From Archaeoglobus sulfaticallidus PM70-1 (GTDB lineage Archaea > Halobacteriota > Archaeoglobi > Archaeoglobales > Archaeoglobaceae): 64,000 nt of DNA. Positions 1 through 64,000 of the stretch are shown here, in pieces. The stretch spans positions 1,780,571 through 1,844,570 of the forward strand of contig NC_021169.1 of NCBI RefSeq assembly GCF_000385565.1, in the 5' to 3' direction. Numbering within the stretch: position 1 is the stretch's first letter; the number at the start of each line of letters is the position of its first letter. The position numbers and the translations under genes are program-made. The notes beneath the pieces are model-generated. The model ran no database searches, was not told the DNA's origin, and saw only the letters and a list, made by a program, of their open reading frames with translations.

Positions 1-2
1 GT

Positions 3-1091
3 GAGATCAAGGAGAGCATAGAGAAAAGGCTCGAGAAGGAGAAGATCGTGCTCAGTGGCAGGGATATTCTTGAGTTCATGCAGAAGGGGAGCTTTGATGT
101 CTTTTCGATAATTGAGGATGCGATTTTTGAAGAAGTTTTAAAAGCTGAGCAGGAGATCGCTGAAAAATTTGGTTTTCGTGCTGAGTTTTTTGTCAGAAAG
201 GTAATGCCGGAGATCAATTTTGATGAGCTTGAGAGAGTGAAGCAGGAGCTTGAGCGAGAATTGACTGTTGAAAGATATATGCTGGCGAGAGACATAATGA
301 GAAAGATAAAACACATTCTGCCCAAGTTAAAGGAGGAATTTGAGATTGTTTATGAGCTGGATATCGCCAGAGCCATCAGAAGCTACCTCGGTGAATTCAT
401 CTTTCCGCAAATCGGAAACTGCATTTACTTCAGAGAGGCGAGAAATCTTTTCATCAGGGATCCACAGCCAGTAACCTACTTCGTAGGGTTCGATACAATC
501 GAAAATTTCTCAGAAGATTTGGCAAAGGGTGTTGTCGTGCTTACGGGAGCTAACAGCGGTGGAAAGACATCGCTGCTAATGCTCATTGTCCAGATACAAG
601 TGCTGGCTCAGATGGGTTTTCCTGTTCCGGCTGAGCAGGCTGTGGTGAATGTTCTGGATGAGATCTTCTTTTTCAAGAAAAAGAAATCCGTGTACGGTGC
701 TGGAGCATTTGAAACAGCTTTGAAAAGTTTGATAAATGCCTTAAAGGGCAAAGGGAGGAAACTGATACTCCTTGACGAATTCGAGGCTATAACCGAGCCC
801 GGAGCGGGTGTGAAAATACTTTCTGCCTTGCTTAAGGTAGCGTACGAGAAAAGGTTCTACACGGTTGTGGTCTCGCATTTAGGTCATGAGCTTGAGCTGG
901 ATTTCGTCAGGGTTGATGGGATATACGCAAAGGGGCTGGATGATGAGCTCAATCTGATAGTTGACAGGCAGCCGAAGTTTGGAGCTATAGGGAGGAGCAC
1001 TCCTGAGCTAATTGTCGAGAGAATATACCTGATGAGCAAGGGAGAGGAGAAAAAGATCGTTGAGATGGTGCGAAAGGTCTTTCAGGAGTAA
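3..1091 (+). CDS. MutS-like ATPase, C-terminal part (5' end outside window)
   Basis: The reading frame is open to the left edge (first full codon at 3), so the gene is cut and the GTG at 48 need not be its start. The visible part is a helical stretch followed by a MutS-type ABC ATPase domain. The Walker A motif GANSGGKTS lies near 546-572, an acidic Walker B LLDEF near 765-785, and a VVSHLGHE switch segment near 865-890. The family comprises MutS/MutS2-type DNA mismatch or recombination ATPases. No C-terminal Smr nuclease domain follows; the protein ends about 80 residues after the Walker B. It is convergent with the next gene. Assignment to the superfamily is firm; the subfamily (archaeal MutS-related versus MutS2) cannot be fixed from this part. 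Confidence 0.85.
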   Translation, partial: EIKESIEKRLEKEKIVLSGRDILEFMQKGSFDVFSIIEDAIFEEVLKAEQEIAEKFGFRAEFFVRKVMPEINFDELERVKQELERELTVERYMLARDIMRKIKHILPKLKEEFEIVYELDIARAIRSYLGEFIFPQIGNCIYFREARNLFIRDPQPVTYFVGFDTIENFSEDLAKGVVVLTGANSGGKTSLLMLIVQIQVLAQMGFPVPAEQAVVNVLDEIFFFKKKKSVYGAGAFETALKSLINALKGKGRKLILLDEFEAITEPGAGVKILSALLKVAYEKRFYTVVVSHLGHELELDFVRVDGIYAKGLDDELNLIVDRQPKFGAIGRSTPELIVERIYLMSKGEEKKIVEMVRKVFQE

Positions 1092-1098
1092 GCTGCCA

Positions 1099-2313
1099 TC
1101 ACACCTCCCTTCTTAAAATGAAGAACAGTGCTACAAGAATCCCGCCAATAACTGCAATGGTTATACTGCCAGCGAACAGTCCCGGCAAACCCTTGGTATC
1201 GCTTTTTGAAGTCTCTGACATCTCAGAAGTCTTCTCATTTGACTTCTCTTTTGGATTTATTGTAAGGTGTGGCAGTGACTCGAAATCATTGCTTTCCAGC
1301 TTTTTCAGCATGTCTCTTTCTGCAAGATTCATCTGATCCACAACATTTATGCTGTTGTTTGCAGCGATATCAACAACTCTCTTTCTATCTTCGCCCATCA
1401 CGATCTTTTTTGTTTCGTAGCCAATAACCCAGATTCTGTGATTGGATGGAGCAAATATCACAAGTTTAGCCTTTTTACCGTCAAAGCTTTCAACCTTCAC
1501 ATCCAAAAACGACTTCTGAACCTCTAGGGGCAATTTCAGATAATCAGAATTCTTGCTGTTGTTCACGGCAATCGAGATGCTGTAGTCTCCCGGTTTAAGC
1601 CATAAATCATCGAACTCGATTTCTCCAGTTAGAGAGCTAAATCTCGCAGTTTTCTCCAGCATATAGCTCTCGTTTTGGAGTACAACTCTTGTGAAGAACT
1701 CAGCGTTCGTTTTGATAATGATGGTAATTGGCTCACCCACATAAATTTCTGATGGGGCTTTAACAGACTCGATCTTGAATTTTTCGACATAGACCTTCGT
1801 CTCGTTAAGCACGAGCGAGCCAAAAATAACCTTCAGGTTGTATATCCCTTCTGGAACATCAAAACTCACCTCAAACTTTCCATCATTTACCTCCACCTCT
1901 TTCTCCACGCTGTTAAGTCTTATCTTTAGCTTGTATCCATTTGGAATATTTGTCTCTCCCAAAACAACCACTTTTCCAGAAATTTTTGATTTTATGCTTA
2001 CATCTGCATGAGCTTTAAACGATTTGATCTTTATATCCTTCAGAAACTCGCTTGTCCTATCGGCAATGTATAGTTTATAGATTCCGGGAGAGAGCTTAGA
2101 AGTCGGGATCTCCAGAGTTTTGGATTTCTCGATGTTCATGCTCAGAACGGTTGTATCGTTAACGATGCTCAGGCTTGCATTTCCGGAAGTATATATCTTG
2201 AGTGTAATGTTCTCCCCCTGAAGGAACTCGTACTTGTTGAGCTCAACGATAACGGCATTTGCTTTTACCACCATGAGCAGCATGAACATTGCCAGAGCTA
2301 CCCGCTTCATCAA
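1099..2313 (-). CDS. secreted, C-terminally membrane-anchored protein of unknown function
   Basis: This 404-residue protein starts with a typical signal peptide (MKR, then a hydrophobic run to about residue 20). It ends with a single hydrophobic helix near residues 380-398 followed by RREV, so it is probably an extracellular protein anchored by its C-terminus. Between them are several beta-rich segments with the look of Ig-like or carboxypeptidase-regulatory-like repeats, and a Ser/Glu/Lys-rich stalk before the anchor. This resembles archaeal cell-surface proteins, but I recognise no specific family. It is convergent with the MutS-like gene (7-bp gap) and divergent from the slipin gene, with an A/T-rich promoter region between 2314 and 2396. 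Confidence 0.7.
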   Translation of the reverse strand: MMKRVALAMFMLLMVVKANAVIVELNKYEFLQGENITLKIYTSGNASLSIVNDTTVLSMNIEKSKTLEIPTSKLSPGIYKLYIADRTSEFLKDIKIKSFKAHADVSIKSKISGKVVVLGETNIPNGYKLKIRLNSVEKEVEVNDGKFEVSFDVPEGIYNLKVIFGSLVLNETKVYVEKFKIESVKAPSEIYVGEPITIIIKTNAEFFTRVVLQNESYMLEKTARFSSLTGEIEFDDLWLKPGDYSISIAVNNSKNSDYLKLPLEVQKSFLDVKVESFDGKKAKLVIFAPSNHRIWVIGYETKKIVMGEDRKRVVDIAANNSINVVDQMNLAERDMLKKLESNDFESLPHLTINPKEKSNEKTSEMSETSKSDTKGLPGLFAGSITIAVIGGILVALFFILRREV

Positions 2314-2396
2314 AACTCGTTATATTCTTAAGATAAAAATCCATCGGAAAAAATACTTAAGGAAATCTTTATATATAATTCGATTTAAATCATTTT

Positions 2397-3146
2397 ATGG
2401 TTGATTTGGTGGTAATTGGAATAGCAATAGTGGTTCTGCTCTTTCTCCTGTCAGGGATAAGGGTCGTGAGGGAGTACGAGAGGGGTGTAATTTTCAGGCT
2501 TGGCAGACTTATCGGTGCTAGAGGTCCGGGGCTATTTTTCGTCATACCTATTCTTGAAAATATGATGCTCGTTGATTTAAGGACTTACACATATGATGTC
2601 CCATCGCAGGAAGTAGTAACAAGAGATAATGTGACTGTTAAGGTTAACGCTGTGGTTTACTACAGGGTTCTGGATCCGGAAAAGGCTGTTACGGAAGTCT
2701 TTGATTACAGGTTTGCTACATCTCAAATCGCACAGACAACGCTGAGAAGCGTCATCGGACAGGCTGAGCTTGATGATCTCCTGTCCAATAGAGAGAAGTT
2801 GAATGTGCAACTGCAGCGGATAATAGATGAGGCAACGAATCCGTGGGGAATAAAAGTTTCCGCTGTGGAGATAAAGGATGTCGAGCTTCCAAAAGAAATG
2901 CAGAGAGCGATGGCTATGCAGGCTGAAGCTGAAAGAGAGAGGAGGGCTAAGATTATAAGGGCTGATGGAGAGTTCCAGGCTGCCAAGAAATTGAAGGAAG
3001 CTGCAGATGTGATGATGGAAAGTAAAGGAGCGATGATGCTGAGAATTTTGCAGACAATAAGCGAGACGACAAACGATCCGGCTACAAAGATAGTGTTCCC
3101 GATACCGATAGAGGTTCTTGAGTACTTCAGGCTGAAAAAGGATTGA
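2397..3146 (+). CDS. slipin / stomatin-like SPFH (band 7) protein
   Basis: Membrane scaffold protein of the slipin (stomatin/prohibitin-like) family, 249 residues. One N-terminal membrane segment (about 4-22) is followed by the band 7 domain, starting [14 protein letters not shown] and including the typical [20 protein letters not shown] strand. A charged helical region rich in Ala/Glu/Arg (about 170-205) follows. Slipins usually pair with an NfeD protease partner; none is encoded nearby. A TATA-like TTTATATATAA near 2370-2380 sits about 25 bp before the ATG, implying a leaderless or very short leader transcript. Its role here (membrane microdomain organisation) is known only from the family. 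Confidence 0.9.
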
Positions 3147-3214
3147 CTTGTAGAGTTGGATCAGAGTTAGATAATAAAATTGGATGATCTAAAGCGGAAC
3201 AGGGCTAAGCTAAG

Positions 3215-3625
3215 ATGAGAAGAATGAAGAAGAAAGTGCTGTTCCTCTGTACAGAGAACTCGGCAAGATCTCAGATGGCCGAGGGGTTGCTGAGAGCTTT
3301 GTATGGTGATAGATTCGAAGTATACAGCGCTGGAATAAAGCCAAAGACTGTAAATCCGAATGCTGTAAAGGTTATGCGGGAGATAGGAATAGACATCTCC
3401 AGTCAGAAGTCAAAAAGCGTTGAGGAGTTCAGAGGAATGAAGTTCGATCTTGTTGTTACCGTATGCGATGATGCTAAGGAAAATTGCCCGTTTTTTCCTG
3501 GAAAGAAGATAGTTCATAAAAGCTTCACCGATCCAGCAAAGAGCAACAACCTGGATGCGTTCAGGAAAGTAAGGGATGAGATAAGAAAGTGGATAATTGA
3601 ATATTTTGGTGGCAGAATCAGGTAG
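3215..3625 (+). CDS. arsC: arsenate reductase, thioredoxin-coupled ArsC type (LMW phosphatase fold)
   Basis: 136-residue protein of the low-molecular-weight tyrosine phosphatase fold. The P-loop CTENSARS near residue 12 (CX5R) carries the nucleophile. The later VCDDAKENCPFFPG segment supplies the two extra cysteines that thioredoxin-linked arsenate reductases use to form the resolving disulfide, so all three catalytic cysteines of that class are present. The reaction would be reduction of arsenate to arsenite. No ars regulator, pump or ArsM gene is adjacent. The ATG at 3224 is an alternative start. Its 3' end overlaps the convergent NYN gene by 8 bp. Confidence 0.85.
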   Translation: MRRMKKKVLFLCTENSARSQMAEGLLRALYGDRFEVYSAGIKPKTVNPNAVKVMREIGIDISSQKSKSVEEFRGMKFDLVVTVCDDAKENCPFFPGKKIVHKSFTDPAKSNNLDAFRKVRDEIRKWIIEYFGGRIR

Positions 3626-4193
3626 AATCAGCGTATTCTACTTTTTCTTTATTTTTATGCTCGATTTCTTTTGAATAATTATTATCTTCTTCAACTTCGT
3701 CAAAATCATCCTGATTGAGAATTATTGCTATGTCTGCTGAATTTTTCAGTGCTGCTGAGAATCCTGGTTCGGCTCCGATTATTATCGTCTCTTTACCCAT
3801 TTCCATCGCTTTTTTGAGAACTGCTTTGAAATCCGCGTCCCTTGTTACGAGAGCGAGTGCATCGATTGAGTCGTTGTATATCAACTCCATGGCTTCAACA
3901 GCCATTCTGACATCCACATCTCCAGAGGTTATTATAGGTTCAAAACCCTGATTTTCGATGGCCTCCACAAGCTTGTCTCCAGCATACTGATTCAGGAATA
4001 CCCTAGCAACCTTTATATTGCCGTATTCTTCAATAATCTGCCGTATCTCGTGGAGGTTTATATTGAATTCCTTTCTGAGCATGTTTGGCCCGTCTATCAG
4101 CAAGCCTACTTTCTTCCTATCATCTTTTCTCGATGAAATGTAGTTTCTTATCTTCTGAAGCTTGCTAAGACTTATTGTTTTTCTTATCGCCAT
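3618..4193 (-). CDS. NYN-domain (PIN-like) protein, LabA/TIGR00288 type
   Basis: A PIN-like NYN-domain protein. The conserved acidic residues expected in metal-dependent nucleases are seen in LLIDGPNML (near residue 35), GDVDVRMAVEAM (near 95) and VTRDADF (near 120). The C-terminal tail is acidic and then charged. I chose ATG 4193, preceded by AGAGGT, over the upstream TTG at 4223 that would add ten residues. The family is widespread in archaea and is thought to act on RNA, but the substrate is unknown. It stands alone between convergent arsC and the glm operon. Confidence 0.75.
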   Translation of the reverse strand: MAIRKTISLSKLQKIRNYISSRKDDRKKVGLLIDGPNMLRKEFNINLHEIRQIIEEYGNIKVARVFLNQYAGDKLVEAIENQGFEPIITSGDVDVRMAVEAMELIYNDSIDALALVTRDADFKAVLKKAMEMGKETIIIGAEPGFSAALKNSADIAIILNQDDFDEVEEDNNYSKEIEHKNKEKVEYADST

Positions 4194-4300
4194 AGGTATA
4201 CCTCTGCTGGAGATATTAATCAAACTTTTCCTGAATGCTTAAAAAATTTGTGAAGGTAAAGACAGGAGGAACTGATGTTTGATAAATCCTTTGGAATAAT

Positions 4301-4792
4301 TCAGTCCTTGTGGGTATTGAAATATGTGTTAAAAATTAACTCTGCCACCCTTTCGGCCTCACTTATTCTAAAAGTTCTGTATGGTTTTATTTCTCTCTCG
4401 CAAACAACTGCGAGAACTCTTCCTTTCTTGAACCTTTCTAGGTCATCGTTCTCGTTCAGCACGACAACTCTGTCCTTTCCATATATATTAAACCCCTCTG
4501 TCAGGATCAGATCATAGTCACTCAGGTATTTGTCGCAGAAATAATCCAGGTTGTATTTTTCTTGGTTTATTTTCCCAATTATCGCAAATTCGTTTTTTGC
4601 AGAGATCGCCACATCAGCACCTTTTTGATAGAAATTCCATGAGTCCTTTCCTTCTTTATCGAACTCAAAATCCCCATGACTGTGATGTTTGACAACACAT
4701 ATTTTCAGTCCTCTCTCTAAGAAGTATCCGGCCATTTTTTCAATGAGTGTGGTTTTTCCAGAGTCTGGAGAGCCTACAATGCTGATGATCAT
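4301..4792 (-). CDS. mobB: molybdopterin-guanine dinucleotide biosynthesis protein MobB
   Basis: P-loop GTPase of the MobB family, about 163 residues. Walker A GSPDSGKTT is at the very N-terminus, followed by VVKHHSHGDFEFDKEGKDS, the family's KHxxH/DxxGKDS pattern, and a later DLILTEGF segment. It is thought to help attach GMP to molybdopterin for molybdenum/tungsten enzymes. ATG 4792 is chosen because GGTGAT lies four bases before it; the upstream GTG at 4801 overlaps that ribosome-binding site. It follows glmS by 19 bp, so it is probably the last gene of the glm transcription unit, which is functionally unexpected. No MobA or other moa/moe gene is in the window. Confidence 0.85.
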   Translation of the reverse strand: MIISIVGSPDSGKTTLIEKMAGYFLERGLKICVVKHHSHGDFEFDKEGKDSWNFYQKGADVAISAKNEFAIIGKINQEKYNLDYFCDKYLSDYDLILTEGFNIYGKDRVVVLNENDDLERFKKGRVLAVVCEREIKPYRTFRISEAERVAELIFNTYFNTHKD

Positions 4793-4811
4793 GTAGATCA
4801 CCTATTCAAAC

Positions 4812-6548
4812 TTACTCAACAGTAACACTTTTGGCGAGATTTCTGGGCTTGTCTATCTCACACCCCCTCAACTTCGCCGTGTAGTAAGCCAGTAGTTGTA
4901 ATGCCACAGACTGTGTTATTGGCGTTAGCAGAGGATTTACCGCTGGCAGTTTTACAACATGATCAACATACTTTTCGATCTCCTCATCGTTTTCATCTGA
5001 GATTGCCAGTACGAAACTCCCTCTCGCTTTTATCTCTTTTATGTTGTTCAGCATTATCTCGTATGTCTCATCCCTCACGACACATGCTATAACTGGCATA
5101 TCCTTGCCAAGCAGAGCGAAGGGTCCATGTTTTAGCTCTCCAGCAGGATATGCTTCGGCGTGGATGTATGATATCTCCTTCATCTTCAAAGCCCCTTCCA
5201 TGGCTGTAGGGTAGGCTATGCCTCTGCCAACATACATCAAGTTCCGATACTTGGACAGGATTTCAGCAACATCCTCGATATCCTCTTTGTTGTCCAGTAT
5301 TTTTCTGACCTCTCCTGAAATCTTTTCCAGCTCATTTAGCAGATCTATGCGGTTTGACAGTTTAAAAGCCAGAACATATATGACGATTAACTGAGAAATG
5401 AAAGATTTTGTCGCAGCTACACTTATTTCAGGTCCAGCCCTCGTGAATAAGGTCTCATCGGCAATTCTGGTTGCCGTGCTTCCGAGAACATTGGCTATTG
5501 TGACGACCCTGTTTCCAAGTTTCTTTGCCAGCCTCATAGCTTCGAGTGTGTCGGCAGTCTCACCAGACTGGGTTATTGCAATGTATGTTGCCCTTTCCGG
5601 TGGAGGATGGTAGTTGAATTCGGATGCTATCTCAACCCTGACAGGCAGCTTGGCAACCTTTTCGATCACATGCTTTGCTATCAAACCGGCATGGTACGAG
5701 GTTCCGCATGCCACGAAAACGAATTTATCATAACCTAAATCGAACTCTCGATCCATATGTTCTGAAAGCGTATCATCTATGACTCTGGGAATTTCGTGGA
5801 TTTCTTTCAACATGAAATGTTCATATCCTCCCTTTTCCGCATCCTCGATACTCCATGGTATGATTTCTGCTTCTTTATCAACTGGTTTCCCGTTTCTGAA
5901 TACTTTAACTTCCTTTTCAAGCTCTGCAATCTCCCCATCTTCGAGAAAAATAACTCTGTTCGTGTAGTCGAGTATCGCTGGAGTATCAGAGGCTACGAAA
6001 AGCTCATCATCCCCAACACCCAGTATCAACGGGCTTTTATTTCTCGCGACGACTATTTTATCTTCGTTGGCGTGGATTACCGCTATGGCGTATGAGCCTT
6101 TAACAGCACTCAACGCTTTCTCAACAGCTTCCTTCAAATCACCATCGTAAAATTCTTCTATCAGGTGTGCTAAAACCTCTGTATCGGTTTCAGATTTGAA
6201 AACATGGTTCTTAGCGGTCAGCACTTCTTTGAGTTCCTGAAAGTTTGTGATTATGCCGTTGTGCACAACGGCTATCGCTTCGCTGCAGTCTGTATGTGGA
6301 TGGGCATTAACATCGTTCGGTTCACCATGTGTTGCCCATCTGGTGTGCCCGATTGCCATCCTGCCGTTAGAGAGACTGAACTTCTCTACCTTCCCTATAG
6401 CTCCGGTTTTTTTATGAACAAGAACCCCACCATTATCTTTAATGGCTATACCCCATGAATCGTACCCTCTATATTCTAACCTTTTCAAAGCTTTGATGAT
6501 AACCTCATCGGCTCTTCTAAAACCGATATAACCTACAATTCCACACAT
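4812..6548 (-). CDS. glmS: glutamine--fructose-6-phosphate aminotransferase (GlmS)
   Basis: 578 residues. It converts fructose-6-phosphate and glutamine to glucosamine-6-phosphate, the first step to UDP-GlcNAc. The N-terminal Ntn glutaminase begins MCGIVGYIG, with Cys2 as nucleophile after Met removal. Two SIS isomerase domains follow (SQSGETADTLEAM near residue 330; a second near 440-560), and the end is the family's LAKSVTVE. It starts one base after the upstream sugar nucleotidyltransferase stop, so it is in an operon with two GlmU-like genes that act later in the same pathway. No glmS ribozyme-like leader is apparent. Confidence 0.97.
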   Translation of the reverse strand: MCGIVGYIGFRRADEVIIKALKRLEYRGYDSWGIAIKDNGGVLVHKKTGAIGKVEKFSLSNGRMAIGHTRWATHGEPNDVNAHPHTDCSEAIAVVHNGIITNFQELKEVLTAKNHVFKSETDTEVLAHLIEEFYDGDLKEAVEKALSAVKGSYAIAVIHANEDKIVVARNKSPLILGVGDDELFVASDTPAILDYTNRVIFLEDGEIAELEKEVKVFRNGKPVDKEAEIIPWSIEDAEKGGYEHFMLKEIHEIPRVIDDTLSEHMDREFDLGYDKFVFVACGTSYHAGLIAKHVIEKVAKLPVRVEIASEFNYHPPPERATYIAITQSGETADTLEAMRLAKKLGNRVVTIANVLGSTATRIADETLFTRAGPEISVAATKSFISQLIVIYVLAFKLSNRIDLLNELEKISGEVRKILDNKEDIEDVAEILSKYRNLMYVGRGIAYPTAMEGALKMKEISYIHAEAYPAGELKHGPFALLGKDMPVIACVVRDETYEIMLNNIKEIKARGSFVLAISDENDEEIEKYVDHVVKLPAVNPLLTPITQSVALQLLAYYTAKLRGCEIDKPRNLAKSVTVE

Positions 6549-6549
6549 T

Positions 6550-7710
6550 TCAGAGCACCCTCGATTTATCTGGGATAACTCCGCTTAGGACTTTCATATC
6601 TTCTATCATGCATTCATTACCTATCACCGTTAATGGCTTAACGACGATATTGTTTCCTATTCTGCAGTTTTCACCGATAAAAGCGCCAGCATTTGCTTTG
6701 AGGATTCCATCAATCTCTATGATACCTTCCCCACCCAATACTGTGAAATTGCATCCAATCTCTGTAAATCTATCTATGACTGAGTCTTTTATATTTGCTC
6801 CAGACCCAATCATGCAATTATCGCCTATGATGCTGTTAGAGATTATCGTGAGGGCTTCTATGCTGACATTGTCTCCTATGGTCGTGTATGGTTTCAAGAC
6901 AGTATTGGGCCCAATTTCACAGTTTTCACCTATAATCACCGGTCCCTCTATGTATGTTCCAGCCTTTATTATGCTCCCTTCACCAATAATGACATTCCCT
7001 TTTACGGTTACATTCTTTTCAACCTTTCCTGCGATAACTTTTCCATCAGGCATTTTCGTGGAATTCAACCTAAGGATATCCCATGGATAAACGATGTCCT
7101 GCCAGAGCCTCGCCTCAATAGCCTTGAATTCATACCCATCTGAGATCATGCTGTTAATTACATTCACAAGATCTCTCTCTTCATCAATATATCTAAAAAC
7201 ATCAGTAGACAGGCAGTACAGTCCTGTATTAACGGTGTAGCTCAACTTCTCTTCTGGCTTTTCAACTATTTCCTTCACAAATCCGTTTTTAAAAGTTATA
7301 GCTCCGTATTTGGAGCAATCTTCCGATATTGAATATGCAATAGAGAAACACCTTTTTTTCACATTTTTTATTGTTTCATGGTCAATTATGTTGTCTCCTC
7401 CAATGACGATGAATTCGTTCTCTACAAGACTTTCAGCAGATTTCAAAGCATTTGCAGTACCTAACTGCTGTTCCTGAATAACATACTCTATGTCCACATC
7501 AAAATCCCTGCCACTCCCAAAATAATCCATGATTCTCTCTCTTCTGTAGCCAACAACGAGGACAATGTCTCTAATTCCAGCTTTTCTAACCTCTTCAATT
7601 AAATGCTCCAGAATGGGCTTTCCAGATATTTCTATCATTGGTTTTGGCTTTTTGGCTGTAAATGGGCGAAGCCTCTGCCCCTCACCTGCAGCTAATATCA
7701 CGGCCTGCAT
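6550..7710 (-). CDS. glmU: GlmU-like sugar-1-phosphate nucleotidylyltransferase with left-handed beta-helix (copy 1)
   Basis: 386 residues. The N-terminal nucleotidyltransferase domain (AAGEGQRLRPFTAKKPKPMI near residue 7, a GGDN metal site near 100) is followed by a hexapeptide-repeat beta-helix from about 230 to the end (IGEGSIIKAG, IGENCEIGP and so on). In archaea such fusions supply glucosamine-1-phosphate N-acetyltransferase and UTP:GlcNAc-1-P uridylyltransferase activity, but some members use dTTP/glucose. It lies directly between glmS and a paralogue (7711-8919), sharing the whole architecture and stretches such as VTVKGNVIIGEGSIIKAGTY. The pair suggests division of substrates or of acetyl/uridylyl steps. 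Confidence 0.88.
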   Translation of the reverse strand: MQAVILAAGEGQRLRPFTAKKPKPMIEISGKPILEHLIEEVRKAGIRDIVLVVGYRRERIMDYFGSGRDFDVDIEYVIQEQQLGTANALKSAESLVENEFIVIGGDNIIDHETIKNVKKRCFSIAYSISEDCSKYGAITFKNGFVKEIVEKPEEKLSYTVNTGLYCLSTDVFRYIDEERDLVNVINSMISDGYEFKAIEARLWQDIVYPWDILRLNSTKMPDGKVIAGKVEKNVTVKGNVIIGEGSIIKAGTYIEGPVIIGENCEIGPNTVLKPYTTIGDNVSIEALTIISNSIIGDNCMIGSGANIKDSVIDRFTEIGCNFTVLGGEGIIEIDGILKANAGAFIGENCRIGNNIVVKPLTVIGNECMIEDMKVLSGVIPDKSRVL

Positions 7711-8919
7711 TTAAAACACCCTCGTATATGGATCAATCCATCCATCAACATATGCATTTGGAGCTATAAAGCAGTTGTTTCCGATCATGGCCCCGGCATT
7801 TATCGATGCGTTGATGCCGGTTTTTACATTATCTCCAATTATTGCCCCAAGTTTCTTTCTTCCGGTTTTTATTCTTTTGTCCTTCGTGTAAACTTCTATT
7901 TCCTTCTCATCAAGCTTCAGATTTGCGACCTTCGTTCCCGCACCGAAGTTGCAGTTCTCACCAATAACGGAATCGCCAATGTAGTTGTGATGTGGGATCT
8001 TCGTGCCGTTCATGACTATGGAGTTCTTCACCTCAACTGCCGCACCGATCTTACAGCCATTGCCTATTGATGTATGTGCTCTGATGTAGCAGTTGGGCCC
8101 GATCTCGCAATTTTTCCCGATCACTACCGGCCCTTCTATGTATGTTCCGGCCTTGATTATGCTCCCTTCACCAATAACAACATTCCCCTTTATTGTCACA
8201 TTCTTTTCAACAACCCCGTCTATTTCTGTATCTATGTTCGAAAGCATGAGTTCGTTGATTTTTAGCAGATCCCATGGATAGCTGGCGTCAATCCAGCCCG
8301 AAATCTTGGCTGTGCTAAACCTGACACCATCTTTTATAGCCAAATTTATAGTATCCGTGATCTCATACTCCCCTCTCACAGATTTTGGGGTGATTCGGAT
8401 ATAATCGAAGATATCTCTTGTGAAGTGGTATATTCCAGCGTTTATCGTGTTCGCTACTGGTTTTTCGGGTTTTTCTATAATCTCCTCAACAAAACCATCT
8501 TTCACGACAACAACGCCGTAATTTTCTGGATCATCTACAGTGTTAACTCCAATTGTCATCTCGTTTTCGATAATCCTCTTTAGATCTTCTGCATCCACTA
8601 TAGTATCCCCATTTAACATCAGAAAGTCATCTTCTATGTAATGCTCTGCAGATCTCAACGCATCAGCAGTTCCAAGCTGTTTTGTCTGGGTAGAATACTT
8701 TAACCTAACACCATTCCATGTTTTTCCAAAGTATTCTCTTACTTTTTCCTGATAATATCCTACGACGAGGATAACCTCATCCACACCAACTTTCTTCAAC
8801 TCCTCGATCAAGTGGGCGAGAATGGGTTTGTTGGCAACTTCAATCATAACCTTTGGTCTTGTATATGTGAGTGGACGCATTCTTGTTCCTTCTCCAGCTG
8901 AAAGAATGACTGCTTGCAC
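7711..8919 (-). CDS. glmU: GlmU-like sugar-1-phosphate nucleotidylyltransferase with left-handed beta-helix (copy 2)
   Basis: 402 residues, first gene of the glm operon. The start is a GTG. The nucleotidyltransferase signature SAGEGTRMRPLTYTRPKVMI and the metal-binding NGDT (near residue 100) are intact. The beta-helix contains an HHNYIGDSVIGENCNFGAGT segment, typical of the acetyltransferase part of archaeal GlmU proteins; copy 1 lacks the HHNYIGDS motif. This copy is therefore the better candidate for the bifunctional acetyl/uridylyl enzyme. Its stop abuts the start of copy 1. The likely promoter lies in the 157-bp divergent region shared with rbcL. Confidence 0.9.
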   Translation of the reverse strand: MQAVILSAGEGTRMRPLTYTRPKVMIEVANKPILAHLIEELKKVGVDEVILVVGYYQEKVREYFGKTWNGVRLKYSTQTKQLGTADALRSAEHYIEDDFLMLNGDTIVDAEDLKRIIENEMTIGVNTVDDPENYGVVVVKDGFVEEIIEKPEKPVANTINAGIYHFTRDIFDYIRITPKSVRGEYEITDTINLAIKDGVRFSTAKISGWIDASYPWDLLKINELMLSNIDTEIDGVVEKNVTIKGNVVIGEGSIIKAGTYIEGPVVIGKNCEIGPNCYIRAHTSIGNGCKIGAAVEVKNSIVMNGTKIPHHNYIGDSVIGENCNFGAGTKVANLKLDEKEIEVYTKDKRIKTGRKKLGAIIGDNVKTGINASINAGAMIGNNCFIAPNAYVDGWIDPYTRVF

Positions 8920-8975
8920 AGTAGAGATATGTTATTTTGAAAATAAAAATATTTTGTTTAACTTTGTGTAATTTT

Positions 8976-9060
8976 TTGGTTTAGTTAAAAACCATAAAAC
9001 CCACAAGGCTGAGTTGACCAGATTTTGACCAAACTTAACCAAAAAGATTTTTATTTAACC
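8976..9060 (+). promoter_or_regulatory. repeat-rich candidate operator and promoter upstream of RuBisCO
   Basis: Within the divergent glmU/rbcL region there is an inverted repeat TGGTTT (8977-8982) / AAACCA (8989-8994) with a 6-base spacer. Three direct copies of TTRACCA follow, at about 9014-9020, 9025-9031 and 9035-9041, spaced 10-11 bp, about one helical turn. They end just upstream of a TATA-like TTTTTATTTA at 9050-9059. The spacing suggests a regulator binding one face of DNA next to the rbcL promoter. This is inferred from sequence only. Confidence 0.5.
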
Positions 9061-9076
9061 TTGGATAGCTTAACAT

Positions 9077-10321
9077 ATGGGTTTTGAATGGTATACCGAT
9101 TTTGTGGATCTCAGCTACAAGCCGGAAGATGAGATAGTGTGCTATTTTAAGGTAAAATCCGATCTGCCAATTGAGGAATCATCTGGCAGAGTTGCTTCTG
9201 AAAGCTCTGTGGGGACATGGACTACTCTTTCGAGGCTTCCTGACAGGATAAAGTGGTTGATGGCAAAAGTGTTCAGAATTGATGGGGAGAGAATTGCTGT
9301 AGCGTACAAAACAGATCTGTTCGAGGAAGGTAACATCCCTCAGTTTCTCAGCTCGGTTGCGGGCAACATATTCGGGATGAGGGCGATAAAGGGGTTGAGG
9401 TTTGAGGATTTTGAGGTGCCAGCCAGCTTTGCAAAGCACTTTAAAGGACCTAACTTTGGAATCGATGGTGTTAGAAATATAATGAGGGTGCATGATCGAC
9501 CGCTGACAGCCACAGTTCCAAAACCGAAGGTTGGTTTCGATGCCGATGAGTATGCTGAAGTTGGATACAGATCCTGGGTTGGCGGAATAGACATCCTGAA
9601 GGATGATGAGAATCTGACCAGCCAGCCATTCATAAGGTTCGAAAAGAGGCTGGCGAAGGTTATGAAAGCCAGAGAGAGAGCGGAAAATGAAACTGGAGAG
9701 AAAAAGGGATACCTGATAAACATAACTGCTGAAGCCCGTGAGATGGAAAGACGGGCTGAACTTGTAGCAGATTACGGAAATGAATTCGTTATGGTAGATA
9801 TACTGACAGCCGGATTCTCTGCAGTTCAGACTGTGAGAAATAAGTGTGAAGAGCTTGGACTGGCCATCCATGCACACAGAGCTATGCATGGTGCGTTTAC
9901 GAGGAATGAGGAGCATGGAATCTCTCTGAAGGTTCTAACAAAGCTCGCCAGAATGGCTGGAGTGGATCACATGCATGTCGGTACCGGTGTTGGCAAGATG
10001 GCGGGAGACAAAGCGGAAGTGATGGAACTCAGAGATGTTTGCAGGAAGAGCTGGCACAACTTCAAGCCGGTCTTTCCGGTGTCTTCAGGTGGTCTGCATC
10101 CGGGGCTGATTCCGGATATAATTGAGCTGTTCGGTGTTGATGTGATAATACAGGCTGGTGGAGGAGTCCATGGGCACCCGGACGGCAGTGAGAAGGGAGC
10201 TATGGCTTTAAGGCAAGCGATATCTGCAGTACTTGAAGGGGTGGATCTTGAAGATTACGCGAAATCGCACAGCGAGCTTGCAAGGGCACTTGAGAGATGG
10301 GGTAGAGTTTCACCCAAGTAG
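9077..10321 (+). CDS. rbcL: ribulose-1,5-bisphosphate carboxylase/oxygenase, form III large subunit
   Basis: 414 residues, archaeal form III RuBisCO. Active-site motifs are present: TVPKPKVG (catalytic Lys near 153), GGIDILKDDE (Lys to be carbamylated, then DDE metal ligands), HAHRAMH, loop 6 GTGVGKMAG, SSGGLHPG and GGGVHGHPDG. In archaea this enzyme works in the nucleotide (AMP) salvage route, fixing CO2 onto RuBP made from ribose-1,5-bisphosphate; AMP phosphorylase and R15P isomerase genes are not in the window. It stands alone, transcribed away from the glm operon, and has an unusually structured upstream region. Length and motifs indicate an active enzyme, not a RuBisCO-like protein. Confidence 0.97.
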   Translation: MGFEWYTDFVDLSYKPEDEIVCYFKVKSDLPIEESSGRVASESSVGTWTTLSRLPDRIKWLMAKVFRIDGERIAVAYKTDLFEEGNIPQFLSSVAGNIFGMRAIKGLRFEDFEVPASFAKHFKGPNFGIDGVRNIMRVHDRPLTATVPKPKVGFDADEYAEVGYRSWVGGIDILKDDENLTSQPFIRFEKRLAKVMKARERAENETGEKKGYLINITAEAREMERRAELVADYGNEFVMVDILTAGFSAVQTVRNKCEELGLAIHAHRAMHGAFTRNEEHGISLKVLTKLARMAGVDHMHVGTGVGKMAGDKAEVMELRDVCRKSWHNFKPVFPVSSGGLHPGLIPDIIELFGVDVIIQAGGGVHGHPDGSEKGAMALRQAISAVLEGVDLEDYAKSHSELARALERWGRVSPK

Positions 10322-10379
10322 CTGGATCATAAGCAAAAAATAAATTAATTTTTTATTTAAAAACTATTTATTCTCAAAA

Positions 10380-11900
10380 TTATCGCTCTGTTCGACCATA
10401 CCACTCAAGAACCTCTGGATAGATCTCAGGTATAACCTCGAAATCAGGTTCTTTAGCAAGTGTTGGGAATGCAATCACCTCTCTCAGCGTTCTTTTGTTT
10501 CCCAGTATCATGAAAAGCCTTCCCAGACCAATTCCAACACCGCTTGCAGGAGGCATCGCATATTCCAGAGCCCTGATGTAGTCCTTGTCCATCGGCATCG
10601 TCTCCAGACCCTTCTTATCGCTCCTCTTTCGCAACTCTTCCTCTTCTTTAAACCTCATGTACTGCTCAATCGGGTTATTCAGCTCGGAAAAACCGTTAGC
10701 AACCTCCATTCCTGCTATGTACAGCTCCATTCTGTCTGCATAGCCATCTGCTTTCTTTGCCAACGGGGAGATATCCACCGGGAAGTGTGTGATGAAGGTT
10801 GGGTTGACGATCTTGTCCTTGGCATAGTAGTCGAACAGCTTCTCTATTATCTCGCCTCTCCTTTCTTCCTCTATTCCAAGTTCTTTTGCATGGTTAAACA
10901 GCTCATCATCGCTCATCTTCTCTACATCTATTCCTCCGAACTCCTTTATTGCATCGACCATTCTCATCTTCTTCCATGGTCTCTTAAAGTTCACAATCTT
11001 GCCCTGGTACTCGATTTCAGTCTTTCCAGTAGCTTTCAAAACAACCTCCTCGAACATTTTCTCGAGAAAGTCCATGAGCTGACTGAGTTCGATGTAAGCC
11101 CAGTAAAACTCAAGCTGAATGAACTCTGGATTGTGCAGAGGGTCGACATCCTCATTCCTGAAGCACGGAGCGAACTCATACACCTTCTCAAAACCACCAA
11201 CGAGCAACCTCTTGAGGTACAATTCTGGAGCTATTCTGAGGTACATCTTCTCCTCGAGGAAGTGATGGTATGTCTCGAAAGGCCTCGCAAAAGCTCCACC
11301 ATATACAGGCTGAAGTATTGGAGTATATACTTCTATGAACCCGTTATCGTTCAAGTAATTTCTGATGAGGTGTATCACTTTGTTGATCAGGAAGAAGGTC
11401 TCTCTGCTCTCTTCGTTCATGATGAAGTCGAGATATCTCTGCCTGTATCTGGTCTCTATATCTTCAAGCCCGTGCCACTTATCCGGCAGGGGTCTTAGAA
11501 TCTTTGACAGTACGGTCCATTCTTTAACGAGAACGCTAACCTCTCCTCTTCTGGTTTTGATAACGAATCCATCAACACCGAGAATATCTCCCCTCTCAAC
11601 CAATTTGAGTTCTTTAAACTCATTTGTGAAATCTTTCCTGAACACAAGCTGGATTCTTCCAGATGAATCTTTTAAATCAGCAAAAATAACTCCACCATGC
11701 TTTCTTTTTGACATCAATCTACCAGCAATTCTAACATTGAAGTCTGTTTCATCTCCCGGATTCAGATTTGAGAATTTTTTAACGATCTCATCAGCATTTG
11801 CGGTTCTATCAAACTTCTTTATCTTAAATGGATCTTTACCTAATTCTCTGAGTCCTTTCAGCTTGTCAATGTAATCCTTTACGAGCTTTGGGAGGGTCAT
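10380..11900 (-). CDS. lysS: lysyl-tRNA synthetase, class II
   Basis: 506 residues. An N-terminal OB-fold anticodon-binding domain (about 55-150; FADLKDSSGRIQLVF) precedes a class II catalytic core with motif 2 FAPCFRNEDVDPLHNPEF near residue 250 and motif 3 GVGIGLGRLFMIL near 475. It attaches lysine to tRNA-Lys. Most euryarchaea instead carry the unrelated class I enzyme LysK, so a class II enzyme suggests replacement or coexistence by gene transfer. Motif 3 reads GLGRL where GIDRL or GVDRL is more usual. It is a single gene convergent with rbcL. Confidence 0.93.
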   Translation of the reverse strand: MTLPKLVKDYIDKLKGLRELGKDPFKIKKFDRTANADEIVKKFSNLNPGDETDFNVRIAGRLMSKRKHGGVIFADLKDSSGRIQLVFRKDFTNEFKELKLVERGDILGVDGFVIKTRRGEVSVLVKEWTVLSKILRPLPDKWHGLEDIETRYRQRYLDFIMNEESRETFFLINKVIHLIRNYLNDNGFIEVYTPILQPVYGGAFARPFETYHHFLEEKMYLRIAPELYLKRLLVGGFEKVYEFAPCFRNEDVDPLHNPEFIQLEFYWAYIELSQLMDFLEKMFEEVVLKATGKTEIEYQGKIVNFKRPWKKMRMVDAIKEFGGIDVEKMSDDELFNHAKELGIEEERRGEIIEKLFDYYAKDKIVNPTFITHFPVDISPLAKKADGYADRMELYIAGMEVANGFSELNNPIEQYMRFKEEEELRKRSDKKGLETMPMDKDYIRALEYAMPPASGVGIGLGRLFMILGNKRTLREVIAFPTLAKEPDFEVIPEIYPEVLEWYGRTER

Positions 11901-12001
11901 AGGGCAGATTCAGTTTTGGAGGGCATAAATATTTTGCTGAAGGATTTCGGTGTTTCGTGAATAAGAACCAGCAGGAATGGACAGTAAAAATAGACAAAAA
12001 A

Positions 12002-13003
12002 TCAAGGGAACAGAGGTGGGAAGTAGAGTCCCGCTCTCTCATCCAAACCGAACATTATGTTCATGTTCTGAATTGCCTGTCCGCTGGCACCTTTGACGAG
12101 GTTGTCTATGGCTGAAGAGACTACAACCCTATCTGTTCCAACAAAGAATGCAATGTCACAGAAGTTGCTGCCCCTCACATAGCTGAGCCTTATCGAATCC
12201 TGAAGTCTGATGAACGGGCAGCCATCATAGAATCTCTCATATATTTCTGCTACCTCTTCGAGCTCAAGTTCTCCTCTCAGGAATGTATGGGCATTGGTCA
12301 GTATCCCTCTGGAACCCGGAAACACCTGTGGTGTGAAGGAAATTTTTATGTCTCCCTGAAATCTCCCAAGTTCCTGTACCATCTCCCAGTAGTGTCTGTG
12401 ATTCGTTACCTTGTATGGAACGATAGCCTCATGCAGGTTTGGGTAGTGTGTGAAATCTGTAGGGCTCACACCTGCTCCGGTTATACCACTTTTTGAGTCG
12501 AAAACCACTCTGTCGATGAGCTCCTTTTCTGCAAGTGGTGCGACAGCCAGTATCGCTCCAGTGGGGTAGCATCCGGGGTTTGCGACAAGATCGGCTTTTT
12601 TTATCTCATCCCTGTGAATCTCTGGCAATCCATAAACAGCCTCTCTGTATCCGATATGCTCTTTCTCATAGACCTCTTCAAAAGTTTTTTTATCGAGCCT
12701 GTAATCGGCAGACAGGTCTATGACCTTCAATCCTGCATCCAAAAATTCTGGGGCGTATCTCATTGCCTCGCCATGAGGTACAGCAAGAAAAACTAAATCA
12801 CAGTCATCAAAATATCTAATATCTGGGGATTTAAATTCGAGATCGAAAAAACCCTTCAAGAATTTATGGAGCGACCATATTTTCTTTCCCTCATATTTTC
12901 TGGAAGTTACAACTTTCACTTCAACTTCAGGATGGTTTACGAGCAATCTGAGGAGTTCTGATCCAGTGTATCCGCTCCCACCAACTACTCCGACTTTAAT
13001 CAT
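12002..13003 (-). CDS. argC: N-acetyl-gamma-glutamyl-phosphate reductase (ArgC)
   Basis: 333 residues. NADPH-dependent reductase making N-acetylglutamate semialdehyde in arginine synthesis (or the LysW-linked analogue). The Rossmann motif GGSGYTG is at residue 8. The catalytic cysteine sits in ANPGCYPTGA near residue 145, and there is a later HRHYWEM segment. It stands alone; argF is 13 kb away on the other strand, so the arginine genes are dispersed. Confidence 0.95.
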   Translation of the reverse strand: MIKVGVVGGSGYTGSELLRLLVNHPEVEVKVVTSRKYEGKKIWSLHKFLKGFFDLEFKSPDIRYFDDCDLVFLAVPHGEAMRYAPEFLDAGLKVIDLSADYRLDKKTFEEVYEKEHIGYREAVYGLPEIHRDEIKKADLVANPGCYPTGAILAVAPLAEKELIDRVVFDSKSGITGAGVSPTDFTHYPNLHEAIVPYKVTNHRHYWEMVQELGRFQGDIKISFTPQVFPGSRGILTNAHTFLRGELELEEVAEIYERFYDGCPFIRLQDSIRLSYVRGSNFCDIAFFVGTDRVVVSSAIDNLVKGASGQAIQNMNIMFGLDERAGLYFPPLFP

Positions 13004-13323
13004 ACTGGCAGATTATTCAGATTATTTAAATTTCTTTCTGATTTTGGCTTCGTTAGAGTTGTGCTATGAAAATTGAAATCATTCTACACGATCAAGCTCA
13101 AAATTATGAGATAGCCATGAATTATAATTTGGCTAGCTCTCTTTAAATGGACGATTCCTGAATTGCCAAAGTATGGTGAATGAAATTGGAAAAAATTCGA
13201 TAGAAGGTACAACCAAATTTTTCAAGTCAAAGATCAGCAAACAAAGGTACAAACCAGATAATTTTTTATTCTTCATTTTATCAACAACAAGTTAGCAGGG
13301 CTCTGGTTTTTTAACACAAAAAA
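13004..13323. other. 320-bp gene-free stretch before aglB
   Basis: No convincing gene. Two tiny frames open on the plus strand (13066-13146, 26 codons; 13173-13295, 40 codons) but neither has a ribosome-binding site or recognisable product. The region is A/T-rich and may include decayed coding sequence. It separates divergent argC and aglB. Confidence 0.5.
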
Positions 13324-13330
13324 TTTATAA
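13324..13330 (+). promoter_or_regulatory. TATA box of aglB
   Basis: TTTATAA within an A-rich BRE-like context lies 24-30 bp before the aglB ATG at 13354. There is no Shine-Dalgarno sequence in between, predicting a leaderless mRNA. Confidence 0.65.
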
Positions 13331-13353
13331 TCCTTCAATAGAAGCGTTTCCTC

Positions 13354-16023
13354 ATGTCAAAATTAAAAGATTACTGGCAATGGTTTGTTGTTATTGCCGC
13401 AATCATCATCGGACTATATATCAGAATTATAAATCCCTGGAACTCGGTTTTCGTCTCGTGGATGGATGGGGCAAGGCTGAGTGGAAATGACCCCTGGTAT
13501 TATTTCAGGCTTATCGATTCTGCTCTCCATAACTCCGGCAGAATATGGTTTGATGCTTTCACAAATTACCCTCATGGCACATATACACACTTTGGACCAT
13601 TCCTTGTGTATCTGAGTGTTTTAGCCGTGAAGATCACTGGAGCCGCAACTTTGGCAGAAGTTAGAACAACCATTGCGTTCATCCCAGCTATAGCCGGATC
13701 ATTACTTGCTGTACCCGCTTACATACTCGGATCATCGATTTTCAATAAGAGGGTTGGTGCAGCATCGGCATTGCTGGTAGTTCTGATACCGGGGCAGTTA
13801 ATGGCCAGAAGCGTTCTGAGCTTCAACGATCACCATATATGGGAGGTCTTCTGGCAGCTCTCCACTCTTGCCTGCTTTGCATTTGCCTTAAAGAGATTTG
13901 AGGATGTCAGGAAGCATTTCATTTACCCTGTTATTGCGGGTTTATGTCTCGGGCTTTATTTGCTAGCATGGGCACCGGGCTTCATAATCGCTCTAATTAT
14001 TCTGGGATATGTATTTCTGGCACATCTGACATCGACATATCTGGATGTCGATCTGAAGAAGATCACATACATCTCGGCAATCGTCTTTCTGGTTGGGGCT
14101 TTAATATATCTGCCATTCGCTTTCAAGTATCCATCGTTTAGCACGACAAGATATTCTCCATTCCAGCTCATAGTTTTACTAGCAGCAGCAATAATAGTTC
14201 TTTTATTCCGTGGTATAGAAATTCTCAAAAATAGGGGGCATTTCAACAAAGTTGGGCTTAAGGATAGCTACGCATTCCCATTGAGTATTGTTGTAATCGT
14301 GGTTCTGTTTATTGGTGGGGTAGCAATAATCTCCCCAGATTTCCTCAAACTCCTGACCAGAATTGTTGGAGTCGTTCAGCCGAAAGGAGGAGCTTTGACT
14401 GTTGCAGAGATTCAGCCATTCTTCTCGATGTATGGTGAACCCAGCCTAACCCCTGCATGGAGACATTTCAGCATAACCTTCTTCTTTGCCATGCCGGGAA
14501 TGCTGTATGTTGCATACCTCCTGATAAAGCAGAGGGACAGCAAATATCTGTTAATCCTCGTCTGGGGTCTGGCAATGTTTGCAGCCTTAGCTGGGCAGAA
14601 CAGATTCGCATATTATTTTGGAGCAGTATCGGCTTTATTCGCAGCGGTCTTTTTGGATGCTATAATCAAGATATACTCAGGCTTCTTAGATAAAAAGTAC
14701 TCAACAAGGATTGTCATACACGCATCACTATGGGTAATTGCATTGGCCATTTTGGTTTACAACTACATGACAACTATGAACATATATGTCCTAGCCCTTT
14801 TAGCATTGGCTCCGGCTGTTATAGACATTCTGATCAACTTCCCGAACTCGTTTGAGCTGCATGTCGATAAGATAAGGGGCCTCCTAAGCGGAAAGAAAGT
14901 AACTGCTATTTCCGTAATCTCTATAATTCTGATAGTTGCCCCGGCTTTAGCGCTGTTTTACCCAACGCTTTCCGATGCAAATCTCTACTCGAAATATTCT
15001 GCAGGCGGTATAAACAAGCAGTGGTACGATGCTCTTGTCTGGATGAAAGATAACACGCCCGAAAAGGAACTTTACGATAAATTCTACTACGAAATGTACA
15101 AGCCACCAGAGGGATATAAGCTATCAGACAGATACCCATATCCAGATGGTGTTTACAGCATAATCAGCTGGTGGGATTACGGGCACTGGATTACAGCAAT
15201 AGCACACAGAATTCCCGTGGCAAATCCATTCCAGCAAGGAATTGGCAATAAATACAACAACGTTCCCGGAGCAGCACCCTTCTTCACAGCATTCAATGAG
15301 AGCTATGCAAACAAGATTGCCGACGAACTCGATGTCAAGTATGTTGTCAGTGATGTTGAGATGGCTACTGGAAAGTTCTATGCGATGGCAGTATGGGCTG
15401 AAGGTAGCTTGGAGAAAGCGAACAGAATATACTATGTGGCTCCGGGCTATGTTTACGTAACACCGAACGGGCAGATAGGAATATCTCTATCAACTCTAAA
15501 CATTCCTGCTGGGTCCAATGTTATAGCAACGATGAATGTTCCAAGTGAAAACTACTTCAAGACAATGGAGGCCCGGCTTCACATACTGGATGGTAGTGGT
15601 CTACAAAACTACAGAATGGTTTACGAAAGCGAGTTCGAGGCGAAAAATCAGCTGACCTATGAAGCGCTCTACAGGATCATCTACAACTCAAACCATGCCG
15701 ATCATCCCGTGGCTGTCACTTCCACAGGATATGTAAAAGTGTTTGAGTATGTTAAGGGAGTCAAAGTGACTGGAAAGGCGAGTGGTAGCGAGGTCATAGT
15801 TAAAGCCAATATCACAACAAATCAGAACAGGACATTTGAATACATCCAGAAAGCAAAAGTTGAGAATGGGCATTATGAAATTGTTCTACCATATGCCCAA
15901 AATACGAAGTATCCTGTTAAAGCCTCGGAGTACACAATACAGTCAGGAAATGTAACAAAAACGCTGACTCTCAGTGACGAGGATGTTGAGAATGGGAAGA
16001 TAATAACTCTGGATCTGATTTAA
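13354..16023 (+). CDS. aglB: dolichyl-phosphooligosaccharide--protein glycosyltransferase AglB (STT3)
   Basis: 889-residue archaeal oligosaccharyltransferase. About a dozen membrane segments occupy the first 500 residues, followed by a large external domain. The first external loop has the catalytic acidic motif GNDPWYYFRLIDSALHN near residue 47. The diagnostic WWDYGHW motif is near residue 610, after the last membrane helix at about 520. It transfers the lipid-linked glycan to Asn in secreted proteins such as the surface layer. There are no other agl genes beside it, although the glm operon would supply amino-sugar nucleotides. The leaderless promoter upstream is clear. Confidence 0.95.
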   Translation: MSKLKDYWQWFVVIAAIIIGLYIRIINPWNSVFVSWMDGARLSGNDPWYYFRLIDSALHNSGRIWFDAFTNYPHGTYTHFGPFLVYLSVLAVKITGAATLAEVRTTIAFIPAIAGSLLAVPAYILGSSIFNKRVGAASALLVVLIPGQLMARSVLSFNDHHIWEVFWQLSTLACFAFALKRFEDVRKHFIYPVIAGLCLGLYLLAWAPGFIIALIILGYVFLAHLTSTYLDVDLKKITYISAIVFLVGALIYLPFAFKYPSFSTTRYSPFQLIVLLAAAIIVLLFRGIEILKNRGHFNKVGLKDSYAFPLSIVVIVVLFIGGVAIISPDFLKLLTRIVGVVQPKGGALTVAEIQPFFSMYGEPSLTPAWRHFSITFFFAMPGMLYVAYLLIKQRDSKYLLILVWGLAMFAALAGQNRFAYYFGAVSALFAAVFLDAIIKIYSGFLDKKYSTRIVIHASLWVIALAILVYNYMTTMNIYVLALLALAPAVIDILINFPNSFELHVDKIRGLLSGKKVTAISVISIILIVAPALALFYPTLSDANLYSKYSAGGINKQWYDALVWMKDNTPEKELYDKFYYEMYKPPEGYKLSDRYPYPDGVYSIISWWDYGHWITAIAHRIPVANPFQQGIGNKYNNVPGAAPFFTAFNESYANKIADELDVKYVVSDVEMATGKFYAMAVWAEGSLEKANRIYYVAPGYVYVTPNGQIGISLSTLNIPAGSNVIATMNVPSENYFKTMEARLHILDGSGLQNYRMVYESEFEAKNQLTYEALYRIIYNSNHADHPVAVTSTGYVKVFEYVKGVKVTGKASGSEVIVKANITTNQNRTFEYIQKAKVENGHYEIVLPYAQNTKYPVKASEYTIQSGNVTKTLTLSDEDVENGKIITLDLI

Positions 16024-16060
16024 ATCTAACTTATTACTTTCTTTTTGTTGTGGAAAGATC

Positions 16061-16657
16061 ATGAAAAGGGTTTTTATTATAATTGGCAATAAAGCAAGAA
16101 CCTCAGAGTTCAGCCTAAACGATCTGCCCGGAGCAGGGAGAATGGATGTTATATGCAGGTTCATAGCCCAGTCCCTTCTGGTCTCTCATGGTGTGAGAAA
16201 GGACAGCACTGCAATAGCTGTTTTGCTCGGAGGGCCACAAAAAAGTCTGAAGTTTAAGGGAGACAGCATAAAGTATATGTCTCCCGATGAAAGGAATGTT
16301 GCTGGATTGATCAGGAAAGCATTGAAAGCTAAAGCTACGGATGAGTGGTTGGAGGGCAGTCCAGGAGTTTATGTTTCGAGGAAGGGTATAGGTGAAATAC
16401 TCGATGAGCTGGAAGGTTACAGGATTTTGTATCTGAGAGAAGATGGAGAAGACTTCCACAAGGTTGCAGAGGAAAGGGATTATGCTTTCGTTCTGGGAGA
16501 CCATCTTGGCGTTAGCGAGAATATGGAAGATGAAATTTTAAAGAGGGCAGATGGTGTGGTATCGGTATCTCCCATATCACTTCAGGCCGATCAGTGTGTT
16601 GTTATACTGCACAACATACTGGACAGATTTAGCATTAGAGGTGGTTGCCGTGTTTGA
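16061..16657 (+). CDS. trmY: tRNA (pseudouridine(54)-N(1))-methyltransferase TrmY
   Basis: 198 residues, SPOUT methyltransferase of the former DUF358. It makes N1-methylpseudouridine at position 54 of archaeal tRNAs using S-adenosylmethionine. Characteristic segments are NDLPGAGRMDVICRFIAQSL near residue 20, LLGGPQKSLKF, the FVLGDHLG loop near 145, and a C-terminal SLQADQCVVILHN. The stop overlaps the following aldolase start by 8 bp, suggesting translational coupling. Confidence 0.93.
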   Translation: MKRVFIIIGNKARTSEFSLNDLPGAGRMDVICRFIAQSLLVSHGVRKDSTAIAVLLGGPQKSLKFKGDSIKYMSPDERNVAGLIRKALKAKATDEWLEGSPGVYVSRKGIGEILDELEGYRILYLREDGEDFHKVAEERDYAFVLGDHLGVSENMEDEILKRADGVVSVSPISLQADQCVVILHNILDRFSIRGGCRV

Positions 16658-17216
16658 AGAAGCTGTGTTTGAAGAGGCAGCACTGTATGGCAGGAAGCTG
16701 TATGAAAGGGGATTGATAGATGGTGCGAGTGGAAACCTGAGCTTTAAAGACGGCGATTATGTTTTCATAACCAAGACAGGGGTTAACTTATATGATTTAA
16801 CCAAAGAATCGTTTGTTAAGGTAAGAATTGATGCTGATGCAGAGAAGCTAAAGGCACTTTCAGCATCATCTGATGCTCTACTTCACATAAAAGCGTATCA
16901 AAAGAGCGATTACAGTGTTATTCTGCACTGTCATGGGACTTACAATGTTGTTCTATCGCTGATTTATGATAAGATAGTTCCTGTTGATCTGGAAGGAAAG
17001 CTGTTTCTTGGTGAGATTGAGGTTATAGATGCCAGTTTCATGACAGAAGAGTATGCTGAAATGGTCTCAGATGGGATTGCGAAGAAAGGGTTTGCTGTGG
17101 TCAAGGGGCACGGGATATACTGTGCGGGAAAAACTTTCAGAGAGGTGTTTAATGTTATTGAGTACATAGAGCATTCGTGTCAGGTGTTGTATCTGGCTAG
17201 ACTGGTGGGTCTGTGA
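16650..17216 (+). CDS. fucA: class II aldolase (fuculose-1-phosphate aldolase family)
   Basis: 188 residues. Zinc-dependent aldolase fold with GASGNLSF near residue 25, KTGVNL, the zinc-binding HCHGTYN near 95 and HGIYCAG near 155. In archaea, close relatives cleave or form fuculose-1-phosphate from DHAP and lactaldehyde; other family members are epimerases or methylthioribulose-phosphate dehydratases. GTG 16650 is chosen because GGTGGT is four bases upstream and it removes 33 residues that would lie inside trmY. Exact substrate unknown. Confidence 0.8.
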   Translation: MFEEAVFEEAALYGRKLYERGLIDGASGNLSFKDGDYVFITKTGVNLYDLTKESFVKVRIDADAEKLKALSASSDALLHIKAYQKSDYSVILHCHGTYNVVLSLIYDKIVPVDLEGKLFLGEIEVIDASFMTEEYAEMVSDGIAKKGFAVVKGHGIYCAGKTFREVFNVIEYIEHSCQVLYLARLVGL

Positions 17217-17360
17217 GTTTGCAAGTGTGAATTGTGATTGACTGCAATCTTTGGACAATCTTTCACAATCCAATTCAAAAATCTATGTTTGTCCAGAGCA
17301 AGATTACAATGCTGAATCCATGCTCAATCCGCTGAGCTATTAGTTTCAGCCACAAAATCC

Positions 17361-18239
17361 TTATCTGTTCACGAAGTAAACCCCCACGACCACAAAGATT
17401 GTCCCGAGAACTGTCAGCAATGTTATTTTCTCTCCAAGAAGAAACCATGCTGAGAAAACCGCAACCACAGGAATCGCCTGTAAGAAAATGCTTGCCTGGG
17501 ATGCCTGCATTTTATCAAGAACATAGTACCACCCGGTGTATCCAAGGAATGTGGCGAAAATTCCGAGGAATAGTATCGAGTATGCTGTTTCTGCTGAAAA
17601 ATTGAACTCAAAGTTGATGACCCCAAACGGGATGAGTAAGAGAAGTGGTACTGTTGCGAAAATTATGGCATATGCTGTAAGCGTTAGTGGTTCATATTTC
17701 TCAAACAGAACCTTGCCGTAGACGATGTAAAAGGTTGCAGAAAGTGCTGAAACAAAAACGGCTGCAACCCCCACCATCGATTCATTCATCGAGAAGCTTA
17801 AGTCTGATGTATCAAGAATCACGAGAAAGACTCCTGATAAAGCTATGATGGATCCAAGAAACTTTTTAATAGTGAAATCTTCTCCAAGAAACGAAATAGA
17901 GAAAAAGAAAACAAATACAGGGGCTAAGGCAATTATAAGGCTTGCAAGTCCCGAAGAGATGTACATCTCGCCAAAGTTCAGCAGAACATGATATGCGGTA
18001 ACGCCAAAAAACCCTAATGCGAAAATTCGTGGTATGTCCTCCTTTGCAGGAACGGCTTTCTTCAGCAATAGATATGCTGTCAGGAAAACATTTGCTATTG
18101 TAAATCTGTAGAATGTCAGGCTGTATGCATCAACCTCTTTGACAGCTACCTTAATTGCAAGAAACGCCCATCCCCAGAAAAGGACAGTCATTGATATGAT
18201 TGCTATTACCTTCCTATCCTGCATTTTTGATCGGTGCAA
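17361..18239 (-). CDS. EamA/DMT-family transporter
   Basis: 292 residues with about ten hydrophobic helices in two EamA repeats, the drug/metabolite transporter arrangement. Substrate unknown. It lies 25 bp downstream of another EamA gene (18265-19083) on the same strand, so the pair is probably co-transcribed; a third unlinked member is at 37880-38710. The first residues before the first helix (MHRSKMQDRKV) suggest the start may be the internal ATG at 18224. Confidence 0.85.
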   Translation of the reverse strand: MHRSKMQDRKVIAIISMTVLFWGWAFLAIKVAVKEVDAYSLTFYRFTIANVFLTAYLLLKKAVPAKEDIPRIFALGFFGVTAYHVLLNFGEMYISSGLASLIIALAPVFVFFFSISFLGEDFTIKKFLGSIIALSGVFLVILDTSDLSFSMNESMVGVAAVFVSALSATFYIVYGKVLFEKYEPLTLTAYAIIFATVPLLLLIPFGVINFEFNFSAETAYSILFLGIFATFLGYTGWYYVLDKMQASQASIFLQAIPVVAVFSAWFLLGEKITLLTVLGTIFVVVGVYFVNR

Positions 18240-18264
18240 GGCTCGGTATTAATTTTTTATCAAT

Positions 18265-19083
18265 TCAGGCCTTCAAGGCTATCGCAACCCCCGCTAAAAC
18301 AAGTATCATACCCGTAATCTCGATGGGTGTAAATGTCTCCCCAAAAAGCATCAGCCCAAACAGTGAAGCAGATATTGGTTCGATAAGGGCAAACACTGGC
18401 CCCTCAGAAAGCTTGCAGTATTTCAGTCCGAAGTTGAATAGTGTGAACGCTAAAGCGGTTGGTATCAGGCCTAAACCGATAAGCCACATCAGATTTACCT
18501 CACCAATCGGGTAGATCACAAGAGATGGAGCCAAAATCAGTGAAGATATACCTAGATAGGCTGTTGTTAGCTCGATTGATTGCATGTAATCTCTAATCCT
18601 CTTTATAACCATGAAGTATAATGCGTAAACGAATCCAGAGATCAATCCGAATATTATCCCCGCATTCAGAACTCCAGTCGGAGAGAGCATGAGGTAGAGT
18701 CCTGAGATGCTGAGCGGGATGGATACGAATATCTTCCTGCTTATAACCTCCCCGCTCAGGTATGCAATGGGAAGAACATAAACCGGGGCCATGTAAAGCA
18801 GCAACGCAGCGGTTCCGGCGGGGATTAGCTGGATCGATGCGATATAGAAGTTCACAACCATAATGCTAAGCAGGGACATGATAAGCAGCATTTTTGGCCT
18901 CTCGAACGATATTTTCCTCCTAGATAACACTGAAAAGATCAGCAGGAAAAGGAACCCGAAAAAGAATCTGAAGAATGATGTCTGAACTGCGTTGAGGTTT
19001 ATGTTCCTGACGAAGATCACGAGGGAACCCATCATGATCGCTCCGGCGATTACCGACAGTACTCCAAGCCTTTCGTTTTGCAT
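18265..19083 (-). CDS. EamA/DMT-family transporter
   Basis: 272 residues, ten predicted membrane helices in two EamA domains. First gene of a two-transporter operon. A TATA-like TTATTTTAA (minus strand, about 19108-19116) lies about 25-33 bp upstream of the ATG, and a 30-bp perfect palindrome is centred about 58 bp upstream. The pair may therefore be regulated by a dimeric repressor or activator. Substrate unknown. Confidence 0.85.
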   Translation of the reverse strand: MQNERLGVLSVIAGAIMMGSLVIFVRNINLNAVQTSFFRFFFGFLFLLIFSVLSRRKISFERPKMLLIMSLLSIMVVNFYIASIQLIPAGTAALLLYMAPVYVLPIAYLSGEVISRKIFVSIPLSISGLYLMLSPTGVLNAGIIFGLISGFVYALYFMVIKRIRDYMQSIELTTAYLGISSLILAPSLVIYPIGEVNLMWLIGLGLIPTALAFTLFNFGLKYCKLSEGPVFALIEPISASLFGLMLFGETFTPIEITGMILVLAGVAIALKA

Positions 19084-19126
19084 AGCCTTGCTTGATAAAC
19101 TGCAGTTAAAATAACTATCTTGAGAA

Positions 19127-19156
19127 ATGTTAGCTAATTGGCCAATTAGCTAACAT
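19127..19156. promoter_or_regulatory. 30-bp perfect palindrome made of three 8-bp palindromes
   Basis: Arms of 15 bp are exactly complementary around the centre 19141/19142. Inside are three consecutive 8-bp palindromes: TTAGCTAA at 19130-19137, TTGGCCAA at 19138-19145 and TTAGCTAA at 19146-19153. There is no loop, so it is a poor RNA hairpin terminator and a good protein-binding site. It lies between the 3' end of the SRP RNA and the start of the EamA operon, just upstream of the latter's TATA-like box. Confidence 0.7.
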
Positions 19157-19183
19157 GGCAAGTAAGTGGTTAGTAAAACAAAA

Positions 19184-19498
19184 TGAGGTGGGAACGCCTC
19201 GGGTCGATTCGCTTTGCGGAAAGCCTCTCTCCTCACCCTCTCCTCTCCGCTACCCCGCCAGCGCCGATCGTCCGGAGTTGACCTGCTCCCTTCCGGGCCT
19301 GAGTCGGTTCCTCCGGCGAATACTGCGGACATTCCCTCCAGAAAGCCCAGCAGTAACCGCCGGCCCGACGGGACGGAGACTCTGCAAGGGGGAGGAGAGT
19401 CCAGCTTTCCGCTCCACGAACCTTCCCTCGGCTTCGGCTCCCGCATATCGACGGTTTCGGGTCACAGGGGACGCCGAACCCCCCAGCCTATCCCACCG
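19184..19498 (-). ncRNA. ffs: signal recognition particle (7S/SRP) RNA
   Basis: A sharply GC-rich island about 315 bases long in a moderate-GC genome. Read on the minus strand it begins GGTGGGATAGGCTGGGG and closes with GTTCCCACC, the end-pairing helix of archaeal 7S RNA. The universally conserved helix 8 core (CCCGGAAGGGAGCAG on the minus strand) is near 19285-19300 with its GGAA tetraloop, and GTGACCC with CCGAAACC lies in the 5' domain. It forms SRP with SRP19 and SRP54 for co-translational targeting. A TTAATATA box (19518-19525) sits about 24 bp upstream, and a T-rich stretch follows the 3' end (minus strand ATTTTGTTTTAC, 19172-19183) as probable terminator. Open frames over this island are spurious. 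Confidence 0.95.
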
Positions 19499-19511
19499 TA
19501 TATCTCTCTCC

Positions 19512-19530
19512 GACAGGTATATTAAGCTTT
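19512..19530. promoter_or_regulatory. shared bidirectional TATA region of SRP RNA and HTH gene
   Basis: TATATTAA at 19518-19525 reads as TTAATATA on the minus strand. It is about 24 bp before the SRP RNA 5' end and about 27 bp before the ATG at 19549 in the other direction. The same box could serve both promoters; if so the HTH gene is leaderless. Confidence 0.5.
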
Positions 19531-19548
19531 TGCGATAAAATCTGAGAT

Positions 19549-19794
19549 ATGAAGGAAACTCTTGGAAAGATAATCTCAAACAACAACATGGTCAGAATTC
19601 TTAAAATTTTGAACAAGAAGGATAGCTCAATCAGAGCAATATCCAAGCACCTGAGAGTTCCGGAAAATATTGCAAAGTCCCTGATTAAGGATCTGGAGGC
19701 TGACGGAATTTTGTCAATTAATGGGGATAATGTCTCCATAACGGAATACGGGAAAGAAATCTCTCAGGAACTGACAAGAATGGGTGTGAGATAG
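19549..19794 (+). CDS. small winged-helix DNA-binding protein
   Basis: 81 residues forming one winged helix-turn-helix: IIEIL-like first helix, a recognition-helix segment SIRAISKHLRVPENIAKSLIK near residues 27-47, then a wing LSINGDNVSITEYGKEI. It has no ligand domain. It lies 7 bp before a radical SAM gene with which it is probably co-transcribed, and starts 51 bp from the SRP RNA 5' end in the opposite direction. It could regulate that operon; target unknown. Confidence 0.65.
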   Translation: MKETLGKIISNNNMVRILKILNKKDSSIRAISKHLRVPENIAKSLIKDLEADGILSINGDNVSITEYGKEISQELTRMGVR

Positions 19795-19801
19795 GTAGAA
19801 A

Positions 19802-20950
19802 ATGATGCTGAAGGAGTACGAGGAAAGAGGAGACAAGGTTTTTTTGTTGAGGGGAATAGTTGAGGTTAGAATACCCATCAAAGCTTATGAGCGATTGATA
19901 AAGAGAAAAGATAAGGAGTACATAATCTCTTTTGGTGAGCCAAGAAAGGTTTTGAACCACATCACAAAAAGAGAACTCGTTTTTGTTACGAAAGAGAGTG
20001 GAATTCCTCTTTTGGGAAGTTCAAGCTTTGGCTTGATCGACAGGGGTACAAATTTAATTCAGGTAAGGCCCATCACCGGATGCAATCTGAGATGTATCTT
20101 CTGCAGCGTTGATGAAGGAAAGAAGAGTAAAACCAGAGCTACGGACTACATTGTGGATCCGGACTATCTGGTGGAGGTGCTGAAGCAGGTTGTTGAGTTC
20201 AAGGGGGAAGGAGTTGAAGTGCACATCGATGGTCAGGGTGAACCTCTGCTCTATCCATATATGGAAGATCTACTATCGAAGATCTCAAAGATAAAGGGTG
20301 TTAGCATAATATCAATGCAAACCAACGGAATCCTGCTTAATGAGAGCAAGATATCTGCCCTCGAGGAATATGTAACGAGGTTCAACCTCTCATTAAGCTC
20401 CCTCGACAGAGATACCGCAAGCAGGCTGTCAGGCATCAAGTATCCTGTAGAGAGGGTGACGAGAAACGCCGAGATGATTGCAAACAGCAAGGCAGACCTC
20501 CTGATAGCCCCGGTATGGGTTCCGGGGATCAATGATAGAGATATCGAGAAGATCATAGAGTTCGCGCTGGAGATAAATGCGGGCAAGAGATTTCCACCTC
20601 TCGGAATCCAGAAGTACATACCATACAAGTACGGAAGGAAGCTGAAGAAAGTCATGACCTTTAAGGAGTTCTACGACAGGCTCAGGAAGTGGGAAGAAGA
20701 ATATGGTGTAAAGCTGATACTCAAGCCAGAAGATTTTGGAATGGATAAGAGAAGCAGAATCCCGCATCCGATAAAAAAGGGAGAGATGCACTCTGGCAGA
20801 ATTGTTGCCAATGGGAGGCTGTTTGGTGAAAGGATGGTTGCGGTCAGGGACAGGGTTGTAACCATCAGATGCGACAAAAGAGTTGGCGATCATGTTAAAT
20901 TCAGAATAACTGCGGATAAGGACGGCATATTCTATGGAGAGGTCGTTTGA
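19802..20950 (+). CDS. radical SAM enzyme of unknown function (COG2100 type)
   Basis: 382 residues. The radical SAM CX3CX2C cluster site is CNLRCIFC near residue 95, followed by a GQGEPLLYP SAM-binding motif near 145 and a TIM-barrel-like core. The C-terminal 70 residues (from about 315; SGRIVANGRLFGERMVAV) resemble a TRAM/OB-type RNA-binding extension. The N-terminal 80 residues precede the barrel. Archaeal members are uncharacterised; the RNA-binding-like tail hints at RNA or tRNA modification, which is inference. It follows the small HTH gene. Confidence 0.75.
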   Translation: MMLKEYEERGDKVFLLRGIVEVRIPIKAYERLIKRKDKEYIISFGEPRKVLNHITKRELVFVTKESGIPLLGSSSFGLIDRGTNLIQVRPITGCNLRCIFCSVDEGKKSKTRATDYIVDPDYLVEVLKQVVEFKGEGVEVHIDGQGEPLLYPYMEDLLSKISKIKGVSIISMQTNGILLNESKISALEEYVTRFNLSLSSLDRDTASRLSGIKYPVERVTRNAEMIANSKADLLIAPVWVPGINDRDIEKIIEFALEINAGKRFPPLGIQKYIPYKYGRKLKKVMTFKEFYDRLRKWEEEYGVKLILKPEDFGMDKRSRIPHPIKKGEMHSGRIVANGRLFGERMVAVRDRVVTIRCDKRVGDHVKFRITADKDGIFYGEVV

Positions 20951-21051
20951 ATGAGACTAACCACCACCGTCAGATACTTTAAAGTAAAAATAATTCGAGA
21001 ACATCCAATCTAGGGAAAATTTCATATAATAACAACCGTACAGTTGCCACG

Positions 21052-21711
21052 ATGAAAAGAGTACTGATTACATTCCTCATAGCACTTATACTGATGCTCA
21101 TCGGGTCGTATAATGCTCTGCTCATGCTGCCCGAATCACCAACGCCTCAACTATCAAACAACTACAGAATAATATTCTTCCATCTGCCCTCTGCGATAAC
21201 TTCATTCATCGCATTCACAACAACGCTGATTTTCTCGATTATCTATCTGACTAAAAACGATATCAGGTACGATATTTATGCAGTGACATCCGCAAAGGCA
21301 GGAATATTTCTAATAACATCCGCACTCATCAGCGGATCCGTATGGGCGAAGGTAGCATGGAACTCATACTGGAACTGGGATCCAAGAGAAACCGCTGTGC
21401 TGATACTGTGGTTCGTCTATGCAGGATACTTCGCACTGAGGAGTTCAATTGATGACATTGAAGCTAAAGCGAGGAACTCAGCAGTTCTCGCGATCTTTGG
21501 ATATGCCACAGTTCCCCTGTCTTATTTATCATCAAAAATAGGATTTTCGCTACATCCCACCACAAGCGAACTCAGAATCGGTATAAATGTTGGGATGACC
21601 CTCACCATAATGCTTCTCGGATTCATACTTATGTATATAGCCTACATGTTCATTGAGAGTAAAGCAGAAAGGATGAATTTTGAATCTACGGGAGGTGAAA
21701 GCTTTGAATGA
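21052..21711 (+). CDS. ccmC: cytochrome c maturation heme-handling protein CcmC
   Basis: 219 residues with six membrane helices. The tryptophan-rich periplasmic heme-binding WWD motif is WNSYWNWDPRET near residue 105. Histidines flank it in HLPS (near 44) and LHPT (near 165), the usual axial ligands. CcmC loads heme onto the CcmE chaperone for c-type cytochrome assembly. Neither CcmE, CcmF nor the CcmAB transporter is adjacent. A TATA-like CATATAATA lies near 21022-21031. The stop overlaps a small CcmD-like gene by 8 bp. Confidence 0.87.
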   Translation: MKRVLITFLIALILMLIGSYNALLMLPESPTPQLSNNYRIIFFHLPSAITSFIAFTTTLIFSIIYLTKNDIRYDIYAVTSAKAGIFLITSALISGSVWAKVAWNSYWNWDPRETAVLILWFVYAGYFALRSSIDDIEAKARNSAVLAIFGYATVPLSYLSSKIGFSLHPTTSELRIGINVGMTLTIMLLGFILMYIAYMFIESKAERMNFESTGGESFE

Positions 21712-21832
21712 CTTCACAAGCGTTTTTATAGCCGTTGTGGTTGTTATGGTCTCATGGCTGATACTGTTCTCTTTAACATACATGAAGCTGAAAAAATTGG
21801 AGAAACTAATTGAATCCAAAGCTGAGAATTAA
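21704..21832 (+). CDS. ccmD: CcmD-like single-pass membrane peptide
   Basis: A 42-residue protein starting with TTG 21704, four bases after GGTGAA (full Shine-Dalgarno GGAGGTGA), overlapping the end of ccmC by 8 bp. One membrane helix ([19 protein letters not shown]) is followed by a charged helix [10 protein letters not shown], the layout of CcmD, which stabilises CcmC-CcmE interaction in heme delivery. It overlaps the end of the convergent TFB gene by 4 bp. Position and shape, more than sequence identity, support the call. Confidence 0.7.
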
Positions 21833-22818
21833 AGGATTATCTCTATCCCCAGTTTTTCTGCAAGCTCCTTGTATCTATTTCTGATCGTTACCTCAGTAAC
21901 TCCAGCAACCTCGGCAACCTCTCTCTGAGTTCTCCTTTCTCCACCAAGAATTGATGCGATGTATATGGCTGCAGCGGCTACTCCAGTTGGACCCCTTCCC
22001 GATGTAAGCTCTTTCTCTTCCGCCTTCTTGATTATCTCAATTGCTTTCTTCTGAATGTCTCCGCTAAGATTTAACGCTGCACAGAATCTCGGGACATAGT
22101 CTGTGGGGCTTGTCGGCATCAGCTTCAACCCAAGCTCTCTTGCTATGAACCTGTATGTCCTGCCTATCTCCTTCCTGTCAACTCTCGAGTATGTTGCTAT
22201 CTCGTCGAGCGTTCTTGGCACTCCTGCCTGTCTGCATGCAGCGTAGAGTGCTGCGGCAACAACACCTTCTATGCTCCTGCCCCTTATCAGGTTCTTATCA
22301 ACAGCCTTCCTGTAAACAACAGCAGCCGTCTCCCTAACTGGCTTCGGCAAGCCGAGAGCAGAAGCCATTCTGTCAAGCTCGCTCAATGCAAAAGCCAGAT
22401 TTCTCTCCGTAGCGTTGCTGATCCTTATTCTCCTCTGCCACTTTCTTAGCCTGAAAAGCTGTGCCCTGTTTCTGACTGATATGGATTTACCATAGAAATC
22501 TTTGTTGCTCCAGTCAATTATCGTCGACAAACCTTTATCGTGGATAGTGTATGTTACTGGGGCTCCTACCCTACTCCTTCTCTCTTTCTGCTCGCTATCA
22601 AATGCTCTCCATTCTGGACCGGCATCAATGTAAGTATCGTCAATAACAAGTCCGCAATCCTGACAGATGAATTCTCCCCTTCTGTAATCTCGGATCAATC
22701 TCGGGCTGCCACACTCAGGGCAGATGTCGAGACTCTCCTCCCTCTCAATTTCTTTCCTTTCTACTTCTTTTTCTAGCTCTTTCCTTTCTACTTCTTTTAC
22801 CTTTTCTATTTCTGCCAT
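21829..22818 (-). CDS. tfb: transcription initiation factor B (TFB)
   Basis: 329 residues. Archaeal TFIIB homologue that recruits RNA polymerase to TBP-bound promoters and reads the BRE. The zinc ribbon has two CX2C pairs (CPEC and CQDC, near residues 33-53), then the B-reader ([15 protein letters not shown]) and two cyclin repeats, with the BRE-reading C-terminal helix-turn-helix at [23 protein letters not shown] 22818 follows GGTGAG with a four-base spacer. The first 30 residues are a charged E/K/R-rich extension with a nine-residue tandem repeat ([18 protein letters not shown]). This DNA also encodes the end of Gar1 in another frame. Confidence 0.96.
22744..22797 (-). repeat. 27-bp tandem repeat inside the gar1/tfb overlap
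   Basis: Two adjacent purine-rich 27-bp units (22771-22797 and 22744-22770) are nearly identical. In the TFB frame they give KEVERKELE and KEVERKEIE. In the Gar1 frame they give the repeated KRSRKER pattern. Confidence 0.8.
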
Positions 22819-23056
22819 TATCCTCACCTTTAACAAATAACATTTCATCTGCTAATTTTTCCAGATTTAGACCCTTTTTGGGTTTTATCAGCAGGAACGG
22901 GGATTTGACCGGACCTATTATGTCATAAACTCTACCAACGATTTCGAGTTTTCTTGTAACCAGCTGTGATCCAATTTTTGGAAGCTTGTTGGGGTTCGCC
23001 TTAACCACGACGAACCTCTTTGTGACATGGCTGACCTTTCCAGCTTCTTTCAGCAT
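22745..23056 (-). CDS. gar1: H/ACA RNA-protein component Gar1
   Basis: About 103 residues. The Gar1 beta-barrel core ([46 protein letters not shown]) spans roughly residues 5-78. Gar1 joins Cbf5, Nop10 and L7Ae in H/ACA particles that make pseudouridine in rRNA. ATG 23056 follows GAGGGGG. After the core comes an unusual 25-residue Arg/Lys-rich tail that reads into the start of tfb for 74 bp in a different frame. Gar1 next to TFB is a common archaeal arrangement; the long dual-coding overlap is not required by it. Confidence 0.9.
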
Positions 23057-23279
23057 AATCCCCCTCAATTTAAGATTTGCGAAAACTTTTTATCTTCTGT
23101 AATCTAATATTTAAGCTTTTCTCATTAATAAACTTTTCTGTTAACAGTGTGTTTGAAAATAGATTAAAATGACGGGGTAGTGACTTTCAGATCAAAACTG
23201 AACTTAAACAATCAATTATTTTAAATTCCTATAGCTGTCTGGGTAGTTTTTGAGATCGAAGTTCGAGAAAATGTACGGA

Positions 23280-23750
23280 TTATTCACTCATGAGTTCGCT
23301 GATGTCCACGCCATGTGTTTCTTTAACGACATTCAGCACAACCATGGTGTATGTTTTGACAACATGCTCCATTCCGGCAACCTTTTTGACGAATCTGTTG
23401 AGTGATTCCCTATCCATGAATTTCGCTACCAGAATCATGTCGAATTCGCCGGTTACATCATAAACTGCAGTCACATGTGGTTCTTTTGCAATTTCTTCCT
23501 CTATCGCTACAAGATAGCCACCCTCTGCAGTTACACCTATGACCGCTATAATGTTGAATCCAAGCTTTGAGTGGTCTATTACCGGGATGAACTTCTTTAT
23601 TATGCCCATTCGCTTTAACTTATTAATCCTGTTGTAAACTGTCCCCTCCGCAACTCCAAGTTTTTCAGCAATCTCTCTGAGACTTTTTCTCGCGTCTTCC
23701 TGCAACTCTATCAGGATCTTTATATCCGTATCATCGAGTTTCTCGGCCAT
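23280..23750 (-). CDS. Lrp/AsnC-family transcriptional regulator
   Basis: 156 residues. The N-terminal helix-turn-helix (DTDIKILIELQEDARKSLREIAEKLGV, then AEGTVYNRINKL) is followed by a RAM ligand-binding domain (about 60-145). Effector probably an amino acid, not determinable here. It is a single gene. Its upstream region (about 23785-23810) contains CCTAACCTAACC and an inverted TTGCCTAG element that could be autoregulatory sites. Confidence 0.9.
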   Translation of the reverse strand: MAEKLDDTDIKILIELQEDARKSLREIAEKLGVAEGTVYNRINKLKRMGIIKKFIPVIDHSKLGFNIIAVIGVTAEGGYLVAIEEEIAKEPHVTAVYDVTGEFDMILVAKFMDRESLNRFVKKVAGMEHVVKTYTMVVLNVVKETHGVDISELMSE

Positions 23751-23887
23751 AACCTATCCCCTTTATTACAATTTTTTAATTTTAGTGGCCTAACCTAACC
23801 AAATATTGCCTAGATAAATGTACAAAATTAAAAATATTTAATATTTGTGCAGATTTCTCAAAAAATTGAAATTTTTTTCCGAAGTGA

Positions 23888-24103
23888 CTATTCAACTACT
23901 TCGGCAAAACAGTACTTGTTCAGTACTTTTGTTATCCTAACGGTTACTTCCTGATCAACCTCAACATTTGGCACGAACACAACATATCCGCTGATTCTTG
24001 CAATTCCGTCTCCCTTCTCACCGATCGCTTCAACGGTTACGGTTCTAATATCGCCAACATTTACTGGCGGATTTCTTTCCATTCCAAACTCAAATTTATT
24101 CAA
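23888..24103 (-). CDS. single TRAM-domain protein
   Basis: About 71 residues, essentially one TRAM domain (VGDIRTVTVEAIGEKGDGIARISGYVVFVP, ending YCFAEVVE). Stand-alone archaeal TRAM proteins bind RNA and act like cold-shock chaperones. I prefer TTG 24103, seven bases after GGAGGG, to TTG 24118 that lies within that ribosome-binding site; the internal ATG 24082 is also possible. Monocistronic. Confidence 0.8.
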   Translation of the reverse strand: MNKFEFGMERNPPVNVGDIRTVTVEAIGEKGDGIARISGYVVFVPNVEVDQEVTVRITKVLNKYCFAEVVE

Positions 24104-24273
24104 ACAAATTCCCTCCAATTTTCTGGTTCGTAAAAGTCTATTCTCAGATTATTTAAATGTTTCCCTCAACATCTGGCGATTTAGGCCGAAAAATTATAAA
24201 ATTAGGCTCAAACAGACTGAATCGCAGGGTTTATGGGAAAAATATTTCTACTTAGCTACAGAATCCAACTCAG

Positions 24274-25647
24274 ATGGACATTCCAAGGATCGTCATAGCC
24301 GGGATAAAGAGCAAGGTCGGAAAAACGATGATTTCAATTGGGCTTATGAGGGCTTTAACAAACAGAGGTTACAAAGTCCAGCCATTCAAAGTTGGTCCGG
24401 ATTTTATAGACCCTGGCTTTCACAACATAGCTACAGGCAGAAAATCGAGAAACATCGACAGTTTCATGATGGATTCTTACAGCATAATTGAGACCTTTGA
24501 AAGGAACTGTAAAGGTGCTGACATTGCGATAATCGAGGGAAAAACCGGATTGTTTGATTCCCATGATGCCATAGATGAACGTGGCAGTACAGCTCATATC
24601 GCCAAAATTCTGAGAAGTCCTGTTATACTCGTTGCAGATGTTGAAAGGATGTCAAGAACAGCTGCTGCGATGATATACGGATACAAAGAATTCGATAAGT
24701 ATGTCAATATCGAAGGAGTCATACTGAACAGAATAGGAAATCCTAGACACCTGAAAAGAGTTGTTCTGGCAGTAGAAAAGCTTTCAGGAGTTAGAGTTAT
24801 CGGAGCAATTCCAAGAGAGAACATCGACATGCCATACAGACATCTCGGCTTAATCCCAGCTCATGAAAGGCAGGAGTACGAGATGCTCTTTGACAGACTT
24901 GCTGATATCGTGGAAAAGAATGTCGATGTGGATAGGATTATCGAGATCAGCTGTAATGCTGAAAGCCTGGAAGATGTGAAGCCAAACCCACTTTTCATTC
25001 CAGCGGAAAAAAGAGTCGGAGTGGCTGGAGTAATCCAAGATAAGCCCTTTTCATTTTACTATGAGGATAACCTTGATGCTCTCAGTGCCAGAGGTATTGA
25101 GCTGAAATATATAGATTCTCTGAACGACAAAAAGCTTCCAGAAATCGATTTCCTGTATATCGGTGGTGGTTTTCCTGAAGTCTTTGTGGAAGAGCTTGAA
25201 AAAAATGATTCGCTCAGGAAAGATATTTACGAGTTTTGTGATGACAACAATCCAGTCTATGCAGAGTGCGGGGGGCTGATGTACTTGGGAGAAAGCATAA
25301 TAACAGATGGAGAATACGAAATGGTTGGTTTTCTAACTTTCAAAACAGAAATGAACAGAAAATTCCATGCTCTCGGCTATACTGTTTGTGAGGTAGCAAA
25401 AGATACTTTTGCTTTTGATCGTGGAGATCAGATAAAGGGACACGAATTCCATTACTCCAGGGTTATACCTTCAAGGAAGCTGGATTTCGCATTTAAAGTC
25501 CTGAGGGGTAAGGGGATAAACGGTGAGTTTGATGGTGTAATCAAAAAATCCACCCTTGCCTGTTACCAACATTTGAATGTTCTGAGCTATCCGAAATTCG
25601 TGTTTAAAATTGCATCTGCTATAAAAACCAAAAACACTGTATTTTAA
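24274..25647 (+). CDS. cbiA: cobyrinate (or Ni-sirohydrochlorin) a,c-diamide synthase
   Basis: 457 residues. An N-terminal ATP-binding domain (Walker-like GIKSKVGKTMISIGL near residue 10; KVGPDFIDPGFH) is joined to a class I glutamine amidotransferase domain with nucleophile Cys in YAECGGLMYLG near residue 330. It amidates the a and c side chains of a cobyrinic acid or related tetrapyrrole. The family includes CbiA of cobalamin synthesis and CfbB of F430 synthesis, and sequence alone does not separate them here. The usual C-terminal YxHLH motif reads CYQHLNVLSYP, with Asn for the last His. No other cobalamin gene is adjacent. Confidence 0.83.
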   Translation: MDIPRIVIAGIKSKVGKTMISIGLMRALTNRGYKVQPFKVGPDFIDPGFHNIATGRKSRNIDSFMMDSYSIIETFERNCKGADIAIIEGKTGLFDSHDAIDERGSTAHIAKILRSPVILVADVERMSRTAAAMIYGYKEFDKYVNIEGVILNRIGNPRHLKRVVLAVEKLSGVRVIGAIPRENIDMPYRHLGLIPAHERQEYEMLFDRLADIVEKNVDVDRIIEISCNAESLEDVKPNPLFIPAEKRVGVAGVIQDKPFSFYYEDNLDALSARGIELKYIDSLNDKKLPEIDFLYIGGGFPEVFVEELEKNDSLRKDIYEFCDDNNPVYAECGGLMYLGESIITDGEYEMVGFLTFKTEMNRKFHALGYTVCEVAKDTFAFDRGDQIKGHEFHYSRVIPSRKLDFAFKVLRGKGINGEFDGVIKKSTLACYQHLNVLSYPKFVFKIASAIKTKNTVF

Positions 25648-25806
25648 AAACATTTTTGATCTCTAACTGATTATCCTCTACAGCTTCAGTTTTTGATATG
25701 GAGTATCAATTCAATCTTATATAAAATTTATTATTCTCCATTTTGATAACGAAGTGGAAAATTAAGGAAAAAGTTATTTAACTTTTCTCCACCCAATCAA
25801 TTAGCC

Positions 25807-26721
25807 ATGAAGCACCTCGTGTCGATATCCGATTTGAGCAGGGAGGAAATTGAGAAAATCCTCGATCTCGCTGACAGGTTAAAATCGGAGAGATACAAGG
25901 GGATTGTTGCGGATTACTTGAAGAACAAAAGCCTGGCTATGATCTTTGAGCTTCCATCAACAAGGACAAGGGTCTCTTTTGAAGTAGCAATGTCAGATAT
26001 GGGTGGACATGCATTATACCTGAACTGGAATGATCTACAGCTTGGAAGAGGAGAACCGATAAAGGATACCGCAAGGGTTCTCTCGAGATACGTTCATGCA
26101 ATCATGATAAGAGCGAGAAACCATAAAATTATCGAGGAGCTTGCAAGGCATTCTTCCGTACCTGTGATAAATGGTCTGAGTAATCTTGAGCATCCATGTC
26201 AGATTCTGGCAGATTTAATGACGATCAGAGAGTATAAGAGATCTCTCAGCAAAATAAAGCTCGTATGGGTTGGAGACGGAAACAACGTGTGCAACTCTCT
26301 GATCCTTGCATCGGCGATAATGGGCATAAAGATGGTCTATTCCACACCAGCAGGATACGAACCAGATCAGAGCATCCTTGAGAAGGCTCTCGAACTCGGA
26401 GGAAGTATCGAGTATGTCAGAGAGCCTGAAGAGGCTGTTAAGGATGCAGATGTTATATACACGGATGTCTGGGCATCCATGGGTCAGGAAGCTGAGAGAG
26501 AAAAGAGACTTAAGGTTTTTGCCGACTATCAGGTAAACACCAACCTGCTGAGCTATGCGAACGAGGATGTCATCGTCTTGCACTGCCTGCCAGCTCACAG
26601 GGGTGAGGAGATAACGGATGAGGTTATCGAGAGCTCAAATTCTGTCGTCTATGATCAGGCGGAGAATAGACTGCATGCTCAGAAGGCAATACTTTTAACC
26701 CTGATATCTGAAAAATTTTAG
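25807..26721 (+). CDS. argF: ornithine carbamoyltransferase
   Basis: 304 residues. It makes citrulline from ornithine and carbamoyl phosphate. The carbamoyl-phosphate site STRTRVSFE is near residue 51 and the ornithine-loop [10 protein letters not shown] near 258; DHPCQ is replaced by EHPCQ near residue 128, within family range. First gene of a compact run (argF, nadE, aroK, pssA, mptD) with gaps of 0-11 bp or short overlaps. Confidence 0.96.
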
Positions 26722-27492
26722 ATGGGTATGAGCATGGAGAAAGTTGAAAAGAGGATAGTGGAATTCATAAGAGACTATGTTAGATCCGCAAATGCCGAAG
26801 GGGTTGTTCTCGGAGTTAGCGGTGGAGTTGACAGTGCCTGTGTGGCTTTTCTCTGCTCTAAAGCGCTGGGTGGAGAGAATGTTCTCGGATTGATAATGCC
26901 AGAGAAAGGGGTTACCAGAGAGGAAGATGTAGAAGATGCGATTGAAGTTTGCAAGAAAGCTGGAATAAAGTACAAGATTGTTGAGATCTCCGATATTCTG
27001 CAGAAGTTCAAAGGGATCTCTTCCTGTGATAGAGACATTGCTCTAGCTAACCTCAAGCCGAGGATAAGGATGGTTCTGAACTACTACTATGCGAACTGCC
27101 TCAACAGGATTGTTGCTGGAACTGGTAACAAGTCAGAGCTGATGGTTGGCTATTTCACAAAGTATGGGGATGGTGGATGCGATTTCCTGCCGATAGGGGA
27201 TCTGTACAAGACAGAAGTTTTCATGCTTGCTGAGCATCTCGGCGTTCCGGAAAGAGTTATCAAAAAGAAACCTTCTGCCGGGCTGTGGGTAGGGCAGACG
27301 GATGAGGATGAGATGGGCATAAGCTATAAAGTGCTGGATGCGATACTCAAAAGAATAGAGAGAGGAGAGATCGAGAAGGCCATTGAGGAATTTGGAAAGG
27401 ACAGTGTTGACAAAGTTAGAGATATGATTGCCAGAAGTGAGCACAAGAGGAGCCTACCAATGGCAGTCAGTTTAAGAGACCTCCTAGATTAA
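26722..27492 (+). CDS. nadE: NH3-dependent NAD+ synthetase
   Basis: 256 residues. It adenylates and amidates nicotinic acid adenine dinucleotide to NAD+. The ATP-pyrophosphatase P-loop LGVSGGVDSA is near residue 30, followed by GTGNKSELMVGYFTKYGDGGCDF near 133 and the KKPSAGLW motif. No glutaminase domain is present, so ammonia is the donor. The annotated ATG directly abuts the argF stop; ATG 26734 is an equally plausible start. Confidence 0.95.
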   Translation: MGMSMEKVEKRIVEFIRDYVRSANAEGVVLGVSGGVDSACVAFLCSKALGGENVLGLIMPEKGVTREEDVEDAIEVCKKAGIKYKIVEISDILQKFKGISSCDRDIALANLKPRIRMVLNYYYANCLNRIVAGTGNKSELMVGYFTKYGDGGCDFLPIGDLYKTEVFMLAEHLGVPERVIKKKPSAGLWVGQTDEDEMGISYKVLDAILKRIERGEIEKAIEEFGKDSVDKVRDMIARSEHKRSLPMAVSLRDLLD

Positions 27493-27503
27493 CGGGCAAC
27501 TAC

Positions 27504-28319
27504 ATGATCTCAGCGGAAAGCTACGCGGCGGGAACCATCGTCAACGCGGTAGCTAGGGGAATCGGATGTGCTTTTGGAGTGGATCTGAGAACAAAGGTAT
27601 TGCTGGAGGAGAGCAGAGATGTAGAGATACTCGAGAAAGATAGAAAAATAAAGTCTCAGTTAATTCAGAATGTACTTTACAGGTTTGGTGTTAAAGCAAG
27701 GGTTGTCGTAGAGAGCAGCATACCAAAAAAGAGCGGGTTGGGTAGCAGCAGTGCGATTCTAAACTCCCTCCTGCTTGCGATCTATAAGTTCAGAGGATGG
27801 GAACTCGATGCGTTGAAAATTCTGAATGAGAATGCAGATATAGCGTTGAAAAGCAAGATCAGCTATACCGGGGCTTTCGACGATGCTTCAGCCTCTCTAC
27901 TTGGCGGGATCGTAATAACAGATAACTTTAACAGAAAAATAATCAAAAGAGAGAGTATACACCAAGATGTTCTAATCCTCCTGTCCGACAGCAAAAAAAG
28001 AAAGGTTGATGTTGAAAGTGTCAGAAAAAACGCTGAGATAGTTGATAAAGCGATAGAGGAGGCTAAGAGTGGCAACTACATGCTAGCAATGCTGTATAAC
28101 TCCCTTCACTACTGCAAAGTGCTGAATTACCCGTTAAAACCGGTGATGGATGCGAGAGATATAGGCATTCCAGCAGGGCTGTCAGGAAATGGGCCGTCCT
28201 ACATAGCATTCGGGCCAAAGAAGGACATCGATGAACTTGCAGAGAGCTGGAGGAGCTATGGAAAAATAATAAGGACTAGGACTATATCAGAACCATCAGA
28301 TCCGGCAGTGAAAATATAG
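27504..28319 (+). CDS. aroK: archaeal shikimate kinase (GHMP family)
   Basis: 271 residues. GHMP-kinase fold, unrelated to bacterial AroK. The phosphate-binding loop is PKKSGLGSSSAI near residue 73; GAFDDASASLLGG and GLSGNGPSY are typical of the archaeal enzyme. It phosphorylates shikimate in aromatic amino acid synthesis. Located 11 bp after nadE, within the same gene string. Confidence 0.9.
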   Translation: MISAESYAAGTIVNAVARGIGCAFGVDLRTKVLLEESRDVEILEKDRKIKSQLIQNVLYRFGVKARVVVESSIPKKSGLGSSSAILNSLLLAIYKFRGWELDALKILNENADIALKSKISYTGAFDDASASLLGGIVITDNFNRKIIKRESIHQDVLILLSDSKKRKVDVESVRKNAEIVDKAIEEAKSGNYMLAMLYNSLHYCKVLNYPLKPVMDARDIGIPAGLSGNGPSYIAFGPKKDIDELAESWRSYGKIIRTRTISEPSDPAVKI

Positions 28320-28327
28320 GTGGTTTC

Positions 28328-28966
28328 ATGTTTGGAGCCTTGAACTACATCCGTATAGCGGACATTTTTTCAGCCCTGAACGCACTATTCGGCATCCTTG
28401 GCATATACTTCGTCTTTACGGATGTAAGGGCATCAGCCCTCTTTCTGGTAGCCTCTGCAATTATGGATGGTGTGGACGGTGCTGTTGCGAGGCTTGAAAC
28501 GAGCTTGCTTGGGGAAAACCTCGACTCCCTCGCAGATATGATCTCCTTTGGTGTTCTTCCAGCCCTGATTATAATCTCTCTGGGGGACGAGTGGTACTAC
28601 TTCAGCATCTCAGGGCTGTTCCTGATATGCGGGATGATCAGGCTTGCCAGGTTCAATCTGCTGAAAATAAAGGATGAGTTTGTTGGATTTCCCATCACAG
28701 CTTCCGCTTTAATCGTTGGCGCTATGGTGCTGATAGACTTCAATGCTGTGGCAATAGCATTCGTCTCTGTTTTGCTGTCCTTATTGATGATATCCGATAT
28801 TAGGTACCCCAAGGTAAGGGATAAGATCGTTCTCGGTGTGGTTGCTGTTGTTATGGTTTCCGTATTTTTTATCCCGGAGTCTGCATACATACTTCTGGCG
28901 TTGATGGTTCTGTACCTCTTTTCTCCAGTACTAAGGAGGGGATATGGTGAAGGATGTGGTAAATGA
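28328..28966 (+). CDS. pssA: CDP-alcohol phosphatidyltransferase, archaetidylserine synthase type
   Basis: 212 residues with several membrane helices. The catalytic CDP-alcohol motif is present as DGVDGAVARLETSLLGENLDSLADMIS near residues 47-73, with both metal-binding Asp groups. It joins serine to CDP-archaeol in ether-lipid synthesis, in keeping with egsA in this window; related enzymes using other alcohols cannot be excluded. The 3' end overlaps mptD by 23 bp. Confidence 0.85.
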   Translation: MFGALNYIRIADIFSALNALFGILGIYFVFTDVRASALFLVASAIMDGVDGAVARLETSLLGENLDSLADMISFGVLPALIIISLGDEWYYFSISGLFLICGMIRLARFNLLKIKDEFVGFPITASALIVGAMVLIDFNAVAIAFVSVLLSLLMISDIRYPKVRDKIVLGVVAVVMVSVFFIPESAYILLALMVLYLFSPVLRRGYGEGCGK

Positions 28967-29288
28967 AGAGAAAATTGCCTGTTTTGAGGCTGGAATAAAG
29001 CTTGGAGCTCTGTTCCACCAGTTTGTGGGTGCTCCAGTCAGTCTTGAGAATGCGAGAATTCTCGAAATGGCCATGGAAAGTTGTATGAGGCTTCAGCCCT
29101 TCGTGGTGAGTGCTGAGGTGAAAATTGACAGGGAGAGGCTGAAAGAAATGGTGTCCTCATTTGGCTACATCTCGCTGAGTGGAGAGTTGATCAGAGCAAG
29201 GGTTACTGTCAAGGTTGGCGAGACCCTAGCGAGAGCCGAACTCTACTGGGACGATGAGAAAAAGTATCCAATGATGAGATTGATCTAA
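28944..29288 (+). CDS. mptD: archaeal dihydroneopterin aldolase (MptD, DUF381)
   Basis: 114 residues matching the archaeal MptD family: FEAGIKLGALFHQFVGAPV near residue 14, ILEMAMESCMRLQPFV, and a C-terminal ARAELYWDDEKKYPMM. It converts 7,8-dihydroneopterin to 6-hydroxymethyl-dihydropterin for tetrahydromethanopterin, the C1 carrier used with Cdh. The ATG follows a strong GGAGGGG inside the end of pssA. Confidence 0.85.
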   Translation: MVKDVVNEEKIACFEAGIKLGALFHQFVGAPVSLENARILEMAMESCMRLQPFVVSAEVKIDRERLKEMVSSFGYISLSGELIRARVTVKVGETLARAELYWDDEKKYPMMRLI

Positions 29289-29325
29289 CTCAACCCTTTT
29301 ATACCCTACTCCCTACCCAAAGCAC

Positions 29326-29997
29326 ATGAAAATAGGGATAATCTCTGACATTCACTCCAATCTGGTAGCTCTCGAGAGGGTATTAGAAAGGCTTGAGGGC
29401 TGTGATGAGATAATCTGTGCTGGAGATGTTGTAGGCTACTACCCATACTTCAATGAGGTTGTGGAAATATTCAGGAAGGAAAGAATATACAGCGTTCTTG
29501 GCAATCATGATTACTCAATCATAACCGGAGATTTTTCTGAGCTAGATACCTACGGAAAAATTTCTGCAGGCTATATACGAAAAAATATCGAGGAGAAAAA
29601 TCTCTCCTGGCTTGAAAACCTGCCATTAAAGCTTGAGACTGGGAGATTCAATGTCTATCATGGAATTCCAGCGGATAGCCTGGATGCGATAAAGCTTCAT
29701 GTCTTTCCAACATTTCCTTTAATAGAGAAGATACTCGAGGTTGAGGGGAAATCTGTTGTCGTTGGACACACCCACATACAGTTCATGAAGGAACACAGGA
29801 ATTTTCGCGTGGTAAATCCCGGGAGCGTTGGACAGCCAAGAGATGGTGATAGCAGAGCCTGTTATGCGATATATGATACTGAGAGAGATAGTTTTAAGCT
29901 TGACAGGGTTGCCTATAACATAGATGAGGTTTATCTTGAGGTTCACAGGGCTGGACTGCCACACATTCTGGCGATAAGGCTTTATGAGGGAGTATAG
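29326..29997 (+). CDS. metallophosphoesterase (YfcE/MJ0936-like)
   Basis: 223 residues, calcineurin-like fold. All metal-binding motifs are present: SDIHSN (residue 7), GDVVGY (33), GNHD (58), YHG (105) and GHTH (145). Substrate unknown; family members hydrolyse phosphodiesters. TTTTATA at 29297-29303 lies 23-29 bp before the ATG, so it probably has its own leaderless promoter even though mptD ends only 37 bp upstream. Confidence 0.88.
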   Translation: MKIGIISDIHSNLVALERVLERLEGCDEIICAGDVVGYYPYFNEVVEIFRKERIYSVLGNHDYSIITGDFSELDTYGKISAGYIRKNIEEKNLSWLENLPLKLETGRFNVYHGIPADSLDAIKLHVFPTFPLIEKILEVEGKSVVVGHTHIQFMKEHRNFRVVNPGSVGQPRDGDSRACYAIYDTERDSFKLDRVAYNIDEVYLEVHRAGLPHILAIRLYEGV

Positions 29998-30132
29998 CTG
30001 GCAGATAATTTTGAGAAATTGAATACGAAGTTTGTGGTTCATTGTAGTTTTGCCGCACATATTTTATCACACTATATGTTAAACTCCGTTAGTAAAAAAG
30101 CTTAAAATACCACTATACCCATACAAACAGAT

Positions 30133-31110
30133 ATGAATGTAAGGAGACTACAGTTCATAGGCGGCTCCAGCTATATGGTGAGCCTACCAAAAAACTGGAT
30201 AAGGAGTAACGACCTCGAACAGGGAGACGAGTTAGTTCTCAACGTGGAGGACGAGTGCATCATCATCCTACCAAAGAAAATATCGGAGTCGAGCAAGGTT
30301 GTCAAGGGACAGATAAAGGGGTTAAAGCAGTACGATACGGACTTCCTGAGAAGGTTCATTTATGCAGTATACATTCAGGGGCTGGATGAAATAGTCATCG
30401 AGGATAAAAACATCAATCCCAGGATTCTGACTAAAATCAGCGATGTTGTGAGGACGATGATCGGAATGGAGATCATCCACGCCAAGGATGGAAAGATAGT
30501 TCTCAGATGCATGAACACTCCAGATTTCGATTTCAGCGGGGTGCTTAAGAGGATGTACCAGATAATCGATGCGATGATAGATGGTATCATAGATGGATTG
30601 AAGGTGAAGGATGCGACAACGCTTAACGAGATAAAGTACTTCGAATCGGATTTGGACAGGCTTTACTTTCTGGCATTGAGGGAACAGCACAGGAAGGTCA
30701 AAGAGCTTTCCATCACCGTGAAATGGAATGAACTGCGGATGATTCTCGGTGCAAGGACTGTTACCAAACTAATCGAAGAGATAGCAGACTCACTCAGAGA
30801 GTTTTCTGATTATGTTAAGAACATAGAGGATAAAGAAGAGGTTTTGATCAAGCTGCTGACAGATGTCAAAACGATCTTTTCTGAAGTTCTCAAAGCTTAC
30901 AGTGAATCAGACCTCACAACCTCTGAGAAGGTGATCAAAGAGACCGAAAAGCTCATCGTGGAAATAGTGAGGCTGATATCAGAGAATCAGGAGATAAACT
31001 ACAGGATGAGTCTGGAAACCCTAAAGGAAATAATGAAGAACATAAAGTCCATTGGAGAGGTCGCCTTCAACAGGAGTGTCAGGGATCTGATGACGCTTGA
31101 GACTGGTTAA
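30133..31110 (+). CDS. PhoU-domain protein with N-terminal SpoVT/AbrB DNA-binding domain
   Basis: 325 residues. Residues 1-50 form an AbrB-type swapped-hairpin domain (RRLQFIGGSSYMVSLPKNWI, GDELVL). The rest is all-helical with two PhoU-like three-helix segments. Such archaeal fusions are presumed regulators of phosphate uptake, but no pst genes are nearby. It ends in a 4-bp overlap with the convergent PUA gene. Confidence 0.82.
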   Translation: MNVRRLQFIGGSSYMVSLPKNWIRSNDLEQGDELVLNVEDECIIILPKKISESSKVVKGQIKGLKQYDTDFLRRFIYAVYIQGLDEIVIEDKNINPRILTKISDVVRTMIGMEIIHAKDGKIVLRCMNTPDFDFSGVLKRMYQIIDAMIDGIIDGLKVKDATTLNEIKYFESDLDRLYFLALREQHRKVKELSITVKWNELRMILGARTVTKLIEEIADSLREFSDYVKNIEDKEEVLIKLLTDVKTIFSEVLKAYSESDLTTSEKVIKETEKLIVEIVRLISENQEINYRMSLETLKEIMKNIKSIGEVAFNRSVRDLMTLETG

Positions 31111-31661
31111 TAAGCATTATACAATTTTTCCTTTCTGAGGTATTCTCCCCTATCGACCAAGTTCTCCACAACCACCCTGTCTTTTTCAACGCTCCGCATT
31201 ATCCTGCCATCATATCTGCTTTTTCCTATACCCAGAACATCTCCATGCTTGTTACAGACAAAAACTATGTCGTTTTCCTTTATGCTCTCGCTAACCTTAA
31301 CAACAGACTCCGAAAAAATGTCTCTACCATACAAGAAGAGCATCTCACCTCTTTCGTTTACATAAACCCTTTTTTTCTTGCTGGACAGATAGTAAGCTCC
31401 CTCTAGTGTTAGCCTGAATCTCTTCCCAACCTCTCCAAGCTTTATTCCCGCACAAACGATGCTTTTGAGGTTGCCATTCCTGAGACCCTCTTTCAAAAAA
31501 TCGTGAAGTTCAGGAGATAGAAAATAAACCTCTTTTTTGTTCTTGTACTCAGCAATGAGTATTCTCTTATCAGCAAGAAAATCCTTTTTTCCGAAAGCAC
31601 CCAGTGCCTTTCTAATCGTCTTTAGCTCCTTCTCATTTGGGTCCCTTATTCGAGGCTTCAT
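31107..31661 (-). CDS. PUA-domain protein, Nip7-like (UPF0113)
   Basis: 184 residues. An N-terminal alpha/beta pre-PUA region is followed by a C-terminal PUA domain (about 105-175; KRVYVNERGEMLFLYGRDIF, VFVCNKHGDVLGIGKS). Order and spacing match archaeal relatives of Nip7, a ribosome-biogenesis factor. RNA-binding role inferred from family. It is 26 bp downstream of an uncharacterised gene on the same strand, so the two are probably co-transcribed. Confidence 0.75.
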   Translation of the reverse strand: MKPRIRDPNEKELKTIRKALGAFGKKDFLADKRILIAEYKNKKEVYFLSPELHDFLKEGLRNGNLKSIVCAGIKLGEVGKRFRLTLEGAYYLSSKKKRVYVNERGEMLFLYGRDIFSESVVKVSESIKENDIVFVCNKHGDVLGIGKSRYDGRIMRSVEKDRVVVENLVDRGEYLRKEKLYNAY

Positions 31662-31687
31662 TTTTCTGGTTTATTTTTTTCTCAGTT

Positions 31688-32080
31688 TCAATCTTCATTA
31701 AATTGCAGATATTCCTTTATCCTCTTCATTATTGCGGAGTAATCATCTCTCAACCTGAAGCTCTCAATCGTGTTGATTACGACATCCTCCATCAGATAAT
31801 CTCTAAACTCCTCCTCGAGCCTGTCTGATAGAACAACCTCTCCATTCGGGCTCTCGGCTTCTGTAATACCAACAATACTGAACTCCTTTCTCAGGAAAAA
31901 TGGCGGATTTCTCGAGTCCATAAACTTCAGCCTCGCTTTTGTCTCGCCGAGTATAATGGATGTGTTTCTCAGCACAGCCTCGGCATTTATACCAAGCTCC
32001 CTCTTGCTCAAGATCTCGGAAAAACCGCCAAGCTTGCTGACATAGGTATCTGAAAGCACCTCTATTGGGTATGGATACAT
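31688..32080 (-). CDS. conserved-looking protein of unknown function
   Basis: 130 residues, no membrane helix, mixed alpha/beta, acidic. It begins MYPYPIEVLSDTYVSKLGGF and ends in a helical SAIMKRIKEYLQF. I do not recognise a family. It precedes the Nip7-like gene by 26 bp on the same strand and may act with it. Codon use resembles its neighbours, and the alternative frame across 31803-32231 lacks family features. Confidence 0.65.
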   Translation of the reverse strand: MYPYPIEVLSDTYVSKLGGFSEILSKRELGINAEAVLRNTSIILGETKARLKFMDSRNPPFFLRKEFSIVGITEAESPNGEVVLSDRLEEEFRDYLMEDVVINTIESFRLRDDYSAIMKRIKEYLQFNED

Positions 32081-32261
32081 GTTTGTTCATTTTTAAATGA
32101 AAAGTATATTTTGGTTTTGGTTGTATGCGTTGTGGTTCTGATGGCCTCTTACCGACTACCACACGATTCAGTATTGAAGTCTGCGAATAATCTTTGAAAA
32201 GGGCCAATTTAACTATTTTGATATCGACCAACTTAAGTTGAGTGTGTGATTGTAACCATTA

Positions 32262-32930
32262 CTAAATCAGAAACAGAATTATCGGGTTTATAAGGAGAGA
32301 TGGCAGCATGTTTCCGGGTTTTAGATCTATCAGTTCCATTAGTCTTAAGCCAATAGCAACGATCAAAACACCGCCTGTGGCCGTGATCTCGGCAATGATT
32401 TTCTCAGTCATCAAAGCAGAGATATGTCCTGCGAGCAGCGTGAGGGATCCCTGATATACCAGTACGGAAATCGAGGAGAACATGACACCTATGCCGAGGG
32501 TGGAGGCTAAGGCAATGGATGCAAAACCGTCGAGGAGTGATTTTGTTAGCAGCAAAGAATAGTCTCCTGTAAGGCCTTCCTGAATTGAGCCAACAACTGC
32601 CATCGAGCCAACACAATAAAGCAGTGTTGTAGAAACAAAACCTTCGGCAAACTTCGAACCCTCAAACCTCCTTTCGACAGATCTTCCAAAGCTCTCAAGT
32701 TTGCTTTCTATTCCAATAACCTCTCCTATGGCAGTTCCGAGCAGTATGCTCCCTACAAGTATAACCACCTCATCGGTTAAAAGAGCCATTTTGAGACCGA
32801 TAACCACTACAACTAATCCCAAAACTCTCATCAGGGATTCTTTGAGTTTGGGATTCAGCCTTGATCCGATGAACATTCCAAATAAGCTCGCAACTACTAT
32901 GGTTACCGAGTTTATGATCGTACCAATCAT
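32262..32930 (-). CDS. DUF554 family membrane protein
   Basis: 222 residues with about seven hydrophobic helices. DUF554 features are seen in the N-terminal GTIINSVTIVVASLFGMFIGSRL, KMAL and GSILLGTAIGEVIGIE, and in the SLLDGFASIALASTLGIGV segment. Family function is unknown, possibly transport. It stands alone. Confidence 0.85.
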   Translation of the reverse strand: MIGTIINSVTIVVASLFGMFIGSRLNPKLKESLMRVLGLVVVVIGLKMALLTDEVVILVGSILLGTAIGEVIGIESKLESFGRSVERRFEGSKFAEGFVSTTLLYCVGSMAVVGSIQEGLTGDYSLLLTKSLLDGFASIALASTLGIGVMFSSISVLVYQGSLTLLAGHISALMTEKIIAEITATGGVLIVAIGLRLMELIDLKPGNMLPSLLINPIILFLI

Positions 32931-33109
32931 TTTTTATGTCTGCATGGGTATTGGATTTATATTTTGCTGATCGTTCAGATTTTACAATTGCACCAATTTA
33001 CAGCCAGCAAGCAGGATTCATTTTCTGAATTTTCAGCCCAAAAGTTATGTCCGGTAATTTAGAAGGGACAAAAATCATTTTTTGAGTTTAAATCCTTCAG
33101 AAAGCTGAG

Positions 33110-34246
33110 TTATACTCGGCCATACAACCCACACATAATTCTGTCCGGCTTCTTTATCCCCCCAAAAAGAGTTTTTGCCCTGAACCTGCACCCTCCTGAA
33201 CATTCCATCCTATGACCACAATCCCTGCAAACCTCTATCTCATCTATACTCCAGAGGCACTTATCTGTGAGCTTTCTCCAGCAATTTGCAAGACCATCTC
33301 TTATATTTCCGACTGATTCAAAGAAACCACAGCGGGAGATATTTCCTTCTGGATCCGATGCACACATGTGAGCCCCGCAGGTGTATCCGGCAACTCTATG
33401 GGAAAAATCTCCAAATCCATATCTGGACATGATCTTAACTGCCATATCAACCTCAACAAGAATATCTTCATTGAACCTGAGGTTTCCCTCAAGAGATGGA
33501 TAGTCCACCATCCACGATTTAATTGTTCCTTTGAACAGCTTTTCCATCTCGTCGAACTCGTCAATATTATACCTGTGAACCATTGTAGCAACGCTTACAT
33601 CAACGCCATAATCTATGAGGAGTTTTAAAGCCCTCATGGCCTTCTCGAATGTTCCCTTTCCCCTGATAAAATCGTGAGATTTGATCCCATCGATGCTTAT
33701 CTGAACCTCATCGACCTCAATCTTGCCAGCATTCTTCTCATCAATAAGTGTGCCGTTGGTTATCAGAACTTTCCTGAAATCGTAGCTTTCCAGTACATCA
33801 AGGAAAGAGTAAATCTCTGGATGGAGAAGAGGCTCACCCCCTGACAGCATGAGCTTTATCCCGCCAGCTTCGGAGAACTCTTCGATGAGCGTGTTGAATG
33901 TTCTGTAATCCATGTTCGTTTGCTTCTTTGGAAGATAGCAGTGTCTGCAGTTGAGATTGCATCTGAGCGTAACATGTACAAGCATGTGGCGAAGAGAAGG
34001 CCTTAAGGACTTGCTTGGTACATGAACCGGCCTTTTCTCATCACTAAATTCCAGAATTCCATTCTCAATGCAGTATCTCACAAACTCAGAATCTTTGGCC
34101 TCTTTCCCACCATCGCACTGTCTGAGAAACTCGAATGCCTCTTCGTCGAGTTCATATAGCTCATCGGTTTTTGCGTTGTAAACAACGGGCTTCTCAAAAT
34201 TCCTGAGCAGTATCCTATCTCTGAGAACCAAGCCTTTCCCTTGCAA
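33110..34246 (-). CDS. radical SAM/SPASM peptide-modifying enzyme with N-terminal PqqD-like domain
   Basis: 378 residues. Residues 8-75 (VLRDRILLRNFEKPVVYNAKTD onward) resemble the PqqD/RiPP-recognition winged helix. The radical SAM core follows with CNLNCRHC near residue 98 and SGGEPLLHP near 145. A C-terminal SPASM region (about 290-375) has many cysteines (CGAHMC, SRCGFF, VCRDCGHRMECSGGC, MCGLYG) for auxiliary Fe-S clusters. Fused PqqD-like plus SPASM is the architecture of enzymes that crosslink ribosomal peptides or make redox cofactors. It overlaps the upstream 60-aa gene by 32 bp, behind a 19-aa Cys-rich peptide. Start is TTG 34246 or TTG 34231. Confidence 0.85.
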   Translation of the reverse strand: MQGKGLVLRDRILLRNFEKPVVYNAKTDELYELDEEAFEFLRQCDGGKEAKDSEFVRYCIENGILEFSDEKRPVHVPSKSLRPSLRHMLVHVTLRCNLNCRHCYLPKKQTNMDYRTFNTLIEEFSEAGGIKLMLSGGEPLLHPEIYSFLDVLESYDFRKVLITNGTLIDEKNAGKIEVDEVQISIDGIKSHDFIRGKGTFEKAMRALKLLIDYGVDVSVATMVHRYNIDEFDEMEKLFKGTIKSWMVDYPSLEGNLRFNEDILVEVDMAVKIMSRYGFGDFSHRVAGYTCGAHMCASDPEGNISRCGFFESVGNIRDGLANCWRKLTDKCLWSIDEIEVCRDCGHRMECSGGCRFRAKTLFGGIKKPDRIMCGLYGRV

Positions 34247-34397
34247 AGTATATATCCTCCATTCTCAACTTCCCTTCTTCAACTAAGATCTTTATGATCT
34301 TGAATGCCCCGCATTCAAGCTGTTCATCGTTTTCCTTATAAAAATCACAGACTTTACACACACCATCAATCATCTCTCTCTTTGTTACTTCTGCCAC
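34215..34397 (-). CDS. 60-residue protein with CxxC and Cys motifs, part of radical SAM locus
   Basis: Starts at GTG 34397 after GGAGGG, 60 residues. CKVCDFYKENDEQLECGAFK near residues 14-33 has three cysteines; the rest is charged and helical (IIKILVEEGKLRMEDIYFA). It could be a metal-binding partner, a second substrate or a chaperone for the modifying enzyme whose gene it overlaps by 32 bp. Some archaeal radical-SAM loci encode small Cys-containing peptides of this size. I cannot name a family with certainty. Confidence 0.7.
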   Translation of the reverse strand: MAEVTKREMIDGVCKVCDFYKENDEQLECGAFKIIKILVEEGKLRMEDIYFARERLGSQR

Positions 34398-34431
34398 ACA
34401 AATCCCTCCAAAATTAAAAATAAAAAAGATT

Positions 34432-34491
34432 TTAGCAAGATGCGTTGCACTTGCAGACTCCGCTTTCCTTCGATACTTTCTCAATTTTCAT
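34432..34491 (-). CDS. 19-residue Cys-rich peptide, candidate RiPP precursor
   Basis: An ATG at 34491 preceded by AGGTGAT with a four-base spacer opens a 19-codon gene, MKIEKVSKESGVCKCNASC, ending in TAA. Three of the last seven residues are Cys (CxCxxxC) after a charged 11-residue leader-like part. It is the first gene after a strong TATA box, 34 bp before a 60-aa Cys protein and upstream of a PqqD-fused radical SAM/SPASM enzyme, so it is the obvious candidate substrate. No sequence family is recognised with certainty; the ribosome-binding site, promoter and context are the evidence. Confidence 0.65.
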   Translation of the reverse strand: MKIEKVSKESGVCKCNASC

Positions 34492-34523
34492 CTGAATCAC
34501 CTGATGAAAATAATAGCCTTATA

Positions 34524-34540
34524 CTTATAAGCTTTTCGCA
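34524..34540 (-). promoter_or_regulatory. BRE/TATA promoter of the Cys-peptide/radical SAM operon
   Basis: On the minus strand TGCGAAAAGCTTATAAG reads as a good BRE plus TATA box. The predicted start site about 25 bp on would leave a leader of about 11 bases, consisting of little more than the Shine-Dalgarno sequence of the 19-aa gene. Confidence 0.65.
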
Positions 34541-34692
34541 TGGTAAATATTATTGTTAAAAAAGTTAGCCCATTTCATCCTTATCAAATAAAAATCTGAT
34601 AGTTTTTGATACTGGTTGCTAATTAATAAACATGCGATATTACTTCATCAACCCAACGAAAAATTATAATTCTTTGCAGTTAAACTAGAAAC

Positions 34693-34923
34693 ATGGTAAT
34701 TGGCGTTACAATGGTAAATGTTCTGCCCGGGAAGGAGAAGACCGTTTACAACGAAATAAAGGAGATGAAGAATGTCAGAGATATATACCATGTCTTCGGT
34801 GAGTTCGATTTTGTTGTTATAATAGAGGCTGAAAGCCTCTCGATACTAAACAATACAGTTGACAACATAAGGGCTATCGAAGGTGTTACAAAGACACAAA
34901 CAGTTGTTGGTGCAGAAATATAA
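34693..34923 (+). CDS. stand-alone Lrp/AsnC ligand-binding (RAM) domain protein
   Basis: 76 residues consisting of the RAM domain alone, starting [20 protein letters not shown] and containing [12 protein letters not shown]; there is no DNA-binding domain. Such proteins can form oligomers that sense amino acids or modulate full-length Lrp proteins. Its stop is 2 bp before the topoisomerase VI B start, so it heads that operon. An ATTATAAT box near 34661-34671 is its likely promoter. Confidence 0.85.
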
Positions 34924-34925
34924 CC

Positions 34926-36743
34926 ATGAATGCTGAGGAGTTTGCCAAAAGGCAGAAGGAAATCAGCATAGCTGAGTTCTTCGAGAAAAACAAGCATATA
35001 CTTGGGTATTCCAATCCGGCAAAGAGCCTGATAACATGCGTCAAGGAGGCTGTCGATAACAGCCTTGATGCGTGCGAGGATGCAGGGATACTTCCGGATA
35101 TTCTCGTCAAGATCAGCAAAGTTGAGAAAAGCATTTACAGGGTTGTTATTGAAGATAATGGCCCGGGAATTGTCAAGGAGCAGATACCAAAGATCTTCGG
35201 AAAGCTCCTTTACGGATCGAGGTTTCACTCGATAAGGCAGAGCAGAGGACAGCAGGGTATAGGGATATCGGGTGCTGTGCTGTACGCACAGCTAACAACC
35301 GGAAAGCCAGCAGTGATAACCTCAAAAACAAATCCGAAAAGCAAGGCAATAAGGCTCAAGCTGTTCATCGATACAAAGAAAAACCAGCCGGAAATCGTAG
35401 CAGAGGAGGAGATTGAATGGTACTACCCAAGAGGGACCAGGATCGAACTTGAATTAGAAGGAGCATATGTCAAGGAAAGAAAGCAAAGCGTTTTAGAATA
35501 TCTATCCGAAACTTCAGTTGTAAACCCCCATGCAAAGATAACCTTTGTCGATCCAGACGGAGAGATTTTCGAGTTTAACAGGCTTATAGATGAGATCCCT
35601 AAACCTCCAAAAGAGATCCTCCCCCACCCTCACGGAATAGAGTTTGGGAAGCTGATGTGGATGCTCAGGACAACAAAAGCCAGCACGCTCAAGAATTTCA
35701 TGAAAACCGAGTTTGTGAGGGTGGGCGATAAGAAGGCTGAAGAGGTTATTGCGAAAGCGGGTTTAGATCCAAATCGGGATCCAAGAGAGCTGACAAGGGA
35801 GGAGATAGCCAGGCTGTACTCTGCATTCTCCGATACAGAGTTCCTCCCGCCACCCACTGACTGCTTGTCTCCAATAGGAGAGAAGAATATAATGAACAGC
35901 CTGATATCAAGATATGGTGTTGAATGGGCCCATGCTATAACAAGAAAGCCCAAGGTTTACTCGGGAAATCCATTTCTTGTTGAGGTTGGAATAGGATATG
36001 GTGGGGAGCTTAGAGGAGATGACAAAGTTAAGCTGCTCAGGTTTGCTAACAAGATACCACTAGTCTATGCTCAGGGAGGATGTGCCCTCACAAAGGCCGT
36101 AGAGAGCATAAACTGGAAGAACTATGGGCTTACTCAATCAAGAAACGAGCTTCCGATTGCTCCAGCGGTTATACTGATCCATGTGGCATCAACCAACATT
36201 CCGTACACCTCAGAGTCAAAGGAGGCGATTGCCAGCATTCCGGAAATCTACGATGAGATCAGACTTGCCCTGCAAGAAGCTGGCAGAAAGCTCAAAGAGC
36301 ATATCGAGAGAAAGGAGAAACTGAAAAAGAAGAAGAGTAAGGAGGTTGTTCTGAATAAGATCTTGCCTCTGCTCGCGAAAAAGGTCTGTGAAGTCCTAGA
36401 GAGAGATGAAATAGATGTTAACAGGGTTGTTGCGAAGATTATGGGTAATGTATACATTGAGAGAACGATAAAGGATGGAAATGTGGAGATAGGCATTTTC
36501 AACTACTCTTCTGCCAAGAAAGCGTTTAAGGTGATCGAGATCTGTTCTGGAAAGATTGAATGTGATGATGGAAAAATATCGACTGCCGGGGATACGAAAA
36601 CTATTCTATGGGATGTAAGCCTTAACCCAGGAGAGAGCATAACACTGAGCTATTCGCTAAACGGCAGGATAATCAACAGGAAACCATATGTTGAGGGATT
36701 AGATCAGGAGATACTCAGCGGTGGGGAGGTTATGAGTTTCTGA
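34926..36743 (+). CDS. top6B: type II DNA topoisomerase VI subunit B
   Basis: 605 residues. GHKL ATPase subunit: [16 protein letters not shown] (near residue 38), DNGPGI (near 78) and [15 protein letters not shown] (near 107) form the ATP site; an H2TH region and transducer domain follow. With subunit A it relaxes and decatenates DNA. The last 130 residues add an Ig-like C-terminal domain seen in some archaeal members (about 500-605). Subunit A starts 18-27 bp downstream. Confidence 0.97.
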
Positions 36744-36770
36744 TGAATAAAACACCGGCAGGTGATCGTT

Positions 36771-37853
36771 TTGAACGAAATTGAACGTGAGTGTTTGAGA
36801 AGTCTTCTCAAAATTCCCGAATCGATTTATGAGCAGATGAAAAATGGAAAGATACCCGAGATCCAGATTGCCACGAGAACCAAGCACAACATCGAGTTCA
36901 GCGAAGACAGCGGAGTTTGGGTTTATGGAAGCAGGAAGAGTGTCAGGAGTGCGAAATCTGTAAAGGGAGCGTTTCAGCTATTGAAGATGGCTTATGTTAT
37001 TGGATTCCTGAAAGAGCAGCTAAAAACCAACAAGTCCTCAACACTCAGAGAGCTTTACTATATCTCGGAAAACTGGGATATTGCAAAGTTCAACGAGCAG
37101 CCGGAGAGCGACAGGCTGATAGAAGATCTAGAGATAATAACCTCATTCCAGCGAGAGCACTTCCATATAAGGCCTGAAGAAGATGGTGCAACAGTTGTCG
37201 GCCCAATAAAGATCAGAGAGGAGACGAGGAGAGGTTACAGGGAGATACACTGTCAGGATGATGTTGGTGAAGGTGGGTATCAGATCCCAGTTAATGTGGA
37301 CAAGATAGAGTTTCTGGAACATGATGCAAAGTTCGTCATAGCGATAGAGACCGGAGGTATGAGGGACAGACTGATAGAGAATGGATTTGATGAGAAGTTT
37401 GATGCGATAATAGTCCACCTGAAAGGCCAGCCGGCAAGAAGCACGAGAAGGTTGTTGAAAAGGTTGAACACGGAGCTTAATTTACCGGTTGTTGTTTTCA
37501 CGGATGGCGATCCGTGGAGCTACAGAATTTTTGCGAGCGTTGCCTATGGATCGATAAAGTCAGCCCACCTGTCAGAATACCTCGCAACACCCTCTGCCCA
37601 ATTTGTGGGAATAAGGCCAAGCGATATCGTGAAGTACAACCTTCCATCTGATAAGCTAAACGAGGAGGATATCAAAGCCCTCAATTCAATTCTGTCAGAT
37701 CCGAGGTTCGACACAGAGTTCTGGAAGAGCGAGGTGAAGCTACAGCTTGAGTTGATGAAAAAGTCAGAGCAGCAGGCTCTCGCGAAGTATGGGCTGGATT
37801 ATGTTACTGATGTCTATCTGCCGGAAAGGTTGAGTGAGATGGGAGTGCTTTAA
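36771..37853 (+). CDS. top6A: type II DNA topoisomerase VI subunit A (Spo11-like)
   Basis: About 360 residues. The DNA-cleaving CAP domain has the active tyrosine in [12 protein letters not shown] near residue 98. The Toprim domain has IETGGM and the metal-binding FTDGDPWS near 245. TTG 36771 is preferred because GGTGAT lies four bases before it, whereas GTG 36762 is inside that ribosome-binding site. Co-transcribed with top6B. Confidence 0.97.
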
Positions 37854-37879
37854 TTTTCACCGATAAGCTCCGCACACAA

Positions 37880-38710
37880 TCAATCCTTCAGAGCTATTGC
37901 AATTCCGGCAAGTATGAGCAGAATGTAAACCCAGGCCATTACCTGAAGGGTCTGATTGAGGACTATGTAGGCGAGTATCGCAGATCCCATAGCCTCTCCG
38001 ATAACGCTTGATGTTACCGGCAAAACCTCCATGTGCCTCAGCAGATAGTTCAGCAATGTATGCCCTAAGAGCATCGGTATCACAGCCAGCAGTGCAAAGA
38101 ACATCCATGTATTGAGGCTGTATCCTGTGAGCGGAGATCCACTAAGTACAGCAATAAAAAGAGCCACTATTGCCGCAAATAGATATGTGAAAACGATGTA
38201 TGTTCCAAAATCCACCTTATCTCTCGCATACCGTCCAGTAGCGAAATACAGCCCGCCGAATACCGCACCTATCAAAGCTAGAATTATTCCCTCAATGCTC
38301 GAAGAAGGATCAGCACCGCTCAGAAGGTAAACTCCAGCTAAAGCAACAATCACACCAGTAATCTGATTCATTCTTGGCATCTCTCCAAACATGGACGAAA
38401 AGATTCCAGAAAATAGAGAATGTGTACATACGATAGTGGTGCTAACGGCAACCGATGCGTAAAAAAGCGACTCCATCCAAGAAGAGAAGTGAATGCCCAA
38501 TGCGAATCCCGATACAGCCGGTATGATAACCTCCATCCTGTTCTCTGGCAGCCTGAAAGATCTGTTCAGGATTATGAACAGCGGGATGGATATAACGAGC
38601 CTCCAGAAAGCTACAACCATTCCGGGAGCGTTAGCAAGAACCACGAATATCGAGGCTGACGAGACAGCCAGTACAGCAGTTATCAGCATTAAAAGGTGTT
38701 CTATTTTCAT
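37880..38710 (-). CDS. EamA/DMT-family transporter
   Basis: 276 residues, about ten membrane helices in two EamA repeats. It overlaps the upstream small gene by 4 bp, in the order deoxyhypusine synthase, 103-aa protein, this gene. Third EamA protein in the window. Substrate unknown. Confidence 0.83.
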   Translation of the reverse strand: MKIEHLLMLITAVLAVSSASIFVVLANAPGMVVAFWRLVISIPLFIILNRSFRLPENRMEVIIPAVSGFALGIHFSSWMESLFYASVAVSTTIVCTHSLFSGIFSSMFGEMPRMNQITGVIVALAGVYLLSGADPSSSIEGIILALIGAVFGGLYFATGRYARDKVDFGTYIVFTYLFAAIVALFIAVLSGSPLTGYSLNTWMFFALLAVIPMLLGHTLLNYLLRHMEVLPVTSSVIGEAMGSAILAYIVLNQTLQVMAWVYILLILAGIAIALKD

Positions 38711-39018
38711 TTAAAGTCTCCTATTATCCTCTCAAGCTCTTTGATAATATCACTTCCCTCCTTGAAATTCTTGGCTGTTGTTACGATGAAAATTTCCTGA
38801 ACCGTTGAGCCTTCCCTGAGCAAAAGCCTCAGATTTCCCCTCTCATCTGGCCTCAAAAACTTCGCTCTGAATCCTCCTCCAGAAGACATCCCAACCTTGA
38901 TTATACCCGGAACGATCCTCTTTACCTTCTCAGAAGTAGATATTTTCGCTACTATCTTCCTTCCCCTTCTCCCGCCGATTATCGTTGTGTGGTCTCCACC
39001 AAGCTTGCTACTGCCCAC
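38707..39018 (-). CDS. small conserved protein, possibly DUF2103 (predicted metal-binding)
   Basis: 103 residues starting at GTG 39018 just after AGGAGGT. It begins GSSKLGGDHTTIIGGRRGRKIV, continues RIVPGIIKVG, and has a basic mid-part and QEIFIVTTA near the end. This resembles the archaeal DUF2103 family, which I name with moderate certainty only. Function unknown. It lies 45 bp after deoxyhypusine synthase and overlaps the EamA gene. Confidence 0.6.
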   Translation of the reverse strand: MGSSKLGGDHTTIIGGRRGRKIVAKISTSEKVKRIVPGIIKVGMSSGGGFRAKFLRPDERGNLRLLLREGSTVQEIFIVTTAKNFKEGSDIIKELERIIGDFK

Positions 39019-39063
39019 AAACCTCCTAATACAGGTGGTTAATAAAATTACTCATTCATAAAA

Positions 39064-39963
39064 TTACTCATGCTCCAGGAGATAGGCATACAGTAGCGGG
39101 AGGGCTATTGTCGCATCGCAGTAAACCGTAACCTCCTCAGCATTTTCTTTGAGCTTGCACCAGCTTTTAGCTTCGCTGAGCGTTGCTCCACTCAGTCCAC
39201 CCCACTGTGGAGAATCCGTGGTTATCTGAATTGCCGAATCGAAACCATCTGCAAGCAGCATCGCCTGAAGTGTGAAGTTTTTCGGCACTCCACCACCCAC
39301 AATGACAACACCGATCTTTCTCTTCTGGAAACAGAGGTCGAGGATTTGGTTTATGTCCTTCATGAAGTCGATGTAAAAGCCCTTTTTTCTGTATATGCTC
39401 AGATGAAGGCCAACTATAGAATCATGCAGGGTGGGGCTGAATACGGGAATACCCTTCTCGTAAGCAACCCTCAGAAATGAGTTCCTGTCCTCAATTTTTT
39501 CTCCAACAACTCTCAAAAACTCAGGAGTTGAATAGGCTCCCTCCAAATCAGATATTATCGGGGATATGAAGTTCTCAACCTCTTCAAACGCATTTTGTAC
39601 AACAAAAACATCGTAAATTCTGTTTATGTTTTTGCTCGCAAGCTCGACATCATCAACATCTTCCCTCCCGATCTCATGGCCTATGCCAAGAGCCTCAACA
39701 AGCTCGTGAACGATGTTCGCTCCAGTTGTCACCAAACAGTTGATGAATCCATTTTTCATCATCCCAGATATGACATTTCTCATCCCAGCCGGGATCATAG
39801 CTCCTGACAGCGTTAAGAAAACGAAGTAATCCTCCTCAACCATCTTCCTGAAAATTTTTGCTGCAATAGCTAGTCTCCTCGCATTAAAGGCTGAATAGTA
39901 CATCTCATCGAGTATCTTCGATAGACTGACTTCGTCAAATGATACGCCCCTGACTTTCTCCAT
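39064..39963 (-). CDS. dys: deoxyhypusine synthase
   Basis: 299 residues. It transfers a 4-aminobutyl group from spermidine to a lysine of aIF5A. Family features are FLTLSGAMIPAGMRN near residue 50, VTTGANIVHEL near 80, and the C-terminal WGGLSGATLSEAKSWCKL holding the catalytic lysine, then a VTVYCDATIALPLL end. Several archaeal paralogues act as agmatine-ureohydrolase-like or homospermidine enzymes, but the catalytic pattern here favours the true synthase. 60 bp downstream of mcm on the same strand. Confidence 0.92.
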   Translation of the reverse strand: MEKVRGVSFDEVSLSKILDEMYYSAFNARRLAIAAKIFRKMVEEDYFVFLTLSGAMIPAGMRNVISGMMKNGFINCLVTTGANIVHELVEALGIGHEIGREDVDDVELASKNINRIYDVFVVQNAFEEVENFISPIISDLEGAYSTPEFLRVVGEKIEDRNSFLRVAYEKGIPVFSPTLHDSIVGLHLSIYRKKGFYIDFMKDINQILDLCFQKRKIGVVIVGGGVPKNFTLQAMLLADGFDSAIQITTDSPQWGGLSGATLSEAKSWCKLKENAEEVTVYCDATIALPLLYAYLLEHE

Positions 39964-40024
39964 GAATGGCGGGAGGACAGAATGATAGAAATACTTTTTG
40001 AGGTGCTTGAAGGTTTTAACCGAA

Positions 40025-42121
40025 CTAAGTATAATGAACGATTCTGTACAAGTTGGGCCTTGGAGAGTAAAGTTCTCCCTTCTCCCTCAGCTTATGCAGT
40101 ACATCCTTTGCCCTCATTTCATCTATTCCTTTTTCAACAGCCCTCTTTATGATCTCATCCTCAGGCACACCCTTCCTGTAATCGTCGAGTTTCTCAAGCT
40201 CCTCGACGATCTTTTTGATCGTCAGAATCCTGTCTCTCTGAGTTTTGGACGTTCCCGTCAGCCCGTAATCTATGTCTATCTCTCCAGTCTCGGGATTTGT
40301 GGCTATCTGCTTCAGGCTTGCTTCAACTACATCAATAACCCTGTTCACATCCTCAACCGTAACCTCATCTGACAGTCTTAGCCTTGCTGAAGCTTCAGCC
40401 AGCCTTATGAGTGCCTCAAGCTGCCTTGCGGTTATGGTAACAGATGATTCCTTCGATGAATTTCTCAGGTTCACATAGTACTCGATTATCCTGTCCATCG
40501 CATCTTTCGTCAGCACTGGGAAAACAGTCCTTTTGGCATAGGCTATGTACTTTCTGAGCAGCTGGGGATCTATCTTTGGCTCTATGTTTTTGTATTCATT
40601 CCTGTATTCAGCAGCTTCAATTGATAGGTGCTTCATCATCTCGAGCTTCTCACCGATCTGGTGGGTTTTCAGGATGTGCTCTGCAAGCCTCCTATCATGA
40701 TCAGGATTCGGCTGATCCGTCATTATGAATATCAGATCGAATCTGGAGAGAAGGGTTGGAGACAGATCGATCTGCTCAACCAGAGGAGAGTAGAGGTCGA
40801 ATCTGCCGTACTTCGGATTCGCTGCACCAAGCAAGGCACATCTCGATCTCAGCATCGCATTTATTCCAGCCTTTGCCACACTTATCGTCTGCTGCTCCAT
40901 CGCCTCATGCAGTGCTGATCTGTCCTCGGCCCTCATCTTGTCGATCTCATCCACAAGGGCTATACCTTTATCTGCAAGAACCAGCGCTCCGGCTTCAAGC
41001 GTCCATCTCCCATCCACCTCATCTCTGGTAGCCGTCGCTGTCAATCCAGCAGAAGTCGTTCCCTTCCCAGTAGTGTAAACACTTCTGGGAGCTATTCTGT
41101 GAACATACCTCAGCATCTGACTCTTGGCAACACCCGGATCTCCAACGAGGAGTATGTGAATATCCCCTCTGATTTCAGTGCCGTCTGGGAGCTTCTTGGG
41201 TACCCCTCCAAAAAGCTGTAGAGCTATTGCGAGCTTTATCTTGTCATAGCCGTAAATTACAGGAGCTACAGAATCGGTTATCTTTTTATACAGATCAGGG
41301 TCCTCGCTGAGTTCCATAATCTTCTCGATATCCTCCTGAGTTATCTCAAACTCCTCGTATTCCTGCTGGAGTACCTCAATTGAATTTCCCTCAATGAATA
41401 TGTCCATGTAGGGTGTTTTTCTGCTTCCGTAACCTCTTGTTCTGGCCCTAACTATCCCGTTTATGACAACTCTGTCTCCGGGATTGATTTTCCCGGTTAA
41501 ATCTCCCTCAAGAAAAACATCAATCGTTTGAGGCTGCTCTCCACCCCTCAGATTTTCGGGATATTCCTGAATCTTTATCCTCTGACTATCAACCTTGATG
41601 GAATTATCAGGATTGAAAACGAACCTTCCCCTCGTGTTGCAGGTTTTGCATTCATAAGGCTGCTTGAGTTGATTATCATCTTGAACAACAAAAACTTCAT
41701 TCCCACATGAAAGGCATATAAATGATGCCTTCACGATTTTGGGTCTGACTTCGGTAACCTTCCTCACAATTCCCTCAACAGCAACAAACTTGGAAACATG
41801 CTCGCTCCTCAAATCCCTGATGAGGATTCTCCTCGTCTGAGGGAGGTTTACTATCCTAGCCTTGCAGTTCTCCAGCCTGACATCGTGTATGTTGTACGAG
41901 AGCTCAAGGCCTTTGGATGCATGCTCCAGAACCGTATCAGGATATTCCAGAAGTTCCTCGGCAATCCTGCCCTCATAGAATATGAACAGATCCTTGAGGA
42001 AATTAACATAAATCGACTTCTCTTTCCTGCCATCCGTCAGGATTTTGTCTGCAAGAGTGTTCAGCTCTTTCTGATAATATGTCTCGAAGAACTCCCTCCA
42101 TGCCTCAGGACTGCTGAACAT
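40025..42121 (-). CDS. mcm: replicative helicase MCM
   Basis: 698 residues. The N-terminal domain holds a zinc-binding region (CLSC then CKTC near residues 140-165) and OB-fold. The AAA+ core has Walker A GDPGVAKSQ near 338, Walker B LVDEIDKM near 395 and the arginine-finger SRFDLIF near 455. A C-terminal winged helix closes it. Hexameric 3'-5' helicase of the archaeal replication fork. Start ATG 42121; TTG 42124 is also possible. Divergent from a 94-aa gene. Confidence 0.97.
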   Translation of the reverse strand: MFSSPEAWREFFETYYQKELNTLADKILTDGRKEKSIYVNFLKDLFIFYEGRIAEELLEYPDTVLEHASKGLELSYNIHDVRLENCKARIVNLPQTRRILIRDLRSEHVSKFVAVEGIVRKVTEVRPKIVKASFICLSCGNEVFVVQDDNQLKQPYECKTCNTRGRFVFNPDNSIKVDSQRIKIQEYPENLRGGEQPQTIDVFLEGDLTGKINPGDRVVINGIVRARTRGYGSRKTPYMDIFIEGNSIEVLQQEYEEFEITQEDIEKIMELSEDPDLYKKITDSVAPVIYGYDKIKLAIALQLFGGVPKKLPDGTEIRGDIHILLVGDPGVAKSQMLRYVHRIAPRSVYTTGKGTTSAGLTATATRDEVDGRWTLEAGALVLADKGIALVDEIDKMRAEDRSALHEAMEQQTISVAKAGINAMLRSRCALLGAANPKYGRFDLYSPLVEQIDLSPTLLSRFDLIFIMTDQPNPDHDRRLAEHILKTHQIGEKLEMMKHLSIEAAEYRNEYKNIEPKIDPQLLRKYIAYAKRTVFPVLTKDAMDRIIEYYVNLRNSSKESSVTITARQLEALIRLAEASARLRLSDEVTVEDVNRVIDVVEASLKQIATNPETGEIDIDYGLTGTSKTQRDRILTIKKIVEELEKLDDYRKGVPEDEIIKRAVEKGIDEMRAKDVLHKLREKGELYSPRPNLYRIVHYT

Positions 42122-42194
42122 CAAACATATTACTCACCTCAAGAAAAAACATTTGTGGTCGATAGGTTTTTTACACTCACGGAGATGTTAGGTT

Positions 42195-42479
42195 ATGAAG
42201 TTCAGGATAGTCAAAATCGAGCTTAAAGATGACGATTTCGTGAGAGTCTGGATGAAAAAGGAGGTTAAATCCGCAACCGTTATGCCAGAAAACATCCTCT
42301 CCGATCCGATGAAGATCATAGAGCTAGGAAAGCAGGTCAGCACAGCATATCTGAAAGCGATGGAAGAAGTTATGGAGTACGATGCCATAATAACGATAGA
42401 CTACACAGAATACAACGAAATGGATCTGAAGGTTGGGGATGTGGTGGAGATAGAAATAAAACATTCAGAGAAGAGCTAA
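42195..42479 (+). CDS. small archaeal protein of unknown function
   Basis: 94 residues, soluble, alpha/beta, rich in Lys/Glu. It starts MKFRIVKIELKDDDFVRVWM and ends GDVVEIEIKHSEKS. I do not recognise it. It is divergently transcribed from mcm (73-bp gap) and overlaps the convergent egsA by 4 bp. The start ATG lacks a clear ribosome-binding site, but GGAGATG lies about 8 bases upstream. Confidence 0.65.
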   Translation: MKFRIVKIELKDDDFVRVWMKKEVKSATVMPENILSDPMKIIELGKQVSTAYLKAMEEVMEYDAIITIDYTEYNEMDLKVGDVVEIEIKHSEKS

Positions 42480-43552
42480 ACTATTCCAGTTTTTGTGAGG
42501 ACTACCTCAAAATCCTCCTTGTCTGGATTCACATCTTCAAGTATCGAATACCTCTTCCTCCTAATTTTTTTGGCTAGCATGAGAGCTTCAAGAATCTGCT
42601 CCTTTGTTAAGCCAACCTCCTTTGCCGTGGTTGGTGCCTGTATCCGCTCGAGAGAGAAGCGGATTCTCTCCCAGTCTCCATTTCCGTAGTGCTTTTCATG
42701 CAGGTATTCCATTATGATCGAGCCCAGAGCAACCTTCTCTCCATGGGTTGCGTTGCTGTAGCCCAGATAGTCGAGAGCGTGGCTGAACCTGTGTTCTGAA
42801 CCGCTTGCCGGTCTGCTGCTTCCAGCAATCGAGATCGCTACCCCGCTCAGAATTAGACCCCTAACGAGCATCTCTAAGTGAGCTAAATTCCTGAAGTCGA
42901 GCTTTTCAGCGGAATCGAGCATCAGCTTTGCCGGAAGAGCAGCCATGCTTGCGGAAATCTCGTTGTAATCTTCTCCAGTAACCTCTTTTGAGAGATGCCA
43001 GTCCTTAACGGCAACCGTGTTTGAGATCAGATCGCCATACCCGCTTTTCAACAACCTTATTGGACTGTGCTTTAAAATGATGAGGTCAGCTATAACCGCT
43101 GTTGGTGGTTTTGCAGTTACAGAAACTGGCTTCCCATCTTCCTTGAAGCTCGCAATCGGTGATGCTATGCCATCATGGGATGCAACCGTCGGAACGCTTA
43201 TAAACGGAACATTCAACTCAGATGAGAACACCTTCGCTACATCCAGAACCTTTCCACCACCAATACCCATAACGCAGTCGATGTCGTGATACACCAGATC
43301 GACCGTGAGCTTTTTAACCTCATCCATTCCGCCCTCTTTCACAAAGTGCGTGCCCGTTATGAACTCGTTTATCCTTTCAGCAATCTTTCTTCCAGCAACT
43401 TCGTAGGATGTCCTTCCAGCTATGATGTAAACGCTTGAGAGGTTTAACTCATCGATGATATCCCATATGTACTTTCTTGGCCCCTCGCCAAGCTCAACGA
43501 ACAGAGGGAGATCAACAGAATTGAGGAATTCTCTTTTGATCTTTCTTTTCAT
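42476..43552 (-). CDS. egsA: sn-glycerol-1-phosphate dehydrogenase
   Basis: 358 residues. It reduces DHAP to sn-glycerol-1-phosphate, the stereospecific backbone of archaeal lipids. Rossmann-like motif MGIGGGKVLDVAK near residue 100, SVPTVASHDGIASP near 123, and zinc ligands in the GSEHRFSHALD and NATHGEKVALG segments. ATG 43552 follows GAGGTG. 25 bp downstream of htpX. Confidence 0.96.
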   Translation of the reverse strand: MKRKIKREFLNSVDLPLFVELGEGPRKYIWDIIDELNLSSVYIIAGRTSYEVAGRKIAERINEFITGTHFVKEGGMDEVKKLTVDLVYHDIDCVMGIGGGKVLDVAKVFSSELNVPFISVPTVASHDGIASPIASFKEDGKPVSVTAKPPTAVIADLIILKHSPIRLLKSGYGDLISNTVAVKDWHLSKEVTGEDYNEISASMAALPAKLMLDSAEKLDFRNLAHLEMLVRGLILSGVAISIAGSSRPASGSEHRFSHALDYLGYSNATHGEKVALGSIIMEYLHEKHYGNGDWERIRFSLERIQAPTTAKEVGLTKEQILEALMLAKKIRRKRYSILEDVNPDKEDFEVVLTKTGIV

Positions 43553-43577
43553 CAAAACACCTCAAAAGTAGAAAAAA

Positions 43578-44462
43578 TCAGTAGAGGCCAAGCTCTCTTG
43601 AGATCTTCTCGAGCCTCTCTATTCTCTTCTCTACGGGTGGATGTGTGGAGAAGAGCGAAAGGATTGACTCAGAAGACAGAGCAGGGATTATATAAAATGC
43701 ATTCAGACCCTCAACTTCCTTCTTGTATTCATCCCTGACAAGCTCCATTTTGCCTGAGATCTTTTTCAGTGCAGAAATCAGAGCTCTTGGGTTTCTCGTA
43801 AAGTATGCACTGCCGAGATCGGCAGAGTACTCTCTGTATCTGCTCAGCGCTCTAATTAGCAGGAAGCTGATGAACCACACCAAGACCGAGACTCCAAATA
43901 TTATCGCGTTCGCACTTCCATTCTCCCTCCTGCCACCAAACATCCCCGCAAACATTGCCCACCTCATCACGAACCATGCAACCGTTGAGAGGAAGCTCGC
44001 TATCGTCATGACTGCAACATCCCTGTTCTTTATGTGGCTCAGCTCATGTCCAATAACAGCCTTGATCTCTTCATAATTCAGGGTTCTCAGCAGTCCAGTT
44101 GTAACGGCAACCACCGCATTTTTGGGATTTCTTCCCGTAGCAAATGCGTTTGGAACAGGTGTGTCAACTATCGCAACCTTAGGCATTGGCAGGTTTGCAT
44201 TCATCGAAAGCTCCCTGACCATTGAGTAAAGCTCGGGAGCTTCATGTTCGGATACGATTCTCGCACCACTTGAATAGAGGACAAGTTTATCGGAGAAGTA
44301 GTACTGGGCAAATAGGAATACTCCTGCAAAGAGTATCAGTCCTGTGTATCCCACGCCATATATGTAGAGCACTGTCAGGAAAGCTAGGTATATTATCGCG
44401 AGCAGGAACATTGTGAGGAACATTCTCATCGTGAGTCCAGGGTCTCTTATCCATCCTTTCAT
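43578..44462 (-). CDS. htpX: membrane zinc metalloprotease HtpX
   Basis: 294 residues, M48 family. Two N-terminal membrane helices are followed by the zinc site GHELSHIKNRD near residue 140 and, further on, the third ligand region SRYREYSADLGSAYF with Glu; another pair of helices lies in between. It degrades misfolded membrane proteins in known relatives. Upstream of egsA in the same orientation. Confidence 0.93.
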   Translation of the reverse strand: MKGWIRDPGLTMRMFLTMFLLAIIYLAFLTVLYIYGVGYTGLILFAGVFLFAQYYFSDKLVLYSSGARIVSEHEAPELYSMVRELSMNANLPMPKVAIVDTPVPNAFATGRNPKNAVVAVTTGLLRTLNYEEIKAVIGHELSHIKNRDVAVMTIASFLSTVAWFVMRWAMFAGMFGGRRENGSANAIIFGVSVLVWFISFLLIRALSRYREYSADLGSAYFTRNPRALISALKKISGKMELVRDEYKKEVEGLNAFYIIPALSSESILSLFSTHPPVEKRIERLEKISRELGLY

Positions 44463-44551
44463 GTTTCAAATTTTGGTATTTCCGATATTTAAACCCTACC
44501 TGATAGCACAATAATATAGATTATTGAAATAAAAAATAAGAATCTGAAACT

Positions 44552-44962
44552 TTAACCATATTGTGAGATAAATTTCAGAAAAGTCTCTTTATCCATATAT
44601 CCAACCCTCAGATCGATTGCATTCCCGTTACTGTCGAGAATCAGAAAAGAAGGTGTTCCTATTCTCTGCTGGTCTTTAAAGAAATGCGAATACCTCATCA
44701 ACTCATCTGTTTTCACGGGTATAAACCTGTTCTCGATCTCCTTTGCAACCTCTTCATCGTTAAGGACTTTTTCTGCAAGCTTGCAGTAAGGGCATGTTTC
44801 TGAGTAGAAGTATATGAATACATACTTGTTATTTTTCTTGGAGAGTTCCAAAGCTTCATCATAGCTCTTCCATCTGATCTTATCCTCGCTGTTTGATGTG
44901 AGCATTACTACAACTATACCGATAACAACTATTGCGAGAGCAACAATCTTTGCCTTGTCCAT
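44552..44962 (-). CDS. membrane-anchored thioredoxin-fold protein
   Basis: 136 residues. An N-terminal hydrophobic helix (about 5-22) anchors a thioredoxin-like domain with redox motif SETCPYCKLAEKVL near residue 55 and the cis-proline GTPSFLI near 102. Probably faces outward and handles disulfides or reduces protein thiols, possibly for cytochrome c maturation (a ccmC gene is elsewhere in the window); that link is inference. Monocistronic. Confidence 0.85.
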   Translation of the reverse strand: MDKAKIVALAIVVIGIVVVMLTSNSEDKIRWKSYDEALELSKKNNKYVFIYFYSETCPYCKLAEKVLNDEEVAKEIENRFIPVKTDELMRYSHFFKDQQRIGTPSFLILDSNGNAIDLRVGYMDKETFLKFISQYG

Positions 44963-45116
44963 TGAGATTAGTTCAGCGTTAATTACTTAATCTTTTCCGA
45001 ATTTTGCTGAATGGCTCAATAGCTTATAGATTCATATCAAAATCCTTTCAAAAATCACTTTAGCACCGAAAAACTTCGGGAGAAGGAATTTACCGAATTG
45101 TAACCAATCTAATGAT

Positions 45117-45749
45117 ATGGCAAATCCAATTGTTTATGGTCTGGTGAAAGGAACTCACGATCTCGCTACAGCGATCTGGATCGGTGGTCTGATACAGCTA
45201 TCCTTCGTTGTATTTCCAGCGTTTAAGGCAAAAATGGGTCAAGGCAATGAGCTGAAACCTCTGCTAATGGATGTACAAAAAAGGCTTTCAATGCTTGTTA
45301 TGGTGAGTATACCGATCCTGATTGTAACAGGAATTCTAGAAGCTTGGCATTCTCAGTCTTTTGAGGGGTTCTTCAGCTTTGAGAACACATATTCTTCTCT
45401 CCTGTCGATAAAGCACATTCTGGTAATATTGATGATTGGAATCGTCATAGTCAGAAGACTGATCATGAGAAGTCTGAACAGAGAGATTATGCAGATGCAG
45501 AAAATGCAGAAAAAGAAAATGATGCAGGCTGAAAGAGCTGAAAGGGGGACTAAAGAGGGTATAAAAGGGGTTGGAGAAAATAAACCTCCAAAAGCTGCAC
45601 AAGGCATACAAGGTCAGATGCCTCATGCTCAGATCTCTCAGAGCATCAAATCAAAGGAGAAGGCCTCAATGATGCTTGTATTCGTGAATGCTATAATCGG
45701 GATCTCAGTGGTTATCTTGAGCGGGTTCTGTGCCGCGATGGGTGGATAA
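45117..45749 (+). CDS. CopD-like membrane protein with Met/Lys-rich cytoplasmic insertion
   Basis: 210 residues. N-terminal helices with HDLATAIWIGGLIQLSF resemble CopD/DUF4149-type membrane proteins that keep conserved histidines for metal. After the third helix comes an unusual hydrophilic segment (about residues 122-180) beginning REIMQMQKMQKKKMMQ, rich in Met, Gln and Lys, then a final helix. Possible copper-related role by family resemblance. A cupin gene follows by 31 bp. Confidence 0.7.
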   Translation: MANPIVYGLVKGTHDLATAIWIGGLIQLSFVVFPAFKAKMGQGNELKPLLMDVQKRLSMLVMVSIPILIVTGILEAWHSQSFEGFFSFENTYSSLLSIKHILVILMIGIVIVRRLIMRSLNREIMQMQKMQKKKMMQAERAERGTKEGIKGVGENKPPKAAQGIQGQMPHAQISQSIKSKEKASMMLVFVNAIIGISVVILSGFCAAMGG

Positions 45750-45780
45750 CTGGTGATGATAGGCAAATAGGTGACCGAAA

Positions 45781-46119
45781 ATGAAAATAATTAAGATTAA
45801 AGAGATTGAGGCAAAGGAGAACCCACACAATGTCGAAGCTAAACTTGTCTATGACGATGAAAAGGCACAGATTATTCATCTAACCCTAAAACCGGGAGAG
45901 AGACTTAAGAGACATGTCACTCCAGTGGATGTTGTTTTCTATGTGCTTGAAGGTAGCGGAATAGTGGAGATTGGCGATGAAAAAAGGCTGGTTGAGAAGG
46001 ATGTTGCCATAGAAAGCCCAGCAAAGATACCACATTGCTGGTATAACGAAAGTAATGGGGTTTTGAGAGTTCTGGTGATTAAGTTGCCGAGACCTAATGA
46101 GCCAACAAAGATTCTGTAA
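45781..46119 (+). CDS. small cupin-domain protein
   Basis: 112 residues forming a single cupin barrel: LTLKPGERLKRHVTPVDVVFYVLEGSGIVEIG near residues 35-66, then a second motif PAKIPHCWYNESNGVLRVLVIKLP. Metal-binding His residues are present (RHVTPVD and PHCWYN). Substrate unknown. Possibly co-transcribed with the CopD-like gene. Coding sequence ends directly against a decayed antitoxin fragment. Confidence 0.83.
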   Translation: MKIIKIKEIEAKENPHNVEAKLVYDDEKAQIIHLTLKPGERLKRHVTPVDVVFYVLEGSGIVEIGDEKRLVEKDVAIESPAKIPHCWYNESNGVLRVLVIKLPRPNEPTKIL

Positions 46120-46121
46120 TT

Positions 46122-46196
46122 ATTATCGAAAGCAAAGTGAAAAGCGGGAAATACAAGAGCAGGAGCGAGGTTGTAAGAGAAGCGATCAAAATCTTA
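46122..46196 (+). pseudogene. fragment of a ribbon-helix-helix antitoxin (ParD/CopG type)
   Basis: The frame reads ESKVKSGKYKSRSEVVREAIKIL, a clear match to the helix-turn-helix end of ParD/CopG-type antitoxins (SGRYxSxSEVVREALR pattern). It has no start codon or N-terminal strand and runs on into unrelated sequence. It begins directly after the cupin stop. No toxin partner follows. Confidence 0.6.
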
Positions 46197-46630
46197 GCAG
46201 TTTCGATGTATAGCTCAATTGCAACCTTAATTTCTTTTAAAGACTCTTCCGCCATAAACGTACTGACAGTGAATCTGACGACTCAACCGACCTCTTCTTG
46301 AACTCAGGCAAACCAGTCTGGAGCAATGACCACGATACCGCTATCTCTACAATTCAAATGGAGAACTTGTAGATAGATATTCGTGGTGAAATCTAACGCC
46401 ATCCAATGTGGTGTGCAGGGAGGTTATGATGTCTCTGTACACCCTCGAATTTAGTATCCTAAAACAGTCATCACAACCCCCTAGAGTTTCCGAGAATCAA
46501 AAGCCCTTTAGGAGCTTCCCAAGCATGATTCAGAAAGCGAAGCTTATAAGTGAATAGATTGCAAATCTCTGAGTGGTTTGAGTTGTTTACAAATTATCTG
46601 GACAATTACATGGATAAATGATTATCATAA
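46197..46630. other. gene-poor stretch with possible decayed coding sequence
   Basis: No intact gene. A plus-strand frame is open from 46330 to 46557 apart from one TGA at 46387, with coding-like composition but no recognised family. A TATA-like GAAGCTTATAAG sits at 46539-46550, similar to the box of the Cys-peptide operon, with no gene close behind it except the amidase 110 bp on. Confidence 0.45.
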
Positions 46631-46641
46631 TCTTTAAATAT
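46631..46641 (+). promoter_or_regulatory. TATA box of the amidase gene
   Basis: CTTTAAATATT lies about 22-32 bp before the preferred amidase ATG at 46663, predicting a leaderless transcript and supporting that start over the ATG at 46618. Confidence 0.5.
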
Positions 46642-46662
46642 TATGATATTTCCTCTGATTTT

Positions 46663-48054
46663 ATGCAACTCTGGTGGTTGAGCGCTGTAGAACTCCTTGA
46701 GAGAATTAAGAGTGAGGAATTAAAGCCTGTCGAGGTTGTCGAAGCTTTTCTGGAGAGGATAAAAGAACTGAACCAGGATATAAATGCATTTGTCACTATT
46801 AACGAGAATGCAGTCAGGGAAGCAAAAGAGCTTGAGAAGGCGAGTAAAGATGACAAGCCACTATATGGGCTGCCCGTTGCCGTTAAAGACAATGTGGACA
46901 CAAAAGGAATCAGGACAACTTACGGCTCGAAGCTTTACGAGAATTATGTGCCAGAAGGGGATGCAGTGATCGTGGAAAGGCTGAAAAGGGCTGGAGCAAT
47001 AGTAATCGGGAAAACAAACATACCGGAATTGGCTCTTCTACCGATAACAGACAACACACTTTTTGGAGAGACAAAGAACCCGTGGGATATGAGCAGAACT
47101 CCTGGAGGTTCCAGTGGCGGTAGTGCTGCTGCTGTGGCAACAGGTATGATTCCTGTTGCAACCGGAAATGATGGAGGAGGTAGCATAAGGATTCCTTCAG
47201 CCTTTTGCGGGCTATATGGTCTAAAACCAAGCTTTGGAAGGGTGCCGTGCTATCCATCCCTTCCAATATTCGTGGGTCTGAACTCCGAAGGTGTTCTTAC
47301 AAGGTGTGTTGAGGATACTGCCCTTCTCATGGACATTATAGCCGGGAGAGATGACAGGGACAAATACTCCCTTCCTGACGAGAATGTGAGCTACAGCAAT
47401 GTTATTGATGAGGGCATAGAGGGTGTAAGGATTGCTTTCTCCCCCAATTTGGGCTATGCAACTGTAGACCCAGAGGTTGAGGAAATTGTTAGAAATGCTG
47501 CCTTCAAGCTTGAAAAAGCCGGAGCAGAGGTGGAGGAGGTTGAAGTCAGTGTTCCACGCCTTGAATCAGAGCTGGTAACAAAGATCGTGCTGGAGGTTGC
47601 CACGTTCATGGGGGATAAGTTTGAAGAATGGAAGCAAATCGCCTATCCGCTTCTTCTCCCGTTCATGGAACTCGTGGGCTCGTTAACCTACAGAGAGTAC
47701 GTAGGTGTGGAAGCAAGGAAGGAAGAGTTGTGGAAGGGTCTGAGGCAGATATTCAGCAACTACGACTTCCTGATAACCCCAACCACTGCCGTTCCACCTT
47801 TCCAGCTCGGGAATGTTGGCGTGTCTGAGATTGCTGGTGAAGCGGTTACACCACTCGGATGGATGGCCTTCACGTACCCCTTCAACTTCACCGGTCAGCC
47901 TGCCGCATCTATGCCTGCAGGTTTTACAAAGGATGGATTGCCAGTAGGAATGCAGGTTGTTGGCAGAAGGTTCGACGATGCTGGTGTGCTTAGAGTTTCC
48001 AAGGCGTTTCAGGATGTGAGTCCTTGGCAAGATAAAAAGCCAGATGTTAAATAA
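46663..48054 (+). CDS. amidase (amidase-signature family, GatA-like)
   Basis: 463 residues. Catalytic triad of the amidase-signature family: Lys in [10 protein letters not shown] near residue 75, cis-Ser and Ser in [14 protein letters not shown] and [19 protein letters not shown] near 150-185. It hydrolyses an amide; lack of gatB/gatC nearby argues against a tRNA amidotransferase. The ATG at 46663 begins [15 protein letters not shown], matching where family members start, and sits at leaderless distance from a TATA box. It is next to remnants of a branched-chain amino acid permease, hinting at a former amide-uptake unit. Confidence 0.88.
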
Positions 48055-48215
48055 TACTTTAAATTTTTTAAATTACTTCGGAAGTTCATTCATCCTGTTT
48101 AGAGCTGGCTGGGGAGTTCTATAGCGTTCTACAACTATTGGAGGTAGTTATCCTGACAGCATCGTATTACCGTAAACAATACTAATTTTAAACCAAAAAA
48201 ATTGTTAGAAGAGAC

Positions 48216-48758
48216 ATGAAAAATGACCATATCTCCAAAAAATTACCAGATGTACTATCGCAAATAGATCCAGAAAAGCACGAAAAATTAATCCTTGAAA
48301 TCATCAAAAATCTATACTCAAAAATAGCAGAGTTCAAAATTGGCCAGAAAACAGAGAAAACGCTTTCACCAGGGCTTGAAGTTACATTTGAGAAAAGGCT
48401 TACCTATGCCGATGTCTTCCTTTTCTCCCTTATCAGCGGCGACTGGAATGTCATACATCACAGCGAAGAGATTGCTAAAAGGACTAAGTTTGGAGGAAGA
48501 GTTGTGCACGGCCTGCTTACAACCAGCCTCGCATCAGCTCTGATGGAGATGCTTCCGGGGATAGTTGTTCTTTTGAGTGTGGAGTTTCAGTACATCAGGC
48601 CTGTGTATGTGGGAGATACTGTAAGGGGAAAAGCGGTGGTTGTTGATAGACTTCCCGGGAACAGGCTCAGGGTGGAGGTGAAGTTCATTAATGAGAGAAA
48701 TGAGGTTGTTGTGAAGGGGAACTGCATGGTTCTGGTGTGGGATTCCGTTAACCTATGA
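48216..48758 (+). CDS. MaoC-like (R)-hydratase with N-terminal extension
   Basis: 180 residues. The hot-dog domain (about 45-175) has the hydratase 2 motif YADVFLFSLISGDWNVIHHSEE with catalytic Asp and His, then FGGRVVHGLLTTSLAS. It would hydrate trans-2-enoyl-CoA. About 40 residues of charged helix precede the domain, longer than usual for stand-alone MaoC proteins. Single gene with a possible TATA element near 48183-48191. Confidence 0.83.
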   Translation: MKNDHISKKLPDVLSQIDPEKHEKLILEIIKNLYSKIAEFKIGQKTEKTLSPGLEVTFEKRLTYADVFLFSLISGDWNVIHHSEEIAKRTKFGGRVVHGLLTTSLASALMEMLPGIVVLLSVEFQYIRPVYVGDTVRGKAVVVDRLPGNRLRVEVKFINERNEVVVKGNCMVLVWDSVNL

Positions 48759-48768
48759 TATCAAATCT

Positions 48769-48912
48769 TTACTCCTCAGCCTTTCCTGCAAACCCATCAG
48801 CCCCTTTGGGAAAGAAAATTATCACTGCTATCAGAATCAGACCGTAAACTCGATATCCATTGTTATCGTGGCTCTCAGCTGCTACTCCATAACCCGAGGG
48901 TTGATATTAGAA
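48769..48912 (-). pseudogene. 3' fragment of a LivM branched-chain amino acid permease gene
   Basis: On the minus strand a frame ending at TAA 48769-48771 reads GYRVYGLILIAVIIFFPKG and then ADGFAGKAEE. This is the C-terminal helix and tail typical of LivM permeases (YGLxLIxxxLFxPxG pattern). Upstream the match fades after about 45 codons and no livH, livG, livF or start is present. It is a relic of a lost transporter gene. Confidence 0.6.
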
Positions 48913-49330
48913 GGTAGCATAGACGAAATTTTATTAATGGTTTCTTGTAAATCGGTGTATGTCCCAAAAAAGCTCAGTGTCCCACTTTTGCGTTGGGTTC
49001 AAAACTGTGACCTCGATTGACCTTCTTCAGTCTTCTTTTCCACCTATATGGCTTCCTTTCTGCCTCACGAGTCTGAAACTAACTCTGTGCAGGGCTTGAT
49101 CATATCCTCTCCAGATACTGCAGGTAACTTCATACCAGCACCAGTAATAAGACCAGTAGACCAGTAAAAAGAGGATTGAATGTAAAATATAGAGTAGACA
49201 TACATGCTATACCACTATGATGAAGAAGTGAACAACCGCACTACTCGAAACCCTTACATAATTCAAATTCCAGATATGTTGGATTCTATAGACATATCAG
49301 GCAATAAGAGCGTTAAACCAAAAGGAAGCA
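48913..49330. other. gene-free stretch before tRNA-Ser
   Basis: No intact gene. Short frames on both strands (for instance plus 48959-49096) lack start signals. The composition looks like degraded coding sequence, in line with the adjacent livM relic; some transposase or transporter debris is possible but not identifiable. Confidence 0.5.
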
Positions 49331-49441
49331 CGCCGGGGCTGGGACTTGAACCCAGGTGCCCTTTCGGGCAGTGGATCTCCCTTCCGTGGTATCTTCAACC
49401 ACGGACTCGAGTCCACCGCAGTGCCTCTCTGCCACCCCGGC
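49331..49441 (-). tRNA. tRNA-Ser (anticodon CGA) with 29-nt intron
   Basis: Minus strand. Acceptor arms GCCGGGG / CCCCGGC (49435-49441 and 49332-49338), discriminator G at 49331. D-stem GCAG/CTGC; anticodon stem GTGGA/TCCAC; loop CTCGAGA giving anticodon CGA. The type II variable arm is GCCC-GAAA-GGGC, and the T-arm CTGGG TTCAAGT CCCAG. The loop is interrupted after position 37 by a 29-nt intron (49377-49405) that folds as TCCGTGG/CCACGGA, fitting a bulge-helix-bulge for the archaeal splicing endonuclease. CCA is not encoded. Mature length 82 nt. RtcB, the ligase for the exons, is also in this window. Confidence 0.93.
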
Positions 49442-49549
49442 TTGCAAGATAACCATTACAATACTGTCTACATACAGTCTGCACTGCCGACCAATAAAAT
49501 TTTCCGTAGGTTCAAAACATTCAACACATTAAATAAAAACAGGAAAAAA

Positions 49550-50959
49550 TTATTTAGGTGGCCAGTTCGTTTCGAGCCAACCCTTTATCCTACCGGAGTC
49601 CATTGGTCCTACCTTAACAGTCCAGCCCGTCTCGTCCTCGATTGCACCCTGCAGCCTTGCTGCAAGTCCTGGAATGACGAGATATTTGTGATTAACTTTC
49701 TCGGCTATCTTTGTTTCCTCCATAAGCTCTTTAACCTTGCCTGCTGTAAACTGACCTCCAGCAACACTGACCTCCACTCCAAGACCCTCGGTGTTCAGAA
49801 CGAGCAGGTAGCAGCTTATGCCCGCACTGGTCAGATCGCTCTCAACAGTGTAGTAGGTTAATGCGAAGTTCGTGGTTATGAACACAGGAGAGTCTGGGGT
49901 TGGGTTGTTGATCTCCCTCAGTCCCGGATCCACCTGAACGGGTGTTCTCGGGTCTGTGTAGATGTTGAACCTGAGTGTGACTGTTGGTATAACCGAGTAT
50001 GGCTCGAGGCTCCTGAAGATCATGATGTCTGCATACTTGACTATGAACATGCTGCCAAGCACAGTCTCCCAGTATGCCTTCTCGACCTCATCACCCTCTA
50101 TGAGCCAAGCAGAGATTGGTGTGACCATTATCGGAAATGCTATGTCCTTGTCCTCTCCGAGTATCGCAGTCCTCCTGAGGTTGACAACTCTCTCGAATGT
50201 CCCCTTCAGCCCCTCTCCCAGTGGTTCCGTAACGGGATCCAGAACTATATCCTTCACCCCTGCCTCCTTGAACGTTACTGCAAGGCTCTTAAGCGTGTCA
50301 AGATCCTTTGCCCTTATCGCAACAGGAACATTGAACTCTAGGGCAAGCTTCAGAAATTCCTTCCAGTTGGACTCCGTTGCGGCATAGATTAGCGGTCTTT
50401 TGTCTGCAACCGATTCAAGTGCTGCCCTCATGCAGTCTGGGTTTAATGCCACAAGCACCATTGGCTTTCCATAGCTAGCAACTTTCTCAACAACGCTCTT
50501 ATAGGTGTCAGGATTGTTGGATGTGCACCTTACCGCAATTCCATCCAGTGTCAGAAACTTACCGACATAAAACTTCCTGAACTCCACGACCTTTCTGCAT
50601 TTCTCCTCCAAATCTTTCTCGCTCATCGTGTCCCAGACATCATAGAAGAACGCTGTCGGGTTGAAGTATGTCATCTCGTGCCTGTGAATGACATCCTCCC
50701 CACCAATCTTAACCGCTGAATCCCCTACACCAATCACAACCTCTGCTATCTCCGGAGAGGTTAGTGCCTGGAGCTGTTCAAGCTTCTTCTTAATCTTCGC
50801 ATCCTTCTCGGCATCTCTTATCAGCGGAGGGCAGTTTTCAGGCTTAACGCTTCTGTCGATGATGTGTGCTGCGAAGCTCATGCATGTGTCGAATCCACAC
50901 TCACCACAGTTGGTCTGGGGGAGGAACTTGTAAACCTCAAGAGGGCTTCTTACTTTCAT
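49550..50959 (-). CDS. cdhE: acetyl-CoA decarbonylase/synthase gamma subunit (CdhE, large corrinoid Fe-S protein)
   Basis: 469 residues. The N-terminal 4Fe-4S motif NCGECGFDTCMSFA near residue 18, with a fourth Cys at ENCPPLI, is followed by a TIM barrel and a C-terminal corrinoid-binding domain. It carries the methyl group between tetrahydromethanopterin and the acetyl-CoA synthase site. ATG 50959 is chosen as it lies six bases after GGAGGG; the earlier ATG 50965 is inside that site. Last gene of the cdh operon, 2 bp after cdhD. Confidence 0.95.
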   Translation of the reverse strand: MKVRSPLEVYKFLPQTNCGECGFDTCMSFAAHIIDRSVKPENCPPLIRDAEKDAKIKKKLEQLQALTSPEIAEVVIGVGDSAVKIGGEDVIHRHEMTYFNPTAFFYDVWDTMSEKDLEEKCRKVVEFRKFYVGKFLTLDGIAVRCTSNNPDTYKSVVEKVASYGKPMVLVALNPDCMRAALESVADKRPLIYAATESNWKEFLKLALEFNVPVAIRAKDLDTLKSLAVTFKEAGVKDIVLDPVTEPLGEGLKGTFERVVNLRRTAILGEDKDIAFPIMVTPISAWLIEGDEVEKAYWETVLGSMFIVKYADIMIFRSLEPYSVIPTVTLRFNIYTDPRTPVQVDPGLREINNPTPDSPVFITTNFALTYYTVESDLTSAGISCYLLVLNTEGLGVEVSVAGGQFTAGKVKELMEETKIAEKVNHKYLVIPGLAARLQGAIEDETGWTVKVGPMDSGRIKGWLETNWPPK

Positions 50960-50961
50960 CT

Positions 50962-52332
50962 TCATCCCTCCATAACTATCCAGTCACCGGGATCCGCAAC
51001 AGAGCCCGAGATCTTCCCGCCGAGTGTGTACATGACTTCCTTGAGCACCGCAACCGCTCCAGGATGCATCATCATGAACAGATCGACTCCAGCGAGGGAG
51101 AGCGTCAAACCTGTGACGATCTCCCAGATTGGCCCTCTGAGCTCTCTCGGACCCCAGTCGCTGTCCTCCTCTATCGGTGAATCCTTCATCCATGCCTCTC
51201 TCGCACCCCACGCATTTGTCGTACCGCTTGAAATCGGGAATGCCAGGTCGCTATCGCCCTTCAAACCACTTATCCTTATCCTTTCCATGTTCGTGAACGC
51301 ATAGTCAATACCATATCCGAGTGCCGCAGTGGTTGGATCCATCACTATGTCATTCGGGCTGACACCCGCCCTCTTCAGCAGGTACCTGTTGAGCGTTTTC
51401 TGACTGTTTATGTCCATCTGAGTCCAGCTGAGTACAACATGTCCGTGATTCTTTGCTGCATTTGCAATTCTCTCCCAGTCCATGTCGAGTGTCGCTGATG
51501 CGAGCATTATCCTCTCGCCCTCAGCAACTTCTGCAGCTTTCTCAAGCACCTCTGGGTCTTTCTCCTTGTTACCACTTCCTCCTACAATTATTGGACACTT
51601 AACTGCCTGCAGAACATCTTCCAGCACCTTCACAGCCTCACTTGCCGGAGTGTCCTCCAGCAGCGGATCAGTGCTTATCAGGTGGAGCGTTATCAGATCC
51701 GCTCCATACTCCTTGACCGCTTTTCTCGCCCAGTCGGCCGGATCTTCAAGCACATCTTCATAGTGCTCCCTGACAGCTTTCGCAAGCATTGGCTTTCTGT
51801 CGAAGATATCTATCGCAATTGCCGGAAGGTTCGGCTGATCCGCATCGAACAAATAGAACGGCAGGCTCTTCTCACCACCAAGCACCACAACTTTATCTCT
51901 CGTTCCACCGTCCTTTTTCGTCGCTCCAAGAACTACCTCATTTATCTTGCCTGGATATTCGACCTTGTACGGTTCGAATTTCGCTGATACAAGCTTTTCA
52001 GGAATCTTGAACTTCTCCTCGACAACTGCCTCTGGCTGTACAGCCTGCGGCACTTGCGGTACCTGCGGTACCTGTACCTGTGGTGCAAAGGGATTCGGCA
52101 TGCCGAGGAGGCTTGAGACATTCGTCAGATGGCCCATGGCCAGATTGGCATAGTACAGGAACTTCTGAACCTCCTGAACAACCGTGTAAAGGTATGCCAG
52201 AGAAGATTGATCTGCTGCAGCGGTTTCCTCAACCTCTATCTCGAGGTCTCCCTCAATTGTAACTCCCTCGAGAACATCGATATCATACTTCTTGAGAAGC
52301 TGGAAAAATTCTTCCAACGACATCTTACCCAT
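50962..52332 (-). CDS. cdhD: acetyl-CoA decarbonylase/synthase delta subunit (CdhD, small corrinoid Fe-S protein)
   Basis: About 456 residues. A short helical N-terminal domain (to about residue 85) is joined by a Pro/Gln/Val linker (PQVPQVPQ repeats, nearly exact 9-bp DNA repeats near 52050-52080) to a TIM-barrel corrinoid protein domain (VVLGGEKSLPFYLF, IIVGGSGNKEKD, SWTQMDINSQKTLNRYL). It pairs with CdhE. ATG 52332 follows GGTGAT with a four-base spacer and overlaps cooC by 8 bp. Confidence 0.95.
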   Translation of the reverse strand: MGKMSLEEFFQLLKKYDIDVLEGVTIEGDLEIEVEETAAADQSSLAYLYTVVQEVQKFLYYANLAMGHLTNVSSLLGMPNPFAPQVQVPQVPQVPQAVQPEAVVEEKFKIPEKLVSAKFEPYKVEYPGKINEVVLGATKKDGGTRDKVVVLGGEKSLPFYLFDADQPNLPAIAIDIFDRKPMLAKAVREHYEDVLEDPADWARKAVKEYGADLITLHLISTDPLLEDTPASEAVKVLEDVLQAVKCPIIVGGSGNKEKDPEVLEKAAEVAEGERIMLASATLDMDWERIANAAKNHGHVVLSWTQMDINSQKTLNRYLLKRAGVSPNDIVMDPTTAALGYGIDYAFTNMERIRISGLKGDSDLAFPISSGTTNAWGAREAWMKDSPIEEDSDWGPRELRGPIWEIVTGLTLSLAGVDLFMMMHPGAVAVLKEVMYTLGGKISGSVADPGDWIVMEG

Positions 52333-53086
52333 TTCCATCACCAACTAACTTTTCTGCTATTTTTTTCACCCTTAATGAATAATCAGAATTATCATCCAGC
52401 ATAACAACGGGCTTTCCTTCAATATCAAACTTCACGATTTCTTCGCTGTACGGAAGCAATTCTAGCAATTCCAGGCCCTCCTCATCCGCAAATTTTTTGA
52501 TAACTTCAGCTCCATCTTCATTCATTATTCTATTACCAACGAGATATATCTTCTTGAAGTTCAGCTTCAGATCTGAAGATAACTCCTTTATTCTTTTTGC
52601 AGTTGACAGGCCCTTTCTGGACATATCTGTAACGACCAAGATGTAGTCAGCACCAGATATCGTGCCCCTGCTGAAGTGCTCCAGACCAGCTTCCGTGTCT
52701 ATAACAACGACATCGTAATGCTTCATCAGCTTCCTCAGCACACCCCTGAGCAGACTGTTCGCGAAACAGTAACAGCCCTCTCCTTCGGGTCGGCCCATGA
52801 CGAGCAGATCATAGTCGTCTGTCTCGGTTATCGCCTCGCTGTAAATCTTGCCTTCCAGCCACTGCTCCTTGTTTAGTGTGCCCATTTCATCTCTGCTTAC
52901 CTGAAACACCTCTCTGATCTCGCCAAGCGTTTTTCTTGGCGTCACACCAAGTGCATCCGGGAGATTGGAGTCTGGATCAGCATCCACAGCTAGGAGATCA
53001 TATTTCTTGGATAAAAAATGGATGAGAAGGGCGGAGATTATTGTCTTTCCCGTTCCGCCCTTGCCAGTCACTGCGATTGTGACCAA
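52325..53086 (-). CDS. cooC: CO dehydrogenase nickel-insertion ATPase CooC
   Basis: 253 residues, MinD-like ATPase. The deviant Walker A KGGTGKT is at residue 9; VDADPDSNLPDALG and VIDTEAGLEHFSRG are typical of CooC proteins, which load Ni into the CODH or ACS active sites. It sits inside the cdh operon between cdhC and cdhD. The start is TTG 53086 after GGGAGGT. A further CxxC-like pair (GCYCF near residue 110) is characteristic of nickel/zinc-binding CooC dimers. Confidence 0.92.
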   Translation of the reverse strand: MVTIAVTGKGGTGKTIISALLIHFLSKKYDLLAVDADPDSNLPDALGVTPRKTLGEIREVFQVSRDEMGTLNKEQWLEGKIYSEAITETDDYDLLVMGRPEGEGCYCFANSLLRGVLRKLMKHYDVVVIDTEAGLEHFSRGTISGADYILVVTDMSRKGLSTAKRIKELSSDLKLNFKKIYLVGNRIMNEDGAEVIKKFADEEGLELLELLPYSEEIVKFDIEGKPVVMLDDNSDYSLRVKKIAEKLVGDGNG

Positions 53087-53088
53087 TT

Positions 53089-54654
53089 TTACTTACCTCC
53101 CTTCTTTTCCTCAGGCTTCCTGATCACGATCTTGTCGATATAGATCTTCGCATCCTTAATCACGAGCTTAATTCCGCCTCCAGCAGATGGCTGGGCCGGG
53201 ATCTGGATTTGTGGCAGTGCTGGAAGCTGGAGTGGCTGACCCGGCTGAGGAGCGAATACCTGTGGCTGTGCTGCTACTGCTGGCTGCTCTGCAACCTCCT
53301 CAGCCTCTTCAACCTCTTCCTCAACCTCCTCTTCAGCCTCCTCTACCCATCCCTCGGTTATCTTCTTGCCATCAACTGGTCTCACGACACCCTTAACAAC
53401 CGGGTGATCCACTTTCTTCAGAAACTCCTTGAGTTCATCGATTGTCTTTGCATCTTCCTCGGTTGCGATCTTGTCCCTTATGTCATCCGGTATGTACTTG
53501 GCAACCCTCTCCTTAAGTTCTTTTGGCATCCACACAACTCTGTACCATCCACCATCCGCCTGAATGAACTTTTTGCTTCTGAAGTAGCTTATACCGATAC
53601 CAAGGAAACCGGCGATCTGCTTTCCTCCACCGGTCTGACCAGCCATTGTTGAGAACGGCAGACCATTTGGTGCAGGCTCGGGATAACCTCTGTGCACCCA
53701 GCCAATACCGTCAACTTCTGGCATGTAAAAACCAATAACCTCGAAGCAACCGCAGGATGTGTGTGGATAGTCGAAGAAGCTGTGGAGCTTGACCCTCTCG
53801 TATTCTCCACCGCTCTCTTCCTTCGCAAACTCGTTAACACCGCTGTACTCTCCGCCGATTGGATCTATGATGTCACCCTTCGGAATAGCTTTGTTTGGTC
53901 CCTCCGGATCGACTCTTGCTGCTGCTCTGCCATCGAACCAGCTTATTGCACCACACAGAGATGGTCTGTCCGGGCTGACAACACAGACATTCGTTGGAGC
54001 AAAGCTCTGGCAGAGTGTGCATGAATAGAACTCATCAACATCCTCGTCATGCAAAGCCTCAACTCTTGCATCTCTCTCCTCGAATATTGGCATCGCAACC
54101 TCGTTTAGCAGCTTCTCAACGAGCTCAGCATCCGTGATGTACACAGCCTCAATCTTCTCGATGAACGGGAGCTCGTTCTTGAAGAGCATCATAGTTGCCT
54201 TTGCGATCTGCACAAAGCTGTTCAGTCCCTTCTTTATCGCACCCTTGCCGATTCTGATCCATATGTCATATCTCTGGTTAAGATGCATGTAGCCCTCAAG
54301 GTAGTTCTGGAAGTCGTGGTTTCTCCTCTCTATGACCGGCTCGAGATCGGTTTCAACCTGAGAGCCAGCTACATAATATATCATCGCATACGGGTAAGCC
54401 TTCCCCTCTTCCATCTCGTTCAGGTCTGGGCCAACTACAGTTACCTTCATGTCCTCAACTTCCTCTGCTGGAAGAGCCATAACCAGTTCAAAGCCCGGCT
54501 GCTCGGTTCCGCCAAGTTCCACATACATCTCTTTCTTCCTTATCCTCTCTCCTTCATACATGGGAGATATGTCAAACGGGAATTCAGCCTCCTCTCCAAC
54601 ACTCTCTATCTTCTTAACACCTTCTGGAATTTCGATTTTCTTTCTTTCCACCAA
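53089..54654 (-). CDS. cdhC: acetyl-CoA synthase beta subunit (CdhC)
   Basis: About 521 residues. It assembles acetyl-CoA from CO, methyl and CoA at the Ni-Ni-[4Fe4S] A-cluster. Cluster cysteines are visible in CTLCQSFAPTNVCVV near residue 215 and HTSCGCFEVIGF near 310. From about residue 420 an acidic Glu/Val-rich stretch and a Pro/Gln/Ala-rich linker lead to a compact tail GGGIKLVIKDAKIYIDKIVI, probably a docking domain to CdhDE. Of several clustered GTG/TTG codons, TTG 54654 fits the GGTGTT-plus-four-bases spacing. Confidence 0.95.
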   Translation of the reverse strand: MVERKKIEIPEGVKKIESVGEEAEFPFDISPMYEGERIRKKEMYVELGGTEQPGFELVMALPAEEVEDMKVTVVGPDLNEMEEGKAYPYAMIYYVAGSQVETDLEPVIERRNHDFQNYLEGYMHLNQRYDIWIRIGKGAIKKGLNSFVQIAKATMMLFKNELPFIEKIEAVYITDAELVEKLLNEVAMPIFEERDARVEALHDEDVDEFYSCTLCQSFAPTNVCVVSPDRPSLCGAISWFDGRAAARVDPEGPNKAIPKGDIIDPIGGEYSGVNEFAKEESGGEYERVKLHSFFDYPHTSCGCFEVIGFYMPEVDGIGWVHRGYPEPAPNGLPFSTMAGQTGGGKQIAGFLGIGISYFRSKKFIQADGGWYRVVWMPKELKERVAKYIPDDIRDKIATEEDAKTIDELKEFLKKVDHPVVKGVVRPVDGKKITEGWVEEAEEEVEEEVEEAEEVAEQPAVAAQPQVFAPQPGQPLQLPALPQIQIPAQPSAGGGIKLVIKDAKIYIDKIVIRKPEEKKGGK

Positions 54655-54687
54655 GATCAACACCCCCGATAAAATGATTAAAATAAA

Positions 54688-55218
54688 TTAAAGCTCATTT
54701 AAAATCTCATCAAGCAGTTTCAGGTAATCTTCTTCTTTCTTCCACAGATTTCCAAAGCTCATCGCGGCATTTGGATGGTAGTAGCGATCGATTGCCAGAG
54801 CTCTTATATGGGGTGCGAAGTTCTTTATTGCTGCGAGCATCTGGGAGCCGTGGTAGTATATCGTTCCGAGCATTAGTACCAGATCATAGTTGCCGTTGCC
54901 GTCGAGACCTTTCCACTCCGGATCGAGTAGGAACTGTGTGAGCTCATGCAGCACAGCATATTTGACATTGTTGCCCTTGTATCCAGCTTCAACGAATCTC
55001 GTTATCGCACTGCCAGTAGCAACTATAGTCATGCCCTTCTCAGCGAACCTCAGCACCCTTTCAAACATGGCATCAGTCATATCTGGCCCAACGATCAGCA
55101 GTGGTCTCTTTGCCCTCTTTATCATGTTCGCAACTGGCTTTCCTTTCTCAAGGAGGGTGGCCATCTTCGGCCCCGGGATGTTTGCCGCATCAAACGGCTG
55201 TTCAAACGCCTTTGCCAT
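54688..55218 (-). CDS. cdhB: acetyl-CoA decarbonylase/synthase epsilon subunit (CdhB)
   Basis: 176 residues. DHS-like Rossmann fold that binds the CODH alpha subunit. It contains the GPDMT nucleotide-binding turn near residue 45, [15 protein letters not shown] and [28 protein letters not shown] 55218 follows GGTGAT with a four-base spacer. Starts 10 bp after cdhA stops. Confidence 0.95.
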
Positions 55219-55228
55219 TTCCATCACC

Positions 55229-57631
55229 TCACAGCGTCATGAATCCCTCTTTGAACAGCCTTTCCACGATCGTCGGGTTGAAGCCAGCGTAGTATGGTCT
55301 TACTGGACCTTCCACAATCTTCTTCTTGTCCCAGTCGATCTTCCAGCCGTGCTCCTCCTCAAGTATCTTCAGCAACTCCTCCCTCTTCGCCAGTGGCAGA
55401 TCGCTCTCTGTTCTTACATACAGGTGCCAGTCATCCGGCATCCTGCCGAGATACTTCATGCTCAGATCGATGTAGTGTGTGAGCTTTATTGACCTTCCTC
55501 TGTCAGTGTCGTTTGGCCTGAAGCAGAGCTTGGCGATGAGCGGTATCGCCTCCTCAACCGTTTCAGCAGCTACAAGCAGATCCTGTGGTGCGGGCTCTAT
55601 TCTCACCTGCTTTCCGGTTCTGACATCATAGACCATCCAGTCCTCGTCGTTGTATGGCCTGCCGAGGAATGCCCTTCTGTACTTGCTGCCGTGCGGTCCA
55701 ACAACCACAGGTATTCCAAGTCTGTTCACACCTGTTGCAATTGATGCTGCCTTCTGGCTGTAAGCACCCCATGCAACTCCGCAAGCCCCAAGCCTGTTGA
55801 GGATGTAGTCTGCAATCTCTTCAAAGTTCGCCCTTATGTTCCTCTTGGCAAATATCCTCGCAACCTTTATCGCAGCGCCGTGGATGTGGGCATTGGCAAC
55901 ACAGCTTCCGAGGTTTGCTACACAGCCACCGTCAAAGTCGTCGTTGTATTTCTCATACACTGTCAGACCATCCTCATCCTTGTACAACCCAGCGTCCATC
56001 GCCATGCAACCTGTGGTAACCACGATATAGTTCCTTGATGCAAACTCATCCATTATCGTGTAGGCATCCTTCGTTCCATTCGGATAGTTGCTGCATCCAA
56101 CTATTGCAATAATACCAGGAATCGTACCCAGAACGATTGGAGCACCAACATTCCTGATCTCGGAATCCCTGACTGGGCCTCTACTCCTCCTAACCTTCCC
56201 CTTCTCATTGATCAGCCTGTCCCAGGCAGCGTAGTTAAGCACATCTATGATCGGAATGTTCTTCGGACACACCTGCTCACATCTTCCACATGCGATGCAG
56301 ATGTCCCACTCATGCTCCAGCTTGCTCTTATCTCCATTCTCAGCAGCCTCCATTGCATCTCCAATCCTTATTCCCTGCGGGCAGGCGATTGTACAGTTTC
56401 CACACTGTGTGCATGACTTGACATAGTTGGCAAACTCCTCATCAGACAGCACTGGAGAGATCCCATCTCCTCTCATCTTTCTTCTCGCCCTTGCAACCTC
56501 TACAGCTACCTCACCCACCTTGAGCGGGTCGAGTATTACAACACCCGGATTTCCATCGAGCAGATACTTGATTATGTCCTTTGGATCTGCCTTTGTCATG
56601 TCTGGCAGGGCATGCATCGCCTTCTCATTTGTGCATATTACCGGAATTCCAAGTTTCTTCGTGTGGTAGAGAATATCAGCCCTTATGCACTGCTCATCAA
56701 TCACGATAACATCTGCAATTCCAGCCCTAATCGCTTTAAGCTGTCTGCCAAGAGAGCCAACGATCTTGGCCTTCTGGTAGTATCTCGTAACATCGTGAGC
56801 TGTACAGCAAATACCACCAAGATCCACCTCATCTCCGAGATTGTTCTCGTCGATGTAGTCTGCGATGTCAATGGCTGGAGGTGCATGATGACCTATGACA
56901 AGAACAACAGCTTTACTTCTGTCCAAAACACCCATACCAACTTCGATGTATGGCTGGTTGCTCTCACCCTTCGGGAATCCAAATGCACAGATCTGAGCTA
57001 TATCTGCAATCTCCTTACCAAGGGCATCGATCATACCCAGATGAAGAGCCTTGGACTCATAATCGAGATAGCTTCCTTCCTGTCCGGTGTGGACAGAATC
57101 CATAACCTGAACGATTTGCTCTTCAGCATATCTCAAAGCTCTTTCAAGGTCAGCGAGAGTTTTCGGCTTAATTCCGGTTATGAGCTCTGTCAGAGGTGCA
57201 ACTTCAGCAATTTCAGGGCCAAGATCTACAGGAATCTCATCAAGCTTCTTGCCAAGCATGTGCTCAATATCATGCAGCATGTGTCTTGCATGCCCTGTGT
57301 GGCATGCTGTTCCCATCGCACAGGCTATCGTAACAATTCTGCCTGTTTGAGCGGCTAAATCAATTCCACAGGCTCCCCTCTTGTTGCCTGTCAGATCACA
57401 CTTACCCATCGTACAGAGACAGCACATGTCACAATACGGGGCATAGAAGGGCTTGTACCTTTTGAGCAATAGGAAGTCCCAATCCCTGAGGGTTGCAATC
57501 CCCGGCATCGGTGTTGGACCCATTGGAGCCCATTCCTTCTCCTCTTCCTCCTCCACGACTTTTCCTATCTTTATGCTTACATTTTTCAGTTCATCCAGAA
57601 CAAATATTCCTTCCTTTAATTCAAAAGCCAC
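55229..57631 (-). CDS. cdhA: CO dehydrogenase alpha subunit of ACDS (CdhA)
   Basis: About 800 residues. Ni-Fe-S CO dehydrogenase. N-terminal cysteines ([23 protein letters not shown] near residues 67-90) bind clusters B and D. Two ferredoxin-type 4Fe-4S motifs [12 protein letters not shown] and [12 protein letters not shown] lie near 405-450. C-cluster ligands follow in [14 protein letters not shown] near 570 and [17 protein letters not shown] 57631 is preferred (GGTGGA four bases upstream) over GTG 57640. First gene of the operon cdhA-B-C-cooC-D-E, carrying out CO2 reduction to CO in carbon fixation or the reverse. Confidence 0.96.
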
Positions 57632-57800
57632 AATTTCCACCTCCGAGGGTATCTATAAATATTACCTCCTCCGAATTCAAATAACAAACCACTAAACCAA
57701 CATATCTTGAACCTAATTTTTCAGTCCCCCTCCCTGCGGTTCTACTGATCACTAAACTCAAATTATCTCAAAGCGTTTTGGTTTACTGATTTATAAGTTA
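57632..57800 (-). promoter_or_regulatory. cdh operon upstream region with two candidate promoters
   Basis: On the minus strand a TATA-like ACTTATAA lies at 57790-57797, which would give a leader of about 135 nt. A second TTATAGAT at 57651-57658 would place the start at or next to the cdhA GTG. The leader holds two Shine-Dalgarno-like sequences, GGAGGAGGT near 57665-57673 and GGAGGTG near 57638-57644, and the decamer TTGGTTTAGT (57691-57700) also present upstream of rbcL. It is otherwise gene-free. Confidence 0.45.
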
Positions 57801-57882
57801 ATCGATATTGTTCAACCAGTAGCAATTTTTTAATCAAAGTAATACTAAGTAATAAAAATTCAAAAAATTTTCTTATTAGATG

Positions 57883-58719
57883 CTAATTGAGGCTATACTT
57901 CCTCTTAACCTCTTTGGATTTGAGAACTTCCGCCCCGACAGCCTCAGAAACTTCTACGAGCATGCCCTTTATCTTCGATGTCGTGGATTTTTCATCAATA
58001 ACTATTTTGTCCGTTTCAGTGACCTCAAGAGCCTTGATTATGAACTCCTTGTTCAGGTGATCGAAAGTGTACTTCGCAAAGCTGTGGCCAAATGTGAAAG
58101 TCGTATTCAGGATTATCTCGGTCTGTCTTGGAGCATAATGCGTGCCTCCAACACTTATCGCAACATCCCAGCTCTTTCGTTCATCGTTTATTGCTGAGAC
58201 AATGGACTCAGCAACTATTCTGCCAGCATCCTCGTTTTTCCACTCCTCCTCGCCCGAACCGATTTCGTAGAAGGCGGAAGGAGTTTTTATCTCAGATGGG
58301 CCGTGATGTGTAACCTCAAGTGTGAAGCTGAACTCAGGTAACTGATCTATTCTTTCGTTTAAAGCCAGCACATAGTTCTTTATCGTTATCGGGGCTGGCT
58401 TAGCCAATGAATAGGGCTTACCACCAAAATCAGCCGTTCCGATATTCCCGGAGACATGAACTGTGAATATCTTCCTGCCATCCGCACTTCTGTGTCTGGA
58501 GGCAAAGATTATCTCGTTAAAGTCAATATACTTTTTCAGCTTTTCATCGATGTGGTCTGCGTAGATCAGCCTCTCCCTGATTTCGGCAATTGAAATCCTA
58601 TCCCCAATATGGAATTCGATGTCATCAATCACTTTTTTGTCAAGATCAAGCATTGAGAGGAGATGATCCTTTATGTTCATCCCGGCTATATCGCTTTTGC
58701 TGCATATCACCAAGTACAT
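57883..58719 (-). CDS. dtdA: D-aminoacyl-tRNA deacylase (archaeal DTD2 type)
   Basis: 278 residues. It removes D-amino acids (and some aldehyde adducts) from tRNA. Family segments: SRHRSADGRKIFTVHVSGN near residue 75, TLEVTHHGPSEIKTPSAFYEIGS near 135, VGGTHYAPR near 195 and the C-terminal GHSFAKYTFD. ATG 58719 follows GGTGA with a four-base spacer. Directly downstream of the methionine aminopeptidase gene (about 19 bp), so probably co-transcribed. Confidence 0.93.
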   Translation of the reverse strand: MYLVICSKSDIAGMNIKDHLLSMLDLDKKVIDDIEFHIGDRISIAEIRERLIYADHIDEKLKKYIDFNEIIFASRHRSADGRKIFTVHVSGNIGTADFGGKPYSLAKPAPITIKNYVLALNERIDQLPEFSFTLEVTHHGPSEIKTPSAFYEIGSGEEEWKNEDAGRIVAESIVSAINDERKSWDVAISVGGTHYAPRQTEIILNTTFTFGHSFAKYTFDHLNKEFIIKALEVTETDKIVIDEKSTTSKIKGMLVEVSEAVGAEVLKSKEVKRKYSLN

Positions 58720-58738
58720 GCCTTCACCCATCAGGAAA

Positions 58739-59611
58739 TCAGGTTACAATCCTCGCTCCATCTTCTTCGACAATAACCGTATGTTCAGCCTGTGACACCA
58801 GTCCTTTTGCGATCTCGGTCAGCACAGGATACCCTCTCAGAACTCCGGCCCTGACAAGCTGTCCTATGACTATATCTGAGGCATTCTCCAGCCACCTTTT
58901 TGCGAAGGGCAGTGTCTTGTACTTCTCTATCTCTTTCAGAAGGGCTTTAGCTTTCTTCATCCTTACTGGCCTGATAGCCTTCAGCGAGAATATCTCCGTC
59001 TCCCCTCTCTCCCCAACCTTCCCGGCACCATCGGTTGCAAACGGCTCTATCGCTATTACCATTCCCTCTTCGAGCTTAACTCCCCTCTCAGTACCATAGT
59101 TCAGGATGGATGGTGGGGCGTGGGCTATATAGGGCAGCAGACCATGGCCCGTGAGGTTCACAACTGGCCTGAAGCCGAACTCCCTTATCTCACTCTCTAT
59201 CACCCTGCCAATCACAGCAGTATCAACTCCTGCATGGATTTCCTCAATCGCTCTTTTCAGCGCGTTTTCAGAGGCTTTTACAAGGTCATCGTTATCTCCA
59301 AGGTCGATTGTTATCGCAGTATCAGCGATTATGCCCTCGATGTGTGCCCCGATATCAAGCTTAACAATGTCACCTTCATTGAATTCCCTCGTATCTCCCT
59401 TTTTTGGGGTGAAATGAGCTGCATCACTATTTATCGAAATGTTGCAGGGAAAAGCCGGTTCCCCACCGAGTTCTCTTATCCTGTTCTCCACAAATTCCGC
59501 AACTTCAAGGAGCTTAACTCCCGGCTTGACAAGGGGTTTTACTTCCTCTTTAACAGTCTTGAGAATTTTTCCAGCCTCAATGGTTTTTTCATGAATCTCT
59601 TCAAGTTCCAT
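58739..59611 (-). CDS. map: methionine aminopeptidase, type II
   Basis: 290 residues, pita-bread fold. Metal ligands are found in VKLDIGAHIEGIIADTA (two Asp), GHGLLPYIAHAPPSI (His), an EPFATDG Glu and the final HTVIVEEDGA Glu. The insert typical of type II enzymes is present between about 170 and 230. Removes initiator Met. ATG 59611 lies about 25 bp after an A/T-rich TTTTAAAA box, indicating a leaderless mRNA. Confidence 0.95.
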   Translation of the reverse strand: MELEEIHEKTIEAGKILKTVKEEVKPLVKPGVKLLEVAEFVENRIRELGGEPAFPCNISINSDAAHFTPKKGDTREFNEGDIVKLDIGAHIEGIIADTAITIDLGDNDDLVKASENALKRAIEEIHAGVDTAVIGRVIESEIREFGFRPVVNLTGHGLLPYIAHAPPSILNYGTERGVKLEEGMVIAIEPFATDGAGKVGERGETEIFSLKAIRPVRMKKAKALLKEIEKYKTLPFAKRWLENASDIVIGQLVRAGVLRGYPVLTEIAKGLVSQAEHTVIVEEDGARIVT

Positions 59612-59670
59612 AGCCAAGCTAATCTACAAAGTTTTAAAAAAATTTATCTGTTCTCAAACTCTCATGCAGA

Positions 59671-61074
59671 TCAGTCTCTCGCGAAGAGCACATTCTCGGG
59701 CTTTCCGGCAGGTGGGTTGTAGTTCGGCGGGAAGATTCCCACCTTCCTTGCCTCCTCAACCAGCCAGTCTCTGTGATCGGGATGTGCAAGCCTTATCAAA
59801 GCTAAAGCCCTCTCCTTAACGCTGTAACCTCTCAGATACGCGACACCCCATTCCGTGACAACATACTGTGTCATCGATCTTGGGACTGTAACGGCAGCAC
59901 CCTTATCCAGCACAGGCAAAATTCTCGAGTCTCCCTTGTAGGTTGAGTACAGCCCGAGAATGCTCTTTCCCTTCCTGTCTCTCGAGAACAGGCATCCCAT
60001 GACAAAATCGAGCTGTCCTCCAGTGCCACTAACCTGGAAGAGCTTGCATGTTGGAGTCCTCAGCCCCATCTGCTCTGAGTTCACTTGTCCCATCAGATCG
60101 ATCTGGGCAGCACCGTTTATCGAGAACATCTTGGGCTGCTGGGAAATTATGAAGGGATCGTTCGTGTAATCGACAGGGTATGTTGCCACAGACGGATTCC
60201 TGTCTAGGTACTCATACAAATTCTTGGTCCCCATCGTGAATGTGAAGACCGACTTGCCCTTGTCGAGTTTCTTGTTGTTGTTCGTAACTATTCCCTCATT
60301 TATCAGTTCAAGGATCCCATCTCCCATCATCTCGGTGTGTATGCCCAAGTCCTTAACTCCGGATTCCTTCATTATCTTGACCACAGAGTCGGGCATGCCT
60401 CCTATACCAACCTGAACGGTCATGCCGTCTTCAAGCAATCCGGCCTCGAATATGTTCTCCGCGATCATCTTGTCCTCCTCGTTGGGCGGCATCGTGAATG
60501 GCAGGAAGGGTGTCGGGAATTCCTTATCCTCAACGATGTAGTCTGCCTCCGAGATGTGGATTATCTCATCATATCCACCATAAATCCACGGCATATCTTC
60601 CTTCACAATGAGTACAACCTTCTTCGCAGATTCTGCAAGGGCTTTTAGGTGTGAACAGGTTAAACCAAAGTTGAAGTAACCATTTTTGTCCATTGGAGTT
60701 ACAGGAAGGAACACGATATCGATCTTGTCCTTAAACACCTCTCTCGCAATTCTGGGAACATCATGATATAGATTGGGCTTAAAAACGCAAACCCCAAGAT
60801 TCCTGCTACACTCTCTGACCGGTGCGAGCAAAAAACCGCTCGTCCACTTGAAGATCTCCCTGTCAGGATCAACTCTGAGCATTTCATAGCTCGAAATGTC
60901 TATGAATGTTCCAACCTTCACCTCAGTAAACTCATCCTTCCTCTTGGCCAGATACTTATCGATTATCAGTGCAGTATTAACAGCCCCTCCAAGCTCAATC
61001 CACATACCATCCTCTACCAAACCGGCAGCTTCCTCTGCAGAAATCAATTTTTTATCATACTCATCTTTGTACAA
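59671..61074 (-). CDS. acetyl-CoA hydrolase/transferase family CoA-transferase
   Basis: 467 residues. Family I-type CoA-transferase in the 4-hydroxybutyrate/butyrate:acetyl-CoA group, with the active-site Glu in GIHTEMMGDG near residue 243 and the downstream GTGGQLDFVMG CoA loop near 350. The TTG start at 61074 follows GGGGGTGGT. It may exchange CoA between acetate and other acyl-CoAs, linking to the acetyl-CoA made by Cdh; exact acids unknown. Single gene. Confidence 0.9.
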   Translation of the reverse strand: MYKDEYDKKLISAEEAAGLVEDGMWIELGGAVNTALIIDKYLAKRKDEFTEVKVGTFIDISSYEMLRVDPDREIFKWTSGFLLAPVRECSRNLGVCVFKPNLYHDVPRIAREVFKDKIDIVFLPVTPMDKNGYFNFGLTCSHLKALAESAKKVVLIVKEDMPWIYGGYDEIIHISEADYIVEDKEFPTPFLPFTMPPNEEDKMIAENIFEAGLLEDGMTVQVGIGGMPDSVVKIMKESGVKDLGIHTEMMGDGILELINEGIVTNNNKKLDKGKSVFTFTMGTKNLYEYLDRNPSVATYPVDYTNDPFIISQQPKMFSINGAAQIDLMGQVNSEQMGLRTPTCKLFQVSGTGGQLDFVMGCLFSRDRKGKSILGLYSTYKGDSRILPVLDKGAAVTVPRSMTQYVVTEWGVAYLRGYSVKERALALIRLAHPDHRDWLVEEARKVGIFPPNYNPPAGKPENVLFARD

Positions 61075-61252
61075 TTGACCACCCCCACGATTTTTTGATC
61101 CAAATATAGGTAGAGTATAAGAATTTTCCTGATTTTAATTTTAGATAGTGGAGTAAATGAAAAAAAGGGGGAATAAAATCCGATTAATCGGTATTTAAAA
61201 GAATAGATTTAAATATTTCGGTTGATGAATGATTAATAGTTTGTAATATTCA

Positions 61253-62686
61253 CTAACCCTTTGCCACTCCGATGGGCCTCAGTCTGGCAACGAGCAGGGA
61301 TATTCCGGCGTTGTGAACGACATCCACAACCACATCGCTCAGCTTGTAGGCCTGTGGAGCTTCCTCTGCCAGAATCGCTCCATGAGTTGCTCTAACATAG
61401 ATTCCTTTTCTGGCAAGCTCATCCTTAACCCTGCTCCCTCTCAGCTTTCTTTTAGCCATTGCCCTGCTCATAACCCTTCCACTCCCATGGCATGTCGAGC
61501 CAAAGGTCTCCTTCATCGCCTTCTCAGTTCCGAGCAGGATGTAGCTGGCAGTTCCCATGCTACCGGGTATCAGGACTGGCTGTCCTATCTTAGTGTAGTC
61601 TTCTGGCAGTTCCTTGGAGTTTCTGCCAAAGGCTCTGGTTGCTCCCTTTCTGTGGATGCAAAGCTTCATCTTCTCTCCATTCACATAGTGTTCCTCGAAC
61701 TTCGCTATGTTGTGGGCAACATCGTATATCAGATCCATGCCCAGATCCGAGCCAAATATTTTCTCAAAGGTCTCCCTCGTCCAGTGGGTTATTATCTGCC
61801 TGTTAGCCCATGCGTAGTTGGCACTCGCGGCCATCCCAGCAAAGTAATCCTCTCCTTCCCTGCTCTTTATTGGAGCGCAAGCAAGCTGCTTGTCTGGAAG
61901 GGAAATATGGTACTTTCTAACTGCTCGATTAAGCACCTCGAGGGAGTCCGTACAAACTTGGTGGCCAAGCCCTCTGCTACCACAGTGGATCATAACCGTG
62001 ACCATACCCTCTTCAAGCCCCATGACCTTAGCAGCCTCCTCATTGTAGATCTTTTCCACATACTGCACCTCTAGGAAATGGTTGCCACTGCCAAGAGTTC
62101 CAAGCTGGGGTTTTCCCCTATTCTTCGCTTTTTTACTGACAACATCTCCCCTGCCGCCTTCGAGACACCCATTCTCCTCGCAGTGCTTGAGATCTTCTTT
62201 AGTGCCGAAGCCGTTCCTGACAGCCCATTCTGCCCCCTTAACGAAAATCTCATCGAGTTCATCATCAGTAACTCTCAGCCTGCCCTCGCTTCCAACTCCA
62301 GAAGGTACTGCCACGAAAAGCTCATCTATGAGCTCTTTTATCTTTGGTCTAACCTCATCAACAGTCAGATTGCTCCTCAAAACTCTAACACCGCAGTTTA
62401 TGTCAAATCCAACTCCTCCTGGAGACACCACACCCTCCTCTGCATCAAAACCCGCTACACCTCCGATAGGAAAGCCATAACCAACATGAACATCAGGCAT
62501 GACAAGTGATGCGTACTGAATGCCCGGCATCGTTGCGACATTCGCAGCCTGCTCAACCGCATCCCTCTCCAGAATATCCATCAGCTCCCTGTTGATGTAG
62601 AAATAAGCCGGAACCTTCATTCCCTTCTTGTATGTTTTTGGCAACTCCCATTTGTAATTCGTAATCTTCTTCAGAACATTTTCCAC
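61253..62686 (-). CDS. rtcB: tRNA-splicing ligase RtcB
   Basis: About 477 residues. GTP- and Mn-dependent RNA ligase joining 2',3'-cyclic phosphate and 5'-OH ends, including tRNA exon halves. Signature residues: MPDVHVGYGFPIGGVAGFD, FDINCGVRVL (metal-binding Cys) near 95, GTLGSGNHFLEVQ near 200, HCGSRGLGHQ, and HGSGRVMSR with the guanylylated His near 405. No intein. GTG 62686 follows GGGGGTGAT; upstream in-frame codons to 62782 are unlikely to be coding. Confidence 0.96.
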   Translation of the reverse strand: MENVLKKITNYKWELPKTYKKGMKVPAYFYINRELMDILERDAVEQAANVATMPGIQYASLVMPDVHVGYGFPIGGVAGFDAEEGVVSPGGVGFDINCGVRVLRSNLTVDEVRPKIKELIDELFVAVPSGVGSEGRLRVTDDELDEIFVKGAEWAVRNGFGTKEDLKHCEENGCLEGGRGDVVSKKAKNRGKPQLGTLGSGNHFLEVQYVEKIYNEEAAKVMGLEEGMVTVMIHCGSRGLGHQVCTDSLEVLNRAVRKYHISLPDKQLACAPIKSREGEDYFAGMAASANYAWANRQIITHWTRETFEKIFGSDLGMDLIYDVAHNIAKFEEHYVNGEKMKLCIHRKGATRAFGRNSKELPEDYTKIGQPVLIPGSMGTASYILLGTEKAMKETFGSTCHGSGRVMSRAMAKRKLRGSRVKDELARKGIYVRATHGAILAEEAPQAYKLSDVVVDVVHNAGISLLVARLRPIGVAKG

Positions 62687-62968
62687 AGAATCACCCCCAA
62701 TGAGCTTTAGAATCTCAGATTGTTTAAAAAAATGTGGCAACAAGATATATAGTTTTATCCCTAGTTTTACAGCACTCAACATGCAGTAGCCAAAGTATAG
62801 AGTGTATCCAAGTTACAGAAAACATGGTTAAGTGAATGTTAAGTGAAAAATCTTAACTCCAAAGAAGCCCAGCTTCTGTGAAAGATGTCGATTCTTTCAA
62901 TTTTGCAAGCTTTCTGCCTCATGCGTTTTTAATAAAAACAGTTTTGCTTTTGCTCAAAAATTAAAAAA

Positions 62969-63448
62969 TTACTCATTCAACCTCTTGCAGACGATACAGC
63001 TTACTATCACATCCCCGCATGAATTGCATTTCACAATAAACGATCCATTAACCTGCTCTACCACAACACTTCCAGGTATAAGTTCTTTTCCGCAGGAATT
63101 ACATTTGGCGAAAAACTTCTCTCCAATTTTCTTAACGATATCCGGATTCGAATCAAACCATTTTATAGCCTTTTCTAGCCTCATAAAATACTCATCATCA
63201 CTCTTTCCTTTCTGAAGCATCTCATCATATGCATGCCACCACATCGTCTGCTCGAGGAATTTTAACTTCCTGCTCAGCATATAGATATAGTACGGAGCTT
63301 CACCATCTATCTCCAAGTCCCTTGTTAACCTCTCAAAATATGCTGCTATAATGTCATCGATAACCCTTTCACATTCCCCACATATACCGAATTCTATGTA
63401 TCTCCCATCCACCACCTTACCCCCACATACAACGCAATTCATGTCCAT
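62969..63448 (-). CDS. zinc-ribbon protein of unknown function
   Basis: 159 residues. It is framed by cysteine pairs: CVVC and CGEC at the N-terminus (residues 5-26), then CNSC (near 116), CNSC (near 141) and CIVC close to the end, so at least two zinc sites sandwich a helical middle rich in Trp/Tyr. No known family recognised. ATG 63448 lies about 25 bp after TTTAAAT, giving a leaderless transcript. Upstream and downstream are A/T-rich gaps of about 190-280 bp. Confidence 0.65.
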   Translation of the reverse strand: MDMNCVVCGGKVVDGRYIEFGICGECERVIDDIIAAYFERLTRDLEIDGEAPYYIYMLSRKLKFLEQTMWWHAYDEMLQKGKSDDEYFMRLEKAIKWFDSNPDIVKKIGEKFFAKCNSCGKELIPGSVVVEQVNGSFIVKCNSCGDVIVSCIVCKRLNE

Positions 63449-63636
63449 ATATTGTAATTCAAAGAATTTAAATTTATTCGATTATGATTAAAAATTTCGA
63501 ATTAAAATATTCAATTTAAAACTGTATTAATTTTTTGTAATTCTCGCATCACAGAAAAAATTTCAAATTGCTAAAAAATGGCAAAAGCATGTGATTAGTA
63601 TCCGATCCAAAAATTCTTATTGACAATGTATGCCAA

Positions 63637-63999
63637 TCACTTTAAACTGGTTAGAATTATCAGCCATGAGTTCTCTCCAGCTTTCGGAAATCTGAGCAGT
63701 ACATAAACCCCATTCAGCTTATTGCCCCTCAGTCTAACCTTTATCTCATTGTCACTCCTTTTTAGCAGATCATATTCCCCCCTATCCCATATCCTGACTG
63801 TTCCAGCCCCATATCCATCTGGAATCTCTCCTTCAAAATCCATGTAATCTACATCATGATCCTCTACCTGAATCGCAAGCCTCCTCTCTCCTCTTTTCAG
63901 GGGCATTCCTTTAGGAACCGCCCAGCTTTTTGCCACACCATTCATTTCAAGTCTGAAATCGTAGTGGTGCTTTTTTGCGAAATGCTCCTGAACAACGAA
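63637..63999 (-). CDS. LigD-type 3'-phosphoesterase domain protein (cut by right edge)
   Basis: The frame is open to the window's right edge and reads FVVQEHFAKKHHYDFRLEM, then GVAKSWAVPKGMPL, then YMDFEGEIPDGYGAGTVRIWDRG. This is the 3'-phosphoesterase (PE) domain known from bacterial LigD, with catalytic His and Asp in the HHYDFRLE motif. Stand-alone PE proteins in archaea remove 3'-phosphates or ribonucleotides during end repair. The C-terminus is complete at 63637; whether polymerase or ligase parts exist upstream of it is not visible. Confidence 0.88.
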   Translation of the reverse strand, partial: FVVQEHFAKKHHYDFRLEMNGVAKSWAVPKGMPLKRGERRLAIQVEDHDVDYMDFEGEIPDGYGAGTVRIWDRGEYDLLKRSDNEIKVRLRGNKLNGVYVLLRFPKAGENSWLIILTSLK

Positions 64000-64000
64000 A

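Follow-up and report, generated by a model that had tools for sequence, protein, structure and literature searches.

The locus in Archaeoglobus sulfaticallidus

The window, by which we mean the whole stretch of 64,000 nucleotides analysed here, comes from the A. sulfaticallidus PM70-1 genome (2,076,931 bases, single contig), whose nearest named relative in a GTDB scan was Archaeoglobus sp. UBA234. Three genes follow one another on the - strand: one for a 19-aa putative precursor peptide (34432..34491, 19 codons plus stop, ATG start), one for a 60-aa accessory Cys protein (34215..34397, GTG start with its own GGAGG) and one for a 378-aa putative maturase combining RRE-like, radical SAM and SPASM regions (33110..34246, TTG start). 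The enzyme gene overlaps the 60-aa gene by 32 nt, and both its TTG start and its GGAGG Shine-Dalgarno are kept in orthologues. All three open reading frames were re-found where a preliminary description of this DNA had placed them, as were the promoter and ribosome-binding site that it had proposed. The BRE/TATA element (gcgaaaag cttataagta, about 34522..34539, - strand) lies some 35 nt upstream of the peptide gene; similar TATA and BRE-like elements are found 5′ of the gene in other loci of the genus (L010-L012), with variants in other genera. The Shine-Dalgarno AGGTGAT (34496..34502, - strand) ends 4 nt before the ATG, and GGTGA-type sites precede the peptide ATG in orthologues. Directly after the peptide stop is a T-rich run (34411..34431, - strand), alike in L010-L012 and thus common to four Archaeoglobus-genus loci. 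It is possible that this run is a partial terminator, in which case peptide mRNA would exceed that of the enzyme.

In some genera (L016:1298-1380, L021:1310-1390) the stretch from the peptide stop to the Cys protein lacks a usual start codon. The Cys gene must then begin inside the peptide gene, in a different frame, or else use an unusual start or a frameshift. A second radical SAM protein (383-aa open frame) is encoded elsewhere in the window, at about 20069-20566 (+ strand).

The enzyme has the CX3CX2C [4Fe-4S]/SAM site and the Cys-rich SPASM tail that had been claimed for it. The former is CNLNCRHC at residues 96-103 (33938..33961, - strand); C96, C100 and C103 are invariant over 48 orthologues, and Pfam PF04055 was matched in 48/48 members. 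The latter contains seven Cys at residues 290-372 (33131..33379, - strand) in the pattern CX9-15GX4C...CX2CX5CX3C...C, with CXC replacing CX2C in some orthologues. Nearly all Cys of both regions are invariant over the 48 sequences, and two auxiliary Fe-S clusters are expected in the SPASM region; the Pfam SPASM model was matched by no member. A PqqD/RRE-like N-terminus, likewise proposed (residues 1-72, 34031..34246, - strand), is suggested by a predicted structure and only barely by sequence profiles. The AlphaFold model, built with the 48 orthologues (pLDDT 94.8, pTM 0.93), has a strand-rich wing and helices in an RRE-like topology at residues 1-68. However, the PqqD profile TIGR03859 matched one member only (E 1.7e-4), the window enzyme gave a marginal 0.0037 against NF038044, which we take to be a PqqD-like family, Pfam PqqD matched no member, and a search of solved structures with this segment alone returned nothing meaningful. 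The best PDB fold matches of the whole predicted enzyme were SkfB (E 1e-15), the SCIFF maturase CteB and the streptide synthase SuiB. All NCBIfam models were far below cut-off for the enzyme and none was matched by the peptides. Membership of a known NCBIfam or Pfam family was rejected for both, as none describes either.

The 60-aa protein carries the motif Cx2C-[DE]F[YF]K ... LEC[GA]A, within which Cx2CxF...EC (C14, C17, C29) is invariant. It is predicted to fold as three helices (pLDDT 84), and a PDB fold search with this model found no match. In Nitrospirota and Desulfobacterota the protein is longer and has a second Cys set; its gene is divergent or lies just upstream. In two loci (L065 and L209) the Cys protein is fused onto the enzyme N-terminus. 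Aligned together, the fused and split forms were misaligned, and that alignment was left out of modelling. Because of the operon overlap and the natural fusions, we infer that this protein serves the enzyme as an accessory, probably as a subunit or a cluster/electron carrier.

Conservation of the peptide and its co-occurrence with the enzyme

The window peptide, MKIEKVSKESGVCKCNASC, has a basic leader (MKIEKV...) and a C-terminal core VCKCNASC, in agreement with the closely spaced terminal Cys reported previously. Its gene is missed by gene finders. Enzyme orthologues (44-60% identity) were found in 15 of 40 Archaeoglobaceae genomes, the window genome included, and all 14 complete loci have an ORF of 19-21 aa immediately 5′ of the 60-aa gene. 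These peptides end in [IV]CKCxx[ST]C, with an extra A behind the motif in three. Over all pairs, pN/pS of the peptide codons is ~0.24, with synonymous sites near saturation. All 9 differences between two congeners (L010/L011) are synonymous, as are all 7 between L016 and L018. The preliminary description had held that its proposal would fall if related loci had no conserved small Cys peptide here, or if the synonymous/non-synonymous ratio of the 19-codon frame were near 1; neither is the case. On these codon comparisons the peptide gene is a real one under purifying selection. A chance ORF is ruled out by its presence in 14/14 complete loci and by near-zero reversed-pattern controls (the spaced version matched once over about 495 genome scans). 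No second copy exists in the window genome, where three other CKC-x3-C matches are unrelated; this species has the CKCN type only, adjoining the enzyme.

When GTDB species genomes were scanned with a profile of the orthologues, the enzyme was detected in Methanoperedens, Hydrothermarchaeota, Nitrospirota, Desulfobacterota and Actinomycetota (~33-46% identity) and, with 32-39% identity, in Asgard archaea. Most loci outside the Archaeoglobaceae have a peptide of ~20 aa ending in CKCxxSC (e.g. MKIKKIERTKRGLCKCKSSC, MTIRKVSKKVSVTCKCKSSC), located 5′ of the enzyme in most archaea and Desulfobacterota and directly 3′ in Nitrospirota and Actinomycetota. A spaced DNA pattern of the whole peptide matched 45/50 enzyme-bearing genomes, with zero matches for the reversed control in that set. 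Of the five misses, L077 and L088 do have the peptide, but spaced differently; the remaining three are Asgard loci (L046, L092, L095), from which a recognisable CKCxxSC peptide is absent, and the substrate of the Asgard enzyme may differ. Lokiarchaeal orthologues among these three have a small Cys protein 3′ of the enzyme. The residue preceding the last Cys is Ser in 93/94 distinct cores; the C, K, C and C positions of the core are demanded by the search pattern and hence are no evidence of conservation. A variant peptide, MKIRKVKHHLNGHCECKGSC, was seen at one enzyme locus (L096, near 5490-5552), in a genome with an ordinary CKCKNSC copy at another site (G439:C1:2289575).

The distribution of the peptide follows that of the enzyme almost without exception. 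In the Archaeoglobaceae the peptide occurs in 15/15 enzyme-positive and 0/25 enzyme-negative genomes (Fisher p 2.5e-11); one of the positives (G002) contributes a stand-alone copy only, as its contig breaks inside the enzyme. Among 198 Nitrospirota genomes the figures are 65/67 and 0/131 (Fisher p 1.4e-50), and among 247 Desulfobacterota genomes 25/26 and 0/221. One Nitrospirota miss (G581) is a failure of the pattern, as the genome carries VTIRKLTKKSALTCKCKGSC, and in the other (G478) the contig stops about 100 bases past the enzyme. The strict pattern thus finds the peptide in a total of 105/108 enzyme-positive and 0/377 enzyme-negative genomes. The p-values overstate independence because the genomes are related, yet the rule holds in three lineages. 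Nor is the co-occurrence due to physical linkage, since in several genomes the two genes are >100 kb apart or on different contigs (e.g. enzyme at 855,605 and peptide at 1,000,695 in G490; contigs 8 and 6 in G636). The earlier inference that the peptide is the substrate of the radical SAM enzyme is strengthened accordingly: given near-perfect co-occurrence in three lineages, even where unlinked, it is by far the likeliest reading and, although drawn from genome sequences alone, one that we hold with high confidence.

Two other roles for the short ORF have to be set against this distribution. Cys codons in a short ORF heading an operon, together with the T-run after its stop in the genus Archaeoglobus, would suit a regulatory leader, i.e. 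a Cys attenuator of the enzyme operon. However, stand-alone copies lie far from the enzyme, Nitrospirota copies lie 3′ of it, non-Cys residues are conserved at both ends of the peptide and no copies occur in genomes without the enzyme, which leaves an attenuator scarcely tenable. Alternatively, the peptide could be an unmodified, metallothionein-like binder, with the enzyme acting on another target such as the 60-aa Cys protein. The spacing of CKCxxSC resembles that of metallothionein Cys, and the small Cys protein is likewise encoded with the enzyme. Yet a self-sufficient binder would not depend on the enzyme to the point of absence from all 377 enzyme-negative genomes, conservation extends to the leader M-x-[IV]-x-K-[VI], which offers no metal ligand, and the fusions make the Cys protein look more like a subunit than a substrate. 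We regard this alternative as improbable and retain the peptide as the substrate.

A second precursor class and its gene neighbourhood

Enzyme-bearing genomes often have a second copy with a CKC[HY]xSC core, mostly far from the enzyme. Copies without an adjacent enzyme are mostly CKCH, with two CKCY; in Methanoperedens (L040 and L043) a CKCH peptide is found at the enzyme locus itself. A heavy-metal P-type ATPase lies within 3 kb of 18/31 CKC[HY] copies, compared with 1/60 other copies (p 7e-10). Some comparison loci have <3 kb of flank, and when 3-kb flanks on both sides were required the counts were 9/19 and 1/28 (p 5e-4). Searched by motif, a heavy-metal ATPase was present within 4 kb of 21/31 CKC[HY] copies. 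Most of the neighbouring ATPases carry a CPC or CPH motif. We take these motifs to mark copper types, although CPC is found in Zn/Cd pumps as well. YHS or HMBD domains are present in several of the ATPases, which also adjoin short Met-rich proteins. These copies, encoded in copper operons without the enzyme, are the best functional clue to the system. No metal gene adjoins the window CKCN copy, and CKC[K/N] copies taken together show no link to the ATPase, so that a copper role for them is borrowed from the sister class.

Roughly one in three CKC[HY] copies lies beside other genes (rhodanese, Trx-like, MerA-like), pointing to sulfur transfer as an alternative theme. About seven CKCH copies are beside a rhodanese-like gene, two of those also near an ATPase, and Trx-like, MerA-like and LarE/TusA-like genes lie near the copy in L152. 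Several enzyme loci have KorAB, SOD, rubrerythrin and peroxiredoxin genes close by. All these neighbours, along with a short precursor, an RRE-SPASM enzyme and no adjacent transporter or protease, would fit the same precursor-enzyme pair making not a metal ligand but a redox or sulfur-transfer cofactor, either PQQ/mycofactocin-like or a persulfide carrier. Against such a cofactor are the 21 CKC[HY] copies near heavy-metal ATPases, mostly of the CPC/CPH kind, and the lack of any dedicated dehydrogenase family conserved beside the enzyme. A cofactor is thus unlikely, though less so than either role considered above.

Proposed function and relation to known systems

Our main reading, to which we give a probability of roughly 0.6, is that an RRE-guided enzyme modifies the Cys core of the peptide to yield a cytosolic Cu(I) or other soft-metal peptide; the chemistry and the metal are inferred. 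The RRE-like domain would bind the basic leader of the 19-22-aa precursor, and the enzyme, assisted by the small Cys protein, would modify the C-terminal [I/T/L]-C-K-C-x-x-S-C core by radical chemistry. The homologues SkfB, CteB and SuiB suggest that the modification would probably be a crosslink or thioether at Cys, Lys, Ser or a neighbour. A thioether-type link in particular is a tentative suggestion made without chemical data, and rather less than an even bet. The same enzyme would modify CKC[HY]xSC precursors in trans, many of them encoded within copper-efflux operons. No transporter or protease had been noticed beside the locus, and no dedicated one is conserved among the neighbours of enzyme loci, which fits use inside the cell; the product may then remain cytosolic as a ligand or buffer of soft metal, most likely Cu(I). 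That it is a soft-metal ligand is somewhat more likely than not, as an inference made without metal-binding data. Any Cys consumed in thioethers would leave fewer thiols for metal, which counts against a metal ligand.

The sactipeptide/ranthipeptide maturases SkfB and CteB (SCIFF) and the enzyme SuiB (streptide) share with the present enzyme an RRE-like N-terminus (predicted here), a radical SAM core and a SPASM region with auxiliary clusters, and the first two systems also a small Cys-bearing precursor. In contrast, the enzyme described here is only 14-17% identical to them, its precursors are of 19-22 aa with CKCxxSC at the extreme C-terminus and are also encoded elsewhere in the genome, conserved export or protease genes are lacking, and there is a separate small Cys accessory protein. 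Curated sactipeptide and ranthipeptide maturase models were not matched. PQQ (PqqA/D/E) and mycofactocin (MftA/B/C) have in common with the present system a very short precursor, PqqD-type recognition (here inferred), a SPASM enzyme and a product that is probably intracellular. Their cores are Glu/Tyr or Val-Tyr, whereas the core here is the Cys-rich CKCxxSC, and the enzyme scored 90 bits against MftC (cut-off 265) and 73.5 bits against PqqE (cut-off 381). The GeoRSP, ACGX and SynChlorMet systems of NCBIfam likewise pair SPASM enzymes with short target peptides; again the enzyme is far under the curated cut-offs (ScmE, 103 bits vs 400; GeoRSP, 90 vs 400).

Bufferins are copper-chelating RiPPs modified by MNIO (DUF692) enzymes (PMC12452194). 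Both systems have Cys-containing precursors with a tie to copper stress, which here is inferred from a genomic association of the CKC[HY] class alone and does not extend to the window copy. Here, however, the enzyme that co-occurs with the precursor is a radical SAM enzyme in place of an MNIO, the peptide has ~20 aa and no signal sequence, and hosts are mostly lineages of anaerobes. DUF692 was not noticed in the neighbourhoods read, although no systematic search for it was made. By enzyme type this is not a bufferin system, and the parallel is functional.

An RRE-SPASM RiPP system is of a known kind, but the precursor family, its length, the second precursor in trans and the copper context match nothing that we found in the family libraries or the literature searched. 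In that literature no paper was found naming the motif or the system; a prior listing as an uncharacterised cluster in the radical SAM RiPP atlas of Clark and Seyedsayamdost (2022, doi 10.1021/jacs.2c06497) is not excluded. We consider it an evenly balanced question whether this is an undescribed RiPP class of anaerobic and deep-branching archaea and bacteria, in which a single RRE-radical SAM enzyme per genome converts housekeeping CKC[K/N]xSC and copper-operon CKC[HY]xSC precursors to cytosolic Cu(I)-binding peptides, as an oxygen-independent counterpart of methanobactins and bufferins. The data add a ribosomal peptide family with very short precursors, common to archaea and bacteria and overlooked by gene callers, NCBIfam and Pfam, and provide an enzyme-substrate pair that is clear and testable, in which substrates are also encoded in trans. 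Should the copper link be true, often-anoxic organisms make a peptide metal ligand where aerobes use oxygen-dependent MNIO enzymes, and a modified metal-binding peptide, functionally like bufferins or metallothioneins, would be produced without oxygen.

Two further arrangements were seen at enzyme loci. A small cupin-like protein, in some cases ending in poly-His, adjoins the enzyme locus in six bacterial cases (L052, L054, L078, L079, L085 and L050) and is possibly a further partner of the system. Beside the enzyme in L202 (230-1735; G401:C231), two identical precursors, MSIKKVEKKMRGTCKCKVSC, lie ~1.4 kb apart, separated by one cupin-like and one methyltransferase-like gene.
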